The translations under genes were made by a program, and so were the position numbers. Shown piece by piece: positions 1-64,000 of a DNA stretch of 64,000 nucleotides. Below the pieces are notes generated by a model. It did not search any database. It saw only the letters and a program-made list of their open reading frames with translations, and was not told where the DNA came from. The stretch is from Fusobacterium mortiferum ATCC 9817 (GTDB lineage: Bacteria; Fusobacteriota; Fusobacteriia; Fusobacteriales; Fusobacteriaceae), in assembly GCF_000158195.2 (NCBI RefSeq), contig NZ_GL987987.1, forward strand, positions 62,001-126,000, written 5' to 3'. How positions within the stretch are numbered: the stretch's first letter is position 1; each line of letters begins with the position of its first letter.

Positions 1-1017
1 ATTCTACATTTTTTCTTAATTCTTCAATATCCTTATGAGTATATATTTTTTCAGTAGTAGCATAACTTTCATGTCCTATCATCTTCTTGATAGCTGTAGC
101 ATTTGCATTAGCATTACTAAGAAGAGTAGCAAAGGTATGACGGCAATCGTGAGGTCTATGTTCCATATTTAGTTGCTCCATAATAGGAATGAATTTTTCT
201 TTATAGTAGTTGTCATATTTCATCTTTTTACCCTTGAAGTTGATGATTAGATACTGGTTATCTTTATTATATCTCTTTTCAATTAAAGGGAATATTTTAG
301 GATGAATAGGTACTAATCTATTTTTACCTGCTTCTGTTTTTAATCCTCCAGTCATAGTCATATTAACAAGGTCTATATTCTTAGTTTCAAGTTCTAATAA
401 TTCTCCTATTCTAAAACCACTATATATCATAATAAGTATAGTATCTATAAATTCAATATCATCTATATGCTTCCATAGTAACTCTATCTCTTTATTACTA
501 AATGGTTCTCTCTTACTCTCCTCACTAGCTTTTCCAATATCAACAAACTCACTATAATCCTTTGTTATAATATCATTTTGCATAGCATAGGCGAACATTT
601 GTCCAAATAGAAATTTTATTTTCTTTTTAGTTGCTTGTCCTTTAGAACAGTTATCTATTGCTTCTTGTAAATGTCTAGCTTTAATATCTTTTATTTTCAT
701 ATTATGAAGCTTTTCAATATTATTATAAGCAATTGATAACCTAGTATAGCAGAATGACTAACTTTAGGATATTTAAGTTTACTCCATTTTTCATATACAT
801 CTTTAAATAAGATATTTGACAAATCTAAATCATAAGGATTATCCAGGTAGTCAATAAGAGCTTTTTGAGCTTCTTTTTGTGTAACATATGTTCCTATAGT
901 TTTTCGTATTTGGCGACCTGTACTTTCATCCCAACCTAATGTTACTCTAGCTATATATGGTTTTCTTCTAATTCCACTTAATTTACTGACACTTCCATTT
1001 CCATTAGCTTTTTTCAT
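1..1017 (-). pseudogene. Tyrosine recombinase (integrase), frameshifted and cut by the window edge
   Basis: Phage/ICE-type tyrosine recombinase that would catalyse integration and excision of the element to its right. The N-terminal half (1017 to about 735) carries an arm-binding-like region (KANGNGSV...) and a SAM-like region. The reading frame then breaks near 731-735, in the codons after ILGYQ, and continues one frame over from GCT at 730 as AYNNIEKLHN. The downstream frame holds the catalytic pattern HDCRHTFAT (H-x-x-R), a later GHESYATTEKIY with the His and the nucleophilic Tyr, and it is still open at position 1. One missing base explains the split; as drawn only a 106-residue product is made. 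It reads in the same direction as the excisionase-like gene upstream. Recombinase identity is secure; whether the frameshift is real is not. Confidence 0.85.
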
Positions 1018-1055
1018 AGTTTTATCATCTCCTTTAAAAATTTTTCTTTATTAAA

Positions 1056-1107
1056 AATACCAGAGATGATATACTCTAATTGCGGTAAGGGTATATTCTC
1101 TGGTATT
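1056..1107. repeat. Inverted repeat between excisionase-like gene and integrase
   Basis: Arms AATACCAGAGA (1056-1066) and TCTCTGGTATT (1097-1107) are perfect complements, and GATATAC/GTATAT just inside them extends the pairing with a two-base gap. There is no T-run on either side, so it does not look like a simple terminator. It could be an RNA hairpin limiting integrase expression or a recombinase/excisionase binding site. Confidence 0.5.
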
Positions 1108-1134
1108 AATAACCTAGAATACTCTTGAGTCTAT

Positions 1135-1344
1135 TTAGATGGCAGTCTGAATAGGCTCTTTTATATTTAGGTACTCATATAGTCTAGTGGCATTGATATA
1201 ATATATCCAATGTTTAGACCCTTCTTTTTTGATAGCACTGGCAAATTCTGAAAATTTACCCTGCTGTATAAAGACTCTCAATGTCTGTACAGGTAGCCCT
1301 AATAATTGAGCTGCTTTTTCAGTTTTTATTCTTTCTGATTTCAT
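1135..1344 (-). CDS. Excisionase-like helix-turn-helix protein (69 aa)
   Basis: Small DNA-binding protein of the excisionase/MerR-like winged-helix type. The N-terminal part (KTEKAAQLLGLPVQTLRVFIQQGKF) reads as a helix-turn-helix in which the second helix contacts DNA, followed by a short strand region (HWIYYINATRLYEYL). Such proteins steer tyrosine integrases toward excision. It lies just upstream of the integrase on the same strand, which is the usual xis-int order. A good ribosome site (GGAGG) precedes the ATG. It could instead be an element-specific repressor; the fold is clearer than the role. Confidence 0.7.
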   Translation of the reverse strand: MKSERIKTEKAAQLLGLPVQTLRVFIQQGKFSEFASAIKKEGSKHWIYYINATRLYEYLNIKEPIQTAI

Positions 1345-1401
1345 TTTTTCCTCCTTCTTTTTTAGATTAGGTAGATTTCAATTTATAATATATACTTAAG
1401 T

Positions 1402-2846
1402 TTATAAAAAATTTATAATTTTAAATTCGCCAGTACTAGCATTATATCCAATATCCTCTCTATTAAGAATTTTTCCTAAACTAGCTATTAAAGTTATAAA
1501 ATTAGTAGAAATATCTTGTGTGTAATAAGAAATTCTACGGGGAATAGGTCTAGGAGTGTAGGTATTTAATCCGATAATATATTCTACTAACATATTATAA
1601 TTCTGTGTAAGAGTACTTAATGTTTGTATAAGGTTATTTTTATCTTTTTCTAAATTTTCTATTCTTTCTATTGCTTCTTCTAAAGATGTCAAGTTAGAGA
1701 ACTTAAATTCAAATTTTTTATCTAATATTTCATAAAATTCCTGTAAAAGTACATTATATCCTTGATCAGTTTTAATTATAGGAGATATATAAGGCTTAAT
1801 AGTTTGATTATTTATATAATTATTGTATTCGGTTTCGTTCTCTTTAACTCCATATTTATTAATAGCAATCTTATAATATTTAGAAGGCTTTTCTTTTATT
1901 TGCACCAAAATTCTATTTGAATAAAAATAAATCTTTTTGATAGTTGAATTTGGTGGTAAATAAAGTGGAACAAAGTTTACTAAAAATTTTTTTCCATAAT
2001 CACTATTCCAAAAATTGTGATATTTTCCATTTTCTATATTTAATATAAATTCAGTAAATTCTAATAACTCATTGACATTCTCATCGGAAAAATTCTTTTC
2101 ATATAGTGAAGTAATAAAAAAAGTTATTATTTTTTGTGCTTTTTTTACAAGTCTTGTATTAGAAGTAAATGGGACTTGAATTTTATTATTTTCTCTAGTT
2201 CTATTTTTATCTATAAAATTTTTAATTTCTTCATATGCATCTTCGCTCTCTTTTTCAGTAAGGTTAGAGCTAGAAGTTTTTGTTAAAAGCCATCCAGGAT
2301 TCCAAATTAAACGCTCAACCATAGCTTCCTCTCTAAAGAAAATTGGTATATTGCTATAAAAAGTATTACTACTATAACTTAAAGGATCTCTATCTAATGA
2401 CTCTTGGAGTGAATCATAGCTATTTCCTACAAAGTAACAAGAGGTAGTTTGTTCAAGTATTTCGTTTCCCCGAGAAAAACTATCCCCATTTAAATAAGTT
2501 TTAAATGAACTCCTTAAGTTAGAATCTATATCTGACTGGGAAAGATTTGAAATTTCATCAATTAAGATTGCTTTATTTTTTTTACAAATATAACACCATC
2601 CATATTTTTATTGAGAGAGCCAAATAATTGTGCAACAGAGAGTGCTTTAACTAGTTCAAAAATCTCGTTGAATCTTTTAGAAATGTATGACTTTCCAGTA
2701 TTTGGAGCTCCAAGTTCTATTAGGTGTCCATGCTCTATCAATAAGGGTAAAAATCTCATAAATCTAACTAATATATCTGTAATAGTAAAAGTTTTGATAT
2801 CTAATCCTAAAGCCATAAAAAATAGTATCAATAATTCTAAATTCAT
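1402..2846 (-). pseudogene. BrxL-like AAA+ ATPase, split by a frameshift in an A8 tract
   Basis: The two reading frames here form one gene. The first (2846 down to about 2576) has a Walker A (LIELGAPNTGKSYI) and a VAQLF segment. After the A8 run at 2576-2583 the next frame continues KAILIDEIS (Walker B), SFSRGNE, CYFVGNSYDSL and, past an internal ATG at 2322, IWNPGWLLTK. These are the landmarks of BrxL, the Lon-like AAA+ ATPase of BREX phage defence (GTGKS, SFaRG, vfvGN, PGW). One extra A restores a product of about 481 aa, shorter than typical BrxL, with no obvious Lon protease domain. The C-terminal 300 residues contain a coiled-coil-like stretch (SLEEAIERIENLEKDKNNL) and are otherwise unfamiliar. 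The start at 2846 has GGAGGAGG upstream and lies one base after the stop of the zinc-ribbon gene. No PglX, PglZ or BrxC is seen nearby. Confidence 0.75.
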
Positions 2847-2847
2847 T

Positions 2848-3480
2848 TTAATTTCCTCCTCCAATTTGTATTTCTAGACTTTTTTCAAAGTAAAATTTTA
2901 AAAAGTTAGCATTAGAAGAATGAGTCAAGTTTATAGTTCCGCATTTAGGGCAAAAAGGCTCCAATCCACCATACATAAAATTTCCACAGTTATTACAACT
3001 GAGAGGAAATAATAAAGGTCTTAAATGAGAGTAATTTTTAGTAACAATTTTATTATTAAATACCCCTAAATTATTTTCAGAATCTTCAGTAGATAATGAG
3101 AAGACGTATGGCATAATGTTTCGATTATAAATGGAATACTGATAATAGTTAAAGGGCTCTATATTTTTATCAAAGTTTTGAAAAATTGGCTTGACAAGAA
3201 TACCAAAATTTTGATTGAAATAGGGTCTTCTAAATCCCCAAATCTGTATTGGATATTCTTGTAAGATACATCCTATTTGGAATTCAAGAGCATTAAGAAA
3301 ATTACCTTGTCGATTTTTAGCAATCCAAATAGACCAATAAGAATAATAATTAATATAAATTCGGTTTTCATCTTCTGTATAGGAAAGTTGTGGATAATAT
3401 TGTGATAAAATATTAGAAAAAGAAAGTCCACAATTTTGAAAAAGAAAAATAAGTGTAGTGATTAAATCTGTTAAGTTCAT
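2848..3480 (-). CDS. Zinc-ribbon protein partnered with the BrxL-like ATPase
   Basis: I do not recognise this 210-residue protein as a named family. It starts with a hydrophobic helix (MNLTDLITTLIFLFQNCGL), has a Tyr/Asn/Trp-rich middle with no clear motif, and ends in a treble-clef-like zinc ribbon, CNNCGNF...CPKCGTIN (about residues 165-185). Its stop codon is one base from the start of the BrxL-like gene, so the two are almost certainly co-translated and probably act together, for example with this protein as a nucleic-acid or target recognition subunit. That role is inferred from context only. Confidence 0.7.
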   Translation of the reverse strand: MNLTDLITTLIFLFQNCGLSFSNILSQYYPQLSYTEDENRIYINYYSYWSIWIAKNRQGNFLNALEFQIGCILQEYPIQIWGFRRPYFNQNFGILVKPIFQNFDKNIEPFNYYQYSIYNRNIMPYVFSLSTEDSENNLGVFNNKIVTKNYSHLRPLLFPLSCNNCGNFMYGGLEPFCPKCGTINLTHSSNANFLKFYFEKSLEIQIGGGN

Positions 3481-3705
3481 AGAATACCTCCAAATTAATT
3501 TTATATTTTTGTTTCAACTACCTATTATTTCTCATTGCTATTTTGAAGATTTGATGGTATACTAATAATATAGTAAACAAAATATCAATTTAAAATAAAA
3601 TGTAAGTTTAAAACATACAAACATAATATTTATTATAAATAAACGATATGTTTATTATGTATATTAGCATATTTTTTTATAAAAGTCAAGAGAAGGGAGT
3701 AAAAA
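3481..3705. promoter_or_regulatory. Divergent intergenic promoter region with inverted repeats
   Basis: This gap separates the zinc-ribbon/BrxL-like pair (leftward) from the 417-aa gene (rightward). A rightward promoter is readable as TTGCTA (3535-3540), 17 bases, then TATACT preceded by TG (3558-3563), giving a leader of about 135 bases. That leader contains matched half-sites ACATAATA and TATTATGT roughly 30 bases apart and a TTATT-ATA-AATAA palindrome, suitable for a shared regulator. Confidence 0.45.
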
Positions 3706-4959
3706 ATGAAAATATACCTTAAAACAGAGAATATAGAGAAGTTCTTACAAACTAAAGCTTCGCTGGTCAATACAATTGTTGGAGTTGTTACTTCAGATTC
3801 GGATATAGTGAAGATAAAATTAACTAATACAGCAAATTTCGTTGGAAATTTGGCAAATGATAATCTGCGAAATGAATGGAATTTACTATATAAAATTTCG
3901 AATTTTACACAATATAAAAAAATAGTTTTAGATATAGATTCTAATGTTATTAAATTTTCAGGATACCAATATTTAGATTTGGATATTATTGATGACTTAG
4001 ATCCAGAATTTTATAATGAGATTAAAAAAATTTATTTTAAATTCAATACAGCAGAACTTGAGTTAAATGAGATTGAAATAAAAAGGAATTGTATTGGTGA
4101 ACTTATAGAAAACTTACATCAAAGATTGGAAAATAATGATAATTTGTATTGGAAATTAAATTTATTAATAGTTTTTGAATACCTTTTCTTATTTATACAA
4201 GAAATGGGAGATGATATTTCCTTAGAAGATTCTTTAAATATAAAGTTAAAAAATATAATAAAAATTCTTTTAAATGAGGAAGAAATAAGTTTTGAAACTG
4301 GATTAAGTAGTCTAGGAAAAGAGTTCTATAATATACTAGATAAGTTATCAAATAACCAAACTTATGATTTAAAATTTATTTTTTTATCTTCACCTTTAAG
4401 AGAAAAAGAATGGTTTTTATATAATTTATTAAAAAAGATGAAATCAGAGATTGGGAATGAGTTCTTGGCAAAATCTAGTAATAGAATGAAAATCAGTTAC
4501 TTTCACACACATAAAGATAATAGAAAGCCAACATATGATTTTATTTTTGGATTTTTAAATACATTAGATAATAATGCAAAAAAAGATGAATACTTAAATT
4601 TTTTTAATAGATTTAATGAAGTAAATAGTTTTTTAGCAGCAGTATCAAAGGAAAATATATTAATAAATATTAATACTTTTTTTTCTTATCGTCAAACAAT
4701 TCCAGGATTTTACTTAGATATGAGTGAGTTTTATATTGATATTCTTATTCCTATGTCAGATAATTTTAATATTAATTTAAGATTTGGATGCTCAGGTGAT
4801 TTAAATAATCTAACACCATATTCAAGAGTAGGATTATTCACATATAATCCTCAGATAGGACAATACTCATTAAATGCATTATATGGAACTCCTAATATGT
4901 TACCTCCAGTTGGTTTAAATCAAGCATATTATATTATAAAATGGATAACTATAGTATAA
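3706..4959 (+). CDS. Unknown 417-aa protein divergent from the BrxL-like operon
   Basis: No family recognised. The protein is acidic and rich in Asn, Ile and Leu, with a helical middle (residues about 110-210) and no signal peptide or membrane segment. The C-terminal third (NFNINLRFGCSGDLNNLTPYSRVGLFTYNPQ) looks beta-rich and ends in a hydrophobic strand. It starts after AGAAGGGAG and is followed closely by a terminator, so it is a single-gene transcript. Its position, sharing a regulatory region with the zinc-ribbon/BrxL-like pair, suggests it belongs to the same cassette, but nothing in the sequence proves that. Confidence 0.6.
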   Translation: MKIYLKTENIEKFLQTKASLVNTIVGVVTSDSDIVKIKLTNTANFVGNLANDNLRNEWNLLYKISNFTQYKKIVLDIDSNVIKFSGYQYLDLDIIDDLDPEFYNEIKKIYFKFNTAELELNEIEIKRNCIGELIENLHQRLENNDNLYWKLNLLIVFEYLFLFIQEMGDDISLEDSLNIKLKNIIKILLNEEEISFETGLSSLGKEFYNILDKLSNNQTYDLKFIFLSSPLREKEWFLYNLLKKMKSEIGNEFLAKSSNRMKISYFHTHKDNRKPTYDFIFGFLNTLDNNAKKDEYLNFFNRFNEVNSFLAAVSKENILININTFFSYRQTIPGFYLDMSEFYIDILIPMSDNFNINLRFGCSGDLNNLTPYSRVGLFTYNPQIGQYSLNALYGTPNMLPPVGLNQAYYIIKWITIV

Positions 4960-4980
4960 ATATATATTATAAAATGTAAA

Positions 4981-5006
4981 AAGATTCCTATGGGAATCTT
5001 TTTTAT
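4981..5006 (+). terminator. Rho-independent terminator
   Basis: Stem AAGATTCC (4981-4988) pairs with GGAATCTT (4993-5000) around a four-base loop, followed by a T-rich run. It closes the transcript of the 417-aa gene and separates it from the DNA-metabolism module. Confidence 0.85.
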
Positions 5007-5030
5007 TTTATATAAAAAGGATGTGATAGT

Positions 5031-5525
5031 ATGAAAGCTTATGAGATTAAAAATGCGATGATTGATACTTTGGATATATTTTTAGAGAGCAACAAAGATG
5101 AGATGGACAAAGAGAACTATGATGATGTGATGGAGTATTTGAGAGAGGAATTAGAGAGCAAGAGTTCAAATATAGTGAGATACATTAGAAACTTAGAGCT
5201 AGAGAATATAGTAGCTAAAACAGAGATAGATAGATTGGAGGAACTTAAGAAAAGTAGAGAGAAGAAAATAACTTCATTGAAAGGGTATATTAAGGGAATC
5301 TTATTAGAATTAGATAAAAAGAAGATTGAAACTGATTTAGGAAATCTTAGCTTGAGAAAAACTACAAGTGTAGAGATAATTGATTTATCTAAGATACCTA
5401 AAGAGTATTTAACAGTAAAAGAGGAAATTAAACCAGCTAAAAATTTAATAAGCGAAAGTCTTAAGAAAAATATAGCAGTCAGTGGTGCAATTCTTAAAGA
5501 AGATTATCTGTTAAAAATCAAGTAA
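5031..5525 (+). CDS. Siphovirus Gp157-like protein
   Basis: 164-residue protein resembling the Sipho_Gp157 family of phages and integrative elements, whose members are linked to phage resistance or DNA metabolism but are poorly understood. The middle (residues about 45-100) is a long charged coiled coil (ENIVAKTEIDRLEELKKSREKKI), followed by the family-like segment with FGNLSLRKT-type strands, here LGNLSLRKTTSVEI, and a Lys-rich C-terminus. It is the first gene of a co-directional run that continues with ArdC-like and Rad52-like genes, the common order in such modules. The start has AAAAGGATG upstream. Confidence 0.7.
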   Translation: MKAYEIKNAMIDTLDIFLESNKDEMDKENYDDVMEYLREELESKSSNIVRYIRNLELENIVAKTEIDRLEELKKSREKKITSLKGYIKGILLELDKKKIETDLGNLSLRKTTSVEIIDLSKIPKEYLTVKEEIKPAKNLISESLKKNIAVSGAILKEDYLLKIK

Positions 5526-5538
5526 GGAGAATGAGAAT

Positions 5539-6384
5539 ATGGAAAATAAAGAATTTATGAGTATTATAGATAGACTAAAAGAAAATATAAATGACAAGAT
5601 AAAAGATTTCTTAGAGAATTCACAAGAGCTAAAAGACTTTATAGAGTTTAGAAGAAAGAACTTCTATAATTACAGTATTAGAAACAATATTCTAATCTAT
5701 AAGCAAGATAAGACAGCCACTATGATAGCTAGTTTTAAAAGATGGAAAGAGCTTGGGTATAATATCAAAAAGGGAGCTAAAGCCATTCATATCTTAGTAC
5801 CACTTATCAGTAAAAAGGTAGTTGATGGAAAGGAAGAGCAATATGTATATGGATATAAATATGCTAATGTATTTGATATTAAAAGTACCATTCCAACAGA
5901 TAAAGCAGTAATCATTCCAGAGATTGATACTAGGATGAAGCGAGGGGATAGTAAATATAAGATAACAGAATTATTTAAAAAATCTAAGGAAATAGTAGAG
6001 CAGTATTTGCCAGTTAATGTAGTTAAAGAACTTCATGCTAAAGGTTGTACTGATGGAAATACCATTACACTTAGAAAAGATAGATATGTAGCAATGAGTG
6101 GAACTCTTATGCATGAGTTCATTCATTATTTAAACCATTTTGGAAAAAATCCTAAAAGTCAAAATCAAGAGGAAGTAGAAGCAGAGATAGGAGCCATGTT
6201 ATATGGTTCCTATTTTAATTTAGACATAAGTGGAAAGTATAAGTATATAGCACTGTGGAAAAGTAAAGATGTAAGACTAGATGAAGCTTTTGATGTAGCT
6301 CTATCATCATTTGAGGAATTACTTTATGGAAATATGGATAAAAAAGGATTAATAGATTTAATTGAAGGAAAAGAGGAGGAATAA
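5539..6384 (+). CDS. ArdC-like antirestriction protein with metallopeptidase domain
   Basis: 281 aa. The N-terminal half has the ArdC-type single-stranded-DNA-binding domain: NFYNYSIRNNILIY, FKRWKELGYNIKKGAKAI and a HILVP strand. The C-terminal half carries a zinc-peptidase motif HEFIH (about residue 194) with a later Glu-rich helix EEVEAEIGAMLYG that supplies the third ligand. ArdC-type proteins of plasmids and ICEs coat incoming ssDNA and shield it from restriction; the peptidase half may cleave a host factor. It lies 13 bases after the Gp157-like gene and 2 bases before the next, so it is one operon. The assignment rests on clear motifs; the substrate is unknown. Confidence 0.8.
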   Translation: MENKEFMSIIDRLKENINDKIKDFLENSQELKDFIEFRRKNFYNYSIRNNILIYKQDKTATMIASFKRWKELGYNIKKGAKAIHILVPLISKKVVDGKEEQYVYGYKYANVFDIKSTIPTDKAVIIPEIDTRMKRGDSKYKITELFKKSKEIVEQYLPVNVVKELHAKGCTDGNTITLRKDRYVAMSGTLMHEFIHYLNHFGKNPKSQNQEEVEAEIGAMLYGSYFNLDISGKYKYIALWKSKDVRLDEAFDVALSSFEELLYGNMDKKGLIDLIEGKEEE

Positions 6385-6386
6385 TT

Positions 6387-6683
6387 ATGCTAAGTACAAA
6401 GAGAGTTATCAAAATATTAGAGAAATTAATAGAAGAGATGGAGAAAATTAATGTTAGAAAGGTAGTAAGTATATCACTATCTGAAACTAATAGAAATATT
6501 CCTAAAATTCCTAAAGCAGTTATCAAGGAAATGTTAGAGGAAATTAAGCAAAAGAATAAGACTAATTTATCTATTGTAGATATTCCAGATGATGATTCAA
6601 GATACATATTCCAAGATATTTTAAATGGAAAGTTAGTAGTAAATAACTTAAGTAAAGAAGTAATTATAGGAGTAAGAATTTAA
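6387..6683 (+). CDS. Small hypothetical protein (98 aa)
   Basis: Unrecognised. A soluble, mostly helical protein (KRVIKILEKLIEEMEKINV) with a short strand-rich end (KLVVNNLSKEVIIGVRI). It starts directly after the ArdC-like stop with AGAGGAGGAA as ribosome site and is embedded in the operon of DNA-processing genes, so a supporting role in element DNA metabolism is possible. Confidence 0.6.
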   Translation: MLSTKRVIKILEKLIEEMEKINVRKVVSISLSETNRNIPKIPKAVIKEMLEEIKQKNKTNLSIVDIPDDDSRYIFQDILNGKLVVNNLSKEVIIGVRI

Positions 6684-6697
6684 AAAGGAGAGATACA

Positions 6698-6991
6698 ATG
6701 AGAACTATATTTATGACACCACTAATAAGACATGATTTAGATGTAAGAGCATTACTAATGATAGTATCAGCTATAAGGTTAAAGGAAGAGAAAGAGGAAA
6801 CTCAAGGACTAGACCCATTTCAGATATTTGAGTTCAAAGGAAAAAAGATGATTAATAGACAGGAAGAACCACAGGATAAAAGAGAGTTTGACCTAAGTTA
6901 TGAAGTTAAAGAGTGTAAAGTATGGGCAGTATTAGAATTAGATGAAACATTTGGAGAATATTGGACTATCATGTTTCCAAGCGAATATTAA
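6698..6991 (+). CDS. Small hypothetical protein (97 aa)
   Basis: Unrecognised. The sequence has an amphipathic N-terminus (VRALLMIVSAIRLKEEKEE) and a C-terminal strand pair (CKVWAVLELDETFGEYWTIMF). A strong AAAAAGGAGA site precedes the ATG. It sits between the 98-aa gene and the Rad52-like gene in the same transcript. Confidence 0.6.
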   Translation: MRTIFMTPLIRHDLDVRALLMIVSAIRLKEEKEETQGLDPFQIFEFKGKKMINRQEEPQDKREFDLSYEVKECKVWAVLELDETFGEYWTIMFPSEY

Positions 6992-7007
6992 AAGGAGGAT
7001 TGAGAGT

Positions 7008-7643
7008 ATGGATAAGTTATTAGAAAAGTTAAGAGAACCATTTGCTAGAGAGGAATTGGAATTTAGAGTTGGAGCAGTAAACAAGGATAAGATGGAGGGA
7101 TTGGCTCTTGCTTATGTACAAGCAAGAGCTATTCAAAATAGATTAGATGAGCTATTTGGAATAGATGGTTGGACTGTATCATATAGGGAAGTATCAGCAG
7201 GATTTATCTGTTCTCTATCTATCAAAATCAATGATAGATGGATAACTAAAGAAGATGGAGCAAGTATGACAGAGTATGAAAGTATAAAAGGGGGAATATC
7301 TAATGCTTTTAAAAGAGTAGCAAGTAGTGGATTTGGAATAGGAAGATATTTATACAAAGCTAAAAATAGATGGTATCCAGTAAGACAGCAAGGAAAAGGA
7401 TATGTATTTACAGTAGAACCAGAGTTAGAACTTGAAGATAACAACCTAACATTTAGGAAATTAGAAGCAGAAAAAGACGAACCTAAGGTAGTAGGAAGTA
7501 CTAAGATAGTAATAGAGTTTGGAAAATACAAAGGAATGACACTACAAGAGATTTATGAGAAAGACATTAATTACATCAAATATCTAAGAGCTAATGCCAA
7601 AGATAAGAAAATATCACAAGCATGTGCAGAAATGATAGCTTAA
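7008..7643 (+). CDS. Rad52-family single-strand annealing protein
   Basis: 211 aa. Residues about 1-135 match the Rad52/22 annealing-protein family used by phages and ICEs for homologous recombination: FAREELEFRVGAV, RAIQNRLDELFGIDGW, EDGASMTEYESIKGGISNAFKRVA and GIGRYLY. The C-terminus (about 165-211) adds FGKYKGMTLQEIYEKDINYIKYL, resembling the small domain at the end of exonuclease-X-like proteins (DUF3820-like). The start at 7008 is chosen because AAAGGAGG lies 9 bases upstream; a longer frame begins at 6942 but overlaps the preceding gene without its own ribosome site. It probably repairs or recombines the element's DNA together with the ssDNA-binding ArdC-like protein. Confidence 0.8.
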   Translation: MDKLLEKLREPFAREELEFRVGAVNKDKMEGLALAYVQARAIQNRLDELFGIDGWTVSYREVSAGFICSLSIKINDRWITKEDGASMTEYESIKGGISNAFKRVASSGFGIGRYLYKAKNRWYPVRQQGKGYVFTVEPELELEDNNLTFRKLEAEKDEPKVVGSTKIVIEFGKYKGMTLQEIYEKDINYIKYLRANAKDKKISQACAEMIA

Positions 7644-7654
7644 TGGGAGATATT

Positions 7655-7915
7655 ATGGAGAGATATATTCAATTATTTAAAGAATACAGAATTATAAGGA
7701 AAAATCTATTAGAGAGATTTGAAAAACAGGTAAAGGGGATTATGGAAGAGTTAAAGTTCTATACTGATGTTATGGTTTATTTGAAAGATAATAAAGAAAT
7801 AGATTTTGAAAGAATATCTTCATTATCTACAATTTATTACCTATATAAAATGAATAGAAGAAAATATCCAAAGGTAGAAATATACTTAGAAAACTATTTT
7901 AGAAGGGAGAATTAA
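7655..7915 (+). CDS. Tandem paralogue 1 of 3 (86 aa, possibly DUF3848-like)
   Basis: First of three consecutive related small proteins. Shared pattern: a helical N-terminus with Tyr-Leu-x-Phe-type residues, then a KFYTDVMVYLK-type helix, a short acidic link and an SLSTIYYLY helix. The start at 7655 follows GGGAGA; an earlier ATG at 7643 overlaps the previous stop. The layout resembles DUF3848-type plasmid/ICE proteins of unknown function, but that link is tentative. All helical, no catalytic motif. Confidence 0.6.
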   Translation: MERYIQLFKEYRIIRKNLLERFEKQVKGIMEELKFYTDVMVYLKDNKEIDFERISSLSTIYYLYKMNRRKYPKVEIYLENYFRREN

Positions 7916-7916
7916 A

Positions 7917-8201
7917 ATGAAGAATTATCAAAAGTTACTAGATGAGTATATAGTATTTGAAAAGGAAACCTTAGAAAAAGATAGTAGAGAAGTTTATTCT
8001 ATGGCAGAACAGATAAAATTTTATAATGATGTTATGAATTATCTTGAGTATGGAGATATAAAGGTAAGAGATTTAGAAAAGATAAAATCACTTAAGGACT
8101 TATATTACTTCTATATGGAAAGTGATGACTATATTGTAAGAAGATTTGAAGATACACAAAATCTCATAGAAGCATATATAAAAAGATTGGAGGATAACTA
8201 A
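7917..8201 (+). CDS. Tandem paralogue 2 of 3 (94 aa)
   Basis: Second copy of the trio. It shows the same order of elements: YQKLLDEYIVFEKETL, IKFYNDVMNYLEYG and IKSLKDLYYFYMES. It begins 1 base after copy 1 ends, and its stop overlaps the first base of copy 3. It has diverged strongly from its sisters, so the duplication is old, and the three probably form a hetero-complex or are dosage copies. Function unknown. Confidence 0.6.
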   Translation: MKNYQKLLDEYIVFEKETLEKDSREVYSMAEQIKFYNDVMNYLEYGDIKVRDLEKIKSLKDLYYFYMESDDYIVRRFEDTQNLIEAYIKRLEDN

Positions 8202-8461
8202 TGGATAGATTAACAGAAGAGTATTTGAAATTCAAAAGCTCTATACTAGCACTAAATAAGGAAGAGATATTTGAGAGAGCCTTTAAGATAGTATTCTATA
8301 ATAAGATTTATAGGTATTTCAAGAATACTGGAGCTTATGTTGATAAGGATATGAGTATAGCTAGTCTATATAACTTTTATATTAAGTATGAAAGTTTAAA
8401 TGTAAATAATATTGAAGATATAGCAGAGTTTTTAAATGTATATAGAAAATATGTAGCATAA
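8201..8461 (+). CDS. Tandem paralogue 3 of 3 (86 aa)
   Basis: Third copy of the trio, with KEEIFERAFKIVFYNKIYRYFK and MSIASLYNFYIKYES corresponding to the helices in copies 1 and 2. This copy looks most like DUF3848 (EEI..A..I....I..Y then a LY.FY helix). It starts in the stop codon of copy 2, so translation is coupled. No function can be assigned. Confidence 0.6.
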   Translation: MDRLTEEYLKFKSSILALNKEEIFERAFKIVFYNKIYRYFKNTGAYVDKDMSIASLYNFYIKYESLNVNNIEDIAEFLNVYRKYVA

Positions 8462-8476
8462 AGAGGAGGAATTAAC

Positions 8477-8557
8477 ATGTTAGGAATAGTTGGAGGAATA
8501 TTAGTAGCAGTAGGAACAGCAGTAACAGCTATAGATGGAATTATTAATAAAAAATAA
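8477..8557 (+). CDS. Tiny hydrophobic peptide (26 aa)
   Basis: Short frame with an excellent ribosome site (AAGAGGAGGA, 6 bases before ATG). The product MLGIVGGILVAVGTAVTAID then GIINKK is one Gly/Ala/Val-rich membrane-spanning helix with a positive C-terminal end. It lies in the operon between paralogue 3 and the 153-aa gene, with normal spacing on both sides. Its size and composition fit a small membrane regulator, holin-like peptide or type I toxin, but it is inside a long operon rather than paired with an antisense RNA. Confidence 0.5.
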   Translation: MLGIVGGILVAVGTAVTAIDGIINKK

Positions 8558-8572
8558 GAGGAGTGATAAAAA

Positions 8573-9034
8573 ATGAAATTTTACTTACATATGGCAATAG
8601 CAACAAAAGATAAGAAAAAACCAAAGTTATCAGAATATACGATAAATGAATATGATACATTTCAAGAAGCTTTACAAGCTTTTCAAAGGACATTTTCAAT
8701 ATATGATGATAGAGAATTACTTAGCTTTAGATATATCAATGAAAAAGAAATAATAGGTAGACTTAGTACATCAAAGAAAAGCTTATCTCCAAAGGTAAAG
8801 AAGAATTTACTAACAGGAAAGTACTTCCTATCTTTTAAAAGAGCAGAGAGTAAATACCTATGCAGTAGAGATTATTCAGAGATAGGATTAGACCATGGCT
8901 ATGGATCACATCGTAAAGGCTATATAGTGATGGAAACTAACTATAAGAAAGTAGCTCAAGAGTATGAAGAATATATGAAAAGATTTGAAGATAAGTATAA
9001 TACTTATTATATGGAAGATAACATAGATGATTAA
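8573..9034 (+). CDS. Hypothetical protein (153 aa)
   Basis: Unrecognised soluble protein. The N-terminus is a strand followed by a helix (EYDTFQEALQAFQRTF), the middle is basic (STSKKSLSPKVKKNLLTGKYFLSFKRAESKYL), and the C-terminus is an acidic helix (YEEYMKRFEDKY). AGAGGAG precedes the ATG. It is the last gene before a terminator and so closes the first part of the DNA-metabolism operon. Confidence 0.6.
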   Translation: MKFYLHMAIATKDKKKPKLSEYTINEYDTFQEALQAFQRTFSIYDDRELLSFRYINEKEIIGRLSTSKKSLSPKVKKNLLTGKYFLSFKRAESKYLCSRDYSEIGLDHGYGSHRKGYIVMETNYKKVAQEYEEYMKRFEDKYNTYYMEDNIDD

Positions 9035-9038
9035 TGAT

Positions 9039-9066
9039 AAGGGCTCCTATAAAGGAGTCCTTTTAC
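9039..9066 (+). terminator. Rho-independent terminator
   Basis: AAGGGCTCC (9039-9047) pairs with GGAGTCCTT (9054-9062), nine pairs with one G-U, loop TATAAA, followed by T-rich sequence. It ends the operon just upstream of the RadC-like gene, which must be reached by read-through or has a promoter hidden in the short gap. Confidence 0.8.
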
Positions 9067-9084
9067 TTTATTTGGAGGAAACTT

Positions 9085-9606
9085 ATGAAAAAGATATTAA
9101 AGTTTTTAAAATGTAAAGATAAAGAAGAAGTAATTTACAAAATGAGAAGTTACGAAGGAACACAAGAGATAGAGGAACTAAAAGAGCTTATACACTACAT
9201 CAGCAAAGAAGGAATAAAAAGAAGAGATTTAACTACTATAAAGAATAAAGAAAACCTTCTTGAGTTTTTAAAGATAAATTTATCTCCAAGAAATAATGAG
9301 GAATTTAAAATACTATTTCTAAATAATGCTAATAAACTTATAGCTGAAAAGACACTATTTTATGGAACTATAGATAAATCAGCAGTATATCCAAGAGTAG
9401 TACTAGAGGAAGTATTGAGATATAACTCGGCAGGAGTAATATTAGCACATAACCACCCAAGTGGAAATCTTAGACCAAGTAAACAGGACATACAGCTAAC
9501 AGAAGCACTTCAAGAATTATTAGAAAAGATAAACGTAATGGTGTTAGATCATATGATAATAGGGGATGATGAGTATTTTAGTTTTAGAGAAGAAGGACTA
9601 ATTTAG
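9085..9606 (+). CDS. RadC-like MPN/JAB-domain protein
   Basis: 173 aa. A helical N-terminal half is followed by an MPN domain (about residues 75-173) with the zinc-site motif AHNHPSG and a later D at MVLDHMIIGDD, the standard RadC/UPF0758 pattern EHxHxS/T...D. RadC-like proteins are common on phages and ICEs next to ArdC and Rad52-type genes; their reaction is unproven, though the fold is that of metal-dependent isopeptidases. The start at 9085 has TTTGGAGGAA upstream. The usual RadC helix-hairpin-helix region is not evident, so this is the mobile-element short form. Confidence 0.8.
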   Translation: MKKILKFLKCKDKEEVIYKMRSYEGTQEIEELKELIHYISKEGIKRRDLTTIKNKENLLEFLKINLSPRNNEEFKILFLNNANKLIAEKTLFYGTIDKSAVYPRVVLEEVLRYNSAGVILAHNHPSGNLRPSKQDIQLTEALQELLEKINVMVLDHMIIGDDEYFSFREEGLI

Positions 9607-9785
9607 ATACAAATAACTCATTAGAACCTATATAAAATAAAAATTTTTTTATAAAAATAGGAACTTAAAACAAGAAAAAGCTTTCTATAAAAAGAAAGAT
9701 AAAATAGAAAAACGTATGTATTTAAAAGGTTTGGATTAGATTATATAATAGAAATAGTATATTGGAAGTTTAAGGAGAAGAGAAA

Positions 9786-10289
9786 TTGAAGAAGAAAATG
9801 AGAGTTTTAGTACCTAGATTAATAATTGATGTTATAGAAAAAGACTGTAGATTTTTTGGAATAACAAAGGAAAAGTTGTGTAATGAGATTCTCTTTAAAT
9901 TCTCCTTAAAGTTTAGATCAAGATACCAAGAGGAGATGATATTTGAGGAGAAAGAGTACTTACAATTTAATTTAAGTAAAGCAAATCAAAGATACTATTC
10001 AGAGTTACTAAGTGAATTAAAAAATATTAATGAGTCTGAAGTAATAAGAGAGATTTTTTCATCTTATGCAGTTTTAGTACCATTTTTAAGAGAGATGAAT
10101 CTATTCAGAGAAAAGATAATATTTTTGAGTTCAGCTAATAAGGAATATCGAGTATTGAAGATAGATACTCCTAGTGGAATAGTAGAAGGGAGGATAGAAA
10201 AAATATTTAGGTGTAAAGAAACTGGTTATTTAAAACTAGAAGTAAATGAAAGAGAGTATTATGTAGGACAATTAAGAGTTATTTCTTAA
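9786..10289 (+). CDS. Hypothetical protein with possible ribbon-helix-helix start (167 aa)
   Basis: No family recognised. The TTG start at 9786 is preferred because AAGGAG lies 8 bases upstream; an ATG follows at 9798. The N-terminus (MRVLVPRLIIDVIEKDCRFFGITKEKLCNEIL) and the middle (YLQFNLSKANQRYYSELL) each read like strand-helix-helix units, and the C-terminus (YRVLKIDTPSGIVEGRIEKIF...LEVNEREYYVGQLRVI) is a small beta domain. That layout suits a DNA-binding regulator with a sensor or WYL-like barrel. It is preceded by a 179-base gap holding a TATAAT-like box at 9744-9749 but no clear -35. Confidence 0.55.
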   Translation: MKKKMRVLVPRLIIDVIEKDCRFFGITKEKLCNEILFKFSLKFRSRYQEEMIFEEKEYLQFNLSKANQRYYSELLSELKNINESEVIREIFSSYAVLVPFLREMNLFREKIIFLSSANKEYRVLKIDTPSGIVEGRIEKIFRCKETGYLKLEVNEREYYVGQLRVIS

Positions 10290-10315
10290 AAATAAGATAA
10301 AAGGAGAGATTTAAA

Positions 10316-10888
10316 ATGATAATTAATGATTTATGTAAATATTCTAAAGAAGAACTATATGAGAAATTAACAACAACATATCAAAATCAAAAATTAGGAA
10401 CATTAGGAAATATTATAGCTCGTTCAATTGCTATAGCAGTATTAGTTTTAGCAGTCCAAAGTTCAGATGGAATAATATATAAGATATTTGGAGGAATAGG
10501 AATTGCCTTTTCTGCTTATAAAATAATTAAACCACATGGTGAAGATGAAGAGATATTTAGTGAATTAAAAGAAGTAGTTAATTTATTAGAAAACTATAAA
10601 AAATGTAAGGATGGAATAGCAACAATAGATATAACAGATAAACAATTTCAAAATGCAACTCGTAATATAGAAAAACGTTTACCAAAACTTTTAGAAAATT
10701 CAACATTTAATAAGATTCTAGCATTTATTCCTATATTTAATATTTTTGTAGATGAATTAGGAACATATAGAGGGCATAAAAATAGTGGGCATTTAGAGTG
10801 TTTACTAGATAACGGAATAGGAAGAGTTGGATTAAGAGTTTTTACAGATGAGAATATAAAAATTAAAGATACAAAGGAAAATAATTAA
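10316..10888 (+). CDS. Membrane-associated hypothetical protein (190 aa)
   Basis: Unrecognised. A hydrophobic hairpin near residues 32-65 (IIARSIAIAVLVLAVQ, then IFGGIGIAFSAYKII) is followed by a soluble helical region and a second short hydrophobic patch (FNKILAFIPIFNIFVDELG). AAAGGAGAG precedes the ATG. It opens a run of three membrane or lipoprotein genes that may form one envelope-directed unit of the island. Function unknown. Confidence 0.55.
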   Translation: MIINDLCKYSKEELYEKLTTTYQNQKLGTLGNIIARSIAIAVLVLAVQSSDGIIYKIFGGIGIAFSAYKIIKPHGEDEEIFSELKEVVNLLENYKKCKDGIATIDITDKQFQNATRNIEKRLPKLLENSTFNKILAFIPIFNIFVDELGTYRGHKNSGHLECLLDNGIGRVGLRVFTDENIKIKDTKENN

Positions 10889-10909
10889 ATGTAAGAGGGG
10901 GATTATCAT

Positions 10910-11269
10910 ATGAATATAAAAAAAATAATAGTGGCTATTTTATTGAGTACTTTATTTTTAGCTTGTATGGAGTCTAAAGAAGTGAAATCACTAAAAAATG
11001 CAACCTTATATGGGTATGAAAATAAAACTTTAGGAGAAGCTGTAGAAGGATTTTTTGAGGATCCAACATGGGAGAAAATAACAGGAACAGATGGAAATAC
11101 ATATGTTAATGTTAGTGGAAAAATCCTATATGGAGATTTAGAAGTTGAAGTTATTTTGCAATATTTAGTTGAATCAGATGGAAGTTTTACTTTTAATGCA
11201 ATAGAAGTAGATGAAGTTCCTTATGACGTATATGTATATAGAGAATTATTAGAAAAAATGTATGAATAG
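10910..11269 (+). CDS. Small lipoprotein (119 aa)
   Basis: Signal sequence MNIKKIIVAILLSTLFLAC gives a lipobox (LFLAC) with lipidation expected at Cys 19. The mature part is about 100 residues with alternating strands (KILYGDLEVEVILQYLV, SFTFNAIEVDEVPYDVY), like a cystatin- or NTF2-sized fold. The segment TLGEAVEGFFEDPTWEKI occurs in several small lipoproteins of unknown function. It is followed directly by a terminator. Anchoring at the inner or outer membrane is expected; the ligand is unknown. Confidence 0.65.
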   Translation: MNIKKIIVAILLSTLFLACMESKEVKSLKNATLYGYENKTLGEAVEGFFEDPTWEKITGTDGNTYVNVSGKILYGDLEVEVILQYLVESDGSFTFNAIEVDEVPYDVYVYRELLEKMYE

Positions 11270-11295
11270 GGATTGGTAAAAACCAATCTCTTTTT
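11269..11295 (+). terminator. Rho-independent terminator
   Basis: GGGATTGGT (11269-11277) pairs with ACCAATCTC (11282-11290) including a G-U, AAAA loop, then TTTTT. It overlaps the lipoprotein stop codon and lies immediately before the next lipoprotein gene. Confidence 0.85.
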
Positions 11296-11315
11296 ATAAA
11301 ATGATAGGAGAGTAT

Positions 11316-13522
11316 ATGAAAAAATTAGTTATATTAATAATGATGATAATTTTAATGGGATGTGGAGATAAAGAAATAACAGAAAAAGATATAAAAACTT
11401 TAACAGAAGGAGAAAAACAAGCTTTATTGTTAATAAATAGAGTAACTAGTAAAAATCCAAATATAATTACTATAAAAGATAGATTAATTGTTGATTCCTT
11501 AATAGTCGAACTATATGGTAAAGGAGCTCTTAAAGGAGGAACAAAAGAAAATTTAGAAAGTATTGGACTAGCTAGAATATTAAAAGCTGGTGGTATAAAT
11601 AAAAGTGATGGATTTAATGAAATATTTAAAAAAGAGATTAAGTTAGTAAAATCATTAAGAATACCTCAATTACATACTTATATAATAGATAATTACTTAG
11701 TTAGTGATTATGAAAATGTAAAGATAAAATGGAAAATATTTAAAGATAAAAATGGTAGTTTTCAGTTAACAGATTATTTAGAATACTATTATAATAATAA
11801 ATTAGTAACAATAACAAAGGAACAAGAAGAACTGGCATTAGAATTTTTAAAATATAACCCTATTATTAATGGTTATATAGAAGGGAAACAAAAATATATT
11901 TTTTTAGATGAAGATGATAACGGAAATACAATTGCTTTAAAAATAGAGGAAAGCCAGAATAATAATATTACAAAACAGATTATATATAATTATTTAGGTG
12001 AAAGATATATAGAAGCAGAGTACTTTAAGGGAGAACTTCCAATAAAAGTAAAAGTTTATAATTTATTAGGAGAAAATACATTAGATTTTGAAAGAAAAGA
12101 AGTAAATGGAAAAGCAAAATCAACTTTTAAATTTTTTAAAGATGGAAATAAAATAATAGAATTTGAAAAAGATAATATAATTAGATCTTTTGATAGTGAA
12201 GGAAATGTAAAAGGAACTATTGATTTGGATACTGGGATGTTAGATGAAGTAGATGGTGGCTATAAAATACAAGGAAGGCATTTAGATAAAGAAGATATGA
12301 TTATCTATGTAATGGATATATCAAAATTATTTAAAATTAAAACTTTAAAGGATGTTTATACAAATATAATTACAGGTTTAAAAGTTATTACTGAATATGA
12401 AAATGATAAAGTAATCAAAAAAGAAGTATGGAAAGATTTTGGAAAACATGGAGAAAGTAAAGAGTGGTATTTAAATGGTAACTTAAAAAGTACGAAAAAA
12501 TATTACTATGGTAAGTTAATTGATAATTCTAAAGAGTATTATGAGAATGGAGCAATTAAAGAGCTTGTAAAATATAGTTCAAGTAATATATATCATTATG
12601 CAAATGTTAAGGAATATTATAAAAATGGAAAAATGAAAAAATCATATCCTAGTCTACTTGTAGCTGGAAAGAGAATATATGATGGAGAAGTTACAGAGTA
12701 TTATGAAAATGGAAAAAAGAAACAAGAAAGTACATATAAAACATATCCACCTAAATTTGATGTAGCTTATAAAGATGGGACTTGGAAGTATTATAATACT
12801 AAAGGGAACTTAGAAAAAGAAGAGATATATAAAGATGGAGAATTAAAGACAATAAATGAATATAAAAATAATAATCGTATAAAAGAAATTCAATTAACTG
12901 AAAATGAATATAAATATGTACAAGAGTATAAATATGTTGATTCTTATAGTTACTATATAGAGAAAAAATACTATTTAGACCAAAATAATAATCTTATTTG
13001 GAATTATGAAGAATATGGGCTTAAAAATTATAGAAGTTATCTTAAATTAAAAGGAGAATATAAAAATGGAGTAAGAGAAGGAGAATGGAAAAATATGATG
13101 CTAATGGTAATTTAATTGAAACTATCATTTATATGGATGGGAAAGATATTAATGACATAGCTGATGAAATAGAAGAACAAGAAAAATGGAATACTCCAAG
13201 AGTAGAATATTATCCTAGTGGAAGAGTAAAATCATATTCTGATGGACCATTTGAAGCTATATATGAAGATAAAGATATTAATTTTATTGAATTAGAAAAT
13301 TTTGTTAAAAATATAGAAAAAGAAGTAGAAGAGTATATTAAAACTAAAGATGAAGAAATAGGGTATTCTATTAGCATAAGTTTAAATGAAGGGATGGGAA
13401 GTAATATACCTATTTATTCTTTAAATAAAAATCTAACATCAGAAGAAAAGAAAAAATTACAAGAATTACAAGTTAGAATAGAAAAGTGTCATGAAAAGGC
13501 AAGTCAAATTTGGGGAGCTTAA
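11316..13522 (+). pseudogene. MORN-variant-repeat lipoprotein, frameshifted near its end
   Basis: A large lipoprotein: signal KKLVILIMMIILMGC with lipobox Cys, then about 330 residues without clear motifs, then repeated YYENG-type units (SKEYYENGAIKELV, VKEYYKNGKMKK, VTEYYENGKKKQE, GTWKYYNTKGNLEKEE) of the MORN-variant/YwqK type. The frame stops after GEWKNMMLMVI, but the next frame begins with the same Trp-Lys and continues KKYDANGNLIETIIY, an obvious further repeat. Adding one A to the A5 run at 13089-13093 joins both halves into about 735 aa. The start at 11316 is preferred over 11301 because AGGAGAG precedes it. YwqK-type repeats are often surface or toxin-immunity related; the role here is unknown. 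Confidence 0.7.
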
Positions 13523-13532
13523 TAAGTCTTTA

Positions 13533-13567
13533 AAGAAGTTACTTTAAATAGTAGCTTCTTTTTTTAT
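13533..13567 (+). terminator. Rho-independent terminator
   Basis: AAGAAGTTACT (13533-13543) pairs with AGTAGCTTCTT (13550-13560), 11 pairs with one G-U, six-base loop, then a T-run. It ends the MORN lipoprotein transcript. Confidence 0.85.
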
Positions 13568-13576
13568 ATATGTACA

Positions 13577-13642
13577 ACAATATACATGTATATTATATTG
13601 ATACTTTTATTAAGTAACTATAACAATGTACGTGTATATCAT
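13577..13642 (+). promoter_or_regulatory. Twin operator sites around a promoter, upstream of the AbrB-like gene
   Basis: Two 20-base sites, 13577-13596 and 13623-13642, match at 17 of 20 positions and start 46 bases apart. The first contains a perfect 16-base palindrome AATATACATGTATATT (13579-13594); the second is a degenerate version. Between and overlapping them are TTGATA (13598-13603) and a TAACAA/TATAAC box near 13619-13626. The layout suggests autoregulation by the AbrB-like protein encoded at 13665. Confidence 0.55.
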
Positions 13643-13664
13643 AAAGAAAGGAGGTCTATTTATT

Positions 13665-13832
13665 ATGGAAAAAAACTTAACTTATAGAAGTTCTAGTAAA
13701 GGAGTAGCTGAACAATATGGAATAAGTCTATCTAAAAAAATGTTAACTGACATGGGTATTACACCCGCTAATAGAAAAGTTTTAGTCAATTATGATGAAA
13801 AAACAAAGACTATTACTATAACTAAAAAATAA
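13665..13832 (+). CDS. AbrB/MazE-like transcriptional regulator (55 aa)
   Basis: Small swapped-hairpin-type DNA-binding protein. The stretch GISLSKKMLTDMGITPANRK, then VLVNYDEKTKTITITKK, has the AbrB/SpoVT/MazE rhythm: strand, Lys-rich turn, helix, LGI-like turn, strand, turn, strand ending ITITKK. The start at 13665 follows AAAGGAGG; an upstream ATG at 13626 lies inside the second operator. Such proteins are either autorepressing regulators or antitoxins, but no toxin gene follows directly. The twin palindromes upstream fit self-repression. Confidence 0.65.
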   Translation: MEKNLTYRSSSKGVAEQYGISLSKKMLTDMGITPANRKVLVNYDEKTKTITITKK

Positions 13833-13910
13833 CTTTTCTATTTTTATCCCCCTATATATTTGGGGGTATTAAATTTTTCATAATTTATATAAAAAACTCT
13901 AATTTTTTTA

Positions 13911-13958
13911 AATACCTAAAAAACTATGGATATTTTCATAATTTTAGGTATTTTTTTT
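13911..13958 (+). terminator. Rho-independent terminator
   Basis: AATACCTAAAA (13911-13921) pairs perfectly with TTTTAGGTATT (13942-13952) across a 20-base loop, followed by eight T. A shorter CCCCC...GGGGG hairpin lies just before it (about 13848-13866). Both sit after the AbrB-like gene. Confidence 0.75.
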
Positions 13959-13971
13959 ATTTTTTTACTAA

Positions 13972-14033
13972 AGTGAGCAGGAAAAATGAGTATAAAACCG
14001 ATTATGAGGTTTTATACGAATTCAATGCTCACT
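13972..14033. repeat. Nested double inverted repeat upstream of the Rep-like gene
   Basis: Outer arms AGTGAGCA (13972-13979) and TGCTCACT (14026-14033) enclose inner arms GTATAAAACC (13990-13999) and GGTTTTATAC (14008-14017) with loop GATTATGA; both pairs are perfect. No T-run follows, so it is not a terminator. It could form a cruciform or a two-tiered RNA hairpin. Its place, 52 bases before a possible replication initiator, fits a replication origin, nicking site or translational control element. Confidence 0.6.
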
Positions 14034-14084
14034 GAAATTAATACTTTATTTTATTAATTATTTAATTTTTTAGGAGGAATTATA

Positions 14085-15134
14085 ATGGATACAATAGAAA
14101 TAGGATTAAAAATCAAAGATCATATTAATTTAACTATTCAAGAACTAGAAACAATGAAAAGAGAAATAGAAGGATTAATGAGTCCTTTTGGATATAATTA
14201 CTGTAATTATCTTAGTTTTTCTAGTGCTAAAAAAATTATAATAAAAATATCATATCCAAGATTTTTTGCTGGAACAAATGCTTACTTAATCACTAAAAGA
14301 AGTGAATGTTTTCAAGTTCAAAATCATTTTGTTAATAATTTTTTATCTGATATTTTATGGAGTAACTATATAGAAGGAATATCTTTAAATAGAGTAGATA
14401 TTCCTTTTACATATCTAATGGAAACTACAGAAGAGTTTGCAAGTTATGAAAATATCTATTATATTTTTGCTCATGTATATGATAGAAAGATAGAAAATGC
14501 TAGAACTAAAGCATATTTAGACCTTATCAATAAAGGTTATGAAACATTAATTTATGCTCCAAACGGTAGTGTTGGAAAGAGTTATAACAATAGATTAGAA
14601 GTGTATAATCAAGCTTTGAATTTATCAGAAAAATTAGATGAAGATATGAAAGAAAGTATATTTAATACCTATAAAGACTTACCACAAAGAATAAGAATGG
14701 AAGTATCAAAGAGAATAAGGTTAAGAAATCTAATAGGGATTTATGATTTTGCTAATTATGATATATTGGGAAATTACTTTCTTAGCTACAAAAATTATAT
14801 TTTAGAGAATATTTTAGATTTTAAGGTAATAGATGAGTTATACAATTATTGGGCAAATATATTAAGCCAAAAGTTAATAGCTGAAAGAAATAATGGAAAG
14901 ATTAACTATGCAAATTTTATTTATCAAAATCAGCAAATAATATATGATTATGAGATAGTAAGAAGAGCATTCGGAATAAGCATTGATAATGAAAATACTC
15001 GCGAAAATGCTATTACTAGAGTAAGACAAGTTTTAATACAATATGAAAATACACATAATATTATTTTAATGGATGTGTATGGTACTTTGAAGAAAATAGA
15101 AGCACAAATAAAAACAACATATTTACTTGATTAA
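14085..15134 (+). CDS. Possible phage/plasmid-type replication initiator (349 aa)
   Basis: Family not secure. Three segments occur in the order seen in Rep_trans/inovirus-type initiators: SLNRVDIPFTYL (N-R-x-D strand), YNNRLEVYNQALNL (N-R-L-E-x-Y-x-x strand) and QRIRMEVSKRIRLR (R-hydrophobic-E-V strand). Tyr candidates for nicking lie between them (KAYLDLINKGYETLIY). A classical HUH metal site is not clear (only IFAHVYDRK). The C-terminal 130 residues are helical. TAGGAGGAA precedes the ATG, a nested hairpin lies upstream and two hairpins lie downstream, as in a compact replicon. It could equally be an unrelated island protein. Confidence 0.4.
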   Translation: MDTIEIGLKIKDHINLTIQELETMKREIEGLMSPFGYNYCNYLSFSSAKKIIIKISYPRFFAGTNAYLITKRSECFQVQNHFVNNFLSDILWSNYIEGISLNRVDIPFTYLMETTEEFASYENIYYIFAHVYDRKIENARTKAYLDLINKGYETLIYAPNGSVGKSYNNRLEVYNQALNLSEKLDEDMKESIFNTYKDLPQRIRMEVSKRIRLRNLIGIYDFANYDILGNYFLSYKNYILENILDFKVIDELYNYWANILSQKLIAERNNGKINYANFIYQNQQIIYDYEIVRRAFGISIDNENTRENAITRVRQVLIQYENTHNIILMDVYGTLKKIEAQIKTTYLLD

Positions 15135-15143
15135 AAAATAAAG

Positions 15144-15170
15144 TAGGTAGTGACACTATGTCATTACCTA
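15144..15170 (+). terminator. Hairpin, probable terminator
   Basis: Twelve-base arms 15144-15155 and 15159-15170 (TAGGTAGTGACA / TGTCATTACCTA) pair with one G-T wobble around a CTA loop, 10 bases after the Rep-like stop. The following T-run is weak (TCTTATATT), so termination efficiency is uncertain. Confidence 0.55.
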
Positions 15171-15241
15171 TCTTATATTATGATAATATTTATGATAAAA
15201 TTTTTAAAAAAATTAATGGGATTTATATTTTGTTCTAAAAA

Positions 15242-15277
15242 TTTTAATATATATTCATTTATGAATATATATTAAAA
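15242..15277. repeat. Perfect 17-base inverted repeat
   Basis: TTTTAATATATATTCAT (15242-15258) and its exact complement (15261-15277) are separated by two T. The arms end in T-runs on one strand and A-runs on the other, so it may be a bidirectional terminator or a cruciform-forming site. The surrounding 15135-15393 gap is otherwise AT-rich promoter-like sequence with several TATAAT-like boxes just before the next gene. Confidence 0.7.
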
Positions 15278-15393
15278 AATAAAAAAAGTCAAGTTTTTGT
15301 TTTATATATCTCCCATATTTTTATTATATAATCATATATTATAATATTATGATATAATAATGATAATAATATATAATAAGGAGAAGAGAGGAA

Positions 15394-16206
15394 ATGGAGT
15401 ATTCATTTACACAACTTGAGAAAGAATTTGATAGATTAGGAATAGAATTAACAGATGAAAAATTAGTAGAATTAAATCTGCTATCTAATAACGGAGAGGT
15501 AAATTATGAGGGAATATTATTATCAGACCAGTGTACTCATCGAGTAAAACTTATAGACTATACAGATAATGAGAAGGTAGAGATAGTTACAGGCTCTTTA
15601 ATAGCTCAATATGTAGGTATAAAAGAAAAGTTGATACAAATATCAAATGAAATGAAATATCCAATAAAAGCACTAATAGAAGCTCTTAAAAATATAATTC
15701 TACATAGAGATTATAGTTATAAGGGAGATTCTATCATAAGAATATATAAAGATAGAATAGAATTTACCTCTTTAGGTGAATTAATAGGTAATTTAACAAT
15801 GGAAGGAATAGAGCTAGGTATATCAGTATTAAGAAATCTTAATCTAATGAGAGTATTTCAAGAGATAGGTATTACTAAAGGGAATGGAGAGGGAATCCAA
15901 GAGATATTATCAGCATATAAGGAGTATAAAGTAAAACCAGTATTTAAGTCTATTGGTGGAGTATTCCAAGTTATTTTACCTAAACCAGAGTACACAATCA
16001 ATGGGAAGGTTATAAATGACAAATATAGAAGAGTACTAGAGTTTATGGAGAAGAGAGGAACAGCAAATAATAAAGAGATACAAGAACACCTAGAACTTAA
16101 GAGTACAAGTGTAGTGAACTATCTTAAGGAGATGTTAGAGCTGGAATTGATAGAAAAGATTAGAGATGGTAGAAATATTAGTTATAAGATAAAAACATCA
16201 AAATAG
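15394..16206 (+). CDS. HATPase_c_4/winged-helix regulator (RecG-like or Schlafen AlbA-associated family)
   Basis: 270 aa. The centre carries the family signature ALIEALKNIILHRDYSYKGDS, IRIYKDRIEFTSLGEL, and then RNLNLMRVFQEIGITKGNGEGI, the same order as proteins annotated as ATP-dependent helicase-related or AlbA_2-domain regulators with a C-terminal HATPase_c_4 region. The last 60 residues (KRGTANNKEIQEHLELKSTSVVNYLKEMLE) form a winged helix-turn-helix. The usual N-terminal AlbA-2 domain is much reduced: only about 60 residues precede the SLIAQY region. Probably a ligand- or nucleotide-responsive transcription factor of the island; AAGGAGAAG precedes the ATG. Confidence 0.65.
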   Translation: MEYSFTQLEKEFDRLGIELTDEKLVELNLLSNNGEVNYEGILLSDQCTHRVKLIDYTDNEKVEIVTGSLIAQYVGIKEKLIQISNEMKYPIKALIEALKNIILHRDYSYKGDSIIRIYKDRIEFTSLGELIGNLTMEGIELGISVLRNLNLMRVFQEIGITKGNGEGIQEILSAYKEYKVKPVFKSIGGVFQVILPKPEYTINGKVINDKYRRVLEFMEKRGTANNKEIQEHLELKSTSVVNYLKEMLELELIEKIRDGRNISYKIKTSK

Positions 16207-16332
16207 TTGGAAAACGTGAGATTTAAGCTAAAAAATATATTGGAAAACGTGAAAAATTATAAATTTAAAGTTGAATTGCTATCAGTGATAGTATAGGATA
16301 TTATTGTGTTAAGATGTGTTAGATTAGTGTTA
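16207..16332. repeat. Cluster of direct repeats and a palindrome
   Basis: Within this stretch: TTGGAAAACGTGA twice (16207-16219 and 16240-16252, 33 bases apart); the palindrome CTATCAGTGATAG (16279-16291); and GTGTTA three times (16306, 16316, 16327) at 10-11-base spacing. It begins right after the winged-helix regulator stop and ends about 120 bases before the next gene. It looks like a multi-site protein-binding region. Confidence 0.5.
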
Positions 16333-16451
16333 GGATTGATAGAGTAGTAGAAACATAAGGAAAAAATGTTAGTTATAAAATAAAATAGGGATTTTCTTTA
16401 TACTGTGGTATAATAAATATTATATATTTAAGGAAGGAGAGTAATATAGCC

Positions 16452-18083
16452 ATGAAAAAAATATCTATTGCAGTAGAAGATTTTAAAAAAATAATTGAAG
16501 AAAATTATTATTATATAGATAAGACAAAGTTTATAGAAGATATACTAAATGATGGAGCAGAAGTAAAACTATTTTGTCGTCCTAGAAGATTTGGAAAAAC
16601 ACTTAATATGTCTACACTTAAATATTTCTTTGATATAGAAAATAAAGATGAGAATAGAAAATTATTCAAGAGCTTATATATAGAAAACTCTCCTATGATG
16701 AAGGAACAAGGAAAATATCCTGTAATATTTCTTAGCTTGAAAGGAATAACTGGTAATACATGGAAAGATATAATTATAGAAATCAAAGGTAAAATATTTA
16801 AGTTATATAATCAATTTGAGGAAATAATTACTCCTATTTTATCAGAAAGTGAGAGTAAAATATTTAAAAGATTGCTCAATAAAGAAAGTGATGAAGGAGA
16901 ATTAAAAACTGCATTATCATTTTTAACACTATTATTATATAAATATTATAATCAAAAGGTAGTAGTATTAATAGATGAGTATGACTCTCCAATAATATCA
17001 GCTTATGAAAAAGGCTACTATACAGAAATGAAAGATTTTTTAAAGGCTTTCTATGGAGAGGTACTTAAAACAAATGAATACTTACAGATGGGAGTACTTA
17101 CTGGAATAATAAGAGTAGCTCAAGCAGGAATATTTTCTGATTTAAATAACTTTACAAACTACACAATATTAAATAATGAGTATAGCAATAGTTTTGGATT
17201 AGTAGAAAATGAAGTGAAAGCTATGTTAGATTATTATGATATAGGGTATGAGATGCCAGAGGTAAAAGAGTGGTATGATGGTTATAGTTTTGGAAAAGAT
17301 GAAATATATAATCCTTGGAGTATTTTAAAATTTGTACAAAGTAAGGAGTTAAAATCTCATTGGGTAAATACTTCTGGAAATGCTTTAATATTAAATATGT
17401 TATTAGCTTCAAACTCAACTGTATTTGAGTACTTAAATGACTTGATAAATGGCAAGGATATAATAGTCTATATCAATGAAAGTATAAGAATGGGAGATAA
17501 CCTTTCTCCTAATAATATTTGGGAGATAATGTTATTCTCTGGATATCTAACAATTAAGGAAAAACTTAGTGAAACAATGTTTACCTTAAGACTACCTAAT
17601 AAAGAGATACAAAAACTATTTAAAGGCTTATTTGTAGATGCTATTTTTAGAGAGAGTAACAATGTTGGAAGTTTGATTCAAGCTTTGGTTACTAAGAATA
17701 TATCTCAAATAATAAAAAGTTTAGAAGATGTAGTTGTTAATGCTATTAGTTTCTATGATACAACTAAAAAGTATGAGAATCCTTATCAAGCATTATTAGG
17801 GGGATTCTTATATGCTTTAGATGATTATTATATAATGCATCCCAATATGGAGAGTGGTTATGGAAGAGCTGATATAATTTTAGAGCCAAGAAATAAAGCT
17901 TGGGCAGGATATATTTTAGAACTAAAAAGAGCTAATACCAATGATATAGAAAAAGAAGCAGAAAAAGCTTTTAATCAAATAGAAGATAAAAAATATGAAA
18001 CTCTATTAAAGAAAAATGGAGTAAAGGATATAGTAAAGATTGGTTTAGTTTTTGATGGGAAAAAAGCCATAGCTTATTATTAA
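16452..18083 (+). CDS. AAA-ATPase-like protein with C-terminal PD-(D/E)XK nuclease domain
   Basis: 543 aa of the family that combines an AAA-ATPase-like N-terminus with a DUF1703/PD-(D/E)XK C-terminus, common in anaerobes and often multi-copy. Visible: N-terminal YYIDKTKFIEDIL, Walker A-like RPRRFGKTLNMS, Walker B VVVLIDEYDSPI, VLTGIIRVAQAGIFSDLNN, EWYDGYSFG. The nuclease core near residue 465 is YGRADIILE...GYILELKRA (D...E-x-K). Length is normal. It is flanked by a repeat cluster upstream and a terminator downstream, so it is a single-gene unit. Biological role unknown; a selfish or defence-related nuclease is likely. GGAAGGAGAG precedes the ATG. Confidence 0.85.
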   Translation: MKKISIAVEDFKKIIEENYYYIDKTKFIEDILNDGAEVKLFCRPRRFGKTLNMSTLKYFFDIENKDENRKLFKSLYIENSPMMKEQGKYPVIFLSLKGITGNTWKDIIIEIKGKIFKLYNQFEEIITPILSESESKIFKRLLNKESDEGELKTALSFLTLLLYKYYNQKVVVLIDEYDSPIISAYEKGYYTEMKDFLKAFYGEVLKTNEYLQMGVLTGIIRVAQAGIFSDLNNFTNYTILNNEYSNSFGLVENEVKAMLDYYDIGYEMPEVKEWYDGYSFGKDEIYNPWSILKFVQSKELKSHWVNTSGNALILNMLLASNSTVFEYLNDLINGKDIIVYINESIRMGDNLSPNNIWEIMLFSGYLTIKEKLSETMFTLRLPNKEIQKLFKGLFVDAIFRESNNVGSLIQALVTKNISQIIKSLEDVVVNAISFYDTTKKYENPYQALLGGFLYALDDYYIMHPNMESGYGRADIILEPRNKAWAGYILELKRANTNDIEKEAEKAFNQIEDKKYETLLKKNGVKDIVKIGLVFDGKKAIAYY

Positions 18084-18124
18084 AAATAAAATTATTATTG
18101 ATAGTATAGTGTTAATGAGTTACT

Positions 18125-18157
18125 AAAATAGTGGAGGGTAAAATCTTCACTATTTTT
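18125..18157 (+). terminator. Rho-independent terminator
   Basis: AAAATAGTGGAG (18125-18136) pairs with CTTCACTATTTT (18145-18156) with one wobble, eight-base loop, then T residues. It isolates the AAA-ATPase/nuclease gene from the defence-like block that follows. Confidence 0.75.
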
Positions 18158-18261
18158 AGTGTAATATAGAATTTTATTGTGTACTATGATATAATCAAAG
18201 AAAGAAATGACTATAAATTAGAAACAATAAATAATAAAAATATTAAGGGGAGTAAAAATAA

Positions 18262-18717
18262 ATGGAAGAAGAATTAAAATCATTAGAAATATATGTGAGA
18301 GATATAAAAAATGATATTATTTCTAAAAGAATATTACAAATTATGCAATGGAATATAAAGAAAGCTGATTCTAATAAGAAATGGTACTATATTTTAACTT
18401 TTTTCAGCTTTCTATTAAATATTTCAATTCCTGTAATTAATGAATTTAATGCAGAAAGAAAATATATAACTATTATTTCAGCATTAGTAACTTTTTTAAC
18501 AGGGTGTTTAGCAATTTTTAATTTTAAAGATTCATGGTATAGATATAGAAAGTCTACTGAAGAAATAAAAAGTGAGTGTATAAAATGTGCAAGCAATTTA
18601 GAGGAGTATAGTGTTGGAAATAAAGAAGCTATTTTAATTTCAAAAGTTGAGGAGATTAATTTACAAGAAAGAAAAGTATGGATAAATACTAAATTTAAAA
18701 GTGGGGAGAAAAAATGA
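18262..18717 (+). CDS. SLATT/DUF4231-like two-transmembrane protein (151 aa)
   Basis: Short protein with two adjacent membrane segments, WYYILTFFSFLLNISIPVI (about 41-59) and YITIISALVTFLTGCLAIF (about 70-88), flanked by a soluble N-terminus and a charged C-terminal helix (RYRKSTEEIKSECIKCASNLEEY). This is the layout of SLATT/DUF4231 domains, which are predicted pore-forming effectors in bacterial conflict systems. Its stop overlaps the start of the next gene (ATGA), so it is translationally coupled to the HD/Hsp90-like gene and very likely the membrane effector of that system. A GATATAAT box lies near 18187-18194. Family call is moderate; the effector role is inference. Confidence 0.65.
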   Translation: MEEELKSLEIYVRDIKNDIISKRILQIMQWNIKKADSNKKWYYILTFFSFLLNISIPVINEFNAERKYITIISALVTFLTGCLAIFNFKDSWYRYRKSTEEIKSECIKCASNLEEYSVGNKEAILISKVEEINLQERKVWINTKFKSGEKK

Positions 18718-21646
18718 ATTACTTTGAAAGACTTTTAGAAGAGAAATCTAAATTAGACAACAGTTACGATTATTTTACACAATGGGAATATGATAAAAAA
18801 TTGTATGAAGATATACTATTAGGAATTAGAGACTACTACTCTAATTATACAGATCACGGAAATAATCACTCTGAAACAATTTTAACTAATATTTTAAGAA
18901 TGTTTGGTGAAGAAGAATTGAGAAACTTATCTTCTTTTGATATATGGTTATTATTAGAAGCTTCATACTTACATGATTGTGGAATGTATATATCAAGAGA
19001 AGAAGCTGAAAGAACTTTAAAGAATAATGACTTTATTTCTTATCTTAAAGAAATATGTGAAACACCATCACATCCTATGAATAAATTTACTAAAACATTC
19101 AAAATAAAGGATGACAAAATATTTTATGAAAATTTAGAATATAATATAACTCTTGAATATAACATGAAGTTTTTAATTTCTTCATACAAAAGAAGGACTC
19201 ATGCACAAGATATTAAGAATGTAGTATTCAATAAAAGTAAATTATTACCTGAAAGAATTTACTATATACTTTCAATTATATCAAAAGTACATGGAGAGAG
19301 TTTTGAAGAAATAATGGATTTGCCTAAAAAAGAAAGTGGAATAGGAAGAGAGCTTGGACATCCTAGGTTTATAGCTTGTTTATTAAGAATGGGTGATTTG
19401 TTAGATATTGATAATAATAGAATTTCTCCAAGTATAATAAAAAATATAATTGATATAATTCCAAAAGATTCAAAATTTCATTTAGAAAAGCATAGATCAA
19501 TTAGTCATATTTGGATAGATGAAGAAAAAATTGAAATTACAGCAAGTATTAATTGTGGAAAAGAAAGTTATGAAGTAGCAGAAGTTACTGGAAAATGGTT
19601 TGATTATATTCGGGAAGAATACAATAATCAACTATATAATTGGAAATTAATTATTCCTAATAATTTTAAAGGGATTCTTCCTAGATTAGGAGAGCTAAAA
19701 ATTGATATTCAAGATTATGAATATATCGATACAAAATATAAACCAAAATTTTCAGTGGATACTAATAATGTACTAGAATTATTAGTTGGAGCATCTATAT
19801 ATAATAGGAAAGAAAATGCTTTAAGGGAAATTTTACAAAACTCAATGGATGCAACGTATCTAAGAATATTTGAGGAAAAAAGAGAAGAAATTTTGAAAAA
19901 AAAAGAAATTTCAATAAAAGAAATAAAAAAATTATTTAAAGGAAAAGAAATTATTATAAGCATAAAAAAAATCTTCAAAAATCAGATGAAGATGTAGAAT
20001 ATAATTATTGGGATATTTGTATTGAAGATAGAGGTATTGGAATTGACAGAAGAAGATTAAGATATTTAATTGAAGCGGGAAGTTCTTATAAAGATAAAAC
20101 TAAGATGCTTCAAATAAATGATATGCCGAATTGGTTAAAACCTTCTGGAAATTTTGGGATAGGATTTCAAAGTATATTTTTATTAACTAATAAAGTTAGA
20201 ATAGAAAGTAGATCTTTTTATACACCAGAAGTGATAGATGTTGATTTGATTAAACCATCTGCAGAAAAACAAGAAAGTGGAAATATTTATTTCCGAAAAG
20301 TAAAATTAAATTATAAACAAGAAATAGGAACTAAGTTAAGTTTTGAATATAAAACTTTAAAAAATGATAGGGAATATTTAGAATATAAAAGAATTGACTT
20401 TGATCCATTACAAGAAAATAATTTAGATTTTAAGATATATAAGATTATAGAAGAGATTGAGGACATTAATAAATATTCTTTTATTCAAATAAAAGTAAAA
20501 CAAGAAAATAAAAATATAGAACTTGCTTCAAAAATTATAAAATATGATAATGAAGTAATTAAGTATAATGATAAATACCTAGTATACATACCTGAATTAG
20601 AAAAAGAAAGAGAAGGTTTAGAAGTAGAGTTTTTGTATAAAAATCAAAATATCGCTAGTATTTTTTCTTCAAGAATTAAATATCTATGGGCAATAATTAA
20701 TATAATTGGTTATCGAGCAAAAGAAGTATTAAATTTAGATAGAAATTATCTAAAGTCTGAATTTATTATAACAAACTTTGAAAATATTTTACAATATGTT
20801 TATGAAAAAATAGAAAAAAATTATCTTAGAAGATTTGCTAAATTGAATAAAGTTGAAAAAGAGAAAATTTGTAAATTTTATTTTTACTATGAAAAAGAAA
20901 TAAAAAAAATATATGCTCAAAAATTAATTATTGTTTCAAAATATAAAAATACTTTAAGAGAATATTTTTACACTATTCCTCTGATAAAGGATTTTACAAT
21001 AGAAAAATTAAAAGATGAAGCTATAATCTGTATTAATGAAATAGACGACATTTTTGAAGCTAAATTTCAAGGAAATGATGTTGAGAAAGATTTATTAGAA
21101 TTAATTATAAGAGAGTTATTAAAAATAAATAAATATCAAATTTGTTTAAAAGACAATATTAATGAAAATAAAGAAAAAGAGGGAGAGAGTGAAAAAGGAA
21201 AGGATCTTATTTTAACTAAAATTAAATCAAAATATAATATTATTGACGAGAAAACTTATATAAAAGAGTTAATTGACTATGAAGAAAAAATACGAAGAGT
21301 TTATGTTTATTGTAATGAAAAAAATTTTAAATTAAGACAAAAGGAAATAACCCATTATAAAAATTCAGAATTTATATTAGGATGGTGGTCTTCAGTAAGA
21401 TTTATTCACAGTATTTTGGAGGAGAAAAGAAATGTACTATTTCCATTTTATTTTGTAAATGAGAAAACTGTGAGATGGAATGAGAAAATAAGAGAAAATT
21501 ATATAAAATTTTGTTATAAAAATAGAGTAGATAGAAATTTAACACAAAAAGAATTCACCATAATATTAGATAGATATGTTGAGTATTTGGAGAAAGAATT
21601 AAAAGAAATTGGAATTAATGTTGAAAAAAATAATATTAGAGATTAA
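18714..21646 (+). pseudogene. HD-domain plus Hsp90-like (GHKL) ATPase fusion, split by a frameshift in an A8 tract
   Basis: N-terminal HD domain: DHGNNHSETI (His 48 and 52), then SYLHDCGMYI (HD at 87-88) and CLLRMGDLLDID. From about residue 360 a GHKL/Hsp90-type ATPase begins with N-box ENALREILQNSMDATYL. The frame stops at 19997; adding one A to the A8 run at 19964-19971 continues as ICIEDRGIGIDRRRL (G1 box), EAGSSYKDK and GNFGIGFQSIFLL (G2 box). Joined product is about 977 aa. The rest is helical and unfamiliar. HD-plus-Hsp90 proteins are predicted sensors in bacterial conflict systems. The C-terminal part can be read from an ATG at 20105, but it would lack the N- and G1-boxes. It lies between the SLATT-like gene and the metallopeptidase. 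Confidence 0.7.
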
Positions 21647-21688
21647 AAAACTTTATATGTCAGTTTAGAGAAATAAAGGATGGGAATT

Positions 21689-22090
21689 ATGTATTTTAAT
21701 AGTAATAATAATGGATTAAATAACATTTTACTTTTAAACGAATTATATAAATTAAAAGAAGCAATAGAATTACAAAAAAAATTAGATGAAATTAATTTTG
21801 AAATAGAAAAAGAAATAGTTGAAATTGCGATAAGTTTTTCAAAAGGGGAATATAAAAAATGGAATTATATTAGTCCTTTTGAAGCATACTTATTATCAGT
21901 AAATTATGTTAATGAAATTAATACTACACTTGAAGAGTTGGAAATAAATATTAAAAAGGAAATAAATAAAATAGTTAAATATAAAGTTTATGATATAGAA
22001 ATTTTAGATGGATTTATAGGAAAGTTTATTGAGTACTTGATAAATGATAAAGAGATTTTTAAAGGAATTGAATTTTATGGAAAAATTTAA
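21689..22090 (+). CDS. N-terminal fragment of the metallopeptidase gene (133 aa before an in-frame TAA)
   Basis: Helical, Glu/Lys/Ile-rich sequence (LYKLKEAIELQKKLDEINFEIEKEI; FEAYLLSVNYVNEINTTLEELEINI) without recognisable motif. The ATG at 21689 is preferred over 21680 because AAAGGA lies 8 bases upstream. The frame ends at TAA (22088-22090) after FYGKI, but the same frame stays open for 89 more codons (KNREKILKENIYILKTKF...) straight into the metallopeptidase at 22358. So this is probably the front part of one protein of about 579 residues, cut by one nonsense codon (a CAA to TAA change would do it). No promoter or ribosome site separates the two parts. Confidence 0.6.
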   Translation: MYFNSNNNGLNNILLLNELYKLKEAIELQKKLDEINFEIEKEIVEIAISFSKGEYKKWNYISPFEAYLLSVNYVNEINTTLEELEINIKKEINKIVKYKVYDIEILDGFIGKFIEYLINDKEIFKGIEFYGKI

Positions 22091-22357
22091 AAAAATAGAG
22101 AAAAAATTTTAAAGGAAAATATTTATATTCTTAAAACTAAATTTAGAGAAATTGAATTATTAAATTACCCGAATTTAGATGCTAAAAAAGTAGTTAACTA
22201 TTTATTTAAAATATTAAATAATATTTCTTTAGAATTAGAGAATTTTAATAATTTAGATGAAAAAGATATAGTATATTTATCTGATTTTATATCTTGGCTT
22301 GAAAATGCAATATCTTCGGTTATAAATTTAAATACAAAAAATACACCGAAAGAGATA

Positions 22358-23428
22358 ATGCTTCCTATTAGAAATATTCTAAAAAAGCTAAATTCAAAAC
22401 ATCTTTTTATAACTGAACCATGTTTAGAATATAATTATGCAGTATCATTATTCATGGGTTCAAAGATAGGAATATATTTCAAATTAGAAGAAGACGAAAT
22501 TCCTGAAATAATTAAAATAATTTTTCCAATTCTTCATAAAGATGATATTTTAAATGGAGCTGTTATGGGACATGAATTTGGGCACTTTTTAGACCTACAT
22601 TATAAATTAGATATTACTGGTAAAATTATTGCAAAATATATGCTAAATCCTATTTTTGAGGAAATTTATAAAGAAACTATGAAAAAAACTAGTCTTAGTG
22701 TAACAAAAGAAGAATTTAAAGTGCTATTATTAAAAAAATATTTTAAAAATTGGATTCAAGAGTTTGTTGCAGATATAATAGGAATTTGCCTTTATGGATT
22801 AGCTAGTTTTTTTGCTTATCAACATGTTATATTTTCAAATATAAAAATTAGTATGATTGGAGAAAGACATAAGATTAGTGATAATATTTTTGAAACACAT
22901 CCACGAAATACTATAAGAACATTTATGATGATAAAAACTTTAAAAAAATTAAAATATAATAATTATGCAAATAAAAAAACATTAGACTTAATAGAAGAAT
23001 ATTATCAAATTTGGAATGAATCTATAATTGAAAATAATAATATTATTTTTATTTTATTAGAAGAATTTTTAAAAGATGAAAGTGATTTTTTAATAGATTC
23101 TGTAATTAATGAACTAAAGATACTATCTGATAATTTAATATATGACTTTTCAAAATTAAAGGTTATTGTTCCACATGCAGTTGAAAAAATAATTAATGTT
23201 ATTCCACCAAATGAAATTAAAGGAGAGCCTATTGATGAAATAAGTATCTTAAATGCCGGTTGGATAGCCTATCTTTTGGAATATGATAAAATAAAAGAAA
23301 CTTTAAATAGTGAAGATTATTCTTTTAAAGACTTTGAAATAAAGGAAATTGTCGATAATCTTATAAAGAAAGCAATATTAGCGTCAGATATTCATAGTAG
23401 GTGGTTAAACAATGAAATTAATAGCTAA
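22358..23428 (+). CDS. HExxH zinc metallopeptidase, part of the defence-like cluster
   Basis: 356 residues from the first ATG after the internal stop. Zinc-peptidase signature AVMGHEFGHFLDLHY (about residue 70) with a second motif WIQEFVADIIGICLYG (about 130), giving H-E-x-x-H plus E-x-x-A-D as in gluzincins; DIFETHPRNT-like segment SDNIFETHPRNTIRTF follows. The C-terminus is helical. The ATG at 22358 lacks a ribosome site, supporting the idea that it continues the upstream fragment. It overlaps the dCTP deaminase homologue by 17 bases. In a conflict system such a protease could activate or degrade a partner; substrate unknown. Confidence 0.65.
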   Translation: MLPIRNILKKLNSKHLFITEPCLEYNYAVSLFMGSKIGIYFKLEEDEIPEIIKIIFPILHKDDILNGAVMGHEFGHFLDLHYKLDITGKIIAKYMLNPIFEEIYKETMKKTSLSVTKEEFKVLLLKKYFKNWIQEFVADIIGICLYGLASFFAYQHVIFSNIKISMIGERHKISDNIFETHPRNTIRTFMMIKTLKKLKYNNYANKKTLDLIEEYYQIWNESIIENNNIIFILLEEFLKDESDFLIDSVINELKILSDNLIYDFSKLKVIVPHAVEKIINVIPPNEIKGEPIDEISILNAGWIAYLLEYDKIKETLNSEDYSFKDFEIKEIVDNLIKKAILASDIHSRWLNNEINS

Positions 23429-23999
23429 GGAAGAAATTGAAAATTTAATAAATGAATCTCAATTAATAGTAACACCATTATTAAGTAAAAATCAAATTGG
23501 ACAATCAAGTATAGATTTAAGATTAGGAAATATATTCAAAGTTTCAAAATTAGTTAGAGAAGGATTTATTGATATTAATAAAAAGAATTTAGAAAAATTT
23601 TTCGAAACCTCAGTTAGAGATTTTGGAGAAGAATTTATACTGTACCCAAATCAGCTTGTTTTAGCTACAACTTTTGAATTTTTAAAAATACCTAACAATA
23701 TAGTTGGAAATATATATACAAGGTCTTCTTTAAATAGATTAGGAATTCAAATAGCTTCTATGGTACATTCAGGTTATAGAGGAAGTTTAACATTAGAATT
23801 AATAAATAAAGGAATAACTCCAATTAAATTAAAAGTTGGAATGAGAATTATACAATTAAGTTTATTCAAAGGAGAAAATTTTGAATATAAAGATTATTCT
23901 AAATTAAAAGAAGCAAAATATATAGCAAATATTGAACCTAAAATTTCTATTATATATGAGGATACAGATTTACAAATATTATCAAATTTTATGAAATAG
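23412..23999 (+). CDS. dCTP deaminase/dUTPase-family protein
   Basis: 195 aa of the Dcd fold. Landmarks: QSSIDLRLGNIF (nucleotide-binding start), IYTRSSLNRLGIQ (the R-S-S-L phosphate-binding motif), MVHSGYRGSLTLELINKG (catalytic Glu in LEL, as in the Dcd motif with W/Y-x-G-x-x-x-L-E). All key positions are intact, so it should deaminate dCTP (or hydrolyse dUTP-like substrates). Housekeeping Dcd makes dUMP precursors; homologues in defence islands deplete dCTP during phage infection. Its overlap with the metallopeptidase and location at the end of the HD/Hsp90-like cluster favour the defence role. Last gene of the island cargo. Confidence 0.75.
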   Translation: MKLIAKEEIENLINESQLIVTPLLSKNQIGQSSIDLRLGNIFKVSKLVREGFIDINKKNLEKFFETSVRDFGEEFILYPNQLVLATTFEFLKIPNNIVGNIYTRSSLNRLGIQIASMVHSGYRGSLTLELINKGITPIKLKVGMRIIQLSLFKGENFEYKDYSKLKEAKYIANIEPKISIIYEDTDLQILSNFMK

Positions 24000-24106
24000 G
24001 TATAGATAAATATAATTTTATATATTTTTAAATATTATAATAAAAAAATAAAAATATAAAGAAAAATTTCTTAAAATCATTAAAAAAATACTTAAAAATA
24101 CCCTTG

Positions 24107-24143
24107 TAGGTAACACATAGGTAACAAAAGGTATATTTATACC
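24107..24143. repeat. Direct repeats and palindrome near the island's right end
   Basis: TAGGTAACA occurs twice with an 11-base period (24107-24115, 24118-24126), followed by palindrome GGTATA-TT-TATACC (24130-24143). Short phased direct repeats are typical arm-type binding sites of tyrosine integrases at an attachment region. The strand switch to core genes begins just beyond, so the right attachment site probably lies within about 24,100-24,200. The crossover core cannot be fixed without the left end. Confidence 0.4.
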
Positions 24144-24197
24144 AATAAAATCAAGGATTTCAAATTCTCAAAAAGATAATTTGCATGGAATTATATA

Positions 24198-24228
24198 CCT
24201 CACAAACTCAATGTTTGTGGGGTTTTTT
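24198..24228 (+). terminator. Rho-independent terminator at the island boundary
   Basis: CCTCACAAAC (24198-24207) pairs with GTTTGTGGGG (24213-24222) including one G-U, five-base loop, then six T. It is oriented to stop rightward transcription from the island cargo before the convergent brnQ. Confidence 0.85.
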
Positions 24229-24254
24229 CTTTATGTTTAAAAAGTTATAAAAAA

Positions 24255-24276
24255 ACACCTCTGTTTTAAGAGGTGT
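24255..24276 (-). terminator. Terminator of brnQ
   Basis: ACACCTCT (24255-24262) pairs with AGAGGTGT (24269-24276), six-base loop, with an A-run on the plus strand at its left, which is the T-run on the minus strand. It lies 16 bases after the brnQ stop. Confidence 0.85.
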
Positions 24277-24291
24277 AAAAATTTAATTAAT

Positions 24292-25566
24292 TTATTTTTT
24301 AGGAATAAATTTAAAGATTATTCCAGTAAGGATAGCTGGGCATACCCAAGCAAGTCCTAATGAATCAAAAGGAAGATTAGAGAAAAGAGAATCTAAAAAA
24401 CTTAATTTTAATCCAATAGCTTGTAGAGCTTCAAAAGAACTTATTATCCCTGCTCCAATAACAGTACCTAAGAATATATTATCGTTTTTAATTTTATTTT
24501 TTAAAATATTTAAGAATATTAGAGCAATAGCAATAGGGTATAAAAATACTAAAACTGGTACAGCAAGTTTTATAATAATATCTACACCAAACATTGCAAA
24601 AATAATACTAATTATTGTAGTTATAATAGCTAATTTTTCGTAAGAAATTTTTGTTAAATCACTGAAGTAGTCAGCTACTGTTGCAGTAAGTCCAATAGCA
24701 GTAGTGATACAAGCTCCTGTTACACAGATAGCTAAAATAATTTTTCCAAAATTTCCTAGAAGAAGTTTAACTATTGAGGTAAGTAAATCTACACTTCCAG
24801 TTCCAGAAGGTAAAATATTAGTAACAGTACTACCAATAAAACCAAGTCCACCATAGACAATAGCTAATCCTCCAATAGCTATGATACTTGTTTGAATTAA
24901 GAAAGAAAACTCTTGTTTCTCAGATAAATTTTTATCTTTTCTAATGGATTTTAGAATAATATCTGAAAATACAATAGCAGCTAAAGTATCCATAGTTTGA
25001 TAACCATTTAAAAATCCATATTTAAATGGAGGTAACTCTTTAGTAAGAGAAATTGATTCTCCAATTGGAAAGAAAACCCCTTTAAATATAATAAGAGCTA
25101 AAACAATTAGAAGAATAGGAGTAAGGATAGCTCCAACTCTATCTACAACTTTACTTGATTTTAAAGAGAAAAGTAGTGAAACTCCAAAGAAAATTATGAT
25201 AAAAATTATTTTATAAGTATTGTAGTTTGAAATATCTTTAGAAAAAATCATTTCAAAAGCAGTAGCTCCAGTTCTAGGTAATGCTAGAAGCGGTCCTATT
25301 GAAAGAATAAGAGCAATATTAAAAAATTTAGCAAATTTAGGGGAAACTCTCTCTGCAAAACTATCTAAGTCTTTACCAGCAAAGGCAGAAGTAAATATTG
25401 CTAAAAGAGGAAATCCCGCTCCTGTCAATATAAATCCTAATGTAGCTAAAGACCATTCATTTCCATTTATAAACCCAACCATTGGAGGGAAAATTAGATT
25501 TCCAGCACCAAATAACATAGCAAACAGGGCAAAGCCTGTAATAATAACATCTTTTTTCTTATACAT
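24292..25566 (-). CDS. brnQ: Branched-chain amino acid:cation symporter BrnQ
   Basis: 424 aa, LIVCS family. It takes up leucine, isoleucine and valine with Na+ or H+ across the inner membrane. N-terminal signature MLFGAGNLIFPPMVGFINGNEW, then about 12 hydrophobic segments and the family landmark PRTGATAFEM. Length is normal. Start at 25566 follows AGGAGGAG. It has its own promoter and terminator and is transcribed away from the arginine-linked leader locus to its right. First clearly core gene after the island. Confidence 0.95.
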   Translation of the reverse strand: MYKKKDVIITGFALFAMLFGAGNLIFPPMVGFINGNEWSLATLGFILTGAGFPLLAIFTSAFAGKDLDSFAERVSPKFAKFFNIALILSIGPLLALPRTGATAFEMIFSKDISNYNTYKIIFIIIFFGVSLLFSLKSSKVVDRVGAILTPILLIVLALIIFKGVFFPIGESISLTKELPPFKYGFLNGYQTMDTLAAIVFSDIILKSIRKDKNLSEKQEFSFLIQTSIIAIGGLAIVYGGLGFIGSTVTNILPSGTGSVDLLTSIVKLLLGNFGKIILAICVTGACITTAIGLTATVADYFSDLTKISYEKLAIITTIISIIFAMFGVDIIIKLAVPVLVFLYPIAIALIFLNILKNKIKNDNIFLGTVIGAGIISSFEALQAIGLKLSFLDSLFSNLPFDSLGLAWVCPAILTGIIFKFIPKK

Positions 25567-25594
25567 AAACTCCTCCTATTAATATTTTATATAT

Positions 25595-25623
25595 ATTTTA
25601 TAAAAATATCTTATCAATGTCAA
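25595..25623 (-). promoter_or_regulatory. brnQ promoter
   Basis: On the minus strand TTGACA (25623-25618), 17 bases, TAAAAT (25600-25595). It sits back to back with the rightward promoter, only 17 bases between the two -35 boxes, so a regulator binding there could control both. Confidence 0.65.
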
Positions 25624-25640
25624 ACTAAAATAAAAAAATA

Positions 25641-25669
25641 TTGACAACAAAGAAATATTGTGATAAGAT
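25641..25669 (+). promoter_or_regulatory. Promoter of the leader-ORF/binding protein/argG transcript
   Basis: TTGACA (25641-25646), 17 bases, TAAGAT (25664-25669). Transcription from here gives a 5' region of about 320 bases containing a leader ORF and a terminator before the binding-protein gene. Confidence 0.7.
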
Positions 25670-25701
25670 TATTTCGAATCAAGGAAAAGGAGGAAGAGAA
25701 A

Positions 25702-25815
25702 ATGTTAATGACAACATTATTAAGGAACAGGAAATATAATACAACTATATATAATTTCTTTTGTAATGAGTCTGTTAATATTTTTATTGATTCTTCCAGA
25801 AGGAATATTTTTTAA
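25702..25815 (+). CDS. Possible leader peptide (37 aa) with arginine AGG codons
   Basis: Frame with a strong ribosome site (AAAGGAGGAAGAG) and normal spacing. The product begins MLMTTLLRNRKYNTTIYNFF and ends DSSRRNIF. Arg codons fall at 8, 10, 33 and 34, three of them AGG in a genome that mostly uses AGA; Leu TTA codons at 2, 6 and 7 are also present. It ends about 100 bases before an intrinsic terminator, the layout of ribosome-mediated attenuation. Too short and odd to be an enzyme; alternatively the remnant of a gene. Confidence 0.5.
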   Translation: MLMTTLLRNRKYNTTIYNFFCNESVNIFIDSSRRNIF

Positions 25816-25912
25816 TACTTAGGTGTATAATATTTCTTGAGACTTTCAAAAATGATATATATCTAGTATTGGGGAGTATTTGGATATAGAATCATATATA
25901 TATTTTGTTATC

Positions 25913-25949
25913 AACAGATTAGCATTCAAAAGATGTTAATCTGTTTTTT
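25913..25949 (+). terminator. Attenuator-like terminator upstream of the binding-protein gene
   Basis: AACAGATTAGCA (25913-25924) pairs with TGTTAATCTGTT (25934-25945) with one G-U, nine-base loop, then TTTT. It lies between the leader ORF and the ribosome site of the next gene, so it would stop most transcripts unless read through. The stretch between leader ORF and terminator (about 25,816-25,912) holds alternating ATATAT segments that could form alternative pairings. Confidence 0.75.
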
Positions 25950-25994
25950 ATTTATCACTATATTAAACTATAAAACATTTTAGGAGGAGATTTT

Positions 25995-26723
25995 ATGAAA
26001 AAATTATTTTTAAAGGCGGTTTTAGTTTCTATGTTTGCTGTATCTGGGCTTAGTTTTGGAGCTGATAAGCTCTATGTAGGAACAAATGCAGAGTTTGAAC
26101 CGTTCGAATATCTACAAAATGGTGAAATTGTAGGATTTGATGTGGATTTGATGGAAGAGATAGCAAAATCTATGGGGAAAGAGATAGAATGGAAAAATAT
26201 AGCTTTTGATGGACTACTTCCAGCTCTTCAAGCTAAAAAACTAGATGTAATTATAGCTGGAATGACAGCTACTGAAGAGAGAAAGAAATTTGTAAACTTT
26301 TCACAAACTTATTATGAATCAAATCAAATGATGTTAGTTCATGAAAAAAATCCAGTTGTAAAATCTTTTGATGAATTAAAAGGTCATGATGTAGGAGTTG
26401 TGCTAGGATATACTGGAGATATAGCAGTAAGTGAGATAGAGGGAGTGAAAGTTCATAGATATAATGCTACATCAGAAGCTATTATGGCTCTTAAAGCACA
26501 AAAAATAGATGTAGTTGTATTAGATTCTGAACCAGCTAAAAATTATGCTAAACAAAATCCAGAGTTGAAGTTAATCAACACAGATGTAGCAAAAGAGGAG
26601 TATGCAATAGCAGTAGGAAAAAATGATAAAGAGTTAGTTGAAGATATTGATAAAGCTTTAACAGAGTTAAAAGCAAATGGAACTTATGATAAATTAATAA
26701 AAAAATATTTTTCTGAGAAATAA
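25995..26723 (+). CDS. Amino-acid ABC transporter substrate-binding protein
   Basis: 242 aa, SBP_bac_3 (family 3) periplasmic binding protein. Signal peptide MKKLFLKAVLVSMFAVSGLSFGA, then YVGTNAEFEPFEY, GFDVDLMEEIAKSMG, DVIIAGMTATEERKK and ending KANGTYDKLIKKYF, all typical of polar or basic amino-acid binders. No permease or ATPase gene is adjacent, so it must partner with a transporter encoded elsewhere. It lies 25 bases upstream of argG with its own ribosome site, and the pairing suggests arginine, lysine or a precursor as ligand. TAGGAGGAG precedes the ATG. Confidence 0.85.
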   Translation: MKKLFLKAVLVSMFAVSGLSFGADKLYVGTNAEFEPFEYLQNGEIVGFDVDLMEEIAKSMGKEIEWKNIAFDGLLPALQAKKLDVIIAGMTATEERKKFVNFSQTYYESNQMMLVHEKNPVVKSFDELKGHDVGVVLGYTGDIAVSEIEGVKVHRYNATSEAIMALKAQKIDVVVLDSEPAKNYAKQNPELKLINTDVAKEEYAIAVGKNDKELVEDIDKALTELKANGTYDKLIKKYFSEK

Positions 26724-26748
26724 TTAAAACAGAGGAGAGGGATTTTAA

Positions 26749-27948
26749 ATGAAAGAAAAGGTAGTATTAGCTTATTCAGGAGGGCTTGACACTTCAGTAA
26801 TTGTACCATGGTTAAAGGAAAACTATAATGATGTGGAAGTAATAGCTGTTTCAGTAGATGTAGGTCAAAAAGATGATTTTATGGAAGTAGAAAAAAGAGC
26901 ACTAGCTATTGGAGCTTCTAAATTCTATGTAGTAGATAAAAAAGATGAGTTAGTAAATGATTTTATTTTTCCTATGTTAAAATCAGGAGCTAAATATGAA
27001 AACGAATATCTATTAGGGACATCAATCGCAAGACCTGTAATAGCTAAAGCTTTAGTAGAGATAGCTTTAAAAGAGGGAGCTAATTATATAGCACATGGAG
27101 CAACTGGAAAAGGAAATGACCAAGTTAGATTTGAGTTAGGAGTAAAAGCTTTAGCTCCTAATATAAAAATAATAGCTCCTTGGAGAGTCTGGGATATAAA
27201 ATCTCGTAAACAAGAGATAGAATATCTAAAATCTCATAATATAGATTTACCATTTAAAGAGGGAGTTACATATAGTAGAGATGAAAATCTTTTCCATATT
27301 AGCCATGAGGGACAAGAGTTAGAATCTCCAGCTAATGCACCTAAATATGATAATGTACTTCAATGGGTACTTCCTTTAGAAAAGGCAAGTGATACTGCTG
27401 AATGCATATCTATTGAATTTGTAAAAGGTGTTCCTACAAAATTAAATGGAGAAGCTCTAGATGGAGTTACTCTAATTAATAAATTAAATGATATAGGGGC
27501 AAAACATGGAGTTGGAGTATTAGATTTATTAGAAAATCGTCTTGTAGGAATGAAATCAAGAGGTGTGTATGAAACTCCAGGAGGAACAATATTATATTTT
27601 GCTCATGAAGAGTTAGAAAGACTTTGTTTAGATAGAGATACTCTTCAAGCTAAAATGAAATTATCTCATGATATGGCTAAATTAATATATAATGGACAGT
27701 GGTTCACTAAATATAGAAAATCTCTTTCAGCTTTTGTAGAGGAAACTCAAAAGTATGTAACAGGAATAGTAAATTTAAAATTATACAAAGGAAATATTAT
27801 TTTAAATGGAATGGAATCAGATTACTCTCTATATTCTCAAGATTTCTCAACATTTGACGAAGATACAGTATATAATCAAAAAGATGCAGAAGGATTTATT
27901 AATCTATTTGGATTACCAATAAAAATAGAAAGTCTATTAAGAAAATAG
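26749..27948 (+). CDS. argG: Argininosuccinate synthase
   Basis: 399 aa, full length. Joins citrulline and aspartate with ATP to make argininosuccinate, the penultimate step of arginine synthesis. N-terminal PP-loop [11 protein letters not shown], then [14 protein letters not shown] and [13 protein letters not shown] are diagnostic. argH is not next to it. It is co-transcribed with the binding protein under the leader/attenuator and closed by a terminator. GAGGAGAGG precedes the ATG. Confidence 0.97.
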
Positions 27949-27985
27949 TTTTTATAATAAGTTAATTATTTTATAAATAAAAGAA

Positions 27986-28020
27986 AACAATCATTAAATT
28001 TGGTTTAATGGTTGTTTTTT
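27986..28020 (+). terminator. argG terminator
   Basis: AACAATCATTAAA (27986-27998) pairs with TTTAATGGTTGTT (28004-28016), one G-U, five-base loop, followed by T-run. Confidence 0.9.
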
Positions 28021-28163
28021 ATTTTTGAAGTTCTAATTAATTTATATTTTGATAAAAAAGACTTAAAAGAGTAAGAAGTTTGTGTACACTAAACTTTACT
28101 TTTTTGCTTAATAGGAACTATGATACAAGGAATTTATGAATTAAAATATAGAAATAAATAGAA

Positions 28164-28215
28164 AAAAGAGTTGTTAAAAGCTAATAATTTTTATTAGATT
28201 AACAACTCTTTTTTG
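28164..28215. terminator. Second, bidirectional-looking terminator
   Basis: AAAGAGTTGTTAA-type arm (28164-28177) pairs with 28199-28212, and an inner CTAATAA/TTATTAG stem sits inside. T-runs flank it on both strands. The argG-tex gap (27949-28290) holds this, the argG terminator, a near-palindrome around GTGTACAC (28076-28096) and the tex promoter; no gene is seen. Confidence 0.7.
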
Positions 28216-28216
28216 T

Positions 28217-28245
28217 TAGACAAGCTAATAAAGTTTTGGTATAAT
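28217..28245 (+). promoter_or_regulatory. tex promoter
   Basis: TAGACA (28217-28222), 17 bases, TATAAT (28240-28245), followed by a leader of about 40 bases to the tex start. Confidence 0.7.
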
Positions 28246-28290
28246 ATAAGGAAGTTCATAATTATAATAAAGAAAAAATAAAGGTGAAAT

Positions 28291-30456
28291 ATGGAAAAGA
28301 TATTTGAACAAGTAGCTAAGGAGTTAGGATTATCTCCAGCTCAAATAACAAACACTATGCAGCTTTTAGACGAGGGGGCGACTATACCTTTTATAGCTAG
28401 ATATAGAAAGGAAGTTACTAATAATCTTGATGAGATAGAGATTGGAAAAATTTTAGAAACAGTTACTTATCAGAGAAGTTTAGAGAAGAGAAAAGAAGAG
28501 GTAATTAGACTTATTGAGGAACAGGGAAAACTTACTGATGAGATAGTAAAATCAGTAGCTTTGGCAACTAAACTTCAAGAAGTAGAGGATATATATTTCC
28601 CATATAGAAAAAAAAGAAAAACAAAGGCAGATACAGCAAAAGAAAGAGGATTAGAACCACTTGCTAACTATATGTTAGAAGCTCTATCAAACGAAGATGT
28701 AATTGAAAAAGCAAGGGAGTTTATAACAGAGGAAGTTCCTAGTGTAGAGGAAGCAGTAGAAGGAGCTATGCTTATATTGGCTCAAAATATATCTGAGACT
28801 CCTACTTATAGAGAGCAAATAAGAGAGATAATGCTTACTAAAGGAATAATTGCAACTAAAGAGAGTAAAAAAGCAAGAGAATTAGATATAAAAAAAGTTT
28901 ACTCAGATTATTATCAATATAATGAGCCTATATCTAAGATGCCTTCTCATAGAATTTTAGCTGTAAATAGAGGAGAGAGTGAAGAAGTACTAACTGTTTC
29001 AATAGAATTTGAAGATGAAATAAGAATAAGAGTAGAGAGAGTCATATTGAAGGATTTTAAAAACAAAAATCTTCAAGATACTTATCAAAAAATAGTAGTA
29101 GATGCATTAGACAGATTAATACTTCCATCTATTGAGAGAGAGGTAAGAAATATCTTAACAGATAAAGCAGAAGAAGAGGCAATTAAAGTATTTAAAGAGA
29201 ATTTAAAGAATCTTTTGATGCAAGCACCTTTAAAAGAAAAAAGCATACTAGCACTTGACCCAGGATATAGAACAGGATGTAAAGTAGCTATAATAGATAA
29301 AAATGGTTTTTATATAGGAAATGATGTATTTTTCTTAGTAGCAGATATGCATACACCAAAACAATTAGAAACGGCTGAAAAAAAGATAGTGGACTATGTA
29401 AAAAAATATAATATAGATATAATAGTAATAGGAAATGGAACTGCTTCAAGAGAAACAGAGAGTTTTGTAGCTGATGTAATTAGAAAAAATAACTTAAATA
29501 CAAAATATCTTATAGCTAATGAAGCAGGAGCTTCAATATATTCAGCTTCAAAAATAGCAGCTGAAGAGTTTCCAGATTTAGATGTAACAGTGAGAGGAGC
29601 TATTTCAATAGGAAGAAGAATACAAGATCCACTTGCTGAATTAGTTAAGATAGATCCTAAATCTATAGGTGTAGGAATGTATCAACATGATGTAAATCAA
29701 GGTAAATTAGATGAATCATTAGATGCAGTTATAGCATATGTTGTAAATAGTGTAGGGGCAAATTTGAATACTGCTTCTTGGGCATTACTTTCACATATTT
29801 CTGGAATAAAGAAAAATATGGCTAAGAATATAGTTGATTACAGAAAGGAAAATGGAAATTTTAAAAATAGAAAAGAACTTTTAAAAGTAAAAGGAATTGG
29901 TGCAAAAGCTTATGAGCAAATGGCTGGTTTCCTTGTAATAGTAGACGGTGAAAATGTATTAGATAATACAATAATTCATCCAGAATCTTATCATAAAGCT
30001 ATAGAATTATTAGCTGAATCTGGGCTTACAGTAGATGAGTATGGAGCAGATTTAAATGTGGCTAGGGAGAAATTAAAAGAATTTGATTATGCTAAATTTG
30101 CTAAAGAAAAAGAATATGGAGTAGAAACAGTAAAAGATATATATGAAGCTTTAATAAGAGATAGAAGGGACCCAAGAGATAGTTTTGAAAAACCACTTTT
30201 AAAATCAGATATCTTAAAAATAGAGAATTTACAACCTGGAATGGAGATAGAGGGAACAGTTAGAAATGTTGTAAAATTTGGAGCTTTTATTGATATTGGA
30301 TTAAAAAATGATGCACTTTTACATATTTCTGAGATTTCAAATAAGTTTATAGATGATCCAAGTAAAGTTTTATCAGTTGGGCAAATTATAAAGGTTAGAA
30401 TAAAAGATATTGATAAAGAGAGAGAGAGAGTAGGATTAACTAAAAAGGAGAAATAG
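28291..30456 (+). CDS. tex: Tex-family transcription accessory protein
   Basis: 721 aa, normal Tex length. Binds RNA and associates with transcription; needed for growth or virulence in several bacteria. Visible domains: helical N-terminus with PFIARYRKEVTNNLDE, YqgF-like RNase-H fold (SILALDPGYRTGCKVAIID, about 325; VIGNGTASRET), the GRRIQDPLAELVKIDPKSIGVGMYQHDV signature, helix-hairpin-helix (RKELLKVKGIGAKAYEQ) and C-terminal S1 domain (GMEIEGTVRNVVKFGAFIDIG). Followed after 5 bases by a sensor gene with which it is probably co-transcribed. Confidence 0.95.
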   Translation: MEKIFEQVAKELGLSPAQITNTMQLLDEGATIPFIARYRKEVTNNLDEIEIGKILETVTYQRSLEKRKEEVIRLIEEQGKLTDEIVKSVALATKLQEVEDIYFPYRKKRKTKADTAKERGLEPLANYMLEALSNEDVIEKAREFITEEVPSVEEAVEGAMLILAQNISETPTYREQIREIMLTKGIIATKESKKARELDIKKVYSDYYQYNEPISKMPSHRILAVNRGESEEVLTVSIEFEDEIRIRVERVILKDFKNKNLQDTYQKIVVDALDRLILPSIEREVRNILTDKAEEEAIKVFKENLKNLLMQAPLKEKSILALDPGYRTGCKVAIIDKNGFYIGNDVFFLVADMHTPKQLETAEKKIVDYVKKYNIDIIVIGNGTASRETESFVADVIRKNNLNTKYLIANEAGASIYSASKIAAEEFPDLDVTVRGAISIGRRIQDPLAELVKIDPKSIGVGMYQHDVNQGKLDESLDAVIAYVVNSVGANLNTASWALLSHISGIKKNMAKNIVDYRKENGNFKNRKELLKVKGIGAKAYEQMAGFLVIVDGENVLDNTIIHPESYHKAIELLAESGLTVDEYGADLNVAREKLKEFDYAKFAKEKEYGVETVKDIYEALIRDRRDPRDSFEKPLLKSDILKIENLQPGMEIEGTVRNVVKFGAFIDIGLKNDALLHISEISNKFIDDPSKVLSVGQIIKVRIKDIDKERERVGLTKKEK

Positions 30457-30461
30457 TTGTA

Positions 30462-32870
30462 ATGAGAGTAAGTAGAAATTCTCTTTTAGTCAGAATGGTA
30501 TTTTATAATGATATTGCTATAGTAATATCTTCTATTACAATAGCACTTTTTTTGACATTTACAGCATTTCAAAATCTGGAATCTAAAGTAGTAGATTCTG
30601 TTAGGGATAAAATATCTCTAATGAATAGGGCTTATAATGGAGAAATTTTAAAAGTAAAAGATGAATTAAATCAAACATTAAGAAATTTTACAACCTTTGA
30701 TAATAGAAAGTTAAATAATATTTTAAGTTATAGTGAAAGGGCAGCTCTAATTAGAAATCGTTTAGCAAGAAGAAACTATGAACTATATTCAAATTCAATT
30801 TTGTCTATAGTAGATGAAAATGGCTATGTATTAGGAGAAGTTAATAATGGAGAGGTTTCTCCTAAAATTGACAGAGAGAGTTTTAAAGCAAATGTATCTA
30901 ATGTTGATAATGATATAAAAACAAGTTATTTTTCAAAAGTAGAAGATAAAATATATTCTCGAGTAATAGTAAGATATAACAATGAAAGTGAAAGAAGGCT
31001 ATATTTAGTAGTTACACTTCCAATAGATGAAAGAGTTATGAAAAATTTATCACTACTTTCAAGTCTAGGAGAAGAGGATAAAGTTTTTCTAGTAGTAGAT
31101 GAAAAATATAAGTTGGGAACTTTTAATCTGAAAGAAAATACTCCTATTTTAAGTAAGAGAGATAAAAATAAGTTTAATCTTAAAAACTATAATTATGTTT
31201 ACAAAAAAAAGAGTATAGATGATGAAACTTATTATATAGCTTTATCAGATATATATGATTATAAAAATGAGTATATAGGTAGTTTTGGAGTTGCTTTATA
31301 TTATGAAAATATAGAAGTTTTGAAATTGGTGATCTCTTTATCTGTAATAGTTATAGTCTTGCTTTTTGTAGCTGTAAGTACTACAATTTCAGCTAGAATG
31401 TTTAGTAAGCTTTTAGAACCTCTAGGAAGAATTATGGAGGCAGCTGAAGAGGTAAGTAAGGGAAATTATAAAATTTTTGTCAAGCCAGAAGGTGTAGATG
31501 AGATGAGAACCTTATCTAAGACTTTCAACAAGATGGCTACTGACATTAGAGCAAATGAGGAGCAAGCTAAAAGTAAAAATAGAAAATTAGTTGGAACTTT
31601 AAAAAGAATAGACGCAGTAGAAAAAATTCTTATGAATATTCAGATAGAAAATGATATGAATATTACAGTAAAAGAGATAATGTCAGCACTAACTTCAGAG
31701 ATGGGGCTTGGCTTTAGTAGAGCTATGTATTTTAGGTATAGTAGAGAAATAGACACTATGGTAGGAGAATTTGCCACAGCAAATAATAAAGTCAAACGAG
31801 AAATATTAAATGGAGTAGAGAGCACTGGTGGATTTAAATTTCAAATAGAAGAAATAGCTGAACTAGTGAAGCTTATAAAAATACCATTTAAAAATAGCAA
31901 TTTAATAGCTAAATCTCTATTAGAAAAAAGGATAATCTTTCAAAATGATAAGGGATATAAACATGAATTGGGAAATGAATTATTTAAAAGTTTAGGAATA
32001 AATAATTTTTTAATCATGCCTATATATAGTGAGACTAGAAATTATGGCTGTATTGTGGTAGACTATTTTGGAAAGGATAATAAAGTTACTCAGGAAGAGG
32101 TAGAATTATTAACTCTTTTATTTTTAAATATCTCAATCAGAATAAAAAATAGAACTTTAGAAGAAGAAAAAATAGACTTTGAAAGAACAGCTACAATAGG
32201 AAAGCTTGTAGATAGATTTTTTAAAGGAAGAGAGGTTTCCTTTGAAAAAATGTTAGAGTTTACCGAAAGAATGCATGAGTATGACCCAAGTAATAGTTTG
32301 TTAAAAATTCAGATCCAGGAAATAAAAGATGAGATAGGAAAACTTAGAAGAGAGAGAGAGATTCTAAATGAGTATGTAAATGTAAAAAATAGTAATCCTT
32401 TAGAGATAATAGAAATAGAAACAATATTCTCAGAGATAATTGCAGATATAGAACCTAGATTAGAAAAATTGGGAATAAATATCTCAACATTTATAAATTA
32501 TAATGGTAAAATACTAGGGAATAGAGCAAGGCTTAAAAGAGCTTTTTATGAAGTTATAAAAAATGCAAAAGAATCTTTTGATAAGGTAAATAATGATAAT
32601 AAAAAGATAAATATAATAGTAACAAAAGAGAAAAATGTTGATAAAATTAAAATAAATATAATTGATAATGGAATTGGAATGACTAAGGAGCAATTAGAAA
32701 ATATATTTGAACCTTTTGTGGGATATAATGAAAATGCACCAGGATTAGGACTTTCAATAGTATCAAGAATAATAAAAGATCATCATGGTGTAATAAAAAT
32801 ATCATCAGAGTTAGACGAAGGAACAGATGTAAAAATAACTTTAAATATATATAAGGAGGAGATTTTATAA
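30462..32870 (+). CDS. Membrane sensor with HAMP, GAF and HATPase domains lacking a clear phospho-acceptor His
   Basis: 802 aa. N-terminal membrane segment (about 16-36), extracytoplasmic region, second membrane segment (about 287-308), HAMP ([19 protein letters not shown]...[15 protein letters not shown]), GAF-like region (about 400-560), a short helical linker, and HATPase ([12 protein letters not shown]-box, [23 protein letters not shown]). Histidine kinases normally have AHE about eight residues after the IGKL turn; here [20 protein letters not shown] has no His. No response regulator is adjacent. It overlaps ileS by one base, so it is embedded in a tRNA-charging/lipoprotein operon. Perhaps a pseudo-kinase or one using another residue. 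Confidence 0.8.
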
Positions 32871-35671
32871 TGAGTGAAAAGGATTACGGAGCTACGCTAA
32901 ACCTTCCGAAGACAAGTTTTCAAATGAAAGCAAATCTTCCAAATAAGGAACCAAAAATCATTCAAAAATGGGAAGAAAACAAAATTTATGAGAAAGGATT
33001 AACTAAGGGGACAAAATCATTTATATTACATGATGGACCACCTTATGCAAATGGAGATATCCATATAGGACATGCTTTAAATAAGATATTAAAAGATATA
33101 ATTTTAAAATATAAAAGACTTAGAGGATATAATGCACCATATATTCCAGGGTGGGATACACATGGATTACCTATTGAACTAAAAGTAACAGAAAAATTAG
33201 GTGAAAAAGCAAAGGAGATGTCTCCATTAGAGATAAGAAAACTTTGTACAGAATATGCTCTTAAATGGGTAGGAATTCAAAGAGAAGGATTTAAAAGACT
33301 AGGAGTATTAGGAGATTGGGAAAATCCTTATTTAACTTTAAAACCAGAGTATGAAGCAAAACAATTAGAAGTATTTGGAGAACTTTATGAAAATGGATAT
33401 ATTTTTAAAGGGTTAAAACCAATTTATTGGTCTCCAGTTACAGAAACAGCTTTAGCAGAAGCTGAAATAGAGTATAAGAATGTAACTTCACCATCTATTT
33501 ATGTAAAAATGGAAGCTAATGCAGACTTATTAGAAAGATTAGGACTTACAGAAGAAACTTGGGTAGTAATTTGGACAACAACTCCTTGGACATTGCCAGC
33601 AAATATGGCTATATCATTAAATCCTAACTTCGAATATGGAGTATATAAAACAGAAAAAGGAAATCTAATTCTAGCTAAAGATTTAGCAGAAAAAGCTTTT
33701 GCTGAGATGGAAATAGCTGAATATGAATTAGTAAAAGAGTTTATAGGAAGTGACTTAGAAAGAGCAACTTATAAACATCCATTCTTAGAGAGAACAGGTA
33801 TGATAATATTAGGAACACACGTTACTGCTGATGCAGGAACAGGTTGTGTACACACAGCTCCTGGACATGGACAAGATGACTATGTTGTAGGAACAAGATA
33901 TGGAATAGAAGTAATCTCTCCTATCAATAACAAAGGAGTACTTACTGAAGAAGCTGGACAATTTGCTGGATTATTTTATTTAAAAGCAAACAAAGAGATA
34001 GTAGCTCATTTAACAGAGACAGGGCATCTATTAAAATTGAAAAATATAGAGCACTCTTATCCACATGACTGGAGATCTAAAACTCCTGTAATTTTCAGAG
34101 CAACTGAGCAATGGTTCGTAAAAGCTGAAGGTTCAGATTTAAGAGAAAGAGCATTAAAAGCTCTTGATAATGTAGAGTTTGTACCGGCTTGGGGAAGAAA
34201 CAGAATAGGTTCTATGCTAGAAACAAGACCTGATTGGTGTATTTCAAGACAAAGAGTATGGGGAGTACCAATTCCTGTATTTTATAATGAAGAGACAGGA
34301 AAGGAGATTTACAATAAAGAGATTTTAGCAAGAATAGTAGAGATAGTTAAAAAAGAGGGAACAGCAGCTTGGTTAACTCATACAGCTGAAGAGTTAATAG
34401 GAGAAGAGTTATTAGAGAAGTATAACTTAAAAGGTGTAACTTTAAGAAAAGAAACAAATATTATGGACGTTTGGTTTGACTCTGGAGTATCTCATAGATC
34501 AGTATTAGAAACTAGAGGAGAATTATTACATAGACCAGCAGATATGTATTTAGAGGGTTCTGACCAACATAGAGGATGGTTCCAAACATCGCTTCTTACT
34601 TCAATAGGGTCTACACATGATGCTCCATACAAAAAAATCTTAACTCATGGATTTGTAAATGATGGAGAAGGTAAGAAAATGTCTAAATCAGTAGGAAACG
34701 TAGTAGTACCAGCTGATGTTATAAAAGTATATGGAGCGGATATCTTAAGATTATGGTGTGCTTCAGTAGATTACAGAGAGGACGTAAAAATCTCTGATAA
34801 TATTTTAAAACAAATGGCAGAGGCATACAGAAGAGTAAGAAATACTGCTAGATATATTTTAGGAAATAGTAATGATTTTAATCCTGCAACTGATAAAGTA
34901 GCTTATAAAGATTTAATGGAAATTGATAAATGGGCATTAAATAAATTAGAAATTTTGAAGAGAAGAGTTACAGAAAACTATGAAAAATATGAATTCTATA
35001 ACTTATTCCAAGATATTCACTACTTTGCTGGTGTAGATATGTCAGCTTTCTATTTAGATATTATAAAAGATAGATTATATACAGAGGGAACAAACTCGTT
35101 AGATAGAAAATCAGCTCAAACAGTAATGACAGAGATATTATTAACTTTAACTAAAATGATAGCTCCAATTCTTTCATTTACAGCTGAAGAGATTTGGGAT
35201 ACATTACCAGAAGCTTTAAAAGATGAGGAATCAGTACTTTTAACTTCTTGGTATGAGGAAAATGATGAGTACTTAAATCCAGAGGTAGAAGCTAAATGGG
35301 CAGATATTATAAAAGTAAGAAAAGAAGCTAATAAGTCTCTAGAAAAAGCAAGACAAGGAGAGAATAGAATAATAGGAAACTCTCTTGATGCTAAAGTAAT
35401 GTTATTCTCTAAAAATGCTGATATGCAAAATTTCTTAGCAGAAAATAGAGATAGACTAGAGTTAGCGTTAATTGTTTCAAATGTTGAAATAGTTGACTCT
35501 TGTGATGAAACATTTGTAGAGGGAGAAGAGTTAAAAGACCTATACATAAAAGTTGTACATGCAGAGGGAGAAAAATGTGAAAGATGTTGGAAATATTCAA
35601 CTGAGGTTGGAGTAGATGCAGAACATCCTACACTTTGTCCAAGATGTACTTCTGTACTAAAAAATAACTAG
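32870..35671 (+). CDS. ileS: Isoleucyl-tRNA synthetase
   Basis: 933 aa, full-length class I synthetase. HIGH motif at [11 protein letters not shown] (about 64), KMSKS at [10 protein letters not shown], editing domain with [13 protein letters not shown], and the C-terminal zinc site CERCWKY...CPRCTS. No T-box leader is seen; translation starts on the last base of the preceding stop. Followed after 8 bases by lspA, a neighbour seen in many bacteria. Confidence 0.97.
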
Positions 35672-35679
35672 GAGAAATT

Positions 35680-36150
35680 ATGATATATATAGTTTTAATC
35701 TTGATACTTGTTGGTGCTGACCAACTATCAAAATACCTCATAGATAGCTATATGCTAGAAGGGGAGACATTACCTATAATAAATGATTTTTTTCATCTTA
35801 CTTATGTAAAAAATAGAGGTATTGCCTTTGGAATGTTTCAAGGAAAACTAGATATAATAAGCATAGCTACAATTATAGCAATTGTAGCTATTGCTTATTA
35901 CCTGTATAAAGAAAGAAATAAATTATCTATGATAGAAAAAATGGGATTTATTTATATCTTAGCAGGAGCCATTGGAAATATGATAGATAGAGCCTTTAGA
36001 GGATTTGTAGTAGATATGGTAGACTTTAGAGGTGTCTGGAGTTATGTATTTAATCTAGCTGATGTCTGGATAAATATAGGAGTAGTATTTGTACTACTAG
36101 ACCAATTAATTCTTAGAAAGAAGAGAGAAACCGAGGAGGATAAGAAATGA
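35680..36150 (+). CDS. lspA: Lipoprotein signal peptidase
   Basis: 156 aa, four membrane segments. The catalytic Asp pair is visible at [11 protein letters not shown] and [21 protein letters not shown] is the conserved N-terminal motif. It removes signal peptides from lipidated prolipoproteins such as the two island lipoproteins. ileS-lspA order is conserved widely. Its stop overlaps the glyQ start by four bases. Confidence 0.95.
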
Positions 36151-37016
36151 CATTTCAAGAGATAATTTTTGCTCTTCAAAAATATTGGAGTTCTAAAGGG
36201 TGTGTATTAGGAAACCCTTATGATATTGAGAAGGGAGCTGGAACATTTAACCCAAATACATTCCTTATGTCATTAGGACCTGAACCATGGAGTGTAGCAT
36301 ATGTTGAACCATCAAGAAGACCTAAAGATGGAAGATATGGAGAGAACCCAAATAGAGTTTATCAACACCATCAATTCCAAGTTATAATGAAACCATCTCC
36401 ATTAAATATTCAAGAGCTTTACTTAGAAAGTTTAAGGGTATTAGGAATAGAACCTGAAAAGCATGATATCCGTTTTGTAGAAGATGACTGGGAATCACCT
36501 ACACTTGGAGCATGGGGACTTGGTTGGGAAGTATGGTTAGATGGAATGGAAGTAACTCAATTCACATATTTCCAACAAGTAGGAGGATTAGAGCTTGATC
36601 CTATTCCTGTTGAGATTACTTATGGGCTAGAAAGAATAGCACTATATATACAAAATAAAGAAAATATTTATGATTTAGAATGGGCTCCAGGAGTAAAATA
36701 TGGAGATATGAGATTCCAATTTGAATATGAAAACTCTAAATACTCATTTGAATTAGCAGATTTAGATAAACATTTTAAATGGTTTGATGAGTTTGAAAAA
36801 GAAGCAAGTAGAATACTAGATGAAGGTTTAGTATTACCAGCTTATGACTATGTTTTAAAATGTTCTCATGTATTCAATGTACTAGACTCAAGAGGTGCTA
36901 TATCTACGACTGAGAGAATGGCATATATATTAAGAGTAAGAAACTTAGCAAGAAGATGTGCTGAAGTTTATGTTCAAAATAGAAAAGATTTAGGATATCC
37001 GCTATTAAAAAAATAA
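36147..37016 (+). CDS. glyQ: Glycyl-tRNA synthetase alpha subunit
   Basis: 289 aa. Class II catalytic subunit of the alpha2-beta2 Gly[67 protein letters not shown]. Makes Gly-tRNA with GlyS just downstream. Start ATG overlaps the lspA stop. Confidence 0.97.
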
Positions 37017-37082
37017 TTAAATAAAAATTAAAAATAAGTTTTTTAATAGGAATATCAGTTATTAATAAGAGGAGGAAGAACA

Positions 37083-39149
37083 TTGAGATTACTATTTGAA
37101 ATTGGAATGGAAGAGTTGCCAGCAAGATTTCTTAAGCAGGCATTAAGTGATTTAAAATCTAATTTAGAAACAAAATTAAATAATGAAAGAATAAAATTTG
37201 ATGAGATAAAAACTTATGGAACACCTAGAAGATTAGTGCTAGATGTACATAATTTAGCTGAAAATCAAGAGGACTTAGACCTTGTAAACTTAGGACCAGC
37301 TAAAAGTGTAGCTTATGTAAATGGAGAAATTTCAAGAGCTGGACTTGGATTTGCTAAATCTCAAGGAATAGAGCCAGAGCAATTAGAAATTGTTTCTACT
37401 CCAAAAGGAGAATACATAGCTGCTAGAAAATTTATGAAAGGTAAGGCTACTAAAGAACTTTTATCTGAAATTTTAAAATCTCTAGTATTAGAATTAAACT
37501 TCCCAAAATCTATGAAATGGGCAGATAAAAAATTAAGATTTGCAAGACCAGTTCAATGGTTCTTAGCTTTATGTGATTCAGAAGTAGTTCCATTTGAAAT
37601 AGAAGGAATAGCAAGTGGAAATAAATCAAGAGGACATAGATTCTTTGGAAAAGAGTTTGAAGTATCTAATGTAGAAGAATATTTTACAAAAATTAGAGAG
37701 AATAATGTTATCATAGATATTGAGGAGAGAAGAGCATTAGTTAAAGATTTAGTAGCTAAATGTGCTGGTGCTGGAGAACAAGTTCATATTGAAGAGGAGC
37801 TATTAGATGAAGTAACAAATTTAATAGAGTATCCTTGTCCAATAGTTGGAAGCTTCAATGCTGACTTCTTAGAAGTGCCACAAGATGTATTAATTATATC
37901 TATGCAAGTACACCAAAGATATTTCCCTATTTTAGATACTAATGGAAAATTACTTCCTAAATTTGTAGTTGTAAGAAATGGTATCGAATCTTCTGATTTC
38001 GTAAGAAAAGGAAATGAAAAAGTATTATCAGCTAGACTTGCAGATGCTAGATTCTTCTATCAAGAAGATTTAAAACATCCATTAGCTGACAATGTAGAAA
38101 AATTAAAAACAGTAGTATTCCAAAAAGATTTAGGAACTATTTATCAAAAAATAGAAAGAAGTAAAGAGATAGCTACTTATCTAATAGATGTATTAGGTTG
38201 TGCAGATAGAAAAGAGGATGTATTAAGAACTGTATATCTAGCTAAAGCTGACCTAGTTTCTAATATGATAGGAGAGAAAGAGTTTACAAAACTTCAAGGA
38301 TTTATGGGAGCAGATTATGCACTAAAATCTGGAGAGAATGAAAGAGTTTCATTAGGAATAAAAGAGCACTATTATCCAAGATTCCAAGGAGACTTATTAC
38401 CAACAGAAATGGAAGGAATAATAGCAGGTATATCTGATAGAATAGATACTCTAGTAGGATGTTTTGGAGTAGGAGTTATCCCAAGTGGTTCAAAAGACCC
38501 ATTTGCTTTAAGAAGAGCAGCTTTAGGAATAGCTAACGTAATAGTTAACTCTAAATTAAATATATCATTAAAAGCATTAGTTAATAAATCTTTAGATACT
38601 CTAGTAGCTGGTGGAGTATTAAAAAGAGATAGAGCTACTGTAGAAGCTGAAGTATTAGAATTCTTTAAACAAAGAGCTATCAATATTTTTGGAGATATGG
38701 GATATAGTAGAGATGTAATTGTTGCGGTAGTAGATAAAGATTGTGATAACTTAGTAGATGCACTTGAGAGAGTAAAAACTTTAGAGTCATTTGCTAAAGA
38801 GGAAGAGTTTGGAAAACTATTACCTGTATTAAAAAGAGTTGGAAATATCTCTAAAGACCATACAGATATGATAATTAATCCAGAATTATTCAAAGAGGAT
38901 ATAGAGAAGGAGTTATATCAATTTTCTGTAGAGTTAAGTAATAAAGTAAATCTAGCTATTGAGCAAAGAGATTATGCTAAATATCTTGAAGAGATAACAT
39001 CTGGAAAAGATATAATTAACAACTATTTTGATAAAATAATAGTAATGGATAAAGATGAAGCTATTAAAAATAATAGATTATCTCAAATGAGATTTTTAAC
39101 TGATATTTTTACTAAGATGGCAGATTTAAATCAAATAGAAGAGAGATAA
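37083..39149 (+). CDS. glyS: Glycyl-tRNA synthetase beta subunit
   Basis: 688 aa, full length. TTG start at 37083 with AGAGGAGGAAG upstream and the expected N-terminus [14 protein letters not shown]. Further landmarks: [22 protein letters not shown], and a C-terminal HD/anticodon-binding region (FPYDLEI-type region not required). It binds tRNA and completes the GlyQ enzyme. The 66-base gap after glyQ is AT-rich with no terminator, so both are co-transcribed. A terminator follows. Confidence 0.96.
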
Positions 39150-39157
39150 AAAAATTA

Positions 39158-39185
39158 GGGGGATGGCTAAAGTCATTCCCTTTTT
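39158..39185 (+). terminator. glyS terminator
   Basis: GGGGGATGGCT (39158-39168) pairs with AGTCATTCCC (39171-39180) with two wobbles and a short loop, followed by TTTTT. It separates the synthetase operon from the PTS IIC-like gene. Confidence 0.75.
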
Positions 39186-39208
39186 ATAAAAATTTTGAGG
39201 AGAGAAAA

Positions 39209-40231
39209 ATGAGAGAGTTTTTAAAAAGAAAAGGTGTAGAGTTATCTATTAAAAAATATTTAGTAGATGCTTCAAGTTATATGGCATTAGGACTTTTTTC
39301 AACTTTACTTATAGGGACCATACTTAATACAATAGGCGAAAAATTAGAGATAGCTTTTCTAACTGATGTAGTATGGAAAGTAGCTAGAGATATGACAGGA
39401 CCAGGAATAGGACTTGCAGTAGCCTATGGATTAAAAGCTCCTCATCTAGTACTATTTTCTTCAACAGTAACAGGAGCTATAGGAGCTATGTATGGAGGAC
39501 CTGTAGGTTCTTTTATAGGAGCAGTTGTAGGAGCAGAATTTGGAAAGATAGTATCTAAAGAAACAAAGGTAGACATAATAGTTGCTCCAGCTACAACTAT
39601 AATATCAGGTTCATTAGTGGTCTATTTAGTAGGTCCATTTGTAGCAAAGATTATGCAGACTTTTGGAGCTATGGTAGTATATGCTACTGAATTACAACCA
39701 TTTGCTATGGGAATACTTGTTTCCACAATAGTAGGGATAGCTCTTACTCTTCCTATTAGTAGTGCAGCTCTATGTATGATGATAGGGCTTGGAGGACTTG
39801 CTGGTGGAGCAGCAACAGTAGGGTGCTCAGCTCAGATGGTAGGTTTTGCAGTAATGAGTTTTAAAGAAAATGGTTGGGGTGGACTTGTAGCTCAAGGTGT
39901 TGGGACATCTATGCTTCAGATAGGAAATATAGTAAAAAATTGGAAGATATGGATACCACCAACAGTAGCAGGAGCTATATTAGGCCCAGTATCTACAATG
40001 GTTTTTAAATTTCAAAATATACCAATAGCTTCAGGAATGGGAACAAGTGGATTTGTAGGACAGTTTGGAACAGTTACAGCTATGAATAGTATAGGAGTAA
40101 CAGGATTAAAATTATATTTAGGAATATTATTACTTCATTTTTTATTACCAGCTATAATTACTTTGGGAATAGCAAAGTTAATGAGAAGAAAAGGTTGGAT
40201 AAAAGATGGAGATTTAAAATTAGATTTATAG
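39209..40231 (+). CDS. PTS_EIIC_2-family membrane protein
   Basis: 340 aa, about eight to ten hydrophobic segments rich in Gly (GAIGAMYGGPVGSFIGAVVGAEFG; GLGGLAGGAATVGCSAQMVGFA). This matches the PTS_EIIC_2 family annotated as putative sugar-PTS permease IIC, although no EIIA, EIIB or sugar enzyme lies nearby. Substrate unknown, and it may not be a true phosphotransferase component. AGGAGAG precedes the ATG; the gap to folE is 24 bases, so it could share that transcript. Confidence 0.75.
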   Translation: MREFLKRKGVELSIKKYLVDASSYMALGLFSTLLIGTILNTIGEKLEIAFLTDVVWKVARDMTGPGIGLAVAYGLKAPHLVLFSSTVTGAIGAMYGGPVGSFIGAVVGAEFGKIVSKETKVDIIVAPATTIISGSLVVYLVGPFVAKIMQTFGAMVVYATELQPFAMGILVSTIVGIALTLPISSAALCMMIGLGGLAGGAATVGCSAQMVGFAVMSFKENGWGGLVAQGVGTSMLQIGNIVKNWKIWIPPTVAGAILGPVSTMVFKFQNIPIASGMGTSGFVGQFGTVTAMNSIGVTGLKLYLGILLLHFLLPAIITLGIAKLMRRKGWIKDGDLKLDL

Positions 40232-40255
40232 AAAATTTATGGAGAGGAAAAGAAA

Positions 40256-40807
40256 ATGGAGTTAAAAAAGATAGAAAAAGCTTTTGAACAAATACTTGAA
40301 GGAATAGGAGAGGATAGAAATAGAGAGAGTTTAATGGATACTCCTAAAAGAGTTGCTCAAAGTTATGAAGAACTTTTTTCAGGCATAGATAAAAATCCAG
40401 AGGAACCATTACTTAGATATTTCTCAGTAGATAGTAATGATTTGGTTATGGAGAAAAATATAGATTTTTACTCTATGTGTGAACACCATTTTCTACCTTT
40501 TTTTGGAACAATTGATGTAGCATATATTCCTAATGGTAAAGTAGTAGGTTTTGGAGATATAATCAAAAGTATAGAGATACTAGCAAAAAGACCTCAAATA
40601 CAGGAAAGACTTGGAAGTGAATTAGCAGATGTAATTTATAAGACACTTGATTGTCAAGGAGTTATGGTAATAATAAAAGCAAAACATCTGTGTATGACTA
40701 TGAGAGGAGCAAAGAAAGAAAATAGTCAGATAATAACTACTGCTTGTAGAGGTATCTTTGAAAAAGATAGTAATAGAAGAGTAGAAGTATTAACTTTATT
40801 GAAATAG
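40256..40807 (+). CDS. folE: GTP cyclohydrolase I
   Basis: 183 aa. Converts GTP to 7,8-dihydroneopterin triphosphate, first step of folate synthesis. Zinc and catalytic residues are in MCEHHFLPFFG and KAKHLCMTMRGA; RVAQSYEELFSG and RPQIQERL are also typical. First gene of a folate operon with folB-folK and a folP fusion. GGAGAGG precedes the ATG. Confidence 0.96.
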   Translation: MELKKIEKAFEQILEGIGEDRNRESLMDTPKRVAQSYEELFSGIDKNPEEPLLRYFSVDSNDLVMEKNIDFYSMCEHHFLPFFGTIDVAYIPNGKVVGFGDIIKSIEILAKRPQIQERLGSELADVIYKTLDCQGVMVIIKAKHLCMTMRGAKKENSQIITTACRGIFEKDSNRRVEVLTLLK

Positions 40808-40814
40808 TGGTGAG

Positions 40815-41651
40815 ATGATGGATAAAATTTATATAAATAATTTAGAATTTATAGGATTTCATGGAGTTTTTTCTGAAGAAAAAAAATTAGGACAAAAATT
40901 TTTGGTATCTTTAGAGCTTACTGTGGATACAAGAGAGGCTGGTAAAACAGGGGATTTGACAAAGTCAGTTCACTATGGATTAGTAGCTCAAGATGTAGAG
41001 AAACTTTTTCTGGAAAAAAGTATAGATTTAATAGAAACATGTGCTGAAAATATAGCTGAAATGGTATTAAAAAAATATGAGTTGGTAAAAGAGGTAAAAG
41101 TTATTGTAAAAAAACCTTGGGCACCACTACAGATGCATTTTGAAAATGTAGCTGTGGAAATTACTAGAAAATGGCATAGAGTATATCTTTCATTAGGAAG
41201 TAATATTGGGAATAAGAGAAAAAATCTTTTGGAAGCTATAAGAAAAATAGGAGAATTAGAGAATACAGAGGTAGTTAAAAGTAGTACAATATTAGAGACA
41301 GAACCTTTTGGATATTTAGAGCAAGATAATTTTCTAAATGCTTGTTTAGAGGTAAAAACTCTTATGACAGCTCAAGAGTTTCTAAAAGAGATTTTACAGA
41401 TAGAATTGGATATGGGAAGAGTCAGAGAGATAAAGTGGGGACCTAGAATAATAGATATTGATATACTGTTTTATGATAAAGAGATAATTGAAGAGGATAA
41501 TTTAGCTGTACCTCATCCTTGGATTTGTGAGAGAGAGTTTGTACTAGACCCTCTATCTGAGATAGCTCCTAACTATATCCACCCTTTAGAGAAAAAAACA
41601 ATAACAATGTTAGCTAGAAAATTGAAAGAAAGGGAAGCAAATGGAAATTAA
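40815..41651 (+). CDS. Bifunctional dihydroneopterin aldolase/HPPK (FolB-FolK fusion)
   Basis: 278 aa. Residues 1-120 are FolB (FIGFHGVFSEEKKLGQKF, ending PWAPLQMHFENVAVEITR); residues 125-278 are FolK (VYLSLGSNIGNKRKNL, ETEPFGYLEQDNFLNACLEV, WGPRIIDIDILFYD, VPHPWICEREFVL). The fusion converts dihydroneopterin to the pyrophosphorylated pterin substrate of FolP. Such FolB-FolK fusions are known in other bacteria. Either ATG (40815 or 40818) fits. It overlaps the next gene by 11 bases. Confidence 0.95.
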   Translation: MMDKIYINNLEFIGFHGVFSEEKKLGQKFLVSLELTVDTREAGKTGDLTKSVHYGLVAQDVEKLFLEKSIDLIETCAENIAEMVLKKYELVKEVKVIVKKPWAPLQMHFENVAVEITRKWHRVYLSLGSNIGNKRKNLLEAIRKIGELENTEVVKSSTILETEPFGYLEQDNFLNACLEVKTLMTAQEFLKEILQIELDMGRVREIKWGPRIIDIDILFYDKEIIEEDNLAVPHPWICEREFVLDPLSEIAPNYIHPLEKKTITMLARKLKEREANGN

Positions 41652-42900
41652 AAAGTTAGAAAAAAAAGAGATAAATAAAGCTTTAAAACTTGTATGGGAT
41701 GTATTTTTAGAGTGTGAAGCTTTCAATTATAATAGAAGAGGAGTAGAAGAATTTAGAAGATTTTTAGATTGTAGAGAGTTAATAAATGAATTTGATTTTT
41801 ATGGAACTTATGATAAACGAGAATTAATAGGAGTAATAGCTATTCAAGGAGGACAACATATCTGTCTTTTCTTTGTAAAAAAATCTTATCAAAAACATGG
41901 AATAGGTAGAGAATTATTTAAAAAGGCTATATCTTTGACTAAAGAGAAAGAGATAACTGTAAACTCTGCTCCATGTGCAGTAGAAACTTATAAAAAGTTG
42001 GGATTTTCTTTAACAGATTCTGAACAAAATATAAATGGAATAAGATTTGTACCAATGGTTTATAAAAAAGTAAAAAGAGAAGTACAAATTTTAAAGTGCA
42101 GAGATAGAGAATTAGAATTAGGAAAAAGAACTCTTATAATGGGGATATTAAATGTAACACCAGACTCTTTTTCTGATGGTGGAGAGCACAATAATATAGA
42201 AGAAGCTGTAAAACATGCTAAAAAAATGCTAGAAGAGGGAGCAGATATCATTGATATTGGAGGAGAATCTACTAGACCAGGACATGTTCAAATAAGTGAT
42301 GAGGAGGAAATAGCTAGAGTAGTACCAGTAATAAAGAAAGTTGTAGAGTTAGGAGCTATTATTTCTATTGATACATATAAATATAAGGTTGCAAAGGCAG
42401 CTTTTGAAGCTGGAGCTCATATTTTAAATGATATATGGGGATTACAATATGATAATGGAGAGATGGCTGAAGTTGTAAAAAAATATGATGTTCCTGTAAT
42501 AGCTATGCATAATCAAGATGGAAAAGAATATAAAGGTGATATTTTATGTTGTATAAAAGAGTTTTTTAAAAGGACATATGAGATAGCAGATAAATATCAA
42601 ATTTCAAGGGACAGTATAATTTTAGATCCAGGAATTGGTTTTGGAAAAGGAATAGATGAAAATTTAGAAGTACTTTCAAGATTACAGGAACTAAGAGAGA
42701 TGGGAAGATTGCTTTTAGGGACTTCTAGAAAGAGATTTATAGGGACAATATTAGGAGAGCTACCACCTCAAGAGAGAGTAGAAGGAACAGTTGCTACTAC
42801 TGTTTTAGGGATAGAAAAGGGTATAGATATAGTGAGAGTACACGATGTATTGTCAAATAAAAGAGCTGCTATGGTAGCTGATAGAATTGTAAGAAAATAA
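41641..42900 (+). CDS. GNAT acetyltransferase-dihydropteroate synthase fusion
   Basis: 419 aa. Residues about 1-140 are a GNAT domain (KALKLVWDVFLECEAF; HICLFFVKKSYQKHGIGRELFKKAI, with the acetyl-CoA loop KHGIGRELF; NSAPCAVETYKKLGF). From about 155 it is FolP: LIMGILNVTPDSFSDGG, DIIDIGGESTRPG, ISIDTYK, HILNDIWG, ILDPGIGFGK, GTSRKRFIG. FolP condenses pterin pyrophosphate with p-aminobenzoate and is the sulfonamide target. An acetyltransferase on its N-terminus is unusual; it might modify an amine substrate or be a stray fusion. The frame is continuous through the junction. Last gene of the folate operon. Confidence 0.9.
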   Translation: MEIKKLEKKEINKALKLVWDVFLECEAFNYNRRGVEEFRRFLDCRELINEFDFYGTYDKRELIGVIAIQGGQHICLFFVKKSYQKHGIGRELFKKAISLTKEKEITVNSAPCAVETYKKLGFSLTDSEQNINGIRFVPMVYKKVKREVQILKCRDRELELGKRTLIMGILNVTPDSFSDGGEHNNIEEAVKHAKKMLEEGADIIDIGGESTRPGHVQISDEEEIARVVPVIKKVVELGAIISIDTYKYKVAKAAFEAGAHILNDIWGLQYDNGEMAEVVKKYDVPVIAMHNQDGKEYKGDILCCIKEFFKRTYEIADKYQISRDSIILDPGIGFGKGIDENLEVLSRLQELREMGRLLLGTSRKRFIGTILGELPPQERVEGTVATTVLGIEKGIDIVRVHDVLSNKRAAMVADRIVRK

Positions 42901-42926
42901 AGTTGAGTAAAAATGTAAAGAAATTC

Positions 42927-42955
42927 TAGACAAAAAGAAAAAAATAGTATATAAT
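42927..42955 (+). promoter_or_regulatory. trxA promoter
   Basis: TAGACA (42927-42932), 17 bases, TATAAT (42950-42955), about 50 bases before the trxA start. Confidence 0.75.
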
Positions 42956-43005
42956 AAGAGTATAAATTTGAAAAGATAACAATTCTAGAAAAGGGAGGAG
43001 ATAGT

Positions 43006-43320
43006 ATGGCAATTTTACATATAACAAAGGAGAATTTTGAGAAAGAAGTATTACAGTCTAAAGAGCCTGTAGTAGTTGATTTTTGGGCTTCATGGTGTGG
43101 ACCTTGTAAAGCTTTAGCACCTATATTAGAAGAGGTAGATGCTGAATTAGCTGGAACAGTAAAAGTAGCAAAAATAAATATAGATGAAGAGGAAGAATTA
43201 GCAGCTCAATTTAGAGTAATGAGTATACCTACACTTTTACTTTTCAAAAATGGAGAGGTAGTAAATAAATCAGTAGGACTTGCTCCAAAAGAAGAAGTAG
43301 TAGCTTTTGCAAAATTCTAA
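43006..43320 (+). CDS. trxA: Thioredoxin
   Basis: 104 aa with the redox motif WASWCGPCKALAP and the cis-Pro loop MSIPTLLLFKNGE. Reduces protein disulfides in the cytoplasm. AAGGGAGGAG precedes the ATG; it has its own promoter and a very strong terminator, so it is a single-gene unit. Confidence 0.96.
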   Translation: MAILHITKENFEKEVLQSKEPVVVDFWASWCGPCKALAPILEEVDAELAGTVKVAKINIDEEEELAAQFRVMSIPTLLLFKNGEVVNKSVGLAPKEEVVAFAKF

Positions 43321-43338
43321 TGTAAATTTTAAATAAAA

Positions 43339-43388
43339 AATAAAATAGAGCTAAGAGTAACATGTGTTATTCTTAGCTCTATTTTATT
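43339..43388. terminator. Long-stem terminator after trxA
   Basis: Arms 43339-43362 and 43365-43388 are complementary over 24 positions with one G-T wobble (AATAAAATAGAGCTAAGA and its complement) and a two-base loop. A/T runs at both ends mean it can work on both strands. Confidence 0.9.
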
Positions 43389-43478
43389 ATGAGAATTAAT
43401 CTTTAAATAAAATAATATATAAAAGAAAGATTTTATGATATAATTTAATAGTATAGTTAGTTTAAATAAGGAGAGATA

Positions 43479-44332
43479 ATGGATATAAGAACCATAGAAA
43501 AAAATGATAAATGGGGATATATGTTCTATATAAAATATGATGGAACAAAGTTTCATTCCTTTGATGAGATAGTTGGAAAGAGAACTGTTAAAGGAAGATT
43601 TAAAGAGTTGATGAATGAGATAGGATTTTCTTGGGCAAAAGGGATACAACAGGGAGGGAGAACCGACGCTAAAGTAAGTGCTACAGAAAATATTTTATAT
43701 GTAAGTAGTAAGTTTGATGGAAATAAAAAAATTTGCAAGAGAGATTTAATCTTTTATCAGATGAAAGTTTAAAAATAACAATGATAAAAAAAACTTTTCC
43801 AAATCTAGCTTTTCCAGAGTTGGTAGGTAGAAGAGAGTATATATATGAATATCCTAAAAAAAGAGTAAAAAATAGCTTAGAAGAGATTGAAAAACTTTGT
43901 AGAGATTTATCTGGAAGATATGATGTAAGTGAGTTTACTGATAAAAAAGGATTAGAACTAAAAGAACATATAAGAGAGGTAGATATATCTTTTAAGAATG
44001 GGAAACTATTTTTTTCTGGAAACTCTTTTATGCCAAAACAGGTAAGAATAATGTCTGGATATATTCTTACTGGCAGAAAGGAAGCATTAGAAGGAAAATA
44101 TCTTACTTTATCTAAGATAGTCTTAAGTGAGGAGCTAAAAAATAATATTTTTGAAAAAGTAGAAGATGTAAAAATAGCTGGAGTAGAGAGAATAGAGAGT
44201 AATAGAGATAGAAATTTGTATATTCTTTATACTTCTAAAGAGAAAAAAGGAGAGCTAATAGGTAAAAATGGAAAAAATATAAAAGCTCTTAAGAAAATTT
44301 ATGGAAATATAGTGGTAAAAGAGATATGTTAG
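43479..44332 (+). pseudogene. TruA-like tRNA pseudouridine synthase, frameshifted in an A7 tract
   Basis: First frame: MFYIKYDGTKFHSF (TruA start YDGT-x-F) and QQGGRTDAKVSA (catalytic Asp in GRTDAKV). It stops at 43772. Adding one A to the A7 run at 43725-43731 continues as NLQERFNLLSDESLKI and the second frame to 44332, about 284 aa in total. The second half has SGNSFMPKQVRIMSGYIL, like the F-x-R-x-Q-V-R-x-M-x-G motif near the TruA C-terminus, and a C-terminal extension (KGELIGKNGKNIKALKKIYG) that looks like a KH RNA-binding GxxG loop. The catalytic Asp is present. The break is more likely an assembly error than loss, since the gene seems otherwise intact. AAGGAGAG precedes the ATG. Confidence 0.7.
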
Positions 44333-44745
44333 CAAGGATTAAACAGGGACTTACTTTTATTTTTGGAAAATATAAATCAGAATGGAATATAGAAGTAAAA
44401 AAAATATTAACAGATAAAGAGTTTGAAGTTTTTAATCAAATGAGTGAATATGATAAGATACATTCATATAAAATATTAAAACTAGTATTAGAGGATAATT
44501 TATTAAAAGATGAAGAAATTTTTAAAAAATTAGCTCTTTTGCATGATTGTGGAAAGTATCATGCATCTTTATATAGAAGAATGAAAAAAGTTTTGATAGG
44601 AGAAAAAACTTTAGATAGACACAATGAAGATTCATATAAAAAATTAGAGAATATTAATCTTGAACTAGCGGAGTTAGCTAAGGATCATCACTATTATTCT
44701 GATGATATCTATATGCAAAGATTTCAAGAGTTAGATGATAAGTAA
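44326..44745 (+). CDS. Small HD-domain protein
   Basis: 139 aa. Metal-binding HD pattern: YDKIHSYKIL (first His), ALLHDCGKYHAS (HD pair), then LAKDHHYYSDD. It is the short phosphohydrolase-like HD type; substrate unknown. Starts inside the end of the TruA-like gene (7-base overlap), so they are co-translated, and is followed by a radical SAM gene. Confidence 0.75.
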   Translation: MLARIKQGLTFIFGKYKSEWNIEVKKILTDKEFEVFNQMSEYDKIHSYKILKLVLEDNLLKDEEIFKKLALLHDCGKYHASLYRRMKKVLIGEKTLDRHNEDSYKKLENINLELAELAKDHHYYSDDIYMQRFQELDDK

Positions 44746-44771
44746 AAATTAAAATATAGAAAGAGGAGAAA

Positions 44772-46529
44772 ATGAGAGTAAATTTAGATAAATATTTATT
44801 AAAAGTAGAAAAGCCAGGACAATATTTAGGAAATGAGATTAACAGTATTCATAAAGAGAATTATAAAGCAAGAATGTGTTTATTTTTCCCAGATATATAT
44901 GAGGTAGGAATGTCTAACTTAGGTATTAGAATACTATATAGTCTTATGAACAGAGTGGAAGGATTTTCATTAGAAAGAGGATTTGCTCCGATGGAAGATA
45001 TGGAAAAGCTTATGAGAGAAAATAATATTCCAATGTTTTCATTAGAAAGTAAGACTCCATTAAAAGAGTTTGATGTAGTAGGTTTTTCACTATCATATGA
45101 GATGTGCTATCCAAATGTATTAAATGCTCTTGACCTTGCAGGGATACCAGTAAGAAGAGAGGAAAGAGGAGAAGAATATCCACTGATAATGGCTGGTGGA
45201 ACTTGTATGATGAATCCTGTACCTATGGAAAGATTTTTAGATTTTATAGTTATAGGTGATGGGGAAGAGGTAATGGTAGAGATTGCTAAAATCCTAGTAG
45301 CTCATAAAGATAAAACTAAGATGGAAAGATTACAACTTATAGAGGGATTAGATGGGGTATATGTGCCAGTTCTTCATAAGGGAAAGAAAAGGATAAAAAG
45401 AGCAATAGTTGCAGATTTAAATAATACAGAATATTATGAGGATCAGATAGTACCGTATATAAATATAGTACATGATAGAGCTACTGTAGAAATACAAAGA
45501 GGATGTTCGAGAGGTTGTAGATTTTGCCAAGCAGGAATAGTATATAGACCAGTTAGAGAGAGAAGCTTAGAGAAAAATCTAGAATTAATAGAAAAAATGA
45601 TCAAAAAGACTGGATATGGAGAGGTATCTTTATCTTCATTAAGTAGTAGTGATTATAGTAAGATAGACGAATTGATTAAAGGAGTAAAAAGCAAAAATGC
45701 TCATAGAAATCTTGGGGTATCACTTCCATCATTAAGAATGAATACTCACTCTGTTGAGGTAGCTGAAGATATCAGTGGTGGAAAGAGAACAGGATTTACA
45801 TTTGCACCAGAAGCTGGTTCTCAAAGAATGAGAGATATAATTAATAAGGGAGTAAATGAAGAAGATGTATTAGAAACTGCTGAAGCAGCAGTGAGAGGTG
45901 GATGGGAAACATTAAAATTTTACTTTATGATAGGACTTCCATTTGAAACTGATGAAGATGTAAAAGGAATATATGAACTAGCTAAAAAAGTTGTAGATAG
46001 ATGTAGACCTATAAATAAAAGACTTAATGTAACAGTAAGTGTATCAAACTTTGTACCTAAACCTCATACTCCATTTCAATGGGCAGAGCAGATGGATTTT
46101 GCAGAGATGAAAAGAAAACATGCTCTTTTAAGAGAGTTATTTAAAGGACAAAAAAGTTGTAATTTGAGAATACATGATATGAAAAAATCTTATTTAGAAG
46201 GATTCTTATCAAGAGGAGATGAGAGAATAGGAGAGCTTGTAGAGTTAGCTTGGAGAGGTGGAGCAAAACTTGATGATTACAAAGATAACTTTAATATCTG
46301 GAAGAGAGCTATGGAAGAATTAGGTATGGATGAGAATGAGTATTTAAGAGCTAGAGATATGAATGAAGAGTTACCTTGGGATATTGTAGAAATAAGTGTG
46401 GATAAAGAGTTTTTAAAAAGAGAATTAAAACAAGCAGAAAATGTAGCTCTAACACCAGAGTGTAGAACTAAATGCTCTAACTGCGGAATGAGAAAGAGAT
46501 TTCCTAATTGTATGGTAATAGCTAAATAG
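44772..46529 (+). CDS. B12-binding-type radical SAM protein (TIGR03960-like)
   Basis: 585 aa. N-terminal region (RMCLFFPDIYEVGMSNLGIRILY) resembles the B12-binding-type domain of this family; the radical SAM cluster is RGCSRGCRFCQAGIVYRP (C-x3-C-x2-C, about 240). Further landmarks SLSSSDY and KFYFMIGLPFETDEDV. It ends with cysteines CRTKCSNCGMRKRFPNC, perhaps a second metal site. The usual partner (DUF2344/TIGR03936 domain) is not adjacent. Reaction not known; neighbours are RNA-modification and DNA-repair genes. Confidence 0.85.
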   Translation: MRVNLDKYLLKVEKPGQYLGNEINSIHKENYKARMCLFFPDIYEVGMSNLGIRILYSLMNRVEGFSLERGFAPMEDMEKLMRENNIPMFSLESKTPLKEFDVVGFSLSYEMCYPNVLNALDLAGIPVRREERGEEYPLIMAGGTCMMNPVPMERFLDFIVIGDGEEVMVEIAKILVAHKDKTKMERLQLIEGLDGVYVPVLHKGKKRIKRAIVADLNNTEYYEDQIVPYINIVHDRATVEIQRGCSRGCRFCQAGIVYRPVRERSLEKNLELIEKMIKKTGYGEVSLSSLSSSDYSKIDELIKGVKSKNAHRNLGVSLPSLRMNTHSVEVAEDISGGKRTGFTFAPEAGSQRMRDIINKGVNEEDVLETAEAAVRGGWETLKFYFMIGLPFETDEDVKGIYELAKKVVDRCRPINKRLNVTVSVSNFVPKPHTPFQWAEQMDFAEMKRKHALLRELFKGQKSCNLRIHDMKKSYLEGFLSRGDERIGELVELAWRGGAKLDDYKDNFNIWKRAMEELGMDENEYLRARDMNEELPWDIVEISVDKEFLKRELKQAENVALTPECRTKCSNCGMRKRFPNCMVIAK

Positions 46530-46545
46530 TTATTGGAGGTAAAAA

Positions 46546-47220
46546 ATGGTAAATTTAGGTAATGATTGGGATGAAGTATTAAAAGGTGAGTTTGATAAAG
46601 AATATTATCAAAAATTAAGAAAATTTTTGATTGAAGAATATAAAACAAGAGTTATATATCCAAAAATGGAGAATATTTTTTCAGCATTAAAACTTACAAC
46701 TTATAGGGATACAAAGGTACTTATATTGGGGCAAGATCCATATCATGGACCTAATCAAGCTCATGGTTTAGCTTTTTCAGTAAATCCTGGAATAAAAACT
46801 CCACCATCTTTACTCAATATGTATAAAGAATTAAAAGATGAATTGGGATTATATATTCCAAATAATGGTTATTTAGTACCATGGGCAGAGCAAGGAGTGT
46901 TGCTTCTAAATACGGCTCTAACTGTTAGAGCTGGTGAAGCTAATTCTCATTCAGGTATGGGATGGGAAATTTTTACAGATAATATTATAAAGCATCTAAA
47001 TGATAGAAAAGAGCCGGTGATTTTTGTATTGTGGGGAAATAATGCTAGAAAGAAAAAAGCTTTTATAACAAATAAACAACACTTCGTATTAGAAGGACCA
47101 CACCCTAGTCCATTATCAGCAAGTAGAGGATTCTTTGGATGTGGACACTTTAAAAAAATAAATGATATATTAAGAAATATTGGAAAGCAAGAGATAAATT
47201 GGCAGATAGAAAATATATGA
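46546..47220 (+). CDS. ung: Uracil-DNA glycosylase (family 1)
   Basis: 224 aa, full length. Removes uracil from DNA to start base-excision repair. Catalytic motif [20 protein letters not shown] and the second motif [24 protein letters not shown] is also typical. GGAGG precedes the ATG. Confidence 0.97.
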
Positions 47221-47304
47221 GATAACCTCGAAAATGCAAGACACAAGGATGCCACACTATTTTAATATAATAAAATAAAAAAACGAGAAAGCGTGGAGGC
47301 TGTT

Positions 47305-47658
47305 ATGAAATATTTAGGTATGTATACATTGTTGTTCATATCTACACTAAATATTTTTGGGGATGAAGGATTAAGTAGAGAAGAGGAAAATGTTGTTTTT
47401 ATTCAATGTTTAACTTTTGAGCAGCAACAAGAAGTTGCAAGAATGAGAGCAGAATTTTTAGAAGGGTTTAATGAGATAAAAAGCCAGTTGGTTTCAATTA
47501 GGATGGAAACTCAAAAAGAGATGAGAAAAGAAAGCCCTGATTGGAATGAAATAAGAAAGTTAAATAGAGAGTATTCAAAATTACAAGAAGTATTAAATAA
47601 AGGAATAGCAGATTATAAAGATAAAGTACAAAATATTCACATAGAGATTGAAAATTAG
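47305..47658 (+). CDS. Periplasmic Spy/CpxP-like protein
   Basis: 117 aa. Signal peptide MKYLGMYTLLFISTLNIFG followed by a helical body with an LTFEQQQEVARMRAEF segment (LTxxQ-like) and long amphipathic helices (SIRMETQKEMRKESPDWNEIRKLNREY). That fits the Spy/CpxP/zinc-resistance-associated family of periplasmic chaperones or sensors. The start at 47305 is chosen because GGAGG sits 5 bases before it; an in-frame GTG lies at 47293. It precedes murE by 11 bases. Confidence 0.65.
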   Translation: MKYLGMYTLLFISTLNIFGDEGLSREEENVVFIQCLTFEQQQEVARMRAEFLEGFNEIKSQLVSIRMETQKEMRKESPDWNEIRKLNREYSKLQEVLNKGIADYKDKVQNIHIEIEN

Positions 47659-47669
47659 AGGAGAGAAAA

Positions 47670-49115
47670 ATGGAAGAACTATTGCTTGGGCTAGATTATG
47701 AGATATTACAAAAAGGAAAAACTGAGATAGAATTTAAAGGAATGGAGTACGATTCAAGAAAAATAAAAGATGGAGATATATTTGTAGCATTAGAAGGATC
47801 TATATCTGATGGACATAAGTATATTAAACAAGCAATAGAAAATGGAGCGAAGGGAGTATTAGTATCAAAAAAAGTAGAGCCAGAGTTTCCTGTTGAATAT
47901 ATTTTAGTTAAGGACTTGAGAAAAAATTTAGGAAAGATAGCTTCTAATTTTTATGGTTATCCTCAAAAGAAATTAAAGATAATAGGTATTACTGGAACAA
48001 ATGGAAAAACTACTTCTACTTATCTTTTAGAGTCTATTTTAGGAAAAGAAAAAGTAGCTAGGATAGGAACTGTTGAATATAAAATAGGAGATGAAGTAAT
48101 AGAAGCCCCTAATACTACTCCTGAATCTTTAGATATAGTAAAGATGTGTAAAAAAGCAGTAGAAAAAGGATTGGAATATTTAGTTATGGAAGTGAGTTCT
48201 CATGCTCTTTCATTGGGAAGAGTAGATATGTTAGAATTTGATGTTGCATCATTTACTAATTTAACTTTAGATCACTTAGATTATCATGAGAATATGGATA
48301 ATTATTTCCAAGCTAAAAGAAAACTTTTTACAATGTTAAAAGATAGCAAAAAAAGTTCTATCAATATAGATGATATTTATGGAGATAGGCTCTATAAAGA
48401 GTTTGGTGGATATTCCTATTCTTTAACTAAGTCAGCGGATTTAACAGGAGAGATAGTAGAGTTCCATAGTGATGGTCAATTTGTAAGACTAAATCTTATG
48501 GGAGAGATGTTTGAAGAGAAATTAGCTATATTAGGAAGATATAACTTGTATAATGTTTTAGGAGTAATAGGAATAGCACTTCAATTGGGGATAGGAAAAA
48601 ATATAATTTTAGAAAAATTAAAAGATATAAAAGGGGCACCAGGAAGATTTGAGTTAGTAAACTGTGGACAAGACTATATTGTTGTAGTAGATTATGCACA
48701 TACTGGAGATGCTCTAGAGAATATTTTAAAAAGTATAAATGAATTGAAAAAAGGTAGAGTAATTACTGTATTTGGTTGTGGTGGAGATAGAGATGCAACT
48801 AAAAGACCAATTATGGGGGAAATTGCTCAAAGACTTAGTGATATAGCAATACTTACATCTGATAACCCAAGAACAGAAAATCCACATTTAATAATTGAAG
48901 ATGTTAAAAAGGGTATGAACGGAGATCATTATCTTGTAGAAGAGGATAGAGAGCAGGCTATAGTGAAAGCCATAGAGATAGCTCAAAAAAATGATATAAT
49001 TTTAATTGCTGGAAAAGGACATGAAACTTATCAGATACTTGGAAGAAAGAAAATCCATTTTGATGATAGAGAAATAGCAAGAAGAGAAATAGTAAAAAGA
49101 AAGATAAGAGGATAA
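47670..49115 (+). CDS. murE: UDP-MurNAc-tripeptide synthetase MurE
   Basis: 481 aa. Adds the third stem-peptide residue in peptidoglycan synthesis. ATP loop IIGITGTNGKTTSTYLL, NTTPESLDI, MEVSSHALSLGRV, VVDYAHTGDALE and the DNPR motif (TSDNPRTENPH) that marks diaminopimelate-type MurE; fusobacteria use lanthionine or DAP at this position. GAGGAGAG precedes the ATG. Upstream of kdsA with a 9-base gap, combining wall and LPS synthesis. Confidence 0.95.
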   Translation: MEELLLGLDYEILQKGKTEIEFKGMEYDSRKIKDGDIFVALEGSISDGHKYIKQAIENGAKGVLVSKKVEPEFPVEYILVKDLRKNLGKIASNFYGYPQKKLKIIGITGTNGKTTSTYLLESILGKEKVARIGTVEYKIGDEVIEAPNTTPESLDIVKMCKKAVEKGLEYLVMEVSSHALSLGRVDMLEFDVASFTNLTLDHLDYHENMDNYFQAKRKLFTMLKDSKKSSINIDDIYGDRLYKEFGGYSYSLTKSADLTGEIVEFHSDGQFVRLNLMGEMFEEKLAILGRYNLYNVLGVIGIALQLGIGKNIILEKLKDIKGAPGRFELVNCGQDYIVVVDYAHTGDALENILKSINELKKGRVITVFGCGGDRDATKRPIMGEIAQRLSDIAILTSDNPRTENPHLIIEDVKKGMNGDHYLVEEDREQAIVKAIEIAQKNDIILIAGKGHETYQILGRKKIHFDDREIARREIVKRKIRG

Positions 49116-49124
49116 GGGGGAAAA

Positions 49125-49961
49125 ATGGTAGATAAAGTAAGAGTTGTAAAAGTAGGAGATAAGATAGAAATTGGAGGAAATAAAAGATTTGCTCTAATAG
49201 CTGGGCCTTGTGTAATAGAGTCAGAAGAGCTAGTAATGGAAGTAGCTGGAAAAATAAAAGATATCTGTGATAGACTAGGAATACAATATATTTTTAAAGC
49301 TTCTTTTGATAAGGCTAATAGGTCATCTATACACTCTTTTAGAGGACCAGGACTTGAAAAAGGATTAGAAATTTTAAAGAAAGTTAAAGAAAAGTATAAT
49401 GTTCCTGTAATAACTGATGTACATGAAACTTGGCAATGTAAAAAAGCTGCAGAAGTAGTAGATATTTTACAAATTCCAGCTTTTTTATGTAGACAGACAG
49501 ATTTACTTTTAGCAGCAGCAGAAACAGGGCTTCCAGTAAATATTAAAAAAGGACAATTTTTAGCTCCTTGGGATATGAAAAATGTTGTAACTAAAATGGA
49601 AGAGAGTAATAATCAAAATATACTACTTTGTGAAAGAGGAAGTACTTTTGGATACAATAATATGGTAGTAGATATGAGAAGCTTTATGGAAATGAGAAAA
49701 TTTGGATATCCAGTAGTATTTGATGTGACTCATGCTGTACAAAGACCAGGGGGGCTAGGAACAGCTACATCTGGGGATAGAGAGTACGTATTCCCACTTA
49801 TGAGAGCAGGGCTTGCAATAGGTGTAGATGCTATATTTGCTGAGGTACATCCTAATCCAAATGAAGCTAAGTCAGATGGACCAAATATGTTATTCTTAGA
49901 TGATTTAGAGGAGATATTAAAAGTAGCTATAAAAATAGATGATTTAGTAAAAGGAAGATAG
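49125..49961 (+). CDS. kdsA: KDO-8-phosphate synthase
   Basis: 278 aa. Condenses PEP with arabinose-5-phosphate to KDO-8-P for lipopolysaccharide. Landmarks: LIAGPCVIESEELVM, KASFDKANRSSIHSFRGPG, ITDVHETWQ, IPAFLCRQTDLLLAAA, CERGSTFGYNNMVVDMR, EVHPNPNEAKSDGPNML. Marks a Gram-negative envelope. Next to kdsD, which supplies its arabinose-5-phosphate. Confidence 0.97.
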   Translation: MVDKVRVVKVGDKIEIGGNKRFALIAGPCVIESEELVMEVAGKIKDICDRLGIQYIFKASFDKANRSSIHSFRGPGLEKGLEILKKVKEKYNVPVITDVHETWQCKKAAEVVDILQIPAFLCRQTDLLLAAAETGLPVNIKKGQFLAPWDMKNVVTKMEESNNQNILLCERGSTFGYNNMVVDMRSFMEMRKFGYPVVFDVTHAVQRPGGLGTATSGDREYVFPLMRAGLAIGVDAIFAEVHPNPNEAKSDGPNMLFLDDLEEILKVAIKIDDLVKGR

Positions 49962-49970
49962 GGGATAGTT

Positions 49971-50939
49971 ATGGAATTTAATGAAGTGGATTATGCAAGA
50001 AGTGTATTTGAGGCAGAGATAGAGGAATTAGGAAGAGTAAAGAACTCTTTAGACGGAGATATAACAAAAGTTGTAGAGTTGATATTAGGAATGAAGGGAA
50101 AAGTTGTAGTTACAGGAATAGGAAAATCTGGACTTATTGGTAAGAAGATAGCTGCAACATTAGCTTCAACAGGAACAACGGCTATATTTATGAACTCTGC
50201 TGAAGGATTACATGGAGATCTTGGAATGATAGCTCCAAATGATGTGGTATTAGCTATATCTAATAGTGGAAATAGTGATGAGATAGTATCTCTTCTTCCA
50301 TCTATTCAAAAGATAGGAGCTAAACTTGTAGCTATGACAGGAAATAGAAATTCAAAACTAGGAAAAGCAGCTGACTATGTATTAAATATAGGAGTAAGTA
50401 GAGAGGGATGTCCGCTTAATTTAGCTCCTATGTCATCAGCAACAGCTACTTTAGTTATGGGAGATGCTCTTGCAGCAATACTTATAAAGAGAAGGGATTT
50501 TAGACCAGAGAATTTTGCACTATATCATCCAGGTGGAAGTCTAGGAAAAAGACTTCTAATGAGAGTAAGAGATATAATGAAAAAAGGTGATGAAATACCT
50601 GTATGTGATAAAGAGAGTCCAATAAAAAATGTAATACTTACTATGACAGATAAAAGTCTTGGTGCTGTATGTGTTATGAATGGTGATTTAATGGTAGGTA
50701 TTATCACAGAGGGAGATATTAGAAGAGCTTTGACAAAAGAGGGAGAATTCTTTACGTTTAAAGCTAAGGATATAATGACAAGAAACTTTACAAGAACGGA
50801 TTCTAATAGTATGGCAATAGATGCTCTAGAACTTATGGAAAATAGACCTAGCCAAATAACTGTACTCCCTGTAATAGATGATAATAAATTGGTAGGTATG
50901 GTAAGAGTACATGATTTACTAAATATAGTAGGAAAATAA
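49971..50939 (+). CDS. kdsD: Arabinose-5-phosphate isomerase (KdsD/KpsF)
   Basis: 322 aa. SIS domain (about 30-170: VVTGIGKSGLIGKKIAATLASTGT, LHGDLGMI, ISNSGNSDEI, YHPGGSLGK) and two CBS repeats (about 200-320). Interconverts ribulose-5-P and arabinose-5-P for KdsA directly upstream. The 9-base gap shows co-transcription. Confidence 0.95.
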   Translation: MEFNEVDYARSVFEAEIEELGRVKNSLDGDITKVVELILGMKGKVVVTGIGKSGLIGKKIAATLASTGTTAIFMNSAEGLHGDLGMIAPNDVVLAISNSGNSDEIVSLLPSIQKIGAKLVAMTGNRNSKLGKAADYVLNIGVSREGCPLNLAPMSSATATLVMGDALAAILIKRRDFRPENFALYHPGGSLGKRLLMRVRDIMKKGDEIPVCDKESPIKNVILTMTDKSLGAVCVMNGDLMVGIITEGDIRRALTKEGEFFTFKAKDIMTRNFTRTDSNSMAIDALELMENRPSQITVLPVIDDNKLVGMVRVHDLLNIVGK

Positions 50940-50953
50940 ATATATAATAAAAG

Positions 50954-50982
50954 TTGACACAGCAAGTAAATTTTATTATAAT
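50954..50982 (+). promoter_or_regulatory. Promoter of the DUF1858 gene
   Basis: TTGACA (50954-50959), 17 bases, TATAAT (50977-50982), 40 bases before the ATG. Consensus match in both boxes. Confidence 0.85.
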
Positions 50983-51021
50983 ATTAATGTAAAAATTAAA
51001 AAATTTTAGGAGTGATAAGAT

Positions 51022-51222
51022 ATGGTAACAAAAGATACAAATATTTTAGTAGCAGTTCAAAATTATCCAATAATCAGAGAAGTATTTGCAAAGTATGGAC
51101 TTGGTTGTGTAGGATGTATGATAGCAGCTGGAGAAACTTTAGGAGAAGGGATTGCAGCTCACGGATTAGATGCTGATGCTGTAATAGCTGAAATCAATAA
51201 AGTAATATCTGAAAATAAATAG
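51022..51222 (+). CDS. DUF1858-domain protein (66 aa)
   Basis: Short soluble protein matching DUF1858: NILVAVQNYPIIREVFAKYGLGCVGCM with the Cys-x2-Cys pair near residue 32 and TLGEGIAAHGLDADAVIAEIN. Such proteins are frequent in anaerobes; the Cys pair suggests redox or metal binding. Single-gene unit with a strong promoter and terminator. TTTAGGAGTGA precedes the ATG. Confidence 0.85.
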   Translation: MVTKDTNILVAVQNYPIIREVFAKYGLGCVGCMIAAGETLGEGIAAHGLDADAVIAEINKVISENK

Positions 51223-51233
51223 TTCTTAATGAA

Positions 51234-51263
51234 AAAAGGGAGTTTTATAAGACTCCCTTTTAA
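51234..51263 (+). terminator. Rho-independent terminator
   Basis: AAAAGGGAGT (51234-51243) pairs perfectly with ACTCCCTTTT (51252-51261), eight-base loop. Closes the DUF1858 transcript. Confidence 0.9.
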
Positions 51264-51340
51264 TTTTGTAATTGATAACTACTTAGTTACTTTTATTTTT
51301 AAGAAAAAATTTTTTAGTTTAAATTACATTAAAATAACTA

Positions 51341-52060
51341 CTATCCCCAAATCTGCTCAATAAGTCTACCATTTTTATAGATAGTAGTAACATCAACTTC
51401 GCCATTTTCACGATATTTGACCCACTTGCCATCTTTTTTCCAATTTTTATAGCTACCTTCTTCAAGAATATTTCCATTTTCCCAGAAATATTTCCAAATT
51501 CCAGTACCTTTACTTAAATCGCTTTGATGTAGGATAGTTCCATCTTGAGCTAAGGCTTCTATTTTAATAATTTTACCATTTTTATAGTCTACAATAGATT
51601 TAATATTTCCATTTTCATAATAAGCCTTTTGCTCTCCTTCAATCTTATCATTTTTATAGTTCTCTTCTAAGACTACCTTACCATCATAAGAGTACCAAGT
51701 TTTAGGTCCATTTAATACACCATTTACATATGTTTCAGTATATTCAATGATATCTCCTAAAAATAGGGCAAATTTACCAGTATATGGAGTGGTTTCTTTT
51801 CCAGCATAAACTTTTCCATCTGAACTTTTTCTTTTAATTCCTAAATCTTCTATTCTTTCTTTGGAAACTTCTGTTTCAGCTACTTTTTCCTCTAAAACCT
51901 CTATTTTCTCAGTAGGTTTTGTATTTTCTTTTACTTCTTCTTTTATAGTTTCATTTTGAGCAACAATGTTTTTTTCAAGAGGAGTAACCTCTTTAAACTC
52001 TGCACCTAATAGAGTAGTACAAATTGTAATAGACATTATAAACGAAATAACCTTCTTCAC
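51341..52060 (-). CDS. Secreted YwqK-like MORN-variant repeat protein
   Basis: 239 aa. Signal peptide MKKVISFIMSITICTTLLGA, a low-complexity Glu/Lys-rich linker (about 25-75), then repeats of the type YVNGVLNGPKTWYSYDGKVV, YKNDKIEGEQKAYYENGNI, GIWKYFWENGNILEEGSY, WVKYRENGEVDVTTIYKNG. This is the core-genome counterpart of the island's frameshifted lipoprotein. Localisation outside the inner membrane is expected; function unknown. GGAGAAAA precedes the ATG. Confidence 0.8.
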   Translation of the reverse strand: MKKVISFIMSITICTTLLGAEFKEVTPLEKNIVAQNETIKEEVKENTKPTEKIEVLEEKVAETEVSKERIEDLGIKRKSSDGKVYAGKETTPYTGKFALFLGDIIEYTETYVNGVLNGPKTWYSYDGKVVLEENYKNDKIEGEQKAYYENGNIKSIVDYKNGKIIKIEALAQDGTILHQSDLSKGTGIWKYFWENGNILEEGSYKNWKKDGKWVKYRENGEVDVTTIYKNGRLIEQIWG

Positions 52061-52139
52061 TTTTTTCTCCTTTAAAAAAATATAACAAATAAATTATACT
52101 ATTTTTTTTATAAAATTTTAATAGAGAATTTTAATTTTC

Positions 52140-52643
52140 TTAATTAAATTCAGGTTTAATTTCAGATACCCAATTTTGAATTTTTTCAGGAGTATAATCT
52201 CCTTGATTTCCTTCATCTATTGCAAGTCCTACAAATTTATCATCAATTACTGCCTCTGATTCTTCATAGTGGTATCCTTCAGTTGATGTAAATCCAACAA
52301 CTTTTCCACCATTATTAATAACCACATCGTAAAGAACTTTAATTCCTCCTACAAATGATTCTCCAAATGCATATTGATTTCCAAGTCCTATAAGTCCAAC
52401 AACTTTTCCTGTAAAATCAATTTTACAAAACTCATCATATACATTTTCCCAGTCAGCTTGTAATTCTCCTACACCATAAGTAGGTGTTACAAGTATGAGA
52501 TTTTCATATTCAGAAAGACTAGAAATACCATCAGCTACATTGTGTACCTCATAGTCATTTTTTCTTAAATAAAATTCTAATTCATCAACAACTCCAGCAG
52601 TAGTCCCTGAAGTAGTACCATAAAACACTCCAATTTTTTTCAT
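52140..52643 (-). CDS. Flavodoxin
   Basis: 167 aa. FMN phosphate-binding loop GVFYGTTSGTTAGVVDEL at the N-terminus, then LILVTPTYGVGELQADWE and GLIGLGNQYAFGESFVGGI. Electron carrier for anaerobic metabolism. Short end reads KPEFN. It lies 12 bases downstream of tcdA, so both are probably one transcript. Length is typical of long-chain flavodoxins. Confidence 0.93.
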   Translation of the reverse strand: MKKIGVFYGTTSGTTAGVVDELEFYLRKNDYEVHNVADGISSLSEYENLILVTPTYGVGELQADWENVYDEFCKIDFTGKVVGLIGLGNQYAFGESFVGGIKVLYDVVINNGGKVVGFTSTEGYHYEESEAVIDDKFVGLAIDEGNQGDYTPEKIQNWVSEIKPEFN

Positions 52644-52655
52644 TTTATATTCCTC

Positions 52656-53378
52656 CTATAAATTACAAATATCTTTAATTACTTCACTAGCTATTATAAG
52701 TCCAGCAGTTGATGGAACAAATGAGATACTTCCAACATTTACTTTTTTTTCTCTACTTCCTTTTAAGTTTTCAGGTTTCTTAGGTTCCTCTTTAGAATAA
52801 ACAACTTTTAATTTTTTTATTCCTCTATTTTTTAACTCTTTTCTCATAACACGAGCTAAAGGGCATACAGAAGTTTTATTTATATCATTAACTTCTAGCA
52901 TAGTAGGATTTAGTTTATTTCCTGTCCCCATAGATGAGATAATTGGAATATTTTTATCTTTTGCAATGGAGATTAAGTCTAATTTACAAGTAACTAAATC
53001 AATAGCATCTACTATATATGAATACTCTTTATCTTTAAAGAAAATATCAATATTATCTTTGGAAAATTTACATGGATATTCATGTACAATTAAATTAGGA
53101 TTGATATTTAGAAGTCTTTCCTTCATTACAGAAGTTTTTAGCTTTCCAATTGTACTTTGTAGTGCAATTATTTGTCTATTTAGATTAGTTATATCAACAG
53201 TATCAAAATCAACTATTGAAATCTCGCCTATTCCAGCTCTTACAAGGGCTTCAGTAGCAAATCCTCCTACTCCACCTACACCAAAAACTATTACATGAGA
53301 ATTTTTAAGTTTATTTAAATTTTCACTTCCAATTAAAAGTTCAGTTCTTTGAAATATCATAAAATTCATCAACCTCAT
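52656..53378 (-). CDS. tcdA: tRNA threonylcarbamoyladenosine dehydratase (TcdA/ThiF family)
   Basis: 240 aa E1-like enzyme. Rossmann loop VIVFGVGGVGGFATEALVRAGIG, FDTVDITNLNRQI, and YIVDAIDLVTCKLDLI are diagnostic. Cyclises t6A37 in tRNA to ct6A. Three possible starts: 53378, 53369 and 53360; the typical N-terminus of the family is M-x-F-x-R-TELL, which favours 53360 (MIFQRTELLIG), although GAGG lies closer to 53369. Co-directional with the flavodoxin gene. Confidence 0.88.
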   Translation of the reverse strand: MRLMNFMIFQRTELLIGSENLNKLKNSHVIVFGVGGVGGFATEALVRAGIGEISIVDFDTVDITNLNRQIIALQSTIGKLKTSVMKERLLNINPNLIVHEYPCKFSKDNIDIFFKDKEYSYIVDAIDLVTCKLDLISIAKDKNIPIISSMGTGNKLNPTMLEVNDINKTSVCPLARVMRKELKNRGIKKLKVVYSKEEPKKPENLKGSREKKVNVGSISFVPSTAGLIIASEVIKDICNL

Positions 53379-53468
53379 ATTATTTACTAGATAGGTAAAT
53401 AATACATTTTTTTTTCAAAAAAATCAATAGTTTTATCAAAAAAATTAATATAAAATATAGCTGACCCA

Positions 53469-53574
53469 TTGACAAACTTTAATTTATATGGTATAATCTC
53501 ATCTAGATTACGCATGAAATAAGGTCATCAGCAACCCTATTCAGCGATTTGTTAATACTTTTGGAGGTGTTAGA
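53469..53574 (+). promoter_or_regulatory. rplU promoter and structured leader
   Basis: TTGACA (53469-53474), 17 bases, TATAAT (53492-53497), then a leader of about 70 bases before rplU. The leader contains a hairpin AATAAGGT (53518-53525)/ACCCTATT (53534-53541) with one mismatch. Leaders of this kind let L21 repress its own operon; this one matches by position, not by confirmed structure. Confidence 0.65.
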
Positions 53575-53886
53575 ATGTACGCAGTTATTAAAACTGGTGG
53601 TAAACAATACAAAGTTACAGAAGGTGACGTATTAAGAGTAGAGAAATTAAATGCTGAAGTTAACGCAACTGTAGAATTAACTGAAGTTCTTTTAGTAGCT
53701 AATGGAGAAACTGTAAAAGTTGGAACTCCTGTAGTAGAAGGAGCTAAAGTAGTTGCAGAAGTTGTTGCTCAAGGTAAAGGAGCTAAAGTAGTTAACTTCA
53801 AATACAAGCCAAAAACAGGATACCACAGAAAAAAAGGTCACAGACAACTATTTACTGAAATTAAAGTTACTTCAATAAACGCTTAA
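53575..53886 (+). CDS. rplU: Ribosomal protein L21
   Basis: 103 aa, full length: [18 protein letters not shown] at the N-terminus and [14 protein letters not shown] at the C-terminus. 50S subunit protein. Standard rplU-prp-rpmA operon. TTGGAGGTG precedes the ATG. Confidence 0.98.
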
Positions 53887-53906
53887 TTGTCTAAATTAGA
53901 TTGTCA

Positions 53907-54242
53907 ATGACAAGAATAGAAATTTATAGAAAAAAAGGTAGAGTTGTAGGATACAAAGCTACTGGACATTCAGGCTATGCTGAGTATGGTGAAGATATAG
54001 TTTGTGCTGCACTTTCTATGGCATTACAATTACCTTTAGGTGGTATGCAAGATGTGCTTGATATCTATCCTAAGTTTGAAATAGACTCTGATGGATACTT
54101 AAGTGTAGATATGAGAGGTATGGATAATAAAGGAAAAGAGAAAGAACTAGATACTTTATTAGAGAGCATGGTATTAATGATAAAAAGTTTATCAAAAGAT
54201 TATCCTAAAAATATAAAGCTTGTTGAGAAGGAGGAAAAATAG
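53907..54242 (+). CDS. prp: Ribosomal-processing cysteine protease Prp
   Basis: 111 aa. Catalytic pair in ATGHSGYAEYGEDIVCAALS (His then Cys). Cleaves the N-terminal extension of L27, encoded immediately after. Start at ATG 53907 (a TTG lies at 53901); no good ribosome site, so translation probably couples to rplU. Confidence 0.93.
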   Translation: MTRIEIYRKKGRVVGYKATGHSGYAEYGEDIVCAALSMALQLPLGGMQDVLDIYPKFEIDSDGYLSVDMRGMDNKGKEKELDTLLESMVLMIKSLSKDYPKNIKLVEKEEK

Positions 54243-54527
54243 ATGCAATTTACTTTAAATATACAATTATTTGCACACAAAAAAGGACAAGGTTCTGTTA
54301 AAAACGGAAGAGATTCAAATCCTAAATATCTTGGAGTAAAAAAATATGATGGAGAAGTTGTAAAAGCTGGAAACATCATAGTAAGACAAAGAGGAACAGC
54401 TTTCCACCCAGGAAACAACATGGGAATGGGTAAAGACCATACTCTATTTGCTCTAATTGATGGATATGTAAAATTCGAAAGATTAGGAAAAGACAAGAAG
54501 CAAGTATCTGTATACGCTTCAAAATAG
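54243..54527 (+). CDS. rpmA: Ribosomal protein L27 with Prp-cleaved extension
   Basis: 94 aa. [18 protein letters not shown]: the residues up to QLF form the extension that Prp removes before AHKKG, exposing the N-terminus that reaches the peptidyl-transferase centre. The rest is standard ([29 protein letters not shown]-type loop). GAGAAGGAGG precedes it. Confidence 0.97.
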
Positions 54528-54549
54528 TTGAGTTAATCAGAAAGTATAG

Positions 54550-54576
54550 AAGCCCCAAATTTTGGGGCTTTTTTTG
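54550..54576 (+). terminator. rplU-prp-rpmA terminator
   Basis: AAGCCCCAAA (54550-54559) and TTTGGGGCTT (54561-54570) form a GC-rich stem with T-run after it. Confidence 0.95.
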
Positions 54577-54624
54577 TGCTAATATATAAAATAGAGTTTA
54601 AAAACAGTTAAAATTATAAAGAAT

Positions 54625-54654
54625 AAAAAATGGTTATTACTAATGTAATAACCA
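54625..54654 (-). terminator. guaB terminator
   Basis: TGGTTATTAC (54631-54640) pairs with GTAATAACCA (54645-54654), loop TAAT. The A-run at 54625-54630 is the T-run in the minus direction, so it terminates guaB. Confidence 0.85.
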
Positions 54655-54669
54655 TTATATAATTATATT

Positions 54670-56136
<1,467 letters not shown>

Positions 56137-56283
56137 TTAAAATACATAATATAGATTAATTTAATTTACGAACTTATTTTATAAATATTTTTTGGATTTC
56201 AGATATTATAACACGAAACTCTGGAAAATGTACAGTAAAATTTTTAAAAAATGTGATTTTTAACACAAAGTTTATTTGAAAAA

Positions 56284-57099
56284 TTATTTTCTATAAATAT
56301 CAATTTTTTGATATGGAATTTCAATATTATTAGCATCAAATTCAGTTTTTACAATTTCAGTAAAATCAAATTTTGCTGTCCAATAATCTTCTTTTTTTAC
56401 CCATACTCTAAATATAAAATCAAGTGAACTAGCATTTTGAACGCTCATTCTAATATTAATAGGTTTTTCTTTTAAAACTGCTGGATGAGCATTAGCAATT
56501 CTATTTAAAATCTCTTTTACTTTTTCAGTTGGTGTATCATAAGAAACAGAAAATACCATATCAAGTCTTCTTTCTGGATTTCTTGAAACATTGGTAATGG
56601 CATTGTTAGCTAATTGACTATTAGGAACGATAACTACTTTATTATCAGGGGTAGTTAAGATAGTATAAAGTATTTGTATCTTATCAACTGTTCCTTCAAC
56701 TCCACTACTTGCTACGATATATTCATCCTTAGTAAAAGGTTTAAAGAAAAGTATTAACATACCTCCAGCTAAGTTTGCTAAGCTTCCTTGTAATGCCAAA
56801 CCTACAGCTAAACCTGCAGTACCTAGAACAGTTACAAGTGAAGTAGCTTTTACTCCAGCTATTCCTACTATTAAGAAAAATAGGATTACATACATTAGAG
56901 TTTTAATCATTGAACTTGTAAAACTTTCTAAAAGAGGATCAACATTTTTCTTCCTTAAAGCCTTTTTATACGCTTTGATTAATACAGCTACAAATTTAGG
57001 CCAAATAGAGAATAATATAATAACAATTACTCCTCTAATAATAATTGTAGGAAGTAAGTCTAAAACTTTGTCTAAAAATTTTATTATTACTGGGTGCAT
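56284..57099 (-). CDS. mscS: Small-conductance mechanosensitive channel (MscS)
   Basis: 271 aa. Three N-terminal hydrophobic segments, then the pore-lining Gly/Ala-rich helix ATSLVTVLGTAGLAVGLALQGSLANLAGGMLIL and the beta domain FTKDEYIVASSGVEGTVDKI, VIVPNSQLANNAITN. Opens under membrane tension to release osmolytes. AAGGAGAAA precedes the ATG. Monocistronic. Confidence 0.94.
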   Translation of the reverse strand: MHPVIIKFLDKVLDLLPTIIIRGVIVIILFSIWPKFVAVLIKAYKKALRKKNVDPLLESFTSSMIKTLMYVILFFLIVGIAGVKATSLVTVLGTAGLAVGLALQGSLANLAGGMLILFFKPFTKDEYIVASSGVEGTVDKIQILYTILTTPDNKVVIVPNSQLANNAITNVSRNPERRLDMVFSVSYDTPTEKVKEILNRIANAHPAVLKEKPINIRMSVQNASSLDFIFRVWVKKEDYWTAKFDFTEIVKTEFDANNIEIPYQKIDIYRK

Positions 57100-57258
57100 T
57101 TCATTTCTCCTTTTAAATTTTTTTATTTTTTAATATAAACTAGTATTGTTATATTTTTATATTATACTATTTTCTACATTATATATCAATATTTTTTTAG
57201 AAAATTTTTCAAAAATGTTATATAATATAAATATAAAATATTTGAGGAGGGGATTGTA

Positions 57259-57888
57259 ATGTATACTTGTGATTCATGTAAAAAACATTCATGTAGAAAC
57301 GGAAATTTAGAAGATGCACCTATAAATTGCCCGTGTAGAGAATTAGAAAAAATAGAGGAAATAAAAAAATATTATTTAGAAGAAGAAAATATGAGATTAT
57401 CTCATAATTCAGCATTAGTAGAAGCAGAAGGATATTGTCAATTAACAAGGATACAGGAGATTATACTTTTTGCTAATAAGTGTAATTTTACAAAATTAGG
57501 ATTAGCTTTTTGTATAGGCTTAGCAAATGAGGCTGAAATTTTTGCCAATATATTAAGATATCATGGTTTTGAAGTAGATTCTATTGTATGTAAAAATGGA
57601 AGTATTTCTAAAAAATTTATAAATATAAATAAAGAGCAGCAAGTTCGTCCTGCTTGTGAATTTGAACCTATGTGTAATCCAATAGGACAGGCTAAATTTT
57701 TAAATTCAAGAGGAACACAATTAAATATATTATTAGGACTTTGTGTAGGGCATGATAGTTTATTTATAAAATATTCTGAAGCACCTGTTACTGTTTTTGC
57801 GGTAAAAGATAGAGTATTAGGGCATAATCCAATAGCTGCAATTTATACAGCAAATTCATATTATAATAAAAAATTATTTGATAAATAA
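57259..57888 (+). CDS. DUF1847 cysteine-rich protein
   Basis: 209 aa. N-terminal cysteines (YTCDSCKKHSCRNG...NCPCRE) and a second set (CKNGSISK, RPACEFEPMCNPIGQA), matching DUF1847, a presumed metal-binding domain found in anaerobes. The core reads KLGLAFCIGLANEAEIFANIL and LNILLGLCVGHDSLF. GGAGGGG precedes the ATG. Possible role in metal or redox biology; not established. Confidence 0.85.
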   Translation: MYTCDSCKKHSCRNGNLEDAPINCPCRELEKIEEIKKYYLEEENMRLSHNSALVEAEGYCQLTRIQEIILFANKCNFTKLGLAFCIGLANEAEIFANILRYHGFEVDSIVCKNGSISKKFININKEQQVRPACEFEPMCNPIGQAKFLNSRGTQLNILLGLCVGHDSLFIKYSEAPVTVFAVKDRVLGHNPIAAIYTANSYYNKKLFDK

Positions 57889-57898
57889 AGGAGAAAAA

Positions 57899-58090
57899 AT
57901 GGAAATAAAAGCTAATTCAACTTGGATTAATAAAAAGAACGGAAGAGAGTATGAAGTGATAAAAGAAGCTATTGATTGCACTAATGAAAGAGATGGATTA
58001 ATAGTGGTAGTTTATATTTGCAAGGAGGTAGAAGGAAAACTTTTTGTGAGAGAAAAGAAGGAGTTTTTAAATAAATTTTTTCAAAAGTAA
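57899..58090 (+). CDS. Small protein, DUF1653-like (63 aa)
   Basis: STWINKKNGREYEVIKEAID...IVVVYICKEVEGKLFVREKKEF resembles the strand pattern of DUF1653-type proteins (start with a Tyr-x-V core, then VVY, then VR-x3-F). Start at 57899 follows AAAGGAG. It is the second gene of the DUF1847 transcript. Function unknown. Confidence 0.5.
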   Translation: MEIKANSTWINKKNGREYEVIKEAIDCTNERDGLIVVVYICKEVEGKLFVREKKEFLNKFFQK

Positions 58091-58182
58091 TAAAATATAA
58101 AAGATAAATTTTCAATAAACAAAGTAAAATCAAGGTTTAATACCATACGATTGTAATTATTACAAAATGAAAATAATTTTAA

Positions 58183-58211
58183 TTGACAAATAAATACAAA
58201 TATGATAATAT
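58183..58211 (+). promoter_or_regulatory. queD promoter
   Basis: TTGACA (58183-58188), 17 bases, TAATAT (58206-58211), about 45 bases before the start. No preQ1 riboswitch motif is seen in the leader. Confidence 0.75.
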
Positions 58212-58254
58212 ATTCTCATAAGAATAAAGATAGTTAATTTAAGGAGGTAAAATT

Positions 58255-58821
58255 ATGAGAAGTATTACAAGTTTTGATTTACAATATGCACACAGATTTT
58301 ATAAGTTTAGAGGAGAAGCTCAATATTTACATGGACATACTGGAGTTTTAACAATAGAAGTAGAAGATTCTATAAATGAAGGTGTAAATATGGTATTCCC
58401 TTGTAATGAAATTCAAAAAACAGCTTGGGAAGTATTGAAGAATTTTGACCACTCTCTTATTTTGAGAGAAGATGATCCTCTTTTACCTGCTATTTTAAAA
58501 GTTTATGAGGAAACTGGGATAAAAGATGGGACTCCTCAAAACGTTATGAAAGGTCCTGCTTTTAAGACTGACTTAGCAACTGCATATCCTGACGCTCGTT
58601 TAGTTGTTACTAAAGAAACTTTAACAGTTGAAGGAATGATTAAAATTGTTTATGACTTATTAAAAGATAAATTAAATATTGCTAAAATAACTTTTACTAG
58701 TGGTGTAAATGCAGCTTCTGCAGAGTTTACTACTAAGAATAATATAGACCGTTGTCCTCTTTGTGGAATTTCATTAGATGAAAATGGAGTTTGTCCAAAG
58801 TGTGGATATAAGAAAAGATAG
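58255..58821 (+). CDS. queD: 6-carboxytetrahydropterin synthase-type protein with zinc ribbon (QueD/PTPS family)
   Basis: 188 aa. PTPS fold with zinc His residues: LQYAHRFY and YLHGHTGVL; NFDHSLIL follows as third family motif. The C-terminus carries an added zinc ribbon (CPLCGISL...CPKCGYKK) not found in minimal QueD. Acts in queuosine/7-deazaguanine or pterin synthesis. No other que genes are nearby, and a role with the folate pathway cannot be excluded. AAGGAGGT precedes the ATG. Confidence 0.8.
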   Translation: MRSITSFDLQYAHRFYKFRGEAQYLHGHTGVLTIEVEDSINEGVNMVFPCNEIQKTAWEVLKNFDHSLILREDDPLLPAILKVYEETGIKDGTPQNVMKGPAFKTDLATAYPDARLVVTKETLTVEGMIKIVYDLLKDKLNIAKITFTSGVNAASAEFTTKNNIDRCPLCGISLDENGVCPKCGYKKR

Positions 58822-58859
58822 TATTTAAAAACTTTTTACTACATACTAAATATAAAAAA

Positions 58860-58894
58860 ATTCCCTCTCTTAAATTCTAAGAGGGGGAGTTTTT
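58860..58894. terminator. Bidirectional terminator between queD and the MATE gene
   Basis: TCCCTCTCTTA pairs with TAAGAGGGGGA (one wobble), with A-run on the left and T-run on the right. Serves both convergent genes. Confidence 0.9.
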
Positions 58895-58904
58895 AATATA
58901 AAAA

Positions 58905-60266
58905 TTATACTGTTACATCTTTTATCCAATGTAGAGTTTTATATCTCCAAAGAGCAAATATTAACTTGATAACTTCACAAGATTCTGCAAGTCCTATAAG
59001 AATAAAAATAGGAACTTTGAAATATGCTCCTATAAAAGCTAATGGAACACCATATAACCAAAGTGGTAAGATATCTAAGTAAAAAGCTACTTTTGTATCT
59101 CCACCTGCTCTAAATAATCCAATTAGTATAGCCCAGTTTACCATTTTAAAGAAAACAAAAATTCCATATACTCTTAAAGTTTTTTCAGCAAGAAGAGCTA
59201 TATCTGGTGATAATTTATACAAAGCTATAATATTTCCTGTAAGAAGTTGTACTAAGATAAAGCTAAAAGTAGCCATACCAAAGGCAACTAAAATAATTTG
59301 TTTAGAGTAGGCAATGACTTTATTTTTATCTCCGCTACCAATAGTATGTCCAATAATAACAGAAGCAGCATTAGAAATTCCCATAAATAATATAGCAGAA
59401 ATAGCAGAAACCACATCAGCTATCTGTACACAAGCAGATTGTACAGTACCAAGTTTTGCATAGGCAACTGATAGAGAGATAATTCCTAGTATCCAAAGCA
59501 TCTCAGTAAATATAACAGGAGAAGATACTTTTATAATCTCTTTTATAAGATTTTTAGGAATATGTAGATATGATTCTAATTTTCCTTTAAGGTTGAAGTC
59601 TTTTTTATAGATAATAGTTAGTATAATACACATCTCTACAAATCTTGCTAAAATTGTTGCAAGAGCAGCTCCTTTTTCCTCAAGTTTAGGAAGTCCTAGA
59701 TTACCATAGATTAGACAGTAGTTAAAGAAAGTATTGGTTGCTACTCCAATAGAAGCTGAAATCATAGGAAATTTAGTAAGCCCCATAGCACGTAAAGAAA
59801 ATCCCATACTAGAAGATATAGAGTAGAATATATAACAAGGAACTACAACTTTAAGATACGAGGTACCAATTCTTAAAACTTCTGAATCTTTTGAAAAAAT
59901 TCCTATAATAAAATCAGCCTTAAAAAAAGCTACAAGAGCAAATAACATAGATACTGCAAAAGCTGCTCTTACCATAAGTCCTAATATTTTTCTAATTAAT
60001 TCAAAATTTCTTTTTCCATAGTATTGAGCTATAAATACTCCCATACCACTACATATTCCAAAGATAATCAAATCTAAAATCCGATAGACACTATTGGCAA
60101 AACCAACAGAAGCTATATAGTCAGTACCAAGTCTTCCTATCATAAGATTATCAATAAAATTTAAAGATGAAGATACAAGTTGTTGTATCATCAATGGAAT
60201 ACCAATAACTAAGAATTTTTTGTAAAACTCTTTTAAATCAATTTTTTCATTGAGTAAATTACTCAT
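58905..60266 (-). CDS. MATE-family multidrug/sodium efflux transporter
   Basis: 453 aa, 12 hydrophobic segments. N-terminal half: IPLMIQQLVSSSLNFIDNLMIG, SVGFANSVYRIL, GMGVFIAQYYGKRN; second half: QIADVVSAISAILFMGISNAASVIIGH. Exports cationic drugs or dyes in exchange for Na+ or H+. AGGTTGT precedes the ATG (weak), monocistronic. Confidence 0.93.
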   Translation of the reverse strand: MSNLLNEKIDLKEFYKKFLVIGIPLMIQQLVSSSLNFIDNLMIGRLGTDYIASVGFANSVYRILDLIIFGICSGMGVFIAQYYGKRNFELIRKILGLMVRAAFAVSMLFALVAFFKADFIIGIFSKDSEVLRIGTSYLKVVVPCYIFYSISSSMGFSLRAMGLTKFPMISASIGVATNTFFNYCLIYGNLGLPKLEEKGAALATILARFVEMCIILTIIYKKDFNLKGKLESYLHIPKNLIKEIIKVSSPVIFTEMLWILGIISLSVAYAKLGTVQSACVQIADVVSAISAILFMGISNAASVIIGHTIGSGDKNKVIAYSKQIILVAFGMATFSFILVQLLTGNIIALYKLSPDIALLAEKTLRVYGIFVFFKMVNWAILIGLFRAGGDTKVAFYLDILPLWLYGVPLAFIGAYFKVPIFILIGLAESCEVIKLIFALWRYKTLHWIKDVTV

Positions 60267-60343
60267 AATAACAACCTCCCCAGCATTACCTATATTTTAC
60301 CAATGAAGTTAAAAAAAGACAATGAAAAATTCTCAAAAAACTA

Positions 60344-60372
60344 TTGACAGTTAAGATTAAATGATTTAAGAT
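60344..60372 (+). promoter_or_regulatory. groESL promoter
   Basis: TTGACA (60344-60349), 17 bases, TAAGAT (60367-60372), just upstream of the CIRCE operator so that HrcA binding blocks early transcription. Confidence 0.8.
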
Positions 60373-60386
60373 ATTAATGTAAAAGA

Positions 60387-60413
60387 ATAGCACTCGTTGT
60401 ATAAGAGTGCTAA
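60387..60413 (+). promoter_or_regulatory. CIRCE operator (HrcA binding site)
   Basis: TAGCACTC (60388-60395), nine bases, GAGTGCTAA (60405-60413); only the first base of the consensus arm differs. Repressor HrcA binds here and releases on heat stress. Confidence 0.95.
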
Positions 60414-60431
60414 TAAAATGGAGGGATATAG

Positions 60432-60701
60432 ATGAAAATAAGACCTATTGGAGAGAGAGTTTTAGTGAAACCAGTTAAAGTAGAAGAGAAGACAGCAAGT
60501 GGAATTATTCTTCCAGGAGCAGGAGATAAAGAAAGACCTAATATGGCTGAAGTAATAGCTATTGGAAAGGGAGAAAAATTAGAAGATATAAAAGTTGGAG
60601 AGAAAGTAGTGTATTCTAAATTTTCTGGTACTGAGATAAAAGATGGAGATGAAAAATATTTAGTATTAAATATAGAGGATATTTTAGCAATTGTTGAGTA
60701 A
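60432..60701 (+). CDS. groES: Co-chaperonin GroES
   Basis: 89 aa. MKIRPIGERVLVKPVKVEEKT with the mobile loop GIILPG and C-terminal strand VLNIEDILAIVE. Caps the GroEL chamber. Controlled by the CIRCE operator. The 19-base gap to groEL confirms the operon. Confidence 0.98.
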   Translation: MKIRPIGERVLVKPVKVEEKTASGIILPGAGDKERPNMAEVIAIGKGEKLEDIKVGEKVVYSKFSGTEIKDGDEKYLVLNIEDILAIVE

Positions 60702-60714
60702 TTATTGGAGGTAA

Positions 60715-62337
<1,623 letters not shown>

Positions 62338-62427
62338 TAATAATAAAAAATTGTTGAAATATATGATAGGTTTTTATGTACTATTTTAAATAAAAAAATA
62401 CTAAAAAAACTAAAAAAATAAAATAAT

Positions 62428-62456
62428 TTGACAAAAATTTTAAAATATTGTATATT
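62428..62456 (+). promoter_or_regulatory. Promoter of the glycerophosphodiesterase transcript
   Basis: TTGACA (62428-62433), 17 bases, TATATT (62451-62456), followed by a leader of about 110 bases. Confidence 0.75.
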
Positions 62457-62477
62457 ATGTAATATATAGAATATTAG

Positions 62478-62541
62478 CTGGGAGACATGGAGAAGCTATT
62501 AACTAAGAAGTTAATTGTAACTTGTGTTTTCCAGTTTTTTT
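62478..62541 (+). promoter_or_regulatory. Structured leader ending in an intrinsic terminator
   Basis: Outer stem CTGGGAGACA (62478-62487) with TGTTTTCCAG (62525-62534), pairing at all ten positions with two G-U, followed by seven T. Inside sits a perfect hairpin ATTAACT/AGTTAAT-type (62498-62504 and 62509-62515). The U-run ends about 30 bases before the gene start, so transcription would stop unless an antiterminator acts, as GlpP does in Bacillus glp leaders. Confidence 0.6.
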
Positions 62542-62572
62542 ATTGAATTTTTTAATTAAAAGGAGGAAAATT

Positions 62573-63292
62573 ATGAGTAAAATTTTTGCACATAGAGGAT
62601 ATAGTGGAAATTATCCTGAGAATACAATGTTAGCTTTTAAAAAAGCTATAGAGTGCGGAGTAGATGGAATAGAGTTAGATGTTCAACTTACAAAAGATGG
62701 GGAAGTAGTAATTATTCACGATGAAACTATTGATAGAACCACTAATGGAAAAGGGTATGTTGTGGATTATACTTATGAAGAATTAGAAAAATTTGATGCA
62801 TCATTTAAGTTTGAAAATGTAGGCTTTAATAAAATTCCTACTCTTAAAGATTATTTTGAATTGGTAAAAAATTTAAAGGTAATAACAAATATTGAATTAA
62901 AAACAGGAATAAATGAGTATTTAGGGATAGAGGAAAAGGTTTGGAAATTGATAAAAGAATATAACCTAGAGGATAGAGTTATTATATCTAGTTTTAATCA
63001 TTTCTCTGTTATGAGAATGAAAAAAATTGCTTCCCAATTAAAGTATGGATTTTTATCAGAAGATTGGATAATAGATGCTGGGAAATATACTCATTCTCAT
63101 GGAGTTCAATGTTATCATCCAAGACATAATAATTTGATACCTGAAGTTATTGATGAGTTAAAGAAGTATAATCTTGAGATTAATACTTGGACAGTAAATG
63201 AAGAAAAAGATATGAGATATTTGTACTCAAAAGGAATAGATGTAATTATAACAAATTATCCTGAGTTAGCTAAAGAGATAAAAAATAAATAA
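62573..63292 (+). CDS. Glycerophosphodiester phosphodiesterase (GDPD)
   Basis: 239 aa, cytoplasmic (no signal peptide when started at 62573, where AAAAGGAGGAAAA precedes the ATG; a longer frame from 62522 reaches into the leader terminator). Catalytic motif FAHRGYSGNYPENTMLAF, GIELDVQLTKDGEVVIIHD, DRTTNG, and INTWTVNEEKDM near the end. Splits glycerophosphodiesters to glycerol-3-phosphate and alcohol. Regulated by the upstream terminator leader. Confidence 0.92.
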   Translation: MSKIFAHRGYSGNYPENTMLAFKKAIECGVDGIELDVQLTKDGEVVIIHDETIDRTTNGKGYVVDYTYEELEKFDASFKFENVGFNKIPTLKDYFELVKNLKVITNIELKTGINEYLGIEEKVWKLIKEYNLEDRVIISSFNHFSVMRMKKIASQLKYGFLSEDWIIDAGKYTHSHGVQCYHPRHNNLIPEVIDELKKYNLEINTWTVNEEKDMRYLYSKGIDVIITNYPELAKEIKNK

Positions 63293-63312
63293 AAAATAGG
63301 TAGGAGAGAACT

Positions 63313-64000
63313 ATGATAGATAATTTAGAAAAAATTCTTGTAATTATAAATGCTTGGTTATGGGGTAAATGGTTAGTTTTTGTATTATTGGGATTAGGAA
63401 TTTTATATACAGTAACTAATGGTTTTATTCAGGTAAGATATTTTAAATTTATTATTAAGAAAACGTTGATTGATTCTTTTAAGGCTAGAAATGAAGATAA
63501 AGGTGAGGGATCAATTTCCTCTTTTAAAGCTATGATGGTAACATTAGCTGGAAATGTAGGTGGAGGAAATGTTGTAGGGATTGCTACTGCTATTGCTGCT
63601 GGAGGAATGGGAGCCGTATTCTGGATGTGGTTTGCTGCTTGTTTTGGAATGGCTTTAAAATATGGAGAGATTGTACTTTCACAATTGTATAGAGGAAAGG
63701 ATTCACAAGGAAATCTTTTAAGTGGACCTATGTATTACATTAGAGATGGACTTAAAGCTCCTTGGTTAGGGATAGTTATTGCGGTTCTTATGTGTACTAA
63801 GATGATGGGAGCTAATCTAGTTCAATCTAATACTATTTCAGGTATTCTATACTCTAACTATAATATACCTACTTGGATTACAGGTATAGCATTAATTTGT
63901 TTCTTAATGGCAATAACTTTAGGTGGTTTAAAAAGAGTTGCTAATATAGCTACATCACTTGTTCCAATGATGTCAGTATTTTATATTGTAGTAGGGATTT
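63313..64000 (+). CDS. Sodium:alanine/glycine symporter (AGCS family), 3' end beyond window
   Basis: Partial: the first 229 residues are in the window. It starts with MIDNLEKILVIINAWLWGKW; the AGCS signature follows (ALAGNVGGGNVVGIATAIAAGGMGAVFWMW, here TLAGNVGGGN), with GPMYYIRDGLK and several membrane segments. Couples Na+ influx to uptake of small amino acids. TAGGAGAG precedes the ATG; it lies 20 bases after the GDPD gene. Confidence 0.93.
   Translation, partial: MIDNLEKILVIINAWLWGKWLVFVLLGLGILYTVTNGFIQVRYFKFIIKKTLIDSFKARNEDKGEGSISSFKAMMVTLAGNVGGGNVVGIATAIAAGGMGAVFWMWFAACFGMALKYGEIVLSQLYRGKDSQGNLLSGPMYYIRDGLKAPWLGIVIAVLMCTKMMGANLVQSNTISGILYSNYNIPTWITGIALICFLMAITLGGLKRVANIATSLVPMMSVFYIVVGI

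What the first reader, a model, noticed from the sequence alone, without database searches (positions are those of the whole stretch)
25641..25994. Leader ORF with Arg codons and attenuator before an amino-acid binding protein and argG
A 37-codon ORF with a strong ribosome site, AGG Arg codons at positions 8, 10 and 34 (AGA at 33), is followed by an ATATAT-rich stretch and a strong terminator before genes for amino-acid binding and arginine synthesis. This matches ribosome-mediated attenuation. Leu codons in the ORF leave the sensed amino acid open.
Basis: partly seen in the sequence, partly recalled or inferred. Interest (0 to 1): 0.6.

Follow-up and report, generated by a model that had tools for sequence, protein, structure and literature searches.

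The report
Arginine attenuator regulon in fusobacteria
Ahead of an arginine-synthesis gene lies a tiny reading frame whose rare arginine codons appear to act as an arginine gauge that decides whether transcription continues; the same device recurs before other arginine genes in this bacterium and its relatives, none of which showed the usual arginine repressor.

Summary
The window holds a promoter, a 37-codon leader ORF (25702-25815) with a strong ribosome site and AGG at codons 8 and 10, and an intrinsic terminator (25913-25945) before an SBP_bac_3 binding-protein gene and argG. I found equivalent leaders before the same operon in 25 genomes, this one included. The peptide diverges, but all 25 have AGG at codon 7 or 8, although AGG is only 6.5% of Arg codons in the window's genes. 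Leu is not invariant there, and Arg33/34 are not conserved, so the gauge is AGG8/AGG10. A segment inside the ORF (25758-25777) pairs either with the control-codon strand or with the terminator's 5' arm; both pairings covary between clades (joint permutation p about 1e-5). The same genome has two more AGG leaders with terminators, before nhaC-argH and before an amino-acid ABC transporter operon. No Fusobacteriaceae genome searched (61) has an ArgR above cut-off. Best reading: trp-type ribosome-mediated attenuation sensing arginine (AGG-decoding) supply, working as an arginine regulon. The mechanism type is known; a limited literature search found no report of it for arginine genes in fusobacteria. 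Regulation itself is untested.

The parts
25641..25669 (+). sigma-70-type promoter, TTGACA-17-TAAGAT; start of transcription expected near 25676
   Evidence: 10 of 12 consensus bases, TG before the -10; similar promoter-like sequence just upstream of most related leaders; start site inferred
25689..25693 (+). Shine-Dalgarno GGAGG of the leader ORF
   Evidence: sequence; GGAGG, GGAG or GGGAG kept in most related leaders
25702..25815 (+). leader ORF, MLMTTLLRNRKYNTTIYNFFCNESVNIFIDSSRRNIF
   Evidence: equivalent ORF in 25 genomes, this one included
25723..25731 (+). control codons AGG8 (25723-25725) and AGG10 (25729-25731)
   Evidence: AGG at codon 7 or 8 in 25 of 25 leaders; AGG is 6.5% of Arg codons in window genes
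25702..25728 (+). strand 1: pairs with strand 2 when no ribosome sits on it
   Evidence: fold and covarying 1:2 pairing between clades, p = 1.6e-4
25758..25777 (+). strand 2, CTTTTGTAATGAGTCTGTTA: antiterminator strand inside the leader ORF
   Evidence: pairs with strand 3 at -11.7 kcal/mol; cognate pairing better than swapped between clades, p = 3e-4 to 2e-3
25913..25931 (+). strand 3: 5' arm and loop of the terminator
25932..25950 (+). strand 4 and T tail of the intrinsic terminator
   Evidence: 14 pairs, loop 5, T-rich tail
25802..25902 (+). large AT-rich hairpin between stop codon and terminator; not a conserved part
   Evidence: fold; the spacing from stop codon to terminator varies from 30 to 132 nt among argG-type leaders
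25995..26723 (+). regulated gene 1: SBP_bac_3 amino-acid ABC binding protein, closest to Lys/Arg/ornithine and Gln binders
   Evidence: PF00497 above cut-off; TIGR01096 best match but below its cut-off
26749..27948 (+). regulated gene 2: argG, argininosuccinate synthase
   Evidence: TIGR00032 and NF001770 above cut-off

Best explanation
A ribosome-mediated transcription attenuator that gauges arginine, more exactly the supply of Arg-tRNA that decodes AGG. A ribosome starts on the 37-codon leader as RNA polymerase moves ahead. With arginine plentiful it passes AGG8 and AGG10, covers strand 2 (25758-25777) and then leaves it to re-pair with strand 1, so strand 3 pairs with strand 4 and transcription stops near 25945. 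With arginine short it stalls with AGG8 or AGG10 in the A site; strand 1 is buried, strand 2 is free, 2:3 forms before strand 4 is made, and the binding-protein and argG genes are transcribed. The same device controls at least two more operons in this genome (nhaC-argH; an amino-acid ABC transporter), so it acts as an arginine regulon where no ArgR is found. Shown here: anatomy, conservation of AGG, covariation of 1:2 and 2:3, terminators, the other two sites, absence of ArgR matches. Inferred: stalling, timing, response to arginine.
For: AGG at codon 7 or 8 in 25 of 25 leaders of the argG operon in seven genera; 90 of 124 Arg codons in 40 leaders are AGG against 38 of 584 in window genes. Strand 2 pairs with its own strand 1 and strand 3 better than with those of other clades (2:3 p = 3e-4 to 2e-3; 1:2 p = 1.6e-4, joint p about 1e-5). 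Folding with a ribosome at AGG8 frees strand 2 to pair with 3 (0.66) while no ribosome, or one at the stop, gives 1:2 (0.84). Own genome: leader MKLRQRHIIIII before nhaC-argH and MLRNFRIRTNNKKNNFNSLVFEID (AGG 3, 6, 8) before an ABC permease-ATPase-binding protein operon, each with promoter and terminator. Separate argH leaders with AGG in relatives. Strongly Arg-rich leaders in another genus, such as MRKIRMRHRRTKNRISV. No ArgR above cut-off in 61 Fusobacteriaceae genomes while the control set rings. Single-copy tRNA-Arg(CCU), several tRNA-Arg(UCU).
Against: At equilibrium the complete terminator outcompetes the antiterminator even with a stalled ribosome (2:3 only 0.03, 3:4 0.86), so the model needs a kinetic decision. 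Duplex strength against shuffles is modest for single sequences (p about 0.05 in the window's clade; no signal in genus g4); support comes from the comparison between clades. No expression, ribosome or termination data exist here. In some genomes the operon has no recognisable leader (G040; many g13 and g14 genomes).
Confidence: 0.88

Rival explanations
1. Nascent-peptide arrest: the leader peptide itself stalls the ribosome when it binds arginine or ornithine, as with TnaC or SpeFL.
For: LRNRKY is well conserved within two genera.
Against: Across genera only the Arg residues stay; the C-terminal half, where arrest peptides act, diverges. Codon 8 is too early for a chain long enough to be read in the exit tunnel. 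Conservation of the AAUG(UU) stretch is explained by RNA pairing. No Pfam match for five leaders, SpeFL's DUF2618 included.
Confidence: 0.04
2. The ORF is translated but the response is to general translation slowdown (antibiotics, ribosome stress) rather than to arginine.
For: Short ORF leaders with Arg-Leu-Arg motifs are known in antibiotic-responsive uORFs (PMC8632094).
Against: Downstream genes are arginine synthesis and amino-acid transport in the cases examined; Arg codons are enriched and are the rare AGG.
Confidence: 0.04
3. A metabolite-binding riboswitch or a T-box controls the terminator, and the ORF is incidental.
For: The leader RNA is highly structured (z -6.7).
Against: No Rfam match at gathering thresholds in the whole window, only chance-level hits at E up to 10 in the leader; the region between ORF and terminator varies from 30 to 132 nt; conserved features lie inside the ORF and in the terminator.
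Confidence: 0.02
4. The sensed amino acid is not arginine (leucine, or asparagine/lysine).
For: TTA codons at 2, 6 and 7; Asn9 and Lys11 conserved within the genus.
Against: Leu7 is Ile, Met, Phe or Ala in relatives; Asn9 and Lys11 are replaced between genera; only Arg at 7/8 is invariant.
Confidence: 0.02

Closest known systems
trp/his/leu/thr-type ribosome-mediated attenuators of enterobacteria
   Same: promoter, short translated ORF with codons of the product amino acid, three mutually exclusive pairings ending in an intrinsic terminator, biosynthetic gene downstream
   Different: arginine instead; strand 2 lies inside the ORF about 10 codons past the control codons; antiterminator reaches into the terminator loop and bridges a long spacer; control region is a pair of AGG codons at 8 and 10, not a long run; found in fusobacteria
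speF leader orf34 (SpeFL) of Salmonella (PMC6386406)
   Same: 34-codon uORF whose Arg codons at 12-13 (AGG CGG) sense arginine; an Arg codon near the stop is not needed, as here Arg33/34 are not conserved
   Different: controls ornithine decarboxylase through Rho and RNase G, conserved peptide DUF2618; here an intrinsic terminator, arginine synthesis and transport genes, peptide not conserved; no Pfam match
uORF candidates found by intergenic screens, e.g. cysS leader with Cys codons (PMC8632094)
   Same: codon-based attenuator predicted by comparison upstream of an amino-acid gene
   Different: other amino acid and phylum; that screen included Fusobacteria, but the passages read mention no arginine leader there
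ArgR/AhrC arginine repressor regulons
   Same: same target genes (argG, argH, arginine transport)
   Different: protein repressor; no ArgR above cut-off in 61 Fusobacteriaceae genomes

Membership tests
ribosome-mediated transcription attenuator (trp/his/leu type) | short ORF with ribosome site directly after a promoter | tested here: met
   (sequence level; translation itself not shown)
ribosome-mediated transcription attenuator (trp/his/leu type) | codons for the amino acid made or imported by the downstream genes, conserved | tested here: met
   AGG at codon 7/8 in 25 of 25 leaders; argG downstream
ribosome-mediated transcription attenuator (trp/his/leu type) | intrinsic terminator before the first structural gene | tested here: met
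   terminator-like hairpins found after all 40 leaders
ribosome-mediated transcription attenuator (trp/his/leu type) | mutually exclusive 1:2, 2:3 and 3:4 pairings, kept by covariation | tested here: met
   individual sequences are only weakly significant against shuffles
ribosome-mediated transcription attenuator (trp/his/leu type) | read-through rises on starvation for that amino acid and depends on leader translation | not testable with these tools
   needs expression data
SpeFL / orf34 arrest peptide | conserved DUF2618 peptide core (HIRRT.H) | tested here: not met
   no Pfam match for five leaders at E up to 10; peptides diverge
T-box or known riboswitch | match to an Rfam model | tested here: not met

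The most novel reading that the evidence does not exclude
Fusobacteria run their arginine economy without ArgR by a set of separate attenuators that all read one rare codon, AGG, so that the charging of the single-copy tRNA-Arg(CCU), not arginine as such, is the regulon's input. The invariance of AGG rather than AGA would be selection on the isoacceptor.
Probability: 0.5. Interest if true: 0.72.

Novelty: new member of a known kind. Interest (0 to 1): 0.6.

Why it matters
Textbook codon-based attenuators of biosynthetic operons sense Trp, His, Leu, Ile/Val, Thr or Phe; arginine synthesis is the textbook case of a protein repressor (general knowledge). Here arginine synthesis and transport genes of a bacterial family in which no ArgR was found appear to be tied together by RNA attenuators instead. 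The strict choice of AGG gives a natural test of the theory that the most sensitively charged isoacceptor is chosen as the control codon (PMC1183508). It also gives a handle on gene control in fusobacteria, including gut and oral species, where few regulators are known.

Tried and rejected
A nucleotide search for the AGGAAYAGGAAA core in the own genome found, besides this site, matches of which the eight read in context lay inside ordinary genes, so other leaders are not recognisable by DNA similarity; a ribosome-site/ORF/AGG pattern was needed. That pattern's total number of hits is no higher than its reversed control (60 against 58), so single hits were accepted only with a promoter, a terminator and a fitting gene downstream. 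A collection scan for the core found only one convincing record, Fusobacterium mortiferum An814. Leu sensing, nascent-peptide arrest, riboswitch and T-box were considered and rejected (see rivals). The Arg33/34 pair near the stop codon was considered as a second stall site and rejected as not conserved. The large hairpin 25802-25902 was considered part of the switch and rejected because its region is not conserved. Leptotrichiaceae were only sampled.

Full report
The observation. At 25641-25669 lies a promoter (TTGACA-17-TAAGAT), at 25689 a GGAGG, at 25702-25815 a 37-codon ORF, at 25913-25945 a terminator of 14 pairs with a T tail, then a binding-protein gene (25995-26723) and argG (26749-27948). 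The leader folds far better than shuffles (z -6.7). A scan for ribosome site + short ORF with AGG (or two Arg codons) near its start + terminator returns only this ORF in the window; a similar scan returns none in 241,694 strand-bases of unrelated loci from related genomes.

Conservation. A search with the peptide found clear relatives in the same genus, always before the same two genes. Taking the stretch upstream of argG in 40 further regions of the class showed an equivalent leader in seven genera of Fusobacteriaceae: promoter-like sequence, ribosome site, ORF of 17-40 codons, terminator. Beyond the genus the peptides share little but Arg at codon 7 or 8: MLKALKLRNRK, MLVTLKLRNKK, MTMRRILRTQT, MMTILNLRLHN, MLRTIVFRIRK, MLLTVLRKRNS, MSKVLVLRQRK and others. 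All 25 have AGG there. In the window's genes AGG is 38 of 584 Arg codons (6.5%, against 88% AGA), while in the 40 leaders it is 90 of 124. Leu7 is Ile, Met, Phe or Ala in some, and Arg33/34 change already between close relatives. The sensed amino acid is therefore most likely arginine, through AGG8 and mostly AGG10.

The switch. The segment 25758-25777 inside the ORF is complementary to the terminator's 5' arm and loop (CUUUUG.AAUG..UCUGUU with AACAGAUUAGCAUUCAAAAG). In another genus the same place reads UUUAAUGUUAGUC and the terminator arm GACCAACAUUGAA. Swapping strand 2 and strand 3 between clades weakens the pairing: permutation p = 3.2e-4 for 12 clade representatives, 2.1e-3 for seven. 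Strand 2 also pairs with strand 1, which holds the start of the ORF and AGG8, and this covaries too: p = 1.6e-4; swapping strand 2 against both partners gives p about 1e-5. Per sequence the 2:3 duplex is only modestly better than shuffles (p about 0.05 in the window's clade, no signal in genus g4), so the support rests on the comparison. The representatives are related, which the permutation does not model; shared descent alone does not make two separate segments complementary.

Folding with ribosome footprints. With AGG8 in the A site and the transcript just past strand 3, strand 2 pairs with strand 3 (0.66); with no ribosome, or one at the stop codon, strand 2 pairs with strand 1 (0.84); once strand 4 exists the terminator wins at equilibrium in every state. 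The decision must therefore be kinetic, made as polymerase passes. This is inferred.

A regulon. The own genome's argH lies elsewhere, behind an nhaC-type antiporter gene, and that operon has a leader MKLRQRHIIIII with AGG at 4 and a terminator. A pattern search of the whole genome for ribosome site + ATG + AGG..AGR returned this leader, the window's leader, and a third: MLRNFRIRTNNKKNNFNSLVFEID, AGG at 3, 6 and 8, with TTGACA/TATAAT promoter and a terminator, before an amino-acid ABC permease, ATPase and binding protein. Relatives have AGG leaders before argH or its operon (MKTMLLRKQ..., MLNIRTRRIRIK..., MLNLRSRK..., MLLRRERQ...). One genus has strongly Arg-rich leaders such as MRKIRMRHRRTKNRISV. 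AGG leaders also occur between argH and argG in one genus of a second family. No ArgR (PF01316) is found above cut-off in 61 Fusobacteriaceae genomes, while 9 of the 14 control genomes, such as E. coli and B. subtilis, give a match.

Comparison with the known. It works like the trp/his/leu attenuators and meets each defining feature that sequence can test. The nearest arginine case is Salmonella speF orf34, where two Arg codons sense arginine but act through Rho and RNase G on ornithine decarboxylase (PMC6386406); its peptide family is not matched here. No Rfam family matches. Searches of the open-access literature found no arginine attenuator in fusobacteria; the one screen that covered Fusobacteria does not mention it in the passages read, and the F. 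nucleatum transcriptome paper contains none of the terms searched. Subscription papers and preprints were not searchable, so novelty is provisional.

Verdict. The kind is known; the amino acid, the lineage and the strict use of AGG are, as far as could be checked, new.

Noticed in passing
L037:1501-1560 (genome G011, same genus): The leader's promoter and ribosome site are fused at GGAGGA to the 3' end of the binding-protein gene: the leader and most of the operon have been deleted, and argG is absent from that genome.
   Followed up: partly
G000:C5:25329-27800 (L350:230-2699): A third AGG leader, MLRNFRIRTNNKKNNFNSLVFEID, before an amino-acid ABC transporter operon of the same genome, possibly an arginine importer.
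   Followed up: yes
G000:C7:185519-183000 (L352, L225): A second leader, MKLRQRHIIIII, before nhaC-argH; the nhaC-like protein has weak similarity to the ArcD arginine/ornithine antiporter.
   Followed up: yes
L181:2329, L181:4103, L182:668 on the reversed strand (genome G015): Three strongly Arg-rich leaders in one genome, two of them in the same stretch (before an ABC permease and before argH), suggesting repeated attenuators within one arginine cluster.
   Followed up: partly
genomes G087, G093, G079 (a second family of the order): Short AGG leaders between argH and argG, followed by terminators in G087 and G093: the device may reach beyond Fusobacteriaceae.
   Followed up: partly
window 25595-25623, minus strand: A near-consensus divergent promoter for the brnQ-type branched-chain amino-acid carrier gene (24292-25566) abuts the leader promoter; whether the two are co-regulated is unknown.
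   Followed up: no
window 25802-25902: A very stable AT-rich hairpin between leader stop codon and terminator that is not conserved in relatives; it may only bring strands 2 and 3 together.
   Followed up: partly
genome G000: No ornithine carbamoyltransferase above cut-off, so arginine may be made only from imported or otherwise supplied citrulline via argG and argH.
   Followed up: no

Follow-up and report, generated by a model that had tools for sequence, protein, structure and literature searches.

Introduction

The closest described counterparts of the leader presented here are found in Bacillus subtilis. PMC9604022 reports, for the promoters of glpD, glpT and glpFK in that species, a GlpP site together with a 5' untranslated region that contains a terminator; all three are activated by GlpP, with no induction when glpP is absent. 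The leader described here lies in a 64,000-nucleotide stretch (the window) of the 2.67 Mb genome G000 (C1:62001-126000), upstream of a gene for glycerophosphodiester phosphodiesterase (GDPD). A first reading made from the sequence alone (the sequence-only reading) had picked out a promoter and a two-tier hairpin ending in seven U before this gene, had noted a likeness to Bacillus glp leaders and had considered GlpP-type antitermination possible, with a riboswitch-like ligand sensor as the alternative.

Our analysis favours the first of these suggestions: the window leader is probably, at about 0.85 in our estimate, a terminator whose action depends on the antiterminator protein GlpP. The assignment draws on sequence anatomy, on exclusion between predicted folds, on conservation and on linkage to glpP and glycerol genes, and from these we infer the binding of GlpP, its ligand glycerol 3-phosphate and the direction of the response. 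The presence of glpP in the gene cluster, the recurrence of the leaders and a plan common to those of Bacilli have all strengthened the original suggestion.

Anatomy of the leader

The features of the locus are collected in Table 1. The proposed promoter is a near-consensus site and the top-scoring of the 14 promoter-like sites in 60200-64000; since this count is not above chance (shuffle mean 17.7), the call is based on position and on the number of consensus matches. The two-tier hairpin could also be located precisely. In the predicted fold 62476-62487 pairs with 62525-62536 to give a 12-bp outer stem, an inner hairpin lies at 62490-62523, and seven T (U in RNA) occupy 62535-62541. The folding energy of 62461-62545 is -23.8 kcal/mol, compared with -12.3 +/- 2.8 kcal/mol for 200 shuffles, none of which was as stable. 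The hairpin was absent from the list produced by a simple terminator scan, probably owing to the scan's demand for an unbroken stem and a loop of 3-8 nt. An intrinsic terminator is predicted, as in GlpP-controlled leaders, between the promoter and a gene whose identity as GDPD was borne out by Pfam.

Table 1. Features of the GDPD leader and adjacent genes, in window coordinates.
Feature	Position	Strand	Evidence
Promoter TTGACA-17-TATATT	62428..62456	+	11/12 consensus bases matched
Box hairpin, proposed GlpP-bound antiterminator	62475..62498	+	Profile models; paired stem; folds alone in short transcripts
Intrinsic terminator	62476..62541	+	z -4.07; predicted fold and bases
Ribosome-binding site AAGGAGG	62560..62566	+	Sequence
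GDPD gene, proposed regulated gene	62573..63292	+	PF03009, E 6.3e-53; ATG at 62573
Sodium:alanine symporter family gene	63313..64000, runs past window end	+	PF01235

A further element, absent from the sequence-only reading, overlaps the 5' arm of the terminator. This hairpin, which we call the box, comprises a 5-bp stem (5' arm UAGCU, 62475-62479; 3' arm AGCUA, 62494-62498) and the 14-nt loop GGGAGACAUGGAGA (62480-62493) with two GGAGA repeats. Predicted folds of window transcripts contain the box at lengths of 30-52 nt, while at 58 nt and above the terminator side prevails. The full leader is predicted to have an energy of -23.2 kcal/mol when folded freely and of -7.3 kcal/mol with the box forced, in which case the hairpin beside the U run is not formed. 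As modelled, box and terminator are mutually exclusive, only one of them being able to form, and the leader has the anatomy of antitermination. In the minimum-energy folds of 56 of 56 selected leaders, part of the box is paired with terminator sequence downstream of it, counting those in which at least two of the five bases of the box 3' arm, or at least three loop bases, are so paired.

In the mechanism that we propose, RNA polymerase would start near 62463, the expected start of the RNA, and the box would be the first hairpin made. GlpP with glycerol 3-phosphate would bind the box and so hold bases of the terminator 5' arm, the terminator would be blocked and the GDPD operon would be transcribed. 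In the absence of GlpP and ligand, the stronger terminator would displace the box once its 3' arm had been made, and transcription would stop.

The hairpin might instead be an unregulated terminator at the end of groESL transcription, with a leak of constant size into the GDPD operon; groEL (62337) is some 140 nt upstream of it, and no other strong terminator was noticed between. A plain terminator, however, requires no box, whereas boxes recur before glpF, glpO and dhaK, and the GDPD genes of four relatives (G007-G010) retain promoter, box and terminator together. In one of these, G008 (L105, the sole context read), the GDPD gene does not adjoin groEL. We regard an unregulated terminator as highly unlikely.

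Gene neighbourhood

The window GDPD protein is 86% identical to the GDPD of Fusobacterium mortiferum An814 (L044). Downstream of the symporter gene, within locus L068 (G000:C1:124300-136000), follow an MgtC-family gene, glpP, a gap, glpF, glpK and a glpO-like gene, beyond which lie genes for a pyridine-nucleotide oxidoreductase and a DUF1667 protein. The sequence-only reading had recommended a search for glpP, and the gene proved to be in the cluster itself, three genes downstream of the GDPD gene (PF04309, E 6.9e-63). The glpO-like oxidase has DAO and Fer2_BFD domains; its nearest NCBIfam model is type 2 glycerol-3-phosphate oxidase, at 353.7 bits and below the model cut-off of 460. The downstream row is a glycerol cluster containing the antiterminator gene.

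Two further such leaders are present in this genome, one before glpF and one before the glpO-like gene. They were found by reading and by their boxes: a whole-leader DNA search of the genome gave 42 matches, and the three that were read, the best besides the leader itself (L002-L004), are not such leaders. All three leaders of the genome fold more stably than shuffled sequences (z -4.1 for GDPD, -5.9 for glpF and -4.8 for glpO). In its gene content, with GDPD and with leaders also before glpF and the glpO-like gene, the set matches control of genes for glycerol and glycerol 3-phosphate.

Between the terminator of the glpF leader and glpF itself lies an insert of approximately 640-700 bp (L068:3960-4680; G000:C1:128259-128979). 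Its reverse-strand frames carry paired-cysteine motifs and look, by eye, like a transposase remnant; part of the insert is masked, and immediately before glpF it has another hairpin followed by a U run. Unlike this arrangement, the glpF leader directly adjoins glpF in those genus members that have one among the loci read. GlpP control of glpF may have been severed by the insert in the present genome.

The antiterminator-versus-terminator layout would also be compatible with another RNA-binding protein, for example of the BglG/SacY or ANTAR (EutV) type, and such proteins are common. ANTAR targets are two short hairpins with 6-nt loops, a feature absent from the window leader, whose hairpins are predicted to have loops of 14 and 4 nt. 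Two GGAGA repeats in a loop of 14 nt set the window element apart from those paired hexaloop hairpins, the leader has no Rfam match, and glycerol 3-phosphate is the ligand suggested by the target genes and by glpP nearby. Control by a different protein family is accordingly, in our judgement, exceedingly improbable.

Recurrence of the box and predicted regulon

Comparison with related genomes, the other check that the sequence-only reading had proposed, showed that the core of the leader recurs before glpF, glpK, glpO, dhaK and GDPD genes of relatives. The GDPD leaders of relatives (L016-L019, L021-L024) have in common a box with a short stem and a GA-rich loop, the latter consisting of GGAGA, one to three bases, and UGGAGA or a variant. 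The stems vary and yet pair: UAGCU/AGCUA, AAUCU/AGAUU, GUAGU/ACUAC, UUGAC/GUCAA and, within a longer stem, UUUU/AAAA.

This was assessed quantitatively by swapping arms between leaders. For 41 selected Fusobacteriota leaders the mean uninterrupted stem was 4.66 bp, against 3.31 bp after swapping, and for all 56 selected leaders 4.43 against 2.81 bp, with none of 5000 swaps as high in either case. The effect was weak for the 15 Firmicute leaders (3.80 against 3.39 bp; 191 of 5000 as high), because most of them have GUG/CAC in common. In alignments A2 and A3, no more than 3 of 500 shuffles matched the observed paired cells, both-side-changed cells or covariation score. Neither the count of covarying pairs (131-151 of 500 shuffles) nor that of pair types (98-133 of 500) was exceptional.

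Box patterns made by eye were superseded by profile models. The 14 training rows of model R1 belonged to the GDPD, glpF and TRAP classes, and over 98 genomes of the phylum the model gave 88 matches at E <= 0.1. A cut-off of E 0.00244 was chosen afterwards, next to the first coding match (E 0.0027), and the 27 matches within it precede glpF (14), dhaK (6), GDPD (4), glpK (2) and a TRAP transporter gene beside glpP (1). These downstream genes were identified by eye from N-terminal sequence, with Pfam applied to one dhaK and one TRAP protein. Fifteen of the 27 matches are letter-identical to training rows; the remaining 12 comprise six before dhaK, two before glpK (identical to each other), three before glpF, two of which differ from a training row by one base, and one before GDPD. 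The dhaK and glpK leaders were recovered even though both classes were absent from the training set. Among the 61 weaker matches (E 0.0027 to 0.1), 24 were read, picked partly for nearness to glpP or recurrence in relatives, and these proved to be eight real leaders and 16 stretches of coding or unrelated DNA.

The window box itself was recovered first in the 64 kb by each of three leave-out models. The values were E 7e-4 (next match 1.6) with 20 rows lacking GDPD rows and the genome itself, E 1.3e-3 (next 2.5) with 14 rows from other genera only, and E 0.018 (next 1.9) with seven rows from dhaK and TRAP leaders only.

By eye, a box lies within 330 nt after glpP, often before glpF, at 23 of 28 loci, three of which (L075, L076 and L078) have variant loops; the 28 are all but one (L090) of a set of 29. 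No box was seen within that distance at the other five (L072, L074, L080, L084 and L097); at L072, model R2 has a match farther downstream of glpP (E 0.048). A box is present between glpK and glpO in all five genus members examined. Beside glpP in G035 (L084), the GDPD gene has a strong terminator-like leader in which no box is recognisable.

GlpP-type leaders precede dhaK, encoding dihydroxyacetone kinase, in seven genomes (L131, L132, L146 and L157-L160) and, by eye, also in G005 (L214). With dhaK, the predicted regulon is wider than the Bacillus targets. In three genomes a box precedes the binding-protein gene of a TRAP transporter (L164:6661-6693, minus strand; L165:2601-2633 and L167:1101-1133, plus strand), and in two of them glpP adjoins. 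This is a candidate transporter of glycerol 3-phosphate or a glycerophosphodiester. Two Clostridium-like genomes (L110 and L120) have a box-like hairpin and a terminator upstream of glpP, the stretch in question lying, in one of them, within GDPD locus L034; GlpP would be autoregulated in these two genomes.

Leaders in the presence and absence of glpP

PF04309 was found in 51 of the 98 genomes of the phylum. R1 matches at the cut-off occur in 18 of these 51 and in 3 of the 47 others (Fisher p 5e-4, with the cut-off post hoc and kinship ignored). The 33 glpP-bearing genomes without such a match count against the GlpP reading; the filters of the scan were strict, and R1 itself probably favours AGCU stems. 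Three genomes (G005, G006 and G011) have glpP and yet, by eye, no box before GDPD (L020, L026 and L025, respectively); the GDPD region of G005 (L107) has no R2 match either.

The three glpP-less genomes with an R1 match, G001-G003, belong to the F. mortiferum group, are each 99% complete and are the nearest relatives of the present genome by GDPD identity (86-87%). None has a PF04309 match at E 1e-15. A search with the GlpP protein found nothing in G001 and, in G002 and G003, matches at 0.010 and 0.021, each in a stop-containing frame. No glpK was found in the three genomes at E 1e-40, and dhaK was found neither in them nor in the present genome. At their GDPD loci (L099-L101) GDPD and MgtC remain, while the symporter gene and the block glpP-glpF-glpK-glpO are absent.

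The GDPD leader is kept in all three and still folds. This persistence counts against control by GlpP and favours a riboswitch, in which the box would need no protein and would itself bind a metabolite, for instance glycerol 3-phosphate: the loop GGAGAUAUGGNGA is retained, whereas the inner hairpin has diverged and differs between G001 and G002. The box is intact in G001. At a loop position where 13 of 14 rows of A2 have A, however, G002 and G003 have U and C, and in one pair of the stem A faces G, which fits drift after loss of glpP. To judge from these substitutions, the leader of G002 and G003 may well be a decaying relic. The leaders moreover cluster with glpP across the phylum, as counted above, and the element is, in our judgement, very small for a metabolite aptamer. 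None of the Rfam 15 families reaches its gathering score anywhere in the window, and at E <= 10 the segment 62300-62620 yields two implausible matches (E 7 and 7.4). A known riboswitch was rejected on these grounds, in keeping with the earlier impression that no known class matches, and the ligand sensor once offered as the alternative to GlpP gains nothing from Rfam. We consider a riboswitch very improbable.

The same low expectation attaches to a related idea, that the box is itself the sensor and works in the F. mortiferum group despite the loss of glpP and the glycerol block. Were this so, the box would bind glycerol 3-phosphate directly or recruit another protein, and GlpP would have been a dispensable accessory to a switch made of RNA.

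On the preferred reading, that of a terminator controlled by GlpP, the glpP-less species provide a natural test of the leader's need for the protein. The mechanism of antitermination is already known. Our literature search, with its limited coverage of subscription journals and of the first Bacillus GlpP studies, found no title describing a GlpP leader in Fusobacteria. Nor did it turn up any account of the mechanism's presence and regulon in Fusobacteriota, of GDPD, dhaK and TRAP genes as targets, or of the common RNA element. GlpP antitermination would be extended from Bacillus to Fusobacteriota, with a predicted regulon of the GDPD operon, glpF, glpK, glpO, dhaK and a TRAP transporter, and scattered glp leaders would be unified as a single RNA element having a conserved loop, a variable yet paired stem and no Rfam match.

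Comparison with known systems

A pattern search of 49 Firmicute loci (four being longer stretches of counted loci) found the box plan in 23, before glpF and glpD, in agreement with the likeness to Bacillus first noted for the window. The plan consists of AAGUUAAUA or similar, a short stem, GGAGA-nnn-GGAGA, a closing stem and an overlapping T run; in G007-G010 the Fusobacterium glpF leaders likewise contain AAGUUAAUA. The eye-made patterns found no box in front of distant Firmicute GDPD genes.

Profile models were also compared across the two phyla. Model R3, built from 15 Bacilli rows only, gives no convincing match to the window box, which it matches partially, at E 8.1 and as the 20th of 25 rows; this counts against the GlpP reading. 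Applied to the window and the downstream cluster together, it has its top match on the glpO leader (E 0.63). In 24 Fusobacteriota loci, eight of the nine best R3 matches fall on leaders (E 0.22-1.6) and one elsewhere (L018:3547). In the reverse direction, the Fusobacteriota models gave no convincing match to Firmicute boxes (R1, 16 loci; R2, 17 loci). As judged from such sequence matches, the link across phyla appears good for the set of leaders and weak for the window leader alone. PF04309 proteins are also carried by E. coli and Thermotoga maritima.

Among other antitermination systems, the BglG/LicT/SacY leaders with their RAT sequences resemble the window leader in having a protein-stabilised hairpin that overlaps a terminator, but the protein family is unrelated to GlpP. 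The dual-hairpin leaders of ANTAR (EutV) similarly achieve antitermination via hairpin capture, whereas the window element is a single large-loop hairpin.

The GlpP leaders of B. subtilis glpD, glpFK and glpT, as judged from Bacilli relatives, appear to share with the window leader a promoter, a small GGAGA-n-GGAGA hairpin and an overlapping intrinsic terminator. Judging from those relatives and from PMC9604022, they also share glycerol genes as targets and a GlpP encoded nearby. There are also differences. The window leader belongs to another phylum and heads the row GDPD, sodium:alanine symporter, MgtC and glpP. Its stem is UAGCU/AGCUA, in contrast to the GUG/CAC or CGGU/ACCG of Bacillus-type boxes. 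Finally, the main stem of its terminator captures the 5' arm and loop of the box, whereas in the glpF and glpO leaders of the same genome it is loop bases and the 3' arm that are captured.
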